A stretch of DNA of 32,842 bases from a bacterium (GTDB lineage Bacteria; Bacteroidota; Bacteroidia; Cytophagales; Thermonemataceae): assembly GCA_025362415.1 (NCBI GenBank), contig JANYGM010000204.1, forward strand, positions 1 through 32,842, given 5' to 3'. The translations under genes and the position numbers were made by a program. Below the pieces are notes generated by a model. The model saw only the letters and a program-made list of their open reading frames with translations, did no database searches and had not been told where the DNA came from. Shown here in pieces: positions 1-32,842 of this stretch (position 1 is the first letter of the stretch; each line of letters begins with the position of its first letter).

Positions 1-76
1 CAGTACCTAATTCATAAGATTTTAGGTCAATAGACTCACCTAAGTCATTTTCTATGATTATTCTAATTTTTGTCAT
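1..76 (-). CDS. 5' end of a CDS truncated by the window edge, hypothetical (MTKIRIIIENDLGESIDLKSYELGT...)
   Basis: Reverse complement from the cat at 74-76 gives an uninterrupted frame to the window edge. Confidence 0.4.
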   Translation of the reverse strand, partial: MTKIRIIIENDLGESIDLKSYELGT

Positions 77-114
77 AAGAGTTTTTTTCGTAAAGTTACA
101 TAAAAATCAATATA

Positions 115-139
115 TTTGCAACGGAACTTTTACAGCAAC
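115..139. repeat. 25-bp dispersed repeat TTTGCAACGgAACTTTTACAGCAAC, copy 1
   Basis: 24/25 identical to 1407-1431. Both copies are followed by heptamer-type repeats and then the stop codon of a minus-strand gene. Confidence 0.7.
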
Positions 140-151
140 AATTATTTTATA

Positions 152-180
152 TTCGTACCTCGTAGTTCATACCTCGTACT
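152..180. repeat. Degenerate TACGAGG/TACGAAG heptamer repeat
   Basis: ttcgtacctcgtagttcatacctcgtact; similar strings recur at 13954, 24992 and 29980. Confidence 0.55.
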
Positions 181-1067
181 TAAACTGTATCCATAAAAGT
201 TTTTTCAACTTTATGAAATAGCATCAAGCCAAAAATAAGCAATAATATACTCACACCACCACTATACAAAATATGCCACCATTCAAAAGCTCCCTGACCA
301 AAAAAAGCAAAACGGAAAAGCTCAATAATAGGCACTATTGGATTAAAAACCAACCAGTTACGAGTTTCTGCACTTAACATAGAAAGTGGATAAATGACCG
401 CAGAACCATACATCAAAAGTTGTACGCCAAAACTCACCAAATGCGTAAAATCTCTGTATTTGGTTGTCAAGGCAGAAAGAATAATGCCCAATGCTAAACT
501 CAAAATAGACATAATCAAAAGCAAGACAGGCAACATCAACAAATAAATATTAGGCTTCAAAACTACTCCTGCTATCCAAAAACCAATATAAAAACCCAAA
601 AACAAAACGAACTGTATGCCAAATGAGAAAAAAGTAGCAATTACATTTGCCACAGGTACAGTCATTCTTGGGAAATACACTTTTCCAAAAATACTGGCAT
701 TACTCGTGAATGTACTAGCCGTTTTGGTAAGGGCAGCAGCAAAAAAATTCCAAATAGTAACACCACACATATAAAATAAAAATTGCGGTTGTCCGTCTGT
801 GGAAAGGTTCGCAATTCGTCCAAAAATCACATAAAAAGTGAGTGCTGTAAGTATTGGTTGAATAATATGCCAAAGTGGTCCTAAAATAGTCTGTTTATAA
901 ACAGATACAAAATCACGCCAAACAAAAAGCATTATCAAATCTCTGTACCGCCAAAGCTCGCCCAAATGCAAATCTAACCACTTGTTTTTTGGTTCAATGA
1001 TTTCTGTCCATTCTGTTTGAAGGGCGTTTTGCTTAGAAATATCACTAGAAATAGTTTTTTCTATCAT
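180..1067 (-). CDS. ABC transporter permease, polysaccharide/O-antigen export (Wzm-like)
   Basis: 295 aa. N-terminal LGELWRYRDLIMLFVWRDFVSVYKQTILGPLWHIIQPILTALTFYVIFG is typical of ABC-2 polysaccharide export permeases; several TM segments. Confidence 0.88.
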   Translation of the reverse strand: MIEKTISSDISKQNALQTEWTEIIEPKNKWLDLHLGELWRYRDLIMLFVWRDFVSVYKQTILGPLWHIIQPILTALTFYVIFGRIANLSTDGQPQFLFYMCGVTIWNFFAAALTKTASTFTSNASIFGKVYFPRMTVPVANVIATFFSFGIQFVLFLGFYIGFWIAGVVLKPNIYLLMLPVLLLIMSILSLALGIILSALTTKYRDFTHLVSFGVQLLMYGSAVIYPLSMLSAETRNWLVFNPIVPIIELFRFAFFGQGAFEWWHILYSGGVSILLLIFGLMLFHKVEKTFMDTV

Positions 1068-1101
1068 TATTTTATAATAAATTTCAAAATGTAGCTAAAC
1101 A

Positions 1102-1133
1102 AATTTTCCAAATTCATAAGAATTTGGAAAATT
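1102..1133. repeat. Inverted repeat aattttccaaatt-cataag-aatttggaaaatt
   Basis: Perfect 13-bp arms with a 6-nt loop, about 35 bp upstream of the permease start. Confidence 0.6.
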
Positions 1134-1138
1134 ATTGG

Positions 1139-1270
1139 TGAAGTCAAGTGTTTTCCACCTGACTTCAATTGAGTTGTTAAATATTTCGTGAAGTCAGGTG
1201 TTTCCACCTAACTTCAATTGAAAGTCTTAAAAGCTATTTCTTAAAGTCAGGTGGAAACACCTGACTTCAC
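1139..1270. repeat. Cluster of three REP-A palindromes (tgaagtcaggtg-tttc/gaaa-cacctgacttca family)
   Basis: Copies at about 1139-1167, 1189-1217 and 1243-1270; the third has the opposite loop orientation (GAAA versus TTTC/TTTT). Confidence 0.8.
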
Positions 1271-1336
1271 AAGGAATGCCGTTATCTAATTGTATTCATT
1301 GTTACTGTAAATTATTCGTTGCAATTTTTGGGAAAA

Positions 1337-1393
1337 ACGTTTGGTGGGGACACCAAACGTGGGTTATAACATTGTTTGGTGTCCTCACCAAAC
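1337..1393. repeat. Two palindromes of another family: acGTTTGGTG-ggga-CACCAAACgt and GTTTGGTG-tcct-CACCAAAC
   Basis: 1337-1360 and 1374-1393; identical 8-bp arms and different 4-nt loops. Confidence 0.7.
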
Positions 1394-1406
1394 AACAAGA
1401 CACTAT

Positions 1407-1431
1407 TTTGCAACGTAACTTTTACAGCAAC
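1407..1431. repeat. 25-bp dispersed repeat, copy 2
   Basis: TTTGCAACGtAACTTTTACAGCAAC; one mismatch to 115-139. Confidence 0.7.
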
Positions 1432-1476
1432 TATTCATTCACAATTCATAATTCATAATTCATAATTAAAAATTAC

Positions 1477-2634
1477 TTATTCTGTATATGTTTCAACAAA
1501 AAATGGTTCTCTATGTGCAATTTGCTTGCCCCATCTGTCATCTTCTCTAATATTTGTGATAGTATTTTCTAATTTCATCAGAAGATTATTAAAAAATGTA
1601 AGCCTTGCGCCCTCATTACTGCCAGTAATAAACATAGAAGTATCCAAATGAGAACGCAAAAATTCTTCTGCATCTTTACAAAATACTTCACCTTGTGTAA
1701 CAATAGTATTGAATGATTGTACACGAATATAACAATATTGTTGTTCTTTCGCTTTTGCAAACACATAATTCGTGCCAACTGGGTCATTGCTTTGGTACAA
1801 TTTGTAAGTAGCACCAGTACCTTTTTGCCCTCTGTAAGTCATTTTTTGAATATCTAGTAGCACATCTGCAAATTCAGACACAATTCGTGCAGTTTGCTGC
1901 TTGTCTTTAAGAAGTCCCATTTGCCAATACCTATTGATTTGTGTCAAAGTGGCATCAGCAGAGCGTGGTGTCCATATTTCAGTAGAATTTACTTTTGTGT
2001 AAGTATTATGAAGTTCTTCTCCTAATTCTAACAAATCCGCAGGAATAAGACTTATATCAAAGCTAACATCATCAAATTCAGGAAGTTGTAATACAGTACG
2101 TAGCCAAGCAAACATCTTAAAAGCAGCGTGTTCTTTGTGTTTGAAGTGATAAAAAAGAGGTACGTCATCAGCAGCATACATAAGTTGCCCATCTTCTTTG
2201 CTTACTTTATCAAGTATTTTAAGCAAACCTTCCAAATATTTTTTAAAAGTTGCCATTGAGTTAAGCACTTTATAATTAAATACTGTATTCTCTTCTTGTG
2301 TAGGCAATAAGGAAGTAAGTGGTACCTCATAATGCTTGCTCAAAAGCACTGCTTCATCAAGGCTAAGCGCAGAAACCCCTCTTATGCGTCTGTACGCACT
2401 ATCATTACTAACGCCAAAAAGCTCTGCCATCACAGCTACCATATCAAATGTACCCTCAATGCTGGCATTAGTCTTTATTGCGTTCAAAAACTGCTTTTGT
2501 ATAGGAAATTCTATACTTTCTAAAGGTGTTTCTTTTTTTGCTACCTTTTGTGGAATAGGTCCTATAAAATCTTTTCTTCTTCTTCCCATAAAATAATTAT
2601 TTTTGTTGTTATGATGGCTAAAACATTGATACAA
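1477..2634 (-). CDS. HTH (XRE-like) domain protein, probable transcriptional regulator
   Basis: VAVMAELFGVSNDSAYRRIRGVSALSLDEAVLLSKHYEVPLTSL resembles a Cro/XRE helix-turn-helix. A start at MGRRRKDF (2589) is also plausible. Confidence 0.65.
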   Translation of the reverse strand: MYQCFSHHNNKNNYFMGRRRKDFIGPIPQKVAKKETPLESIEFPIQKQFLNAIKTNASIEGTFDMVAVMAELFGVSNDSAYRRIRGVSALSLDEAVLLSKHYEVPLTSLLPTQEENTVFNYKVLNSMATFKKYLEGLLKILDKVSKEDGQLMYAADDVPLFYHFKHKEHAAFKMFAWLRTVLQLPEFDDVSFDISLIPADLLELGEELHNTYTKVNSTEIWTPRSADATLTQINRYWQMGLLKDKQQTARIVSEFADVLLDIQKMTYRGQKGTGATYKLYQSNDPVGTNYVFAKAKEQQYCYIRVQSFNTIVTQGEVFCKDAEEFLRSHLDTSMFITGSNEGARLTFFNNLLMKLENTITNIREDDRWGKQIAHREPFFVETYTE

Positions 2635-2830
2635 AAGTAAAGATAATTCTTGTAATATCTATATAATTGCGGTTTTTTTACGAAAAAAATATTATTATCT
2701 ACTATTTTCTTGTTTTTTTATGATAAAATGCTAATTTTGAAGTTTAAGTAAGTTGTTCAAATTAGTTTATGTTCTTATTTGACCAAAAAATACATAATTA
2801 TTTGATTATCAAAGTTTTGTATTTATTTAC

Positions 2831-2846
2831 ACTAGCAATTGCTAGT
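2831..2846. repeat. Perfect 16-bp palindrome ACTAGCAATTGCTAGT upstream of the ligase gene
   Basis: Read directly; 35 bp before the ATG at 2882. Confidence 0.5.
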
Positions 2847-2881
2847 TCACAATTAATAATTCACAATTACTTATCTTCTTA

Positions 2882-4246
2882 ATGTCAGAAAAAGTACATT
2901 TTATAGCTATTGGCGGTAGTGCTATGCACAATCTCGCTCTTGCACTTGCTCAAAAAGGGCATCAAGTAACTGGTTCAGATGATGAGATTTTTGAGCCTTC
3001 ACGCACTCGTTTAGCCAATGCAAACCTCTTGCCTGCTGAAATGGGCTGGTTTCCTGACAAAATAGACAAATCCTATGATGCCATTATTGTAGGTATGCAC
3101 GCACGTAAAGACAACCCAGAGATAGTAAAAGCTCGTGAACTAGAAATCCCAGTATATTCTTATCCAGAATATATTTATGCGCAATCTATTGATAAACAAC
3201 GAGTAGTAATAGGCGGAAGTCACGGGAAAACGACTATTACGGCTATGATTATGCACGTTTTGAAGTACAATAACCGTAAATTTGATTTTATGGTAGGCGC
3301 ACAAGTGGAAGGATTTGATGTAATGGTAAAACTTTCAGATGATGCCGCTATGATTATCTTAGAAGGAGATGAATATCCTGCTTCTCCCCTTGCACCAAAA
3401 CCTAAATTTTTGTATTACAAACATCACTTAGCCCTCATTAGTGGCATTGCTTGGGATCATATCAATGCTTATCCAACAGAAAACGACTATGTTCGTCAGT
3501 TTGACAAACTAGCTGATGCCACACCAAAAGGTGGTGCATTAGTCTTTAATGATGACGACCATTTGGCGCATATTATTTGCCAAAGAGAGCGTGAAGATGT
3601 CTTACAAGTGCCTTACAGCACACACCCACACAAAATTATCAACGGGAAAACTTTTTTGGAAACCTCAAAAGGACAAGTTTATATTGAAGTTTTTGGAGAA
3701 CATAATCTCAAAAATCTTGCAGGTGCAAAATCTGTTTGTATGCGTCTTAATGTTACTGAAATGGAGTTTTATAATGCTATTTCTACCTTCAAAGGTGCTG
3801 CTAATAGACTAGAACTTTTAGCGCAAAATGCTCAAACGAATGTTTATAAAGATTTTGCTCACGCACCATCTAAGCTAAAAGCTACTACACGTGCCGTAAA
3901 AAAACAATTTCCTGAAAGAAAGCTAGTCGCTTGTATGGAACTTCATACGTTTAGTAGTCTTAATAAGGAGTTTTTGCGTCAATACAAAGATAGTTTTGCT
4001 GCTGCTGATGTGGCGGTTGTCTATTTTAATCCACAAACAGTAGCGCACAAAAACCTTGAAAGTATTTCTTTTGAAGACATCAAAAACGGCTTTAATGATA
4101 CTAATTTGGTTATTTTTGATGATAGTGAAAAACTAAAAGAATATTTACTTGCTCAAAATTGGACAAACAAAAACCTACTTTTGATGAGTTCTGGCAATTA
4201 TAATAACGTCAATACCAAAGATTTGAGTATGAAAATAGTAGGATAA
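2882..4246 (+). CDS. mpl: Mur ligase family, UDP-N-acetylmuramate--peptide ligase (Mpl-like)
   Basis: FIAIGGSAMHNLALALAQKGHQVTGSDDEIFEPSRTRL and the P-loop GGSHGKTTITAMI; 454 aa. Confidence 0.82.
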   Translation: MSEKVHFIAIGGSAMHNLALALAQKGHQVTGSDDEIFEPSRTRLANANLLPAEMGWFPDKIDKSYDAIIVGMHARKDNPEIVKARELEIPVYSYPEYIYAQSIDKQRVVIGGSHGKTTITAMIMHVLKYNNRKFDFMVGAQVEGFDVMVKLSDDAAMIILEGDEYPASPLAPKPKFLYYKHHLALISGIAWDHINAYPTENDYVRQFDKLADATPKGGALVFNDDDHLAHIICQREREDVLQVPYSTHPHKIINGKTFLETSKGQVYIEVFGEHNLKNLAGAKSVCMRLNVTEMEFYNAISTFKGAANRLELLAQNAQTNVYKDFAHAPSKLKATTRAVKKQFPERKLVACMELHTFSSLNKEFLRQYKDSFAAADVAVVYFNPQTVAHKNLESISFEDIKNGFNDTNLVIFDDSEKLKEYLLAQNWTNKNLLLMSSGNYNNVNTKDLSMKIVG

Positions 4247-4263
4247 TCATCAGAATAATAAGA

Positions 4264-4302
4264 CAAAATCCCATTTAAACATTATGTTTGAATGGGATTT
4301 TG
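4264..4302 (+). terminator. Rho-independent terminator-like hairpin after the Mpl-like gene
   Basis: aaaatcccatttaaacattatgtttgaatgggatttt, about 20 nt past the stop codon. Confidence 0.7.
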
Positions 4303-4380
4303 CCTTATCTATAATCATTATCAAAGAATCAACAGTAATATCTAATGCTGATATTTTAATATTTAATATTAAATAAATAA

Positions 4381-4419
4381 AAAACACCTTCCAAACATTA
4401 AGTTTAGAAGGTGTTTTTT
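4381..4419. terminator. Terminator-like hairpin (bidirectional A/T flanks)
   Basis: aaaacaccttccaaacattaagtttagaaggtgtttttt. Confidence 0.65.
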
Positions 4420-4493
4420 GTATCCTAATCTACATTTACAGAAGGTAATCAGTCTTTTGTAAATGTGTCACTTTTGCTGACAAGGCATTTTTT

Positions 4494-7400
4494 TTATTGT
4501 TTAGCTAATCTTTTCAAGACTCTGCCTTTTGAAGTTTCTACTTCCATCAAATAAATGCCATTAGCAAATTTATCCAAAGAGATAGTCATCAAATTACTGT
4601 TATTTTCAGAAGCAAATACAACTTTACCTTGTGCATCATAAACACGTATAGAAGATTTAGCCATATTGATAGTGCTAAAATCAACATTGAAATCACCTTT
4701 ACTTGGATTTGGAGAAACTTTCACCAAATTAGCCAAAGAATTATCAATAGCTGTAACAGAGTTTAGTCTAACATTTAAGCCGTAACCAGTCGTTGCAAAG
4801 CAAGTACTAGGCGTAGGAGATTTTGCAGTTACTAAAAATGTAATGCTAGCAGGTGCTGTAGGAGTTCCTGAAATTACGCCCGTAGCAGTATTCAAAGTAA
4901 GACCAGCAGGTAAAGTTGTAGGTGTAGTAAATTCATAAGTTGCACCAACACCACCAGTAGCCACCAAAGTATGTGTATAAGGTGTTCCTACAATACCTTC
5001 TGGAAGACCAGTAGCCGCCAAGACAACCGCACAATCAGATTTTATTGCATACGTATAAGTAGCTGTTCCTGTACAGTTACGAGGTGGTGTAGTTGTAGCT
5101 ACTACTGTAAATGAACCAGAAGTTCCTACTGCACCTGTTGGTGTTCCTGAGATAACCCCAGTAGCACCCACAAGTGTAAGACCTGCAGGTAATGCACCTG
5201 GCGCACTTGGACCAGTTAAAATAGTGTAAGCATAAGTAACACCTGTAGCACCACCACTAGCACCCAAAGTAACTGGAGTAATAGGCACTCCTGTTACGAA
5301 ATTTAATGCACTAAGCAAAGGAGTGACAACTACTGGAGTACAAGCTGGAAATACTGTAAATGTATAAGTAGCCGTTCCTGTACAAGTAAGTGCTGGAGCA
5401 GTAAGCGTAGCTGTAGCTGTAATCGTGAATGAACCTGTACCTATTGCAGCAACAGTTGGTGTACCAGAGATAATTCCTGTAGCAGGTACAAACGTAAGAC
5501 CAGCAGGCAAAGCACCAGATGTAATAGCATAAGCATAAGTAACTCCCGTAGCTCCACCAGTAGCACTTACAGTAATAGGAGCAATAGCTGTTCCACTTAC
5601 ATAATTTAGTGCGCCAGATGCAGGTGTAACCACTACAGGTGTGCAACCAAGATTTACTGTAAAGTTATAAACAGCTGTTCCTGTGCAACTACCAGGTGTA
5701 GAAGTAGCGGTAATTGTGAATGAACCAGTACCAACTCCTGATGCTAATGGTGTACCAGAGATAACGCCAGCAACAAGTGTAAGACCAGCAGGCAAAACAC
5801 CAGCCGTAACTGCATAAGCATAAGTTGGCGTTCCTGTAACGCCACCACTAGCACCCAAAGTAATAGGAGTAATAGGTGATCCACTTGTGAAAACGAATCC
5901 ACCTACAGGAGGTGAAGGCAAACTAGTAACCGTTACTGCCGTACAAGGTGTAGTTGTTACTGGGAAATTGTAAATTTGTGTAGCACTACATGCACCAGGA
6001 GTAGTAGCTGTTACTGTATAATTTGTTGCTGGTACAGCTACTCCTACGGTTGGTGTACCCGAGATAAGACCAGTGGAAGTGTTAATTGAGAGACCACCAG
6101 GTAAGGCAGGGCTTACAGAATATGTTATTGTACCTGAAGTAGCTACAGCACCTGCATTAAGGGTGTAAGGCGTTCCTGCTGTAGCAACTCCTGCAACTGT
6201 ATTAGTAAACTTGATATTAGTTGTACCAACATCTATCATTAGCCTTGTATTAAGCGTTTGAAGTGTTGGTGTAACCATACCTGCAGATGGTAGTGCACTA
6301 CCAAACAACACATCTGTTTCTACTTGAGCAATGTTTCCTTGTGCAGGTACAAAACCTGCAGGTGAAGCAATATTCTGAGAAGCAAGTGGGCTGTATGCTG
6401 TAGCATTTGCAGTTTGTACTAGACCTGCAAAAAATACTGCACCTGTTGGTATTTGAATGGGGGTGGCAATAGGAAAGCTTTTTGCTGTACCCAAATCAGT
6501 GGCTAAAACTGTGTAATCTGCTGATTGAAATAATACTGCGCCAGCAGCATCTACCACAATACCATTGATTATTTTACCTACCGTTGCCGCATTATCAGAG
6601 ATAGTTACTCTCACATCATTAACAATCACACTACTCGTAGCTGTTTGCTTAAATTTATTAAGCAATACCCCTCCACCAACACCAAAACCAATACCACTAC
6701 CAGTTTGTGGTGCAACATTATTTGCATAACTGAAAGTACCACAAGTAGTCTCTAATGCTAGACTTAAGCTATTATTAGAAGCAGGGTTAGGTACTGTAGT
6801 AGGAGGTGCGGCAGTAGGCTCTGTTACTGTTACCGTTACTGTATTAGTACCTGCTACTGTTGGTGTGAAACCTGCAAAAGAAACATCAATACTAGCTCCT
6901 GCTACAAGGCTAGGAATTGTTTGTGTGTTTGTAAATGTATTTGCACCTGAAATAGTAAGTACTACGTTGAAAGGTGCTGCGAGATTTTGAGAACCTCTAT
7001 TCAATACAGTTGCTTTGATAGCATTGAAAGCAGAAGGACTACCTATTGGCATCTTACCTGGTGAAATGATTTTTGTTACTACTTTATCCGCAGTAAACGG
7101 ATTAAGAATACCAAAACGCATTTCTGGACGAAAAGCACTGTATGCAGTACCAAGCGTATTTGATGCTGGAGCAGCTCCTTGATAACTTGCTGTACCCGCA
7201 TAACCCGTTGCGCCAGCATTTGCTAAATATGCTATTGCTGTTGGAGAAAAAGTTGTAATAGTAAAATCATACGCAATATAAACTCCTTGACCTGTATAGG
7301 CAAATGGCGTACCAAGTGTAATATCATAACTAGTTGCTCCACTAGCTACAGTAAAAGTACAGTTGGTACAAACTTGAGTCATTCCCGTTGTTCCTACAGT

Positions 7401-7742
7401 CCAATCAAATCCTTTTGTATTAGCAACGTCTGTTGTATTAGACATGTAGATGTTTACAGTACCTGCAACTGCTCCTGTTGGTGCTGTAGATGGAGAAAAA
7501 CCAAAAGTTTGAATTGAGTTGGCTGCCCCAAGTAGTGGTGTAAGTTCACTCCCCAAAGCAATAGTGATAGCTCTCATTGCTGGATTTGCTGCAGTAGCAG
7601 CTGGGGCACGTACTCCTGTGGTTCCGCCATTAGCAACTGGCGCAATATTTGGCAAAATAGCTTGCCCATACGCCTGCGTGACCCATGTACCACTCGTCAA
7701 TAGACAGACGAGAAACATAAAAATTCTGGATAATTTTGTCAT
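4494..7742 (-). CDS. Secreted repeat protein with putative Ig (He_PIG-like) repeats and a T9SS type A sorting domain
   Basis: Signal peptide-like N terminus; five LPAGLTL...TGVISGTPT-type motifs; C terminus VKVSPNPSKGDFNV...IRVYDAQGKVVF...GIYLMEVETSKGRVLKRLAKQ. Confidence 0.85.
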   Translation of the reverse strand: MTKLSRIFMFLVCLLTSGTWVTQAYGQAILPNIAPVANGGTTGVRAPAATAANPAMRAITIALGSELTPLLGAANSIQTFGFSPSTAPTGAVAGTVNIYMSNTTDVANTKGFDWTVGTTGMTQVCTNCTFTVASGATSYDITLGTPFAYTGQGVYIAYDFTITTFSPTAIAYLANAGATGYAGTASYQGAAPASNTLGTAYSAFRPEMRFGILNPFTADKVVTKIISPGKMPIGSPSAFNAIKATVLNRGSQNLAAPFNVVLTISGANTFTNTQTIPSLVAGASIDVSFAGFTPTVAGTNTVTVTVTEPTAAPPTTVPNPASNNSLSLALETTCGTFSYANNVAPQTGSGIGFGVGGGVLLNKFKQTATSSVIVNDVRVTISDNAATVGKIINGIVVDAAGAVLFQSADYTVLATDLGTAKSFPIATPIQIPTGAVFFAGLVQTANATAYSPLASQNIASPAGFVPAQGNIAQVETDVLFGSALPSAGMVTPTLQTLNTRLMIDVGTTNIKFTNTVAGVATAGTPYTLNAGAVATSGTITYSVSPALPGGLSINTSTGLISGTPTVGVAVPATNYTVTATTPGACSATQIYNFPVTTTPCTAVTVTSLPSPPVGGFVFTSGSPITPITLGASGGVTGTPTYAYAVTAGVLPAGLTLVAGVISGTPLASGVGTGSFTITATSTPGSCTGTAVYNFTVNLGCTPVVVTPASGALNYVSGTAIAPITVSATGGATGVTYAYAITSGALPAGLTFVPATGIISGTPTVAAIGTGSFTITATATLTAPALTCTGTATYTFTVFPACTPVVVTPLLSALNFVTGVPITPVTLGASGGATGVTYAYTILTGPSAPGALPAGLTLVGATGVISGTPTGAVGTSGSFTVVATTTPPRNCTGTATYTYAIKSDCAVVLAATGLPEGIVGTPYTHTLVATGGVGATYEFTTPTTLPAGLTLNTATGVISGTPTAPASITFLVTAKSPTPSTCFATTGYGLNVRLNSVTAIDNSLANLVKVSPNPSKGDFNVDFSTINMAKSSIRVYDAQGKVVFASENNSNLMTISLDKFANGIYLMEVETSKGRVLKRLAKQ

Positions 7743-7845
7743 TGTGAAATGAAATTTAAGTTAAAATGAAGATTAAAAATTTGTAAGCATAAAAGTAATA
7801 CTTAAAAATATCTAAACCAAATTTTCTTTAAAAAAATATTAAAAC

Positions 7846-7879
7846 AGCCTTCCAAACATTGTGCTTGAAAGGCTTTTTT
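7846..7879. terminator. Terminator-like hairpin between divergent genes
   Basis: agccttccaaacattgtgcttgaaaggcttttttaa; shares the 13-mer CCTTCCAAACATT with the hairpin at 4381-4419. Confidence 0.5.
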
Positions 7880-7928
7880 AATATTTTCTGTATTTCTATG
7901 TCTTCTCTGTGTCTATGTAGTAAAATAC

Positions 7929-8023
7929 ACTGCAAACGGGAAGAATTTCGGAAAATGTATTGAAGTCCAGCGGACTGGCTCTAATACAAAATTCATTTTT
8001 CCGAGATGCTTCCCGTTTACAGT
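7929..8023. repeat. 95-bp long imperfect inverted repeat with an internal REP-like palindrome (agtccagcggact)
   Basis: Left arm actgcaaacgggaagaatttcggaaaa versus reverse-complemented right arm actgtaaacgggaagcatctcggaaaa (3 mismatches in 27). Confidence 0.75.
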
Positions 8024-8092
8024 ATAAATAATTGATATTTATGTGTTATTGCATTGGATATTTTTAACAATAATTTTTCATTTATTGATTTC

Positions 8093-8123
8093 TTGCATTT
8101 TAAAACAAAATTGATTAAATTTG
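8093..8123 (+). promoter_or_regulatory. Candidate Bacteroidota promoter for gcvP (TTG ... TAAATTTG)
   Basis: TTG at 8093-8095 and TAAATTTG at 8116-8123, fitting the TTG/TAnnTTTG consensus; spacer 20 nt. Confidence 0.4.
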
Positions 8124-8167
8124 TGTATTAAATTCAAATAATTTTGACAATAAATATCTTCTTATAA

Positions 8168-11089
8168 ATGAAACTTAATCTCCGCAATTTTGAAAAGTTT
8201 GAGCAACGCCACAACGGCTCTAATGTCGCTCAAACGCAAGCAATGCTTGATTTTATTAAGGCAACTTCTCTTTCGCAACTTATAGACCAAACTATCCCTA
8301 AGTCTATTCAGCTCAAAAAACCGCTAAACCTGCCACAGGCACAAACAGAACAAGAATTTTTAGCCTCTTTTAAGAAAATTGCACAGAAAAATAAAGTTTT
8401 CAAATCTTATATAGGAATGGGCTATTACGACAACTTTACGCCCAACGTAATCCTAAGAAATATCCTAGAAAACCCTGCTTGGTACACTGCTTACACTCCT
8501 TATCAGGCAGAAATTGCGCAAGGACGACTAGAAGCACTTATCAACTACCAAACAATGGTAATTGACCTTACAGGAATGGAAATTGCTAATGCCTCTCTTT
8601 TAGATGAAGGAACAGCAGCAGCAGAAGCTATGACAATGCTACACGCTCAACGCAAAGGAGAACGCAAAAATGCGAATACTTTTTTTGTATCAGAACTTTG
8701 TTTTCCACAAACTATTGATTTGCTAAAAACTCGTGGAACGCCTATTGGCATCAATATTTTGGTTGGCAACCATACCAAAATAGACCTTACTGATACCAAT
8801 ATTTATGGAATTATGTTGCAATATCCTGCAGGAAATGGTGAAGTTTTTGATTATTCTGCACTAATTGCAACTGCCAAAGAATTGGGCGTTTTTGTAGCGG
8901 TTGCGGCTGATTTACTGGCACTTACGTTGCTTACACCTCCTGGTGAGATGGGCGCAGATGTGGTCGTGGGTAGCTCGCAACGTATGGGAGTGCCTATGGG
9001 TTATGGTGGTCCTCACGCTGCATTTTTTGCTACAAAAGATGAATTTAAAAGACATATTCCTGGACGTATTATAGGCGTGTCGCTTGATGCAAAGGGAAAT
9101 AAAGCCTATAGAATGGCTTTGCAAACTCGTGAGCAACATATTCGTAGAGAAAAAGCTACTTCAAACATTTGTACTGCACAGGTTTTACTTTCTGTAATGG
9201 CTGGAATGTATGGCGTTTATCACGGTGCAAAAGGGCTTAGAGCTATTGGAGAACGTGTTTTTGGGCTTACAAACCTGCTAAAACAATCTTTACAAAAACT
9301 GAATTTTGTTATTGAAACGCAAAACCATTTTGATACACTCAAAATAGCGGTTGCTGACAAATCAAAAGTGAAAGAAATTGCAGAAAAACACGAAATGAAT
9401 TTCCGTATGTTTGAGGATAGCAATAATGGTAATTTTATTGGAATTTCTCTTGATGAAACGACAACAGTAGAAGACGTAGAGAAAATTATAAATGTGCTTT
9501 CAACGGCTGAAAATAAAGAAATTTCTTTTAAAATAAGTGATTTGGCAAACGAAATTTCGCTTAATCTTCCAGAAAATTTGCTAAGAAAATCAGCGTATAT
9601 GACGCACCCAGTTTTTAGTAAATACCATATAGAACACGAAATGTTGCGTTATATGAAGTATTTGGAAAACAAAGATTTATCATTAGTTCATTCTATGATT
9701 TCTTTGGGAAGTTGCACAATGAAACTCAATGCAACTGCAGAAATGATACCTGTTACTTGGAAAGAAATGGGCGCAATTCACCCATTTGTGCCTCTTAATC
9801 AGGCGCAAGGCTACATGGAAATGTGTCAAAACCTAACAGAATGGTTGAAAGAAATTACTGGTTTTGATGCTGTTTCTTTACAACCAAATTCTGGCGCACA
9901 AGGTGAATATGCGGGACTTATGGCTATTCGTGGTTATCACCTCAAAAACGGTGATACACACAGAAATATTGCCCTTATTCCTGCGTCTGCTCACGGCACT
10001 AATCCTGCGTCTGCAGTAATGGCTGGAATGACTGTTGTCGTGACGAAAACAGACGAAAAAGGTAACATTGATTTGGTAGATTTGAAAGAAAAAGTATTGC
10101 AACACAAAGATAATCTTTCTTGTCTAATGGTTACTTATCCATCTACTCACGGGGTTTTTGAGGAAGCTATACAAGAAATTTGCGCACTTATTCACGAAAA
10201 TGGTGGACAAGTTTATATGGACGGTGCTAATATGAATGCGCAAGTTGGGCTGACTTCTCCTGCAAATATTGGGGCTGATGTTTGCCATTTGAATTTGCAT
10301 AAAACTTTCTGTATTCCTCACGGTGGCGGAGGTCCTGGAATGGGTCCTATTTGCGTGAAAGCACATTTAGAGCCGTTTTTGGCAAGCCACGTAGTTGTGG
10401 AAATCAATAAAAATAATATGGGCGCAGTTTCTGCTGCACCTTACGGAAGTGCAAGTATTTTGGCTATTTCTTATGCTTATATTGCAATGATGGGTGGAGA
10501 TGGTTTGACTCGTGCTACTCAAATGGCTATTTTGAATGCAAATTATATCAAAGAACGCTTAGATGGTCATTTTGATGTGCTTTATACAGGCTCACAGGGG
10601 CGTGCTGCACACGAGATGATTTTGGATTGTAGAGATTTCAAAAAATTTGGTGTTGAGGCAGAAGATTTGGCAAAAAGACTGATGGATTATGGTTTTCACG
10701 CCCCTACATTGTCGTTTCCTGTAGCAGGAACGCTGATGATTGAGCCAACAGAAAGTGAAAGTAAAGATGAATTAGACCGTTTTTGTGATGCTATGATTGC
10801 GGTGCGTGAGGAAATAAGAGAAATAGAAAACGGTAAATATCCACAAGATAATAATGTCTTAAAAAATGCCCCTCATACGGCTGTGGTGGCACTTTCTAGC
10901 ACTTGGGAGTATCCGTATTCTCGTGAGAAGGCGGTTTATCCATTGCCTTATGTGAAAAATGCTAAATTTTGGCCAGCAGTTAGTCGCATTGATAGTGCTT
11001 ATGGAGATAGAAATTTGATGTGTAGCTGCATTCCATTGGAAGAATATACACAAAAAGAAGAAACAACTTCTACAGCAAGTGCTAATTAG
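8168..11089 (+). CDS. gcvP: Glycine dehydrogenase (aminomethyl-transferring), glycine cleavage P protein
   Basis: 973 aa; [52 protein letters not shown] region [20 protein letters not shown]. Confidence 0.97.
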
Positions 11090-11107
11090 TATTCTTTAAA
11101 TTCTTAC

Positions 11108-11147
11108 AAAAATCCTATCAATATTAAAAATATTGATAGGATTTTTT
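11108..11147 (+). terminator. Rho-independent terminator after gcvP
   Basis: aaaatcctatcaatattaaaaatattgataggatttttt; perfect stem plus T tract. Confidence 0.8.
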
Positions 11148-11193
11148 CGTATATTTGAAAGTATCTTTATCATTCAATAAAATCTAAAAAATA

Positions 11194-12159
11194 ATGCAAG
11201 GCTTTGTATATGTAATGCTAAACCCATTTTTCCCAGAATGGTTAAAAATTGGAAAAACCACCAAGACATCAGAAAAGAGAGCAAGAGAGATTTATAGAAA
11301 AGGGCAAGCAGTAGAATTTTGTGTTATTTATGAAAATGAAACAACAAATTGTGATTTGTTAGAGAAAGAGGTTCATCAAATTCTTAATAATTTTCGTATC
11401 AATCCTAATAGAGAGTTTTTTACTTTACCTGTCAAAAAAGCTATTTTAGCAATAGAGAAAGTAGTAAAACGCTTAGAACAAGAAAAGAAATTAGTTCAAA
11501 TATTAAGTAATAAAGAAGTAAGTACAGAAAATTGGTGGACAGAATTAAGTTTTGTTTGGCAACAAATTTTCAGAAATCATCTTGATTTAAGATATAATCC
11601 TTATGAAGCAGAAATTTTACAAGGTGTTCATAATGTTATTAGTCATTGTCAGGAACATAGATTAAGAAGTAAAGTTTCTGATTTGATTAAAGATAGTAAA
11701 TTTAGTAAGAAATTGTTACAATGGTATAAAAAATTAGAAGACAATAAAGCGGATTTTATGCTTTTTAATACATATTTACCTTATGAACCTTCTATCAATG
11801 ACATAGAACAAATTTTTAAACTAAAAGAAATAAATTGTAGTAATAATCTAGCTGTTATTGACTTAAAGCCGTTAGAGAAACTTGTGGCACTAGAGAAACT
11901 TAATTGTATGAATACTTGTATTTTAGATTTTTTACCTATTAAAAAACTCAAAAAAATCCAAGAAATTAACTTTAATTATACAAAAATAGATAGCTTGGAA
12001 ATATTAGAAAGCTTGCCAAAACTGCAAAAAATAAGTTGTATTGATACAGATTTGCAGGCAAGTCAAATAGCTGATTTTCAAGTAAAAAACAAAGATTGTG
12101 AGGTCATTCTAAACAGTTTTTTGACCTTTGCGACAGAAACCAAAAAACAAAAATCTTAA
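11194..12159 (+). CDS. GIY-YIG (T5orf172-like) nuclease-domain protein with leucine-rich-repeat-like C terminus
   Basis: FVYVMLNPFFPEWLKIGKTTKTSEKRAREIYRKG...LLEKEVHQIL; C-terminal LKPLEKLVALEKLNCMNTCILDFLPIKKLKKIQEINFNYTKIDSLEILESLPKLQKISC. Confidence 0.65.
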   Translation: MQGFVYVMLNPFFPEWLKIGKTTKTSEKRAREIYRKGQAVEFCVIYENETTNCDLLEKEVHQILNNFRINPNREFFTLPVKKAILAIEKVVKRLEQEKKLVQILSNKEVSTENWWTELSFVWQQIFRNHLDLRYNPYEAEILQGVHNVISHCQEHRLRSKVSDLIKDSKFSKKLLQWYKKLEDNKADFMLFNTYLPYEPSINDIEQIFKLKEINCSNNLAVIDLKPLEKLVALEKLNCMNTCILDFLPIKKLKKIQEINFNYTKIDSLEILESLPKLQKISCIDTDLQASQIADFQVKNKDCEVILNSFLTFATETKKQKS

Positions 12160-12213
12160 AATGGAACTTGTTGGACTATCAGACTTGTTTTATCAAAAAT
12201 AAATCACAAAAAA

Positions 12214-12546
12214 ATGAAAGAAATAGAAGATAACTTGACCATTGTAGAAAATGAATTAGAGGATTTTCTACAAAAACACCCATCTTTAGTGGCTGCATTG
12301 CCTAAAATCAAAGAAATTATTACACAGTATTATCCAGATATTGTTTTTGAGGAGTCAATCAATACTGACGTGGAAGAATATCACACCTCACTTGTCTTAA
12401 AAGCACAAACGCAAATTTCAATGAAAACAGCTCTTGAAGTGCAAAGACGTATGTTCCACGACCCTTCATTTATAGAAATAATTAGGCAACCAGCTATAAA
12501 TCAATTTTTTACACTTAATATATTGGGTAGGATATATGAAATTTAA
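12214..12546 (+). CDS. Hypothetical protein, 110 aa
   Basis: ORF with plausible coding bias; its 3' end overlaps the next ATG (12536). Confidence 0.55.
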   Translation: MKEIEDNLTIVENELEDFLQKHPSLVAALPKIKEIITQYYPDIVFEESINTDVEEYHTSLVLKAQTQISMKTALEVQRRMFHDPSFIEIIRQPAINQFFTLNILGRIYEI

Positions 12547-12622
12547 CTGGCGAGATTACTTGCGTCTAGCAGAAAATTTATGTGAAGAAGATACTGAATT
12601 AGTTGTATTGATAGCTTTTTAG
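12536..12622 (+). pseudogene. 28-codon ORF resembling a truncated HEPN-domain protein N terminus
   Basis: MKFNWRDYLRLAENLCEEDTELVVLIAF*; overlaps the upstream ORF as in a translationally coupled pair. Resembles the fNWxdYLxLAexL start of HEPN proteins from memory. Confidence 0.35.
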
Positions 12623-12627
12623 GTAAA

Positions 12628-13221
12628 TTACTGTGGATTATTACGCTGATTTCTTTGCTGATTATTATTCTTATTTGGCTGATTTTGAGGGGTATTTTTA
12701 TCTTGGTTAATAATTTTTTTGGTGTCTTCAATAATATCTTGTCCCAAAAGCATCACTTTGGAGGCATTGCTGACCAAATAAGGAGCAATAGGCTCAACGA
12801 CAGGAAAAAGCAAACTTCCTTTTAGGAGTGTGTTGTCAAAAGTTTTTAGACTATTAAACAACCACAAGAAAATACTCACAAAAAAAGCAAACTTCAACAC
12901 ACCAAAAGTTGCGCCAATAAGGTTGTCAAAACTACCCAAAACCGTACTATCCAGCACGCCTTTGAGGTAGTTGCCAAGTTTATTGATAACAAACCAAATC
13001 ACCACAAAAGTAATAATAAATGCCACGTAAGGCATTGCACTATTTTTTAGGTCTGTATGTGGCGCAATAAGTTGTAGCGTAAAATGAAAGAATTTGAATC
13101 CCAACACTATAGCCAAAAAGAACGAAATAGTAGAAATAAGGGTCATTACTGCCCCTGTTTGGTAGCCTTTGTGTGCGCCCCAAAGCAAAGGCAACAAAAT
13201 AAAAATATCAATTGTATTCAT
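12628..13221 (-). CDS. CvpA family membrane protein
   Basis: MNTIDIFILLPLLWGAHKGYQTGAVMTLISTISFFLAIVLGF..., four hydrophobic segments and an N/Q-rich tail. Confidence 0.8.
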   Translation of the reverse strand: MNTIDIFILLPLLWGAHKGYQTGAVMTLISTISFFLAIVLGFKFFHFTLQLIAPHTDLKNSAMPYVAFIITFVVIWFVINKLGNYLKGVLDSTVLGSFDNLIGATFGVLKFAFFVSIFLWLFNSLKTFDNTLLKGSLLFPVVEPIAPYLVSNASKVMLLGQDIIEDTKKIINQDKNTPQNQPNKNNNQQRNQRNNPQ

Positions 13222-13227
13222 CTTCTT

Positions 13228-13256
13228 TAATTATGAATTGTGAATTGTGAATTTTG
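13228..13256. repeat. Degenerate GAATTRT heptamer repeat
   Basis: aattatgaattgtgaattgtgaattttga; similar strings at about 1440, 16244 and 30587. Confidence 0.5.
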
Positions 13257-13305
13257 AACGAATACAAAACACTACTATTCAGTTTATTAAGAATATTAAC
13301 TCAAA

Positions 13306-13752
13306 CTAGCTTAACAATTTCTTTACCATTTCAGAGATAAGTTTTCCCTCAAATTGCCCTGCCATTTCTTTGTTGGCAAGTCCAATAATTTTACCCATTT
13401 CCTTGATTGTTGCGTTATTTTCAGCAATAATAGCTTTAATTTTTGCTTCTGCATCTTCTGCCGAAAGTTGTTTTGGCAAGTATTTTTCAATGACGTGAAT
13501 AACGGCAAGTTGCTCTGCTGCTTGCTCTTCTCTGCCGCCATTTTTAAACATATCAAAAGACTCTTTGCGTTGTTTGAGTGCTTTTGTAAGCAAGGCTATT
13601 TCGTTGGCAGGAGTGATATTTTCTGTTGCACCACCTTTGGTTTCTTCTAATAAAATAAGTGATTTTATCTCACGCAAAGCGGTTAATGTACTCTTTTCTT
13701 GGGCTTTCATAGCCGTTTTGATGTCTTCGTTGATTTGTTCTTTGAGTGTCAT
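13306..13752 (-). CDS. GatB/YqeY domain-containing protein
   Basis: MTLKEQINEDIKTAMKAQEKSTLTALREIKSLILLEE...EKYLPKQLSAEDAEAKIKAII. Confidence 0.92.
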   Translation of the reverse strand: MTLKEQINEDIKTAMKAQEKSTLTALREIKSLILLEETKGGATENITPANEIALLTKALKQRKESFDMFKNGGREEQAAEQLAVIHVIEKYLPKQLSAEDAEAKIKAIIAENNATIKEMGKIIGLANKEMAGQFEGKLISEMVKKLLS

Positions 13753-13885
13753 TAGGATTATTTTTTAAGAATTGTTTTACAAAAATACAAAAAACATCAT
13801 TAAAAGCAAGTTATTTGAAAAAAGTACAAAATACGAAGTGCAAAATATGAACATAAAATATTGATTATTAAGTTATTGTAGAAAC

Positions 13886-13932
13886 AAAAAACCTATAAAA
13901 TTAAGTGTAACACTTGATTTTATAGGTTTTTT
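13886..13932 (-). terminator. Strong terminator-like hairpin downstream of actF
   Basis: aaaaaacctataaaattaagtg-taa-cacttgattttataggtttttt, about 50 nt after the actF stop codon on the minus strand. Confidence 0.75.
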
Positions 13933-13953
13933 ATTTCTAATTAAACGTCATTT

Positions 13954-13976
13954 TTCGTACTTCGTATTTCGTACCT
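13954..13976. repeat. Heptamer-type repeat tcgtacttcgtatttcgtacc
   Basis: Same family as 152-180, 24992-25021 and 29980-30010. Confidence 0.5.
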
Positions 13977-13982
13977 TTTTTA

Positions 13983-15344
13983 TTAGATATTATGTGCCAA
14001 ACTTTCCTCTATCATTGGGTGATTTTTTGGAATAAGTGGTGCTTTTGAAAGTGTATTTGCCACTACATATACAAATCCACAGGCAAACATCATAATACAA
14101 CCAATTTCCATAAGTCCAAAACCACCGTGTTCTCCAACTGTTCCTGGCATTACCATTACGAAAAAATCCAAATAGTGACCAATAATAATACCAAAAGCAG
14201 CCACTTTTAAGAAAATTTCTTTGCGTTTTGCATCTCTTGTCATCAAAAATAACAAAGGAAACAAAAAGTTAATTACTAAATTCATTGGAAGCATTGGCGC
14301 ATAAACACCGTCAAAACCTTCTAAACGCTCTTTGAAGTAAATTGTTTCCTCTGAAATATTAGCATAATAAATAAGTAAAAATTGAGAAAACCAAACATAA
14401 GTCCAGAAGATACTCAATCCAAACATAAATTTACCTAAGTCGTGTAAATGGTTTTCATTTACCATTTTAAGATAACCTTGTTCTTTCAAAAGAATAATAG
14501 TCAAAGTAATTACAGAAAAACCAGTAACCAACCAACTAGCCAACATATACCAGCCAAACATTGTGCTAAACCAGTGTGTATCAATGCTCATTACCCAATC
14601 CCACGCAGATGTAGAAGACGTAACACCAAAGAAAACAAGGAATGTAGCCGCAACAACTGTATTTTTATCATAATTTACGGCTGCAAGTCTGTCCGTAACG
14701 CTATCTTCTGCCAAAGAATTAGCACGCAATTTTTCATATAACAAATACCAGCCAGCAAAATAAGCAAAGAAACGTATCACCCAAAACAGAGGGAAAGTAC
14801 CTTTATCAAGAGGCCAAAAGAACATTCCTGCTTTGCCATCAATGATACTATCATAAGTTTTGCCTGCTTTGTCGTATATATCAGCGTGTGTCCAGTGGAA
14901 CATACTTGTATGCGAAAAATATGATGCAAGGAAAACAACCAACATCACAAGTCCCGTAATAGGCAAAAATTTACCAAATGCCATAGGAATTCTTAGTATC
15001 AAAGAAGACCAGCCCGCTTTTGCCATATATTGCACCGCAATAAAGAAAACACCAGCCACAGCAATACCTGTAAATAAAAGACTATTTACCCAAAGGTTTG
15101 CCCAAACTCTAGAAATCCAGTTAAAGCCGTGATGCCCTTCTGCTGCCTTTTCAGCGTGTTTTGCGCCCTCGTGTGCAACACCTGCCGCCTCGTGATGTGC
15201 ATTAAAATCTTTCAAAGAGAAAATAACTGCGCCAATGATAAAAAGCACAAGTCCTATCCCTATTCCCATTACGAGTTTTTTCCTAAGTTCTGCAGGAAAT
15301 ACATACTTTTCGTTGAGGTCGTATTCTACGTGTTCGTGAGCCAT
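13983..15344 (-). CDS. actF: Alternative complex III subunit ActF (quinone-binding polytopic membrane protein)
   Basis: 453 aa polytopic protein at the end of the act cluster; MSIDTHWFSTMFGWYMLASW and WFSQFLLIYYANISEETIYF. Confidence 0.88.
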   Translation of the reverse strand: MAHEHVEYDLNEKYVFPAELRKKLVMGIGIGLVLFIIGAVIFSLKDFNAHHEAAGVAHEGAKHAEKAAEGHHGFNWISRVWANLWVNSLLFTGIAVAGVFFIAVQYMAKAGWSSLILRIPMAFGKFLPITGLVMLVVFLASYFSHTSMFHWTHADIYDKAGKTYDSIIDGKAGMFFWPLDKGTFPLFWVIRFFAYFAGWYLLYEKLRANSLAEDSVTDRLAAVNYDKNTVVAATFLVFFGVTSSTSAWDWVMSIDTHWFSTMFGWYMLASWLVTGFSVITLTIILLKEQGYLKMVNENHLHDLGKFMFGLSIFWTYVWFSQFLLIYYANISEETIYFKERLEGFDGVYAPMLPMNLVINFLFPLLFLMTRDAKRKEIFLKVAAFGIIIGHYLDFFVMVMPGTVGEHGGFGLMEIGCIMMFACGFVYVVANTLSKAPLIPKNHPMIEESLAHNI

Positions 15345-15401
15345 ATTAGAATATATTTATAAATTTTTAAAGATATTTAATGAGTAATTTTTTGGTACTT
15401 T

Positions 15402-15498
15402 GTAGAGATAAGGCATTGCCTTATCTGAATGATTTGTATTTTCGTCACAATGTAATGCTTATTGTTTGTCGTTAGATAAGGCATTGCCTTATCTCTAC
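15402..15498. repeat. Paired palindromes agataaggcattgccttatct (two identical cores)
   Basis: 15406-15426 and 15474-15494; outer gtagagata...tatctctac makes a larger inverted repeat. Confidence 0.75.
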
Positions 15499-15523
15499 AT
15501 AAATATCAACTAAACCACTACAC

Positions 15524-16276
15524 TTATTTTTTCGCTGCAACAGTTGCAGTAGGTGTTTTTGCAGTAGAATCTTTCTTTTCTTCTACTACAAGAAGGCTTT
15601 TTCCAGTTTCATCAACTTGTCCTTGCAGTACGTGAACATAGTTTGCCACTTGCCAACGCTCCAAAGGATTAAGTTGTGAGGCGTGCGACCACATACGACC
15701 TTTTCCGTGTGTAATAACGTGCCAAATATGTGCGCTATTTGCTTTTGCAATAGCTCCACCAGTCAAATTAGCCACACCTTGATATTTTACGCCTACTTTT
15801 CCATTACCTTTACCTTCCGCACCGTGGCAAGGACTACAAAGACGTTCATAAATAATTTTACCTTCTGCAATAGATTTTTTATTAAGAGGAAGCGGATTTA
15901 TAAGTGTTTTTTCCTCTTTTAAAATACTATCTTTATGTGTATTATAAACCATTAAGCCCAAATCAGTTTTAGAACCGTCATCATCTACAAAAGAAGTAGC
16001 ATAATTGCGGCGAGAAACCGTACCAGCAACAGGCTCACGCATATTCATTTGGTATGGGTTGATTTTGTTGAGAGAGTCATCTACTGTAACCTGACTAAGT
16101 GGGTCATAAGCAATAGATGTGTACATATTTGGCGCAAATTCTGTACCTGGGTCATTAGGATTTTGTCCACAAGACACAAGGCTCAAACTAGCTCCAAAAA
16201 GTAAAGAGGCAGATAAAATATTTTTTATTTTCATTATTTTAATAATTGTGAATTGTAAATTATGAATGCAAATCAC
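15524..16276 (-). CDS. actE: Alternative complex III subunit ActE, monoheme cytochrome c lipoprotein
   Basis: LSLVSCGQNP lipobox; RLCSPCHGAEGKGNGKVG heme-c motif; position in act cluster. Start may be at MKIKNILS. Confidence 0.88.
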   Translation of the reverse strand: MICIHNLQFTIIKIMKIKNILSASLLFGASLSLVSCGQNPNDPGTEFAPNMYTSIAYDPLSQVTVDDSLNKINPYQMNMREPVAGTVSRRNYATSFVDDDGSKTDLGLMVYNTHKDSILKEEKTLINPLPLNKKSIAEGKIIYERLCSPCHGAEGKGNGKVGVKYQGVANLTGGAIAKANSAHIWHVITHGKGRMWSHASQLNPLERWQVANYVHVLQGQVDETGKSLLVVEEKKDSTAKTPTATVAAKK

Positions 16277-16324
16277 TAACTTACTTATTTTCTATTGATT
16301 ATCAAGTTATTATATTGTGAACAC

Positions 16325-16693
16325 CTAATTATTTTCATCTAATTCAATGTCCATAGTTTTTATTAGTCCGTTTTGAAATGTGTAAATATGCTTTACTGTC
16401 CCATCAAATACTAAATTACCTTGCAGATCTTTCACATTTTGATGAACTTTAACCTCTAAACTTCCATTTTCTCGCTCAATAAAACCGACTGGCTCAACAC
16501 TTGGATTTATTTCAGTCCATTGTCTAGTCCAATATAGCTTAATTTCCTTGTGTCCGCTTATATAACCACCTTCCCAAGCCTTTGACCATTGCACATCTGT
16601 TTGCATTGTTGATAGCGCATTATCAATATTTCGTTCATTAAAAGCAAGATATGCTTTTTTAATTACATCTTTGAGTTGGCTTATCATTTCCAC
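16325..16693 (-). CDS. SnoaL/NTF2-like protein inserted in the act cluster
   Basis: KKAYLAFNERNIDNALSTMQTDVQWSKAWEGGYISGHKEIKLYWTRQW...VKHIYTFQNGLIKTMDI. Confidence 0.7.
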   Translation of the reverse strand: MEMISQLKDVIKKAYLAFNERNIDNALSTMQTDVQWSKAWEGGYISGHKEIKLYWTRQWTEINPSVEPVGFIERENGSLEVKVHQNVKDLQGNLVFDGTVKHIYTFQNGLIKTMDIELDENN

Positions 16694-16762
16694 TATTTTT
16701 AAATTTATTTTTTCAATACAACATCACTCACATTGCATACTTCAAAAGTTCGTACTTTAAAA

Positions 16763-17317
16763 CTACGCTGCTTTTTCTACCATTTTAGGGCTAGCTTCTG
16801 CACCATATTTTAATAGAATTTGAGAAATTTCCTCTTGAGATTTTCCTTCATTTTTATCCATATCAACAACTAAAACATATTTGTCATCAGTAGAACGTCT
16901 GTCAAAAGAAAATTCTTCTTTTCCAGGTCCCATATTATTAGAGATGAAAAAAGTAGCAACCATTCCCAAAGCGGCAATAAGTACGGTTGCTTCAAAGGTA
17001 ACAGGCACCATTGTAGGAATAGAAACATAGTTTTTACCCCCAATAATCATAGGCCAATCTATGCCCAGCATAAAGGTAATCATTAAGATTGCCAATGAAA
17101 AGCCAAGCGTTGCAAAGCAAAAAGCCGCAATAGGTATGCGTGTACGTGGGTGACCAATATAAACGTCCAAATGGTGAATTGGGTGCGGAGAAAATACTTC
17201 GTGTACTCTCAAACCGTCTTCTTGTACTCTTTGTACGGCATTAAGTATAGCGTTTTCGTGGTCATAAACACCAATTACGTATCTGCTAGACTCTTTTATT
17301 AGTTTATTGTTGCTCAT
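16763..17317 (-). CDS. actD: Alternative complex III subunit ActD (DUF3341)
   Basis: RYVIGVYDHENAILNAVQRVQEDGLRVHEVFSPHPIHHLDVYIGHPRTRIPIAAFCFATLGF. Confidence 0.93.
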   Translation of the reverse strand: MSNNKLIKESSRYVIGVYDHENAILNAVQRVQEDGLRVHEVFSPHPIHHLDVYIGHPRTRIPIAAFCFATLGFSLAILMITFMLGIDWPMIIGGKNYVSIPTMVPVTFEATVLIAALGMVATFFISNNMGPGKEEFSFDRRSTDDKYVLVVDMDKNEGKSQEEISQILLKYGAEASPKMVEKAA

Positions 17318-17345
17318 TTTGGTAGAGAATTTTTTGTTTGTCGTT

Positions 17346-17392
17346 CCCCACGTTTTACGTGGGGTTATGATTGTTAAAGCCTTTCAGGCTTT
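17346..17392. repeat. Two small palindromes: CCCCACGTtttACGTGGGG and AAAGCCtttcaGGCTTT
   Basis: 17346-17364 and 17376-17392, in the actC-actD gap. Confidence 0.6.
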
Positions 17393-17412
17393 TGTACGAA
17401 TTTGATTTTTGT

Positions 17413-17501
17413 GTTGTCAGGTGTTTTCAACTGACAACAAATGCGCTTTAAAATCCTAATTTATTGCGCTCATTGAAGTCAGGTGGAAACACCTGACTTC
17501 A
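17413..17501 (-). repeat. REP doublet (B' 17413-17438, A' 17474-17501) in reverse orientation to the RAYT locus
   Basis: gttgtcaggtgttttcaactgacaac, then aaatgcgctttaaaatcctaattt, then tgaagtcaggtggaaacacctgacttca. Confidence 0.8.
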
Positions 17502-17523
17502 ATACAACGACTAGGCTTAAAAT

Positions 17524-19038
17524 TTAATCTTTATCAGGATTATGAACTGCTGCTATTTTCACACCTTCACCACCAGCTTTTTTAGAAAGTGCAATAACAC
17601 CTCTTTCACGTGCCGCTTCATCAGAAGAATTAAGGGCTGCTTTTACTTCCGCCATATTGATTACAGGCAAGAATTTAGCAAATAAGAAAAATAATGTGAA
17701 GAATAAGCCAAAAGTAAACAAATAATCACCCACATCATAAATAGTTGGGCGGAAATAAATCCAACTTGATGGCAAGTAATCTCTGTGCAAAGAAGTTACG
17801 ATAATTACGAAACGCTCAAACCACATACCAATATTTACAATAATTGATAATACGAATGTTGCTACAAGGTTTCTACGGATAGTTCTTGACCAGAAAAGTT
17901 GAGGAGAAACCACGTTACAAAGCATCATAGCGGCATAAGCCCACCAATAAGGACCAAAAGCTCTATTGATAAAAGCATAACTTTCATATTCTACGCCTGA
18001 ATACCAAGCAATAAAAAACTCCGTAATGTACGCCACACCCACAATACTACCCGTAAGCGTGATGATTTTATTCATAAGTTCTATGTGTTCTAATGTGATA
18101 TAATTTTCTAGTTTAAATACAACACGAGTAATTAGCATCAACGTAAGTACCATTGCAAAACCAGAAAAAATAGCTCCTGCTACGAAATAAGGAGGGAAAA
18201 TAGTCGTGTGCCAACCAGGAATTACAGATGTTGCAAAGTCCATTGATACAATTGTATGCACAGAAAGTACAAGCGGTGTGGAAAGTCCAGCCAAAATCAA
18301 AGAAACATATTCATATCTTGCCCAAACTTTTGCGCCACCTTCCCAGCCAAAAGCCATAATTGAGTACATAAATGCACCTATTGGGCGGCGTTTTTCTTGT
18401 TTAGCTTTTCTTTCTTCTTTGGTATCAGTTGCTAAAAGTGGGTTATCAGTCAAAGAAACTTTTGCTCTATCACGAATAGTTGCCAAATCAGGGATAAGAC
18501 CTACATACCAAAATACAGACGAAACAGTCAAATAAGTAGAAATTGCAAACACGTCCCAAACAAGTGGAGAGTTGAAATTTACCCAAAGTGAGCCATAAGT
18601 ATTTGGCAAAGGTAATGCCCAATGTGCTACCCAAGGGCGACCCATATGAAATAAAATGAATGAACCTGCACACAATACAGCAAAAATTGTCATTGCTTCT
18701 GCAGCTCTGTTGATAGATGTTCTCCATTTTTGGCGGAAAAGCATCAAAATAGCAGAAATAAGTGTTCCTGCGTGACCAATACCAACCCACCACACGAAGT
18801 TGGTGATGTCCCAAGCCCAACCAACAGTTTTATTTAGCCCCCAAGTACCTATCCCGTACCACCAAGTTGAAGCAACTGAAATAGTGCCTAAACCTAATAA
18901 TACAAGTGAGATACCAAAACAGATAAGCCAGGGCATTGTCGGCTTTCCTTCCACTTGCTTACAAACATCATTAGTGATGTTGTGCATTGTCATCTTGTTG
19001 AGTACAAGAGGCTCTCTAATGGGTGATGTAACTTGCAT
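17524..19038 (-). CDS. actC: Alternative complex III subunit ActC (NrfD/PsrC-like membrane protein)
   Basis: [43 protein letters not shown]; 504 aa. Confidence 0.93.
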
Positions 19039-19080
19039 ACTATATTTGTTGTTGTTGATTATTATCTTTTGATTATTTTA

Positions 19081-19166
19081 TGTATTAGTTCCAGCGGAAC
19101 GGCATATTTATAGAAAAATAAAAAATCTATTTTCTATAAATATCTAAGTCCGCAGGACTTCAATAC
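19081..19166. repeat. Nested palindromic element (gttccagcggaac / atatttatagaaaa...ttttctataaatat / aagtccgcaggactt)
   Basis: Inner 14-bp perfect inverted repeat (19104-19117/19130-19143) flanked symmetrically by two REP-like palindromes (19088-19100, 19146-19160). Confidence 0.7.
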
Positions 19167-19180
19167 AACATTCACAATTA

Positions 19181-22100
19181 TTACGCTTTATTTCTAATTT
19201 TCGTCAAGTAAGAAACATTTGGTTTTACGCTGATTTCCTCCAATACGTGGAATGCACGGTCTTCTGCAAAAACAACATCACCTGTTTTCTCATCTTTTGA
19301 AAGTTCCAAAACTTTCGCAATCATACTATCTTTGTCGTTCATATCACCAAAAATAATGGCATCTGTTGGGCAAGAAGTCTGACAAGCAGTTTTGATATCT
19401 CCATCTTTTACTAGACGTTTGTCTTTTCTTGCAGTCAATTTTCCTGCTTGTATGCGTTGTACACACAATGAACATTTTTCCATTACACCACGAGAACGTA
19501 CCGTAACATCAGGATTAAGTACCATTCTACCCAAATCAGTGAACATTGTGTAGTTCACATCTTTGAATTTATCATCATTTGTATAATTAAACCAGTTGAA
19601 ACGGCGCACTTTATATGGGCAGTTGTTGGCACAATAACGAGTACCAATACAACGGTTGTAAGTCATTTGGTTAAGCCCTTCAGAACTGTGTGTAGTTGCT
19701 AAAACTGGGCATACAGTTTCACAAGGTGCATTATTACAATGTTGGCACATCATAGGTTGGAAAACAACTTCTGGATTTTCAGATGCTTCTTCCATTTTCT
19801 CATAATTACCAATAGACTTATCTTTCGTATCTGCATCTGTGCTGTAATAACGGTCAATACGCATCCAATGCATCTCACGACCATTTATTACTTCTCTTTT
19901 CCCAACGACAGAAACATTGTTTTCAGACTGGCAACCAATCATACACGCTCCGCAACCTGTGCAAGAGTTCAAATCAACGACCATTCCCCACCAGTGGTTT
20001 TTGGCATACGCTGTTTTTTCGTGTCCTTTCCACATTGTAATATCCGTTGGCTTCTTTTTGCCATCTGGCGTTACAATCATTGGGTAATATCTGCCTGCTT
20101 TTGTGTCTTTTTTGTATGATGCAAGCGTTGATTCCTGCACGTTTTGTCTGCCCATAATAGTTTGGTGCGTTTGCGTAATGGCAAGTTCTGCAACTTCTTC
20201 AGTTTTAGAAATATCAACTCCACTAGCCGCATAAACATACACGCCATCTTTGATTGTAGCAAATGGATAAGCATTTTTACCTACGCCATCACCACATTTG
20301 CCTGCACTCGTACGACCATAACCCAAAGCTAAAGAAACTGTTCCTTGTGCTTGTCCTGGCTGTATCAAAACGGGAACTTTCACAGAAAATCCGTTTGCCT
20401 TTACTTCAACTATATCACCTTGTTTAATTGATTTTTCTTTTGCGTAAGAAACAGAAACACACAAATAATTATCCCAAGTTGCTTTTGTGATAGGGTCAGG
20501 CATTTCTTGTAACCAAGGGTTATTTCCGTGAAAACCACTACCCAAACCAACTTTTTGATACAAAGAAAGTTCCATTTTGTTACTTGCCACAAAAAATGCT
20601 GCTACTGCTGCCGCTGCACCACTTACATCTCCTTTGAAATCAAAATTTCCAGCAAGTCTAGCTTCATTTTTTACAACATCTTTTACTTCTTTTTTGTCAT
20701 CTGCTTTTACATCAGTTTTTGCATCAACTTTTTTATCATCTACTTTTGCATCAGCTTTAACTTCTGTTTTTGTAGTTTCAAAAGAAATATTTTTTGACTC
20801 ATAAACGCCTTCGTGAAGTGCTTTTGTCCAGAAATCATTAAAGTTTTCTTTGGTATTTTTAGCCCAAAAACTTCTTAAAAAATCATAATAAGATTTGCTA
20901 CTTCCAGACCATTTCAAAAGGCTATCTTGTGCTTGGCGTGTGCCTTTGTAGATAGGTGAAATGGTTGGTTGCATAAAACTAAAATAGCCTTTACGTGGTT
21001 CTGCATCTCCCCAAGACTCCAAAAAGTGCATATCAGGCACTACAAACTTACAATTAGCAGAAGTTTCGTCAATTCTATCAGAGAAAGAAAGGCTAAAAGC
21101 AAGTGATTTCAATGCTTTTGCAAATTTTTCACCGCCTTGTGGGTAATCATAAGCAGGGTTTGTACCATAAAAAATAGCTCCACCAGCCGTTCCACCCAAA
21201 ACATCAGCAACAAATTTAGCCATATCTTCATCATTTCCTTGTTTTAGGTAAGATGGAGAAGATAAATCCATAATTTGGTCATAAGCACCAAGTTCTGCAT
21301 TGATTGCATTTACAATTAACTGCACATTTGGGTCATTTGAGCCTGCAATAACAACTGCTTTGCCTTTTTTAGCTTTCAAATCTGCGGCTGCTTGCTTGAT
21401 TTTGTCAGCGACTTTTTTATCAGAAATATCAGAAACAGTCAAACCGCCTTTAATTTCGTTGTATAAAAGTGCTGCTACAATGCCTTCTTGTGAAGGTTTT
21501 ATTTGCATACGGTAATCAGAATTTGCCCCTGTGATAGTCATTCCACTTTCAAAAGTGTACAAACGGGACATTTCTCTATTATTTTTGTTCAATTTCCTAT
21601 TTTTAGCAAATTGACCATTATATTCAGTTGCAGAAAGCCACGTCCCTAAGAAATCAGCTGAGATACTTACAATAGTTTCTGCTTTTGAGAAATCATAAGT
21701 AGGCAAAGCATACGTTCCAAATGATTTTTCGTTTGCTTTTAGCATTCCATACGCAGAAACAGCATCATAAGCAATGTGTTTTACGTTAGGATATTTTTTA
21801 GTAAATTCTGCAATAACTGCCTTTGTAGATGGGCTAAGGATAGAATGTGAAACCAAATAAACCGTTCCGTTAGCAGATGAAAGTGCAGAAACAATTTTTG
21901 CATCAACATCTTCTAATTTAGCTTTTTTGTTATCTTCTCGTGGCTCTTGTATGCGTGAAAGGTCATAAAGTCCTAAGATAGATGCTAAAACTCTCGCACT
22001 TACTTTGCCTTTTGTGATAGAAGAAGCCTCATTTCCATCAATTTTGATAGGACGACCTTCTCTAGTTTTTACCAAAATACTTGCGTATTCGCCATCTTGT

Positions 22101-22387
22101 GCGTATGTACTTGCATAAAAATTGGGAATACTTGGCTCAAAATCCTCTGGTTTATTTAGATAAGGAATAGATTTTTTTATAGGAGCTTCGCAAGCAGCAA
22201 GTGAGACTGCAGCCACACTAAAACCTAATAGTTTGAGGAAATCACGGCGTTTTGTGCCTCCTGCCTCTGTTTGTTCTGCTATTGGCAAAAACTCTGGGAA
22301 TTCATTATGCGCTTTTTTGACGAATTCTATATCATTAGAAAACTCTTCTAAACCTTTCCAGTATATTTTTTTATTCTGATTTTCCAT
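19181..22387 (-). CDS. actB: Alternative complex III subunit ActB (molybdopterin-like plus Fe-S domains)
   Basis: Tat/lipoprotein signal TKRRDFLKLLGFSVAAVSLAACEAP; CTGCGACMIGCQSEN, CQHCNNAPCETVCPV, CIGTRYCANNCPYKVRR, CSLCVQRIQAG...CQTSCPT. Confidence 0.95.
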   Translation of the reverse strand: MENQNKKIYWKGLEEFSNDIEFVKKAHNEFPEFLPIAEQTEAGGTKRRDFLKLLGFSVAAVSLAACEAPIKKSIPYLNKPEDFEPSIPNFYASTYAQDGEYASILVKTREGRPIKIDGNEASSITKGKVSARVLASILGLYDLSRIQEPREDNKKAKLEDVDAKIVSALSSANGTVYLVSHSILSPSTKAVIAEFTKKYPNVKHIAYDAVSAYGMLKANEKSFGTYALPTYDFSKAETIVSISADFLGTWLSATEYNGQFAKNRKLNKNNREMSRLYTFESGMTITGANSDYRMQIKPSQEGIVAALLYNEIKGGLTVSDISDKKVADKIKQAAADLKAKKGKAVVIAGSNDPNVQLIVNAINAELGAYDQIMDLSSPSYLKQGNDEDMAKFVADVLGGTAGGAIFYGTNPAYDYPQGGEKFAKALKSLAFSLSFSDRIDETSANCKFVVPDMHFLESWGDAEPRKGYFSFMQPTISPIYKGTRQAQDSLLKWSGSSKSYYDFLRSFWAKNTKENFNDFWTKALHEGVYESKNISFETTKTEVKADAKVDDKKVDAKTDVKADDKKEVKDVVKNEARLAGNFDFKGDVSGAAAAVAAFFVASNKMELSLYQKVGLGSGFHGNNPWLQEMPDPITKATWDNYLCVSVSYAKEKSIKQGDIVEVKANGFSVKVPVLIQPGQAQGTVSLALGYGRTSAGKCGDGVGKNAYPFATIKDGVYVYAASGVDISKTEEVAELAITQTHQTIMGRQNVQESTLASYKKDTKAGRYYPMIVTPDGKKKPTDITMWKGHEKTAYAKNHWWGMVVDLNSCTGCGACMIGCQSENNVSVVGKREVINGREMHWMRIDRYYSTDADTKDKSIGNYEKMEEASENPEVVFQPMMCQHCNNAPCETVCPVLATTHSSEGLNQMTYNRCIGTRYCANNCPYKVRRFNWFNYTNDDKFKDVNYTMFTDLGRMVLNPDVTVRSRGVMEKCSLCVQRIQAGKLTARKDKRLVKDGDIKTACQTSCPTDAIIFGDMNDKDSMIAKVLELSKDEKTGDVVFAEDRAFHVLEEISVKPNVSYLTKIRNKA

Positions 22388-22506
22388 AAATAATTATGCC
22401 TTAGAATTTTGATGCTTGTTGTTAAGTTATTGGGGCGTGTGCAATTTACACACTTATATAGTCTTTTGAAAATTTATTTAAAATCATTTATTCAAACAAT
22501 TTTCTG

Positions 22507-22611
22507 TGAAGTCAGGTGTTTCCACCTGACTTCAATAATGCGCTTTTAGATACCTACTACAACGAAATTAAAAATATTCGCATTTGTTGTCAGGTGGAAA
22601 CACCTGACAAC
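22507..22611 (-). mobile_element. Candidate non-autonomous REP-A/REP-B unit 1 (A1-spacer-B1)
   Basis: A1 22507-22534, B1 22586-22611; the spacer copies the sequence downstream of RAYT and its last codons (acgaaattaaaaatattc). Confidence 0.65.
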
Positions 22612-22629
22612 ACAGGTTTCTGCTTTTTG

Positions 22630-23305
22630 TGAAGTCAGGTGTTTCCACCTGACTTCAATAATGTGCTTTTAGGTACTTACTACAACGAAATTAAAAATAT
22701 TCTTTGTAATGAACTAGCATTGTTTTATGTATTGTATCAGATAAATAAAACTTAGCACTTGAATATTTGTAATCTTCTGAATTGACTACTATTTCTTTTC
22801 TTACAGGATTTTGGTGTAGATATTGTAGTTTTATTTTTAATATTTCTTCATTGTAAATAACTACATCATCAAATCTATCATTCCAAACCTTAAAAATTTG
22901 ATTTTTATCTTTTATATTTTCTCTTAGACTTTCTAATATTTCTAAATATCCATCTTCTTCTAACATTTTTCTTATTTGTACTGACGTGAATTTCTTAAAA
23001 TCTCGCATCAAATCAGATAATTTAGTTTCATTTTTGAAGTAAATTATGAGATGAATGTGGTTAGGCATAATTACGTAGCCTAATAAATTTGCATCATATT
23101 TCTCACAAACAAACTTTAAACTGCTACAAATCAAGTCGTAATATTTATCATTTATAAAGAGATGTTTCCAGTTATTGCAAGTAGTCGTGACAAAAAAACA
23201 TCTATAATCAGTTAGGTTTTTACGTCCTCTTAGTCCCATTGCAAGTTTTTTCTAAAAATTAAGATTTAAAAACGCATTTGTTGTCAGGTGGAAACACCTG
23301 ACAAC
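22630..23305 (-). mobile_element. Candidate autonomous RAYT unit (REP-A2 - RAYT - REP-B2)
   Basis: Perfect 12-bp stems at A2 (22630-22657, loop TTTC) and B2 (23280-23305, loop GAAA) bracket the Y1 transposase gene. Confidence 0.65.
22691..23239 (-). CDS. REP-associated tyrosine transposase (RAYT; IS200-like Y1/HUH)
   Basis: YVIMPNHIHLII HUH motif and a C-terminal LKIKLQYLHQNPVRKEIV motif containing the likely catalytic Tyr; palindromes on both sides. Confidence 0.9.
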   Translation of the reverse strand: MGLRGRKNLTDYRCFFVTTTCNNWKHLFINDKYYDLICSSLKFVCEKYDANLLGYVIMPNHIHLIIYFKNETKLSDLMRDFKKFTSVQIRKMLEEDGYLEILESLRENIKDKNQIFKVWNDRFDDVVIYNEEILKIKLQYLHQNPVRKEIVVNSEDYKYSSAKFYLSDTIHKTMLVHYKEYF

Positions 23306-23322
23306 ACAGGTTTCTTTTTTTG

Positions 23323-23423
23323 TGAAGTCAGGTGTTTCTACCTGACTTCAATTTAATTGCAAGTTTTTTCTAAAAATTAAGATTTAAAAGCGCATTTGTT
23401 GTCAGGTAGAAACACCTGACAAC
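23323..23423 (-). mobile_element. Candidate non-autonomous REP-A/REP-B unit 3 (A3-spacer-B3)
   Basis: A3 23323-23350, B3 23398-23423; the spacer attgcaagttttttctaaaaattaagatttaaaagcgcatttg copies the RAYT 5' leader. Confidence 0.65.
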
Positions 23424-23440
23424 ACAGGTAAATCTACAAC

Positions 23441-23496
23441 AAAAAAGCCACCATAACTATATTCCTAAACCCTAGAATTTGGAAATATAGTTATGG
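23441..23496 (-). terminator. Terminator-like hairpin directly downstream of actA
   Basis: On the minus strand: ccataactatatttcc...ggaatatagttatgg followed by tggctttttt. Confidence 0.65.
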
Positions 23497-23504
23497 TTTA
23501 ATGC

Positions 23505-24725
23505 TTAGTAATGGCATTTAGAACACTCCAAACCGCCAATATCTTTTACTTTCATTTCTTTTCCGCCACTACCTTTGTGTGCAGCCATTAGTTTGTCGTA
23601 ATATACATTTCCTTCTGATTTTACAACTGTTTGTCTGTGGCAATCAATACACCAACCCATACTCAAAGGAGAGCGTTGTTGTACTACTTCCATTTGTGCA
23701 ATATTTCCGTGACAGCTTGTACATTCAATTTGTCCTGCTACTGTGTGTTGTGAGTGGTTGAAATATACTAAATCAGGCAAATTATGTACTCTAATCCATT
23801 GAATTGGCTGGTTTTTCTCTGCCGCTTCATAGATTTTTTGGATTTGTGGAGAAGTACGTTTGATAGCATTATGACAATTCATACAGATATTCACAGAAGG
23901 AATATTAGCTGATTTGCCTTTGTAAACGCTTGTATGGCAATATTGACAGTTAATTTCGTATTTGCCAGCGTGCAATTTGTGAGAGAAAGAGATTGGTTGT
24001 GTAGGTGCATAACCCGTTTGTTTGCCTATTTTCATAGTTTTGTCAATACCTGCTTTTGCTACTACAAGGAAGAAAAACACGCCTATTACTGCCAAAAATG
24101 CAGAACTTCTAAATATTGACTCTAAATCAAGTTTTTGATTAACAACTTCTTTGTCTGCTTCTGCAAGTTCTTTATGTTGAAGATTTTTTGTGAGCAAAGA
24201 AACTACCAAAGATAATGTTACAAGCACCAAAAGAAGTGTTACGACCATACCAGTCAAAATGACATTATTATAGCCACTTCCACCTTCTGAACTTCCACTT
24301 GTTGCTGGTGCGCCTGCAACGGAAACATTTGTTGCAACAGGTTTATCTCCTTCTGCTTTGATATACCCTAAAATATTTTTGATGTCCTCATCTTTTAGGT
24401 CTGGGAAAGACTGCATTTGCGCTTTTCCGTACTGATTATAAAGGGCTACTGCATACGCATCACCACTAGCAATAACGGCTGATGAGTTTTTAACCCATTT
24501 TAAAAGCCAAGCCTCGTTTCTGCGGTCGTGTATGCCTTTTAGTCCAGGACCTACAACGGCTTTATCTCCTACTCCGTGACAGCTTGCGCAATTTCCAGAA
24601 AACAATTCTTTCCCTTTTGCAATGTCCACTTGGGCATTAGCGGTATGCGCTAATACAGTAAGTCCAAAACATATAAGAAATATGTTCAAAAACTTGGTAA
24701 TGCCTTGATTTTTAAGCAAATACAT
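23505..24725 (-). CDS. actA: Alternative complex III subunit ActA, multiheme cytochrome c with N-terminal monoheme domain
   Basis: Six CXXCH motifs: CASCH, CQYCH, CMNCH, CTSCH, CIDCH, CSKCH; adjacent to actB. Confidence 0.88.
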   Translation of the reverse strand: MYLLKNQGITKFLNIFLICFGLTVLAHTANAQVDIAKGKELFSGNCASCHGVGDKAVVGPGLKGIHDRRNEAWLLKWVKNSSAVIASGDAYAVALYNQYGKAQMQSFPDLKDEDIKNILGYIKAEGDKPVATNVSVAGAPATSGSSEGGSGYNNVILTGMVVTLLLVLVTLSLVVSLLTKNLQHKELAEADKEVVNQKLDLESIFRSSAFLAVIGVFFFLVVAKAGIDKTMKIGKQTGYAPTQPISFSHKLHAGKYEINCQYCHTSVYKGKSANIPSVNICMNCHNAIKRTSPQIQKIYEAAEKNQPIQWIRVHNLPDLVYFNHSQHTVAGQIECTSCHGNIAQMEVVQQRSPLSMGWCIDCHRQTVVKSEGNVYYDKLMAAHKGSGGKEMKVKDIGGLECSKCHY

Positions 24726-24991
24726 AACTTTATTGTGTTTGTTTTTAATTTTTTTGCTGTTTTATTTGGTACAAAAATAGTATGAGAACTTTTGTAAACA
24801 AATCATTTTTTATAAAAAGTCAAAAATATTTTTCATTACATTCTCAAAAACCTACTTTAAATACGTTTAGAGAATGTTTTATGCAATTCTAATGTTTCGT
24901 TTTTGGCGTAATTTAGAATATTTCTAAATAAGAAACATTTAAAATGTGGATAACTTTTTCTAACCTTTTGAGTTGAAATTTAGTTATTATC

Positions 24992-25021
24992 AAGTACGAA
25001 GTTTGAGGTACGAAATACGAG
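24992..25021. repeat. Heptamer-type repeat aagtacgaagtttgaggtacgaaatacgag
   Basis: Same family as 152-180, 13954-13976 and 29980-30010. Confidence 0.5.
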
Positions 25022-25054
25022 AATACAAAAGGTTTGAATACAAATTTTAATTAA

Positions 25055-25345
25055 ATGAAAATCAGTAAAAAATACGAACTTTCGCAGGAAAACCTAGACC
25101 GCATAGTGGAAATGGCGTGGGAAGATAGAACGCCTTTTGATGCCATTTTGGCACAATTTGGTGTACCAGAAGCAGATGTAATTAAGATTATGCGCCTAGA
25201 AATGAAACCTAGCTCGTGGCGTATGTGGCGTGAGCGTGTGCAAGGACGTGCTACCAAACATACTAAAATAGCCGTTTCTGGTGTGGATAGGTTTCATTGT
25301 AGTCGTCAGCGTGGTATTACAATGAATAAAGTGTCAAAAAGATAA
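25055..25345 (+). CDS. TIGR03643/DUF2805 family small protein
   Basis: ENLDRIVEMAWEDRTPFDAILAQFGVPEADVIKIMRLEMKPSSWRMWRERVQGRATKH. Confidence 0.85.
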   Translation: MKISKKYELSQENLDRIVEMAWEDRTPFDAILAQFGVPEADVIKIMRLEMKPSSWRMWRERVQGRATKHTKIAVSGVDRFHCSRQRGITMNKVSKR

Positions 25346-25350
25346 TAATA

Positions 25351-25382
25351 TTGTTTTTATATTGTTGATTTTCTTATATTTG
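25351..25382 (+). promoter_or_regulatory. Candidate Bacteroidota promoter for the PIG-L gene
   Basis: TTG at 25351 and TATATTTG at 25375-25382; spacer 21 nt. Confidence 0.3.
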
Positions 25383-25415
25383 TGCATCTAAACAAACTAG
25401 CCATAACTACAAAAA

Positions 25416-27986
25416 ATGCGTTTTTTCTCTCTTCTAACACTGATTTTAATTGCTAAAATCAGCTTTTTTATCTTGCCTGCACAAGCGCAAACCTCACCAC
25501 AACTAAATTCATCTGAAATACTTTTGCATCTCCAAAAACTCCAAACAGTTGGAAGTATTTTGTACGTTGCAGCGCACCCTGATGATGAAAACACACGTTT
25601 ACTGGCTTATCTTGCCAAAGAAAAAAAGCTAAGAACCGCTTATTTGTCTATCACGAGAGGTGATGGTGGGCAAAATCTTATAGGAAAAGAACAAGGTGAT
25701 GCGCTCGGGCTTATCCGTACACAAGAACTGCTACAAGCACGCAGAATAGATGGTGCAGAGCAGTTTTTTACTCGTGCTAATGATTTTGGCTACTCAAAAA
25801 CACCAGAGGAAACCCTTAATATTTGGAATAAAGACAATGTTTTGGCTGATGTCGTTTGGGCTATCCGTAAGTTTAAGCCTGATGTGATTATTTGCCGCTT
25901 TCCTACGACTGGTGAGGGCGGACACGGGCATCATACCGCCTCTGCTATGCTTGCAGAAGAGGCGTTTGAGGCGGCTGCAAATCCTCAAAAATACCCTCAA
26001 CAACTACAATATGTAAGCGTTTGGCAAGCTAAAAGCCTTTTTTGGAATACTTTTAACTTCGGAACGACCAACACAACCGCTGAAAATCAACTCAAAATAG
26101 ATGTAGGAGCTTTTAATCCTCTTTTGGGCAAGTCTTTTGGTGAAATAGCCTCTGAAAGCCGTTCTATGCACAAAAGTCAAGGGTTTGGCTCTGCTCGTGG
26201 GCGTGGTGAAGCTATTGAATATTTTAAATTGCTTAAAACAAGTCCTACAACAAAGCAAACAAAGATTACTGATGTAAAACCAGATTTATTTCAAGGCATT
26301 GATTTGACTTGGAAAAGACTAGATTTACCTAAAATTGACAAGCAAATTAGCGAAATTATCAAAAAATACAACCCTCTTGCACCAAATGAAAGCCTAAATG
26401 ATTTGGTTTTGCTTTATAAAAATATTCAAAATATCCCTGAAAATAACAAAAATGATACTCCACAGACTGATATTACTTATTGGAAAACGCAAAAACTCAA
26501 AGAATTAGAAGTTATTTTGATTTCTTGTGCAGGACTTTGGGCAGAAGCTTATGCAAGCGAGTTTAACGCAGTTGCTAGTGCGACTTTAAACAATAAAATC
26601 AATATTACAACGCAAATAATTAGCAGAAATCAAACTTTGAATAACAAAGTAATCTTAGAAAAAATCACGCTGTTAAACCAAAGAGACACAATTACTAATA
26701 TTTCTTTGGATAAAAACAAACTTTTTACTTTCAAATTTAAAGCTAATATTAAAGCAGATATTACTAATTCTAATCCGTATTGGCTTAATGACAAGCACGA
26801 AATAGGAGAGTTTAATGTAGCTAATCCTTTGATTATTGGCACGCCAGAAAATGACTCACAAAGCCTTGTAGTTTTTTATATGGATATAAATGGTTTGAAA
26901 CTTACGCTTACTCGTCCGCTTACCTACAAAAGTACTGACCCTGTGAAAGGCGAAATTTATAGACCGTTTGAGGTTTTGCCGCCTGCAACCGTTAATATTT
27001 CTGAAAATGTGCTTGTTTTTCCTGATAAAAACCCAAAAAATATTCAAATTATCATCAAAGCAAACGAACCAAATATCTCTGGAAAACTTAATTTGAAAGC
27101 TCCTAGTAACTTTATTATTACTATTAAGAACCCAAACTTTACTTTGAAGAATAAAAATGAGGAACTTATTATTGATGCCGTTATTAGTCTGAAAAATCCT
27201 AATGAAGTTGTTAGTGGAAAGTTAGAAGCAAGCCTAAATATTGGTGAAGGAACGTATAACAAAAGCATCAAACGCATAGAATATGACCATATTCCGTATC
27301 AATTTATTCTTTCAAATGCAGAAAGTACGCTAATAAGCATCAACGTACAGAAAAAAGGTATTCAAATTGGCTATATTGTGGGGGCTGGTGATGATGTGCC
27401 TACTTGTTTGCGACAAATTGGGTATAATGTTACCCTACTTTCTGATGAAATGCTTACAAATGATAATCTTTCTAAGTATGATGCTATTCTGACAGGGGTG
27501 CGTGCCTATAATACCAATGACCGCCTGCAAATTCATTACGAAAAACTAATGCAATACATCAAAAATGGTGGTAATTTGATTGTTCAATATAATACAAACA
27601 ACCGTATTGGTCCTGTTTTGGCTAAAATTGCGCCTTTTCCTTTCACTATTTCTCGTGAGCGCACCACAGACGAGAAAGCGCAAATACGTTTCCTTAAACC
27701 TACCCACAGCGTTATGAATACGCCTAATATGATTAGTGAGGCGGATTTTGATGGTTGGGTACAAGAGAGAGGTATTTATTTTGCTACGGATATTGACAAG
27801 AGTTATGAGACTATTTTTTCTACAAATGATAAAAATGAAAAGCCTAATGACAACAGTCTTATCATTGCAAAGTACGGAAAAGGTAATTTTGTTTATACTG
27901 GTTTGGCATTTTTTAGGCAACTTCCTGCTGGCGTGAGCGGAAGTTACCGTTTGATGGCTAATTTGTTGGGTTTGCCACAAAATTAA
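25416..27986 (+). CDS. PIG-L family (LmbE-like) deacetylase, large secreted form
   Basis: Signal peptide; YVAAHPDDENTRLLAYLAKEKKLRTAYLSITRGDGGQNLIG; GEGGHGHHTASAMLAEEAF. Confidence 0.9.
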   Translation: MRFFSLLTLILIAKISFFILPAQAQTSPQLNSSEILLHLQKLQTVGSILYVAAHPDDENTRLLAYLAKEKKLRTAYLSITRGDGGQNLIGKEQGDALGLIRTQELLQARRIDGAEQFFTRANDFGYSKTPEETLNIWNKDNVLADVVWAIRKFKPDVIICRFPTTGEGGHGHHTASAMLAEEAFEAAANPQKYPQQLQYVSVWQAKSLFWNTFNFGTTNTTAENQLKIDVGAFNPLLGKSFGEIASESRSMHKSQGFGSARGRGEAIEYFKLLKTSPTTKQTKITDVKPDLFQGIDLTWKRLDLPKIDKQISEIIKKYNPLAPNESLNDLVLLYKNIQNIPENNKNDTPQTDITYWKTQKLKELEVILISCAGLWAEAYASEFNAVASATLNNKINITTQIISRNQTLNNKVILEKITLLNQRDTITNISLDKNKLFTFKFKANIKADITNSNPYWLNDKHEIGEFNVANPLIIGTPENDSQSLVVFYMDINGLKLTLTRPLTYKSTDPVKGEIYRPFEVLPPATVNISENVLVFPDKNPKNIQIIIKANEPNISGKLNLKAPSNFIITIKNPNFTLKNKNEELIIDAVISLKNPNEVVSGKLEASLNIGEGTYNKSIKRIEYDHIPYQFILSNAESTLISINVQKKGIQIGYIVGAGDDVPTCLRQIGYNVTLLSDEMLTNDNLSKYDAILTGVRAYNTNDRLQIHYEKLMQYIKNGGNLIVQYNTNNRIGPVLAKIAPFPFTISRERTTDEKAQIRFLKPTHSVMNTPNMISEADFDGWVQERGIYFATDIDKSYETIFSTNDKNEKPNDNSLIIAKYGKGNFVYTGLAFFRQLPAGVSGSYRLMANLLGLPQN

Positions 27987-28009
27987 TGAAAGAAATACGA
28001 GATAAGAAG

Positions 28010-28098
28010 GACTTTGTTGCAACGGCTAGAACGCTGGAATAGCATTTTTATTTTTGTAAAAAGTCTATTTCAAGTACGCTGACCGTTGCAACAAAGTC
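28010..28098. repeat. 89-bp element with perfect 16-bp terminal inverted repeats (GACTTTGTTGCAACGG)
   Basis: 28010-28025 and 28083-28098, between the PIG-L and CsgG-like genes. Confidence 0.8.
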
Positions 28099-28153
28099 AA
28101 TAAGAAGTACGAGATATTAACATAAGATATTGATTATTAAGGTATTATAAAAT

Positions 28154-29533
28154 TTACCTTACAAACGCCAAAATACCTCTTGCTACATTTTCAGAAACTT
28201 CATTATAAATGCCTGTAATCATTTGTTGGTCGTTGGCAAACTCACGGCGGGCATCAAAGAGTGCATCAAAATCTTCTTTTCCTTCTTCTCTTACAATTGC
28301 TTGTAAACCTCCTCTGTTAGGAAATAAATTAGCTTTTTCTCCATCATAAGTAATGTAATTGATTTCATCTTTACGTGTTTCTGTAACGAGATTAGACACT
28401 AATATTTTACCTGTTTCTGTAGAGATTAAATCATATTGCATATAAAAAGTAACAGTTTTTGTACCTGAATACTCATTATAATTGGTTTCCCTGTATCTTG
28501 GCACATTGATAATCAAGCCACTGATTTGCTCACGTGTTTTCTCAAAATACCTATTAAAACCAATTTTACTTTCTTTGGTTATGCGTCCTTTTTGTACTTT
28601 TATATCCACAATTTTACTTACCAAAATAGCTTTTACGCCCAAAAGTTCACCCAAACGCACTGCTGTACCTTCTTTTATTGCACCAGAAAGCCCAAGTTTT
28701 TGTTCTTCCAAAATACGCTCCATATTATCTCTATCCACAATCTCTAAAAAAGGGCTTTTGGCAGCTAAAAGCTCTTGTGTGATGCCTGCTTGCACTTTTT
28801 CCAAAATCTCATCATCATAATTAGTGAAAGTACGGTTTACTTGGATAGGCAAAACGGAGATAGTCAAAGTGGCATCTTTGCGTGCTTTTTCACGTAAACG
28901 CCCAACTTCTTTGTAAGTTGGTTCGTTTTGGTAAACCTTATCAAAAGTATTGTAAGCAAGTTTATATTCTTTATTTTGGAGATAATTTTGCCCATGTCTA
29001 TAATCTGGCTCATTGATAGTAGAAGACTTTAGGGTTTTTATGTCTTTGTAAGAAGGCTCAATCCTTATTATCTCATCAAAAGATTGGTTGGCAGCATCAA
29101 AATTATCTGCGGTGAGTTCATCTTGCCCTTTGTTGTATATGTAAGAGAGATATTTTTCTTTTGAATCTGAAAAATATTGCTCATAATGGCTAGGAATGGA
29201 CAATTTAACATTATGGGTTTTTACTTTTTCTACAAACTTTTGTGCCTCTAAAAATGAATTAACAGCAAGTTTGTGATTTTGGGTATTATTTCCCTTGAAA
29301 ACATTTCCTAAAATATTATCCAATAAAACTTGCCCTGTGCGCTTCAAACCTATTTTTGCAGCAACATTTTCGTTGTTGCGGTTGAGCGCATCTAAATACA
29401 TTTCAGCGGCTTCTTCGTGCAAGCCTCCTTTTTCTAGTTCTTGTGCTTTTTTGAAAACTCTTTTTGAGCCAGAACAAGCGACTAATACATTGAAAATCAA
29501 TAAGATAATAATAGAGGTGTAAACATTTTTCAT
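28154..29533 (-). CDS. CsgG/HfaB-like lipoprotein with N-terminal TPR-like region
   Basis: VLVACSGSKRVFKKAQELEKGGLHEEAAEMYLDAL; LEIVDRDNMERILEEQKLGLSGAIKEGTAVRLGELLGVKAILVSKI. Confidence 0.8.
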   Translation of the reverse strand: MKNVYTSIIILLIFNVLVACSGSKRVFKKAQELEKGGLHEEAAEMYLDALNRNNENVAAKIGLKRTGQVLLDNILGNVFKGNNTQNHKLAVNSFLEAQKFVEKVKTHNVKLSIPSHYEQYFSDSKEKYLSYIYNKGQDELTADNFDAANQSFDEIIRIEPSYKDIKTLKSSTINEPDYRHGQNYLQNKEYKLAYNTFDKVYQNEPTYKEVGRLREKARKDATLTISVLPIQVNRTFTNYDDEILEKVQAGITQELLAAKSPFLEIVDRDNMERILEEQKLGLSGAIKEGTAVRLGELLGVKAILVSKIVDIKVQKGRITKESKIGFNRYFEKTREQISGLIINVPRYRETNYNEYSGTKTVTFYMQYDLISTETGKILVSNLVTETRKDEINYITYDGEKANLFPNRGGLQAIVREEGKEDFDALFDARREFANDQQMITGIYNEVSENVARGILAFVR

Positions 29534-29618
29534 AAAAACATTTTTATAAAGATATAATTTTTAAAGTTACTAATTTTGGGTAATTTAGTTTTTAGAAATT
29601 TTTGTGCCAAACTCTCTT

Positions 29619-29948
29619 TTAACCCAAAAAATCTTCAAAAATATTATCATTATTTTGTTTTATCAAAGTTTCACTCACTACCGCCTCACGCACAATACGC
29701 CCATATATGTGTGGGAAGACATCATAAGAATTTGCTTCATGTTTGAGTACGGCATCAGTCAAATTATCTTCTTTAATATGTAAAACAAGCATTTCAGGCT
29801 GATTTTTGAAATAATTATTAGCCGTTCTTGCCACCTGAACAGCAGTAGAACAATGAATAAAACCTTCCAAAGTAAGGCTTTCTGCAGCATAAGAAGGTTG
29901 ATTTTTTGCTGTTTCCCATTCTTTGGGCGTGATTAGATGATAAATCAT
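29619..29948 (-). CDS. DUF952 domain-containing protein
   Basis: MIYHLITPKEWETAKNQPSYAAESLTLEGFIHCSTAVQVARTANNYF; the longer ORF (to 30029) is mostly translated repeat. Confidence 0.82.
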   Translation of the reverse strand: MIYHLITPKEWETAKNQPSYAAESLTLEGFIHCSTAVQVARTANNYFKNQPEMLVLHIKEDNLTDAVLKHEANSYDVFPHIYGRIVREAVVSETLIKQNNDNIFEDFLG

Positions 29949-29979
29949 TTTTTGATGTATGTGATATAGCGTGTTACAT

Positions 29980-30010
29980 TCGTACCTTGCACCTCGTACT
30001 TCGTACTTTT
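29980..30010. repeat. Heptamer-type repeat tcgtaccttgcacctcgtacttcgtactttt
   Basis: Same family as 152-180. Confidence 0.5.
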
Positions 30011-30095
30011 TCCTTGCGTAAAATTGCATAATTTTTTTGATAAAAGTTTTAAAATTTTATTATATTTGCAAGTAATTATCAACGTAATTGATGCA

Positions 30096-30584
30096 ATGAT
30101 AGAAAAATTGGATAAAAAATCAGACAGACAAACAGAAGTAAGGCAAATTTTAATGGCTTACTTGGAAAGTCGTGCTTTGCGCAAAACGCCAGAAAGATTT
30201 GCTATTTTGGAAGAAATTTATTCAAGAAAAGACCATTTTGATGTAGAAGAACTCTATATCAGTATGAAAAACAAAAATTATCGTGTCAGCAGAGCAACCG
30301 TTTATAACACGTTGGATATTTTAGTTGAGTGCGACCTCGTTACCAAACACCAATTTGGCACACAACAAGCTAGATATGAAAAATCTTTCGGATTTAAGCA
30401 ACACGACCACCTCATTTGCCTAGAATGCCACAAAGTATTAGAATTTTGTGACCCACGCCTCCAACAAACGCAAGATATGGTAGCTAGTTTGCTCAAATTC
30501 AATATTTTACATCATTCACTTATTTTGTATGGAAATTGTCAAGATGAGCATTGTGAAGGAAAAACGTTGGTTGGAAAAGAGTAA
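30096..30584 (+). CDS. Fur family transcriptional regulator
   Basis: RKTPERFAILEEIYSRKDHFDVEELYISMKNKNYRVSRATVYNTLDILVECDLV; HDHLICLECHKVLEF. ATG at 30096 preferred over 30024. Confidence 0.92.
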   Translation: MIEKLDKKSDRQTEVRQILMAYLESRALRKTPERFAILEEIYSRKDHFDVEELYISMKNKNYRVSRATVYNTLDILVECDLVTKHQFGTQQARYEKSFGFKQHDHLICLECHKVLEFCDPRLQQTQDMVASLLKFNILHHSLILYGNCQDEHCEGKTLVGKE

Positions 30585-30586
30585 AT

Positions 30587-30609
30587 AATTGTGAATTATG
30601 AATGAATAC
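30587..30609. repeat. Heptamer-type repeat aattgtgaattatgaatgaatac
   Basis: Same family as 13228-13256. Confidence 0.45.
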
Positions 30610-30781
30610 AAAAAGTTAATAATCAGTTGATTGTATAAATAAGGAACTCAATTATTAAAATATTTTACGTAATTATAAAATATTTTAATAATTTAACCGT
30701 TATTTGTTGAGATAGTATAGAAAATCAAGAAACTAAAAACGACAGAAAAAATAATTATTTAATTTAAAAACTTATAATTTT

Positions 30782-31087
30782 ATGGCAGATAGAAATGGGG
30801 AATCTCGTAAATGGCTCACTATCAACACCGCAATATTTGGTGGTGCATCTATTGCATTAGCAATATTGGGCGTTACAAAAATGATTGCAAGTTTTGTTAG
30901 TGGTAATATAGCTATGCCAATAGTGGGCGCAGTGCTTGGATTGGGCTTATTTGGCTGGTTTGGTGCAAAAAACTTTATGGAAGCGTGGAAAGCGCACTCA
31001 AACACAGATTATGGGCAAGCAATGACCAAAGGAATTACGGCTTGGGCAGCCACTGTTGGTTTGGTATTAGTAAGAATTTTGACATAA
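30782..31087 (+). CDS. Small two- to three-TM hypothetical membrane protein
   Basis: 101 aa with hydrophobic segments ASIALAILGVTKMIASFV and IVGAVLGLGLFGWFGA. Confidence 0.65.
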   Translation: MADRNGESRKWLTINTAIFGGASIALAILGVTKMIASFVSGNIAMPIVGAVLGLGLFGWFGAKNFMEAWKAHSNTDYGQAMTKGITAWAATVGLVLVRILT

Positions 31088-31130
31088 TCCAATTTATTCA
31101 ATTACGAATTATCAATTACGTTTAATTTGG

Positions 31131-31165
31131 AAACTGCTTTTAAACATATTTAAAAGCAGTTTTTG
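31131..31165. terminator. Bidirectional terminator-like hairpin between convergent genes
   Basis: aaactgcttttaaacatatttaaaagcagtttttg. Confidence 0.75.
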
Positions 31166-31170
31166 TTTTT

Positions 31171-32220
31171 TTATTGTAAAATAAACTGTACTGCAAAAAA
31201 CTTTATTTTATGATAATTGGAAGTGTTTTTTGGGATATTTGACCAAATTTGCAAGGTATTTTCTTTTACTTTTGGTAGATAGTCCAAAATCTGAATGATT
31301 TGCAGAGTATATTGGTTTTTGTGTTTTTCTAAGAAATTTTTAAGATAATATAACAAGAAATTCCCTATAATTTCTTTCAAAAAAAAGAATAAAGCGACTG
31401 TACGCAACAAAATGCCAATGATAAGCATCAAAATATAAGAAGAAGAATTTTTTGAAAAATAGTTTTTTTCTAAGAAATCTTCTAAATAGAATGTAAAAAA
31501 CAATGTTCCTATTATCAATAAAATAGTGGCTATTAAGGCTATTTTGTTGGTATTTTTATTTTCGTTTTTATTTTCTAAAACATCATTAGATGTATTTTTA
31601 GTTACTTTTTGTTCTTGTCCTTCCAAAGAAAAGTGTATTTTTTCTTCTTTATACAAAATTTCTATTTCTTTAATGATTTTTATTACTAAGAAAGCAACCA
31701 AAAACCCCATACCAACATAAATTCCAATATAAGTAGCTAAAATACCCAAAACTACGTTATTAACATTCTGAAAAAAAGAAAAATCTCCTACTAATTTCTC
31801 CATAAACACTTCCCAAACCGCTTGAAATGGCTTTTGATAAAAGAAAATACCTACTAAAACCTTTTGTAATGAAGATTCTAACATACTCAAAACAGCAAGG
31901 AAAGATATTGCCAAACGCATATTTTTAACAATGGTGAACAAAAAATAACCTAAAAATCCTTGAAAAATAACAGCTATATGTGCCATTATGCTTGCGTGAG
32001 GACTTAAAATCATCTTCAAAATCAGGACAATAATCAATGATTGGAGTATATCAGAACGCTTTTCTGAAAATTTTGCTAGCAAACTAATCCACAAAACGGC
32101 ACTAGCCACTATAAAAATACTCGTAAAAGGCAGTTTTAGTGTATGCAAAATTCCTCCCAAAATCCCCTCTGTAAACGCCCAAAAAGCCGTTATTTTTAAA
32201 AAATTATTGTTCATTTTCAA
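31171..32220 (-). CDS. Hypothetical polytopic membrane protein
   Basis: 349 aa with about seven to eight hydrophobic segments; no family recognised. Confidence 0.7.
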   Translation of the reverse strand: MKMNNNFLKITAFWAFTEGILGGILHTLKLPFTSIFIVASAVLWISLLAKFSEKRSDILQSLIIVLILKMILSPHASIMAHIAVIFQGFLGYFLFTIVKNMRLAISFLAVLSMLESSLQKVLVGIFFYQKPFQAVWEVFMEKLVGDFSFFQNVNNVVLGILATYIGIYVGMGFLVAFLVIKIIKEIEILYKEEKIHFSLEGQEQKVTKNTSNDVLENKNENKNTNKIALIATILLIIGTLFFTFYLEDFLEKNYFSKNSSSYILMLIIGILLRTVALFFFLKEIIGNFLLYYLKNFLEKHKNQYTLQIIQILDYLPKVKENTLQIWSNIPKNTSNYHKIKFFAVQFILQ

Positions 32221-32357
32221 TTTTAAATAATTTGATTAGTGTTACAAAGATATTTTTATAAAACTATAAATCAAATTTTGAACCAAAAAATACTAATTCT
32301 TTAGGTATTTTCGTTATGTTTGCAAAATATACAAACTCAAAAGATAACATCAAAAAA

Positions 32358-32842
32358 ATGAACAAAATCCTCTTAATTATCCAACGTGAGTACCTTTTGC
32401 GTGTGCGCAAAAAATCTTTCGTGATAATGACCCTGCTTACTCCCTTGCTTTTTGCTGCGCTGATGGTCGTACCTACGTGGCTGATGAATAGTGATGCCCT
32501 CAAAGAAGTTAAAAATATTGAAGTTTTTGATGAAACAGGTATTTTTAAAGACAAAATGAGAAGTACAAAACAACTTACTTTTACGTATGTTGATGGTCAG
32601 AAAAGCGAGTTAGAGGCTAATTTTAATAAATCTAATGCCTTTGCGTTGCTTCATATTCCTGCTACTAATTTTGAAGAAAAAGGTAAAATTTCATTGAAAG
32701 GCAAAAAAACTATCAGTACGGAGGTAGAAATGGATATTAGGGCTGATTTGGAGCGTATCCTCAAAGATTATAAATTGCTTAAAGTGGGTATTACGCAAGA
32801 TATGATAGACAAGAGTAAGACTCGTCTTAGTATGAATACCAC
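32358..32842 (+). CDS. ABC-2 type transporter permease (NatB-like), 5' part, truncated by window end
   Basis: MNKILLIIQREYLLRVRKKSFVIMTLLTPLLFAALMVVPTWLMNSD; frame open to the end. Confidence 0.82.
   Translation, partial: MNKILLIIQREYLLRVRKKSFVIMTLLTPLLFAALMVVPTWLMNSDALKEVKNIEVFDETGIFKDKMRSTKQLTFTYVDGQKSELEANFNKSNAFALLHIPATNFEEKGKISLKGKKTISTEVEMDIRADLERILKDYKLLKVGITQDMIDKSKTRLSMNT

Follow-up and report, generated by a model that had tools for sequence, protein, structure and literature searches.

The window analyzed here, a 32,842-nt stretch of DNA from a bacterium of the family Thermonemataceae (order Cytophagales), carries an operon that, judging from its protein domains and gene order, appears to encode alternative complex III. 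Genes for an ActA-like multihaem cytochrome c (23505..24725) and an ActB-like Fe-S/molybdopterin-type protein (19181..22387), both assigned by Pfam domains, lie upstream and downstream, respectively, of a repeat array at 22505-23426. The array contains an intact gene for a REP-associated tyrosine transposase (RAYT) of 182 amino acids (22691..23239), and all three genes are encoded on the minus strand. In 13 relatives with a readable junction, the actA-like gene adjoins actB and 44-97 bp separate the actA stop from the actB start, versus 1,123 bp here; thus, at the level of gene order, not of individual bases, the array has been added to an operon junction that is otherwise conserved. Between the array and actA, at 23450-23497, lies an imperfect inverted repeat of 20 bp (90%), possibly the remnant of a transcription signal.

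The array is built from six 28-nt palindromes arranged, on the plus strand, as three head-to-tail A...B units. Unit 1 (22507..22612), a gene-less REPIN doublet, consists of REP A1 (palindrome 22507-22534; 22505..22534 with its TGTG tag at 22505-22508) and REP B1 (palindrome 22585-22612; 22585..22614 with its outer CACA tail at 22611-22614). Within A1, a hairpin with a 10-bp stem and a 4-nt loop (22509-22532) is followed by CA and then by the inner foot AATAATGCGCTTTTA, while B1 is preceded by the inner foot CGCATT. Unit 2 (22630..23306) bears the RAYT gene between REP A2 (palindrome 22630-22657; 22628..22657 with its TGTG tag at 22628-22631) and REP B2 (palindrome 23279-23306; 23279..23308 with its CACA tail at 23305-23308). 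Unit 3 (23323..23424), the second gene-less doublet, comprises REP A3 (palindrome 23323-23350; 23321..23350 with its TGTG tag at 23321-23324) and REP B3 (palindrome 23397-23424; 23397..23426 with its CACA tail at 23423-23426). The units are joined by two almost identical linkers, CAGGTTTCTGCTTTTTG (22613..22629) and CAGGTTTCTTTTTTTG (23307..23322). A1, B1, A2 and B2 each form a perfect 12-bp stem with a 4-nt loop; one non-Watson-Crick pair stands beside the loop in the remaining two, G.T in A3 and A.C in B3. Four strict hairpins of such size were observed, compared with 0.001 in composition-matched shuffles of the array region. The initial annotation had described this order of palindromes, their near-perfect stems, the similar linkers and a RAYT in the middle unit, and all of these features were recovered where it had placed them.

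The same annotation read the array as head-to-tail repetition of one A...B unit with the gene in a single copy, which holds for the overall layout; the outer units, however, are not full repeats, and they are unequal, since each retains the opposite end of the RAYT unit. Unit 1 matches the left end (95% over 79 nt): it keeps 73 nt from that end of the RAYT unit (70/73), after which the sequence jumps to the right end, with the junction near 22579. Unit 1 in its entirety is predicted to form a single long hairpin (z -9.5). Unit 3 matches the right end (97% over 74 nt), including the stretch immediately upstream of the RAYT start codon. This pattern is such as internal deletions would leave, and the simplest history would run from a single unit through tandem duplication to internal deletion. 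Three separate, adjacent REPIN insertions could also produce short linkers, and REPIN insertion into or beside REPINs has been reported (PMC3116915). Nevertheless, near-identical linkers combined with matches to opposite ends of one unit are not what independent insertions would produce, and we regard separate insertions as unlikely. A further peculiarity of unit 3 is that A3 and B3 share one core change in inverted form, such that the small hairpins are slightly broken and the long A-B hairpin is preserved; copying between the arms is a possible reason for the match.

Comparison of the palindromes revealed a single REP behind both A and B, which run in opposite directions and have the core GTCAGGTG-GAAA-CACCTGAC in common; they differ in two basal pairs (AA versus TT) and one foot base. 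The two distinct end palindromes of the initial annotation are, instead, variants of one REP family. The source genome (G000; 3.45 Mb in 499 contigs, a fragmented assembly that is 82% complete) contains 159 copies of the 20-nt core at three or fewer mismatches, versus none for a reversed-pattern control. Their context was sampled from 118 REPs located in the window and in 60 stretches around the first 100 of the 159 places. Of 47 neighboring pairs less than 300 bp apart in these stretches, 36 are inverted with the same (tag) side outward (P about 2e-13 under random orientation), 6 are direct and 5 have the opposite arrangement, two of the latter being the linkers of the array itself. The basal pairs covary through TA, AT, GC or CG, with 112/115 and 110/115 REPs with flanks paired at the two positions against shuffled maxima of 74 and 65. 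None of 33 sampled cores lies inside an open reading frame of at least 120 codons, though 73% of that DNA is coding. The repeated unit is thus two inverted REPs in extragenic DNA, which is what defines a REPIN, and the 159-copy repeat and the array together constitute a REPIN family with a single cognate RAYT.

The 33 doublets for which both flanks were available join two different basal types in 28 cases, and 11 are of the A/B (AA/TT) type. Because A and B co-occur in this way elsewhere in the genome, the main objection foreseen for the array, namely that the two palindromes might not be found together outside it, fails. It had also been anticipated that the array might be a local duplication unrelated to RAYT activity; the array itself probably did arise by local duplication, but its palindromes are members of a family found all over the genome, and the link to the RAYT therefore stands. 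No signal of target-site duplication was detected among the 33 doublets, as expected of HUH, not DDE, transposition.

Two other members of the family occur in the window: an intergenic, short degenerate doublet (1183..1276) and a REPIN at 17406..17508, downstream of the array between the operon genes at 17317 and 17524. With six strong hairpins lying between actA and actB, which are transcribed in the same direction, and a further REPIN down the operon, these structures could be taken to act primarily as RNA elements, stabilizing or attenuating the act mRNA. Like doublets are, however, found at many unrelated genomic sites, the hairpins lack the U-tract form of a terminator, and they are absent from the actA-actB junctions of relatives. 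A primary RNA function is accordingly very improbable, although such a role could represent a secondary use of the array hairpins. A scan of the window for known RNA families found none.

Several other repeats were encountered alongside the REPs. A 17-bp sequence, AGAAATTAACATTACTG, forms the common edge of at least five unrelated sequences, among them a REPIN subfamily with a 94-bp spacer, and occurs in 36 copies (as a 19-mer with two or fewer mismatches; e.g., L062:480-600, L073:660-700 and L256:1-500 among the G000 contigs). It resembles the terminus of MITE-type elements, a REPIN being carried by one of them. Members of the largest REPIN subfamily often adjoin the end of this other repeat, and part of the subfamily's copy number may therefore stem from other machinery. 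Taken further, this would make the RAYT a bystander, with the REPs spread by another agent, either recombination or a DDE transposase working on an element that encloses them; REPs with no RAYT beside the copies examined in another genome, G009, could be read in the same way. On the other hand, most doublets carry neither the 17-bp repeat nor a target duplication, and hairpin features track RAYT phylogeny in many phyla (see below), which makes a bystander RAYT quite improbable. A third repeat, GTAGGGGCTGGGCTTGCCCC, has a canonical GTAG foot (L062:480, L071:681, L081:629 and others). Some REP palindromes run on into the flanking DNA (L064:425-706, L074:1030-1080 and L101:490-560), as if by insertion into, or copying across, an existing palindrome.

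The RAYT gene product matches NCBIfam model NF047646 with 108.6 bits (cut-off 80) and also PF01797. It retains the HUH motif (N60-H-I-H63), a YxHxNP motif with the candidate catalytic tyrosine Y140 (YLHQNP), and the SS motif; H61, H63, Y140, N144 and P145 are invariant in a 35-sequence alignment. An AF2 model built from that alignment reached a pLDDT of 89 (a single-sequence model, with a pLDDT of 41, was discarded), and its best fold match in the PDB is 4er8 (E 5e-9), which is also the top profile match. This entry is E. coli TnpA_REP bound to a REP hairpin (PMC8266576). Identity over the fold alignment is 19%. In the alignment from the profile match, read by eye, W94 of 4er8 is kept, while Q95 and R104 correspond to N120 and Y129. 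In the E. coli enzyme, Q95 and R104 contact GTAG (PMC6006769); their replacement fits both a different tag and the description of RAYT subclass 2.6.

The array RAYT gene and its unit occur once in G000, flanked by inverted REPs that are repeated genome-wide. Single-copy occurrence and vertical inheritance have been reported for RAYTs (PMC8049555), and the single gene here suggests the same. A second RAYT, at L121:1456-2139 (C235), is 36% identical and has its own hairpins, GTCGTAGTG-loop-CACTACGAC, with a different outer tag.

A gene enclosed in an A...B unit with inverted ends, an expanded operon junction and outer units that resemble internal-deletion derivatives might also point to an autonomous IS200-like transposon that jumped into the act operon, with the gene-less doublets as its MITE-like derivatives. 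The ends of IS200/IS605 elements are not known to be inverted. Those of the RAYT unit are, and the unit is present once, the next RAYT being only distantly similar and provided with other hairpins. Moreover, the protein scores 34.2 bits against the IS200 model, under its cut-off of 55, and in other REPINs the spacers are similar to the unit's ends at the foot only. An autonomous transposon is therefore an unlikely explanation, and a REPIN family served by a resident RAYT is preferred.

How such a RAYT could recognize its hairpins is suggested by the bases around the stem. The canonical GT[AG]G 5' foot is absent; instead, TGTG/CACA is found in 100/115 REPs, at the position of GTAG: it stands directly 5' of the 10-bp stem and outermost in each doublet, such that the tags point outward as canonical GTAG does. 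In 62 dissimilar REPs, the best conserved bases flanking the hairpin are those on its outer side, CACARRAA (TTYYTGTG, just 5' of the stem, on the other strand), and conservation has fallen to background by the 11th base past the core. The conserved element thus extends a few bases past the palindromes on both sides, as TTYYTGTG...CACARRAA. An alternative guide, the inner foot AAAAGCGCATT (GCGCATT), is conserved in many copies and is not common to relatives, and was kept as a second candidate; in the 62 non-redundant REPs it holds 0.1-0.8 bits per base at positions -13 to -5, whereas the second C in the outer CAC reaches about 2 bits. Repeats tagged with CGTC are known (PMC3733652), and a correspondence with these was rejected, as GTC here belongs to the paired stem and not to an unpaired tag.

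Related RAYT loci were sought in other genomes. A search with the single RAYT protein as query gave no match, and a profile (alignment) scan returned 80 further RAYT loci, one of them a locus already known from genome G085, mostly from Bacteroidota and other FCB phyla. Four RAYTs from other genomes of the order, at 51-41% identity, are flanked by hairpins mostly with a 10-bp stem and a 4-nt loop, and an NGTG tag accompanies the RAYT hairpins in three of these four nearest relatives. Across 111 RAYT loci, hairpin density is 3.1/kb within 100 bp of the gene versus 0.13/kb at 1-1.5 kb (24 times), and stem length peaks at 10 bp, with exactly this length in 72 of the 106 hairpins within 200 bp. The GTC stem motif, the outer tag and the loop length each track the RAYT tree (108 rows, built by a quick method and with many weak forks), and none of 300 label shuffles fitted as well. 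The size of the families varies among relatives: G035 has about 39 copies of its own REP, G085 (51% RAYT identity) has flanking hairpins and almost no other copies, and G009, from another family of the order, contains 36 copies of the G000 REP core (loci L122-L132), several of them paired at a distance of a few bases with their tags on the inside, and no RAYT was seen beside the core copies examined. Family size and RAYT presence are therefore not tightly linked. In G035 (L033:1293-2174), two 111-bp direct-repeat REP clusters flank the RAYT, the gene lying between doublets and not within one.

The tags seen across these loci take lineage-specific forms, TGTG here and endings in GCT, ACT or GCC elsewhere among Bacteroidota/FCB RAYTs. 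A wider reading, which we put forward tentatively and would not yet favor, is that in these RAYTs the GTAG guide has been replaced in place by a lineage-specific tetranucleotide that is changeable and sets the cleavage dinucleotide, RAYT and tag co-evolving as lock and key. By the rule measured for the Marinomonas RAYT, the cleavage dinucleotide for TGTG is predicted to be CA.

Taken together, the locus is best interpreted, with a probability of roughly 80%, as the REPtron of a REPIN family, in which the RAYT recognizes the TGTG hairpin and copies doublets in trans, and in which the array arose via duplication and deletion. What the data show are the anatomy, copy number, orientation bias and covariation of the repeats, the expansion of the junction compared with relatives, the protein family and fold, and the agreement of hairpin features with the RAYT tree; cleavage, the choice of strand, a guide function of TGTG, mobility, and the order in which duplication and deletion took place are inferred. 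The RAYT, an HUH/tyrosine endonuclease related to IS200 transposases, would recognize the 10-bp hairpin and outer TGTG in single-stranded DNA. By analogy with tested RAYTs (PMC8266576), its substrate would be a folded single strand in which the tag precedes the stem on the 5' side, and the tag would help to select the dinucleotide at which the enzyme cuts. Gene-less A...B doublets would then be copied in trans into intergenic sites, while the RAYT gene would stay put. As for the array, a RAYT-bearing A...B unit would have come to lie in the actA-actB junction and been tandemly duplicated together with its linker, and the gene would subsequently have been lost from the outer two copies by internal deletion.

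Similar arrangements are known from other bacteria. The RAYT/REPIN system of Pseudomonas likewise comprises a single RAYT with an adjacent REPIN cluster, inverted extragenic doublets that can fold as one long hairpin or as separate hairpins, and tandem REPIN clusters including their flanks (PMC3116915); in contrast, TGTG here replaces the GTAG foot and the RAYT sits within an A...B unit, not beside the cluster. REPtron Ec, containing E. coli TnpA_REP, shares the fold, the HUH/Tyr core and the placement of one gene amid inverted hairpins, but there the REP stem is bulged and GTAG is strict, whereas the stem here is perfect and carries TGTG (PMC8266576). TIRtrons also hold a RAYT-like gene within inverted, partly self-complementary terminal repeats that are copied elsewhere in the genome, while the repeats here are true hairpin REPs at REP-like copy number (PMC3733652).

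Also close is TnpA_REP subclass 2.6, equivalent to RAYT group 5, from Bacteroidetes: proteins of about 180 amino acids with NH[LIV]H and SS, no GT[AG]G foot, structure copies elsewhere in the genome and no retention of the GTAG-contacting residues (PMC6006769). This comparison is by sequence signature, in which NHIH, SS and the phylum agree, and WN here differs from WQ and YLHQNP from YIH[QN]NP. The structures reported for that subclass are weak, atypical and found by hand, as opposed to the strong stems of constant length described here.

An array of this kind had been considered much less familiar in Bacteroidota, an expectation of novelty that the literature does not bear out. Published examples exist of Bacteroidetes RAYTs with non-GTAG hairpins (PMC6006769) and, in Pseudomonas, of REPIN clusters repeated in tandem together with their flanks (PMC3116915), and doublets of two stem variants are common (PMC3733652). 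Within the open-access literature searched, what is new here is a sharp REP consensus with TGTG in place of GTAG, the position of the gene within one of the repeat units, a stem held at 10 bp while the tags differ by lineage, and an array whose gene-less doublets look like deletion products of a gene-bearing unit.

As to what Bacteroidetes RAYTs recognize, the 2018 survey of these enzymes saw no GTAG foot, and the structures it reported were weak and picked by hand (PMC6006769). G000 offers a large and clean REP population together with its cognate RAYT, and a consensus comprising an 8-nt outer tag, a 10-bp stem and a 4-nt loop, with a tag that is accessible to mutation. Comparison of the loci suggests that, as a general rule, hairpins in the FCB group combine an exchangeable tag with a stem kept at 10 bp. 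The array, in turn, may show gene-less REPINs in the making, through duplication of a RAYT-bearing unit and internal deletion.
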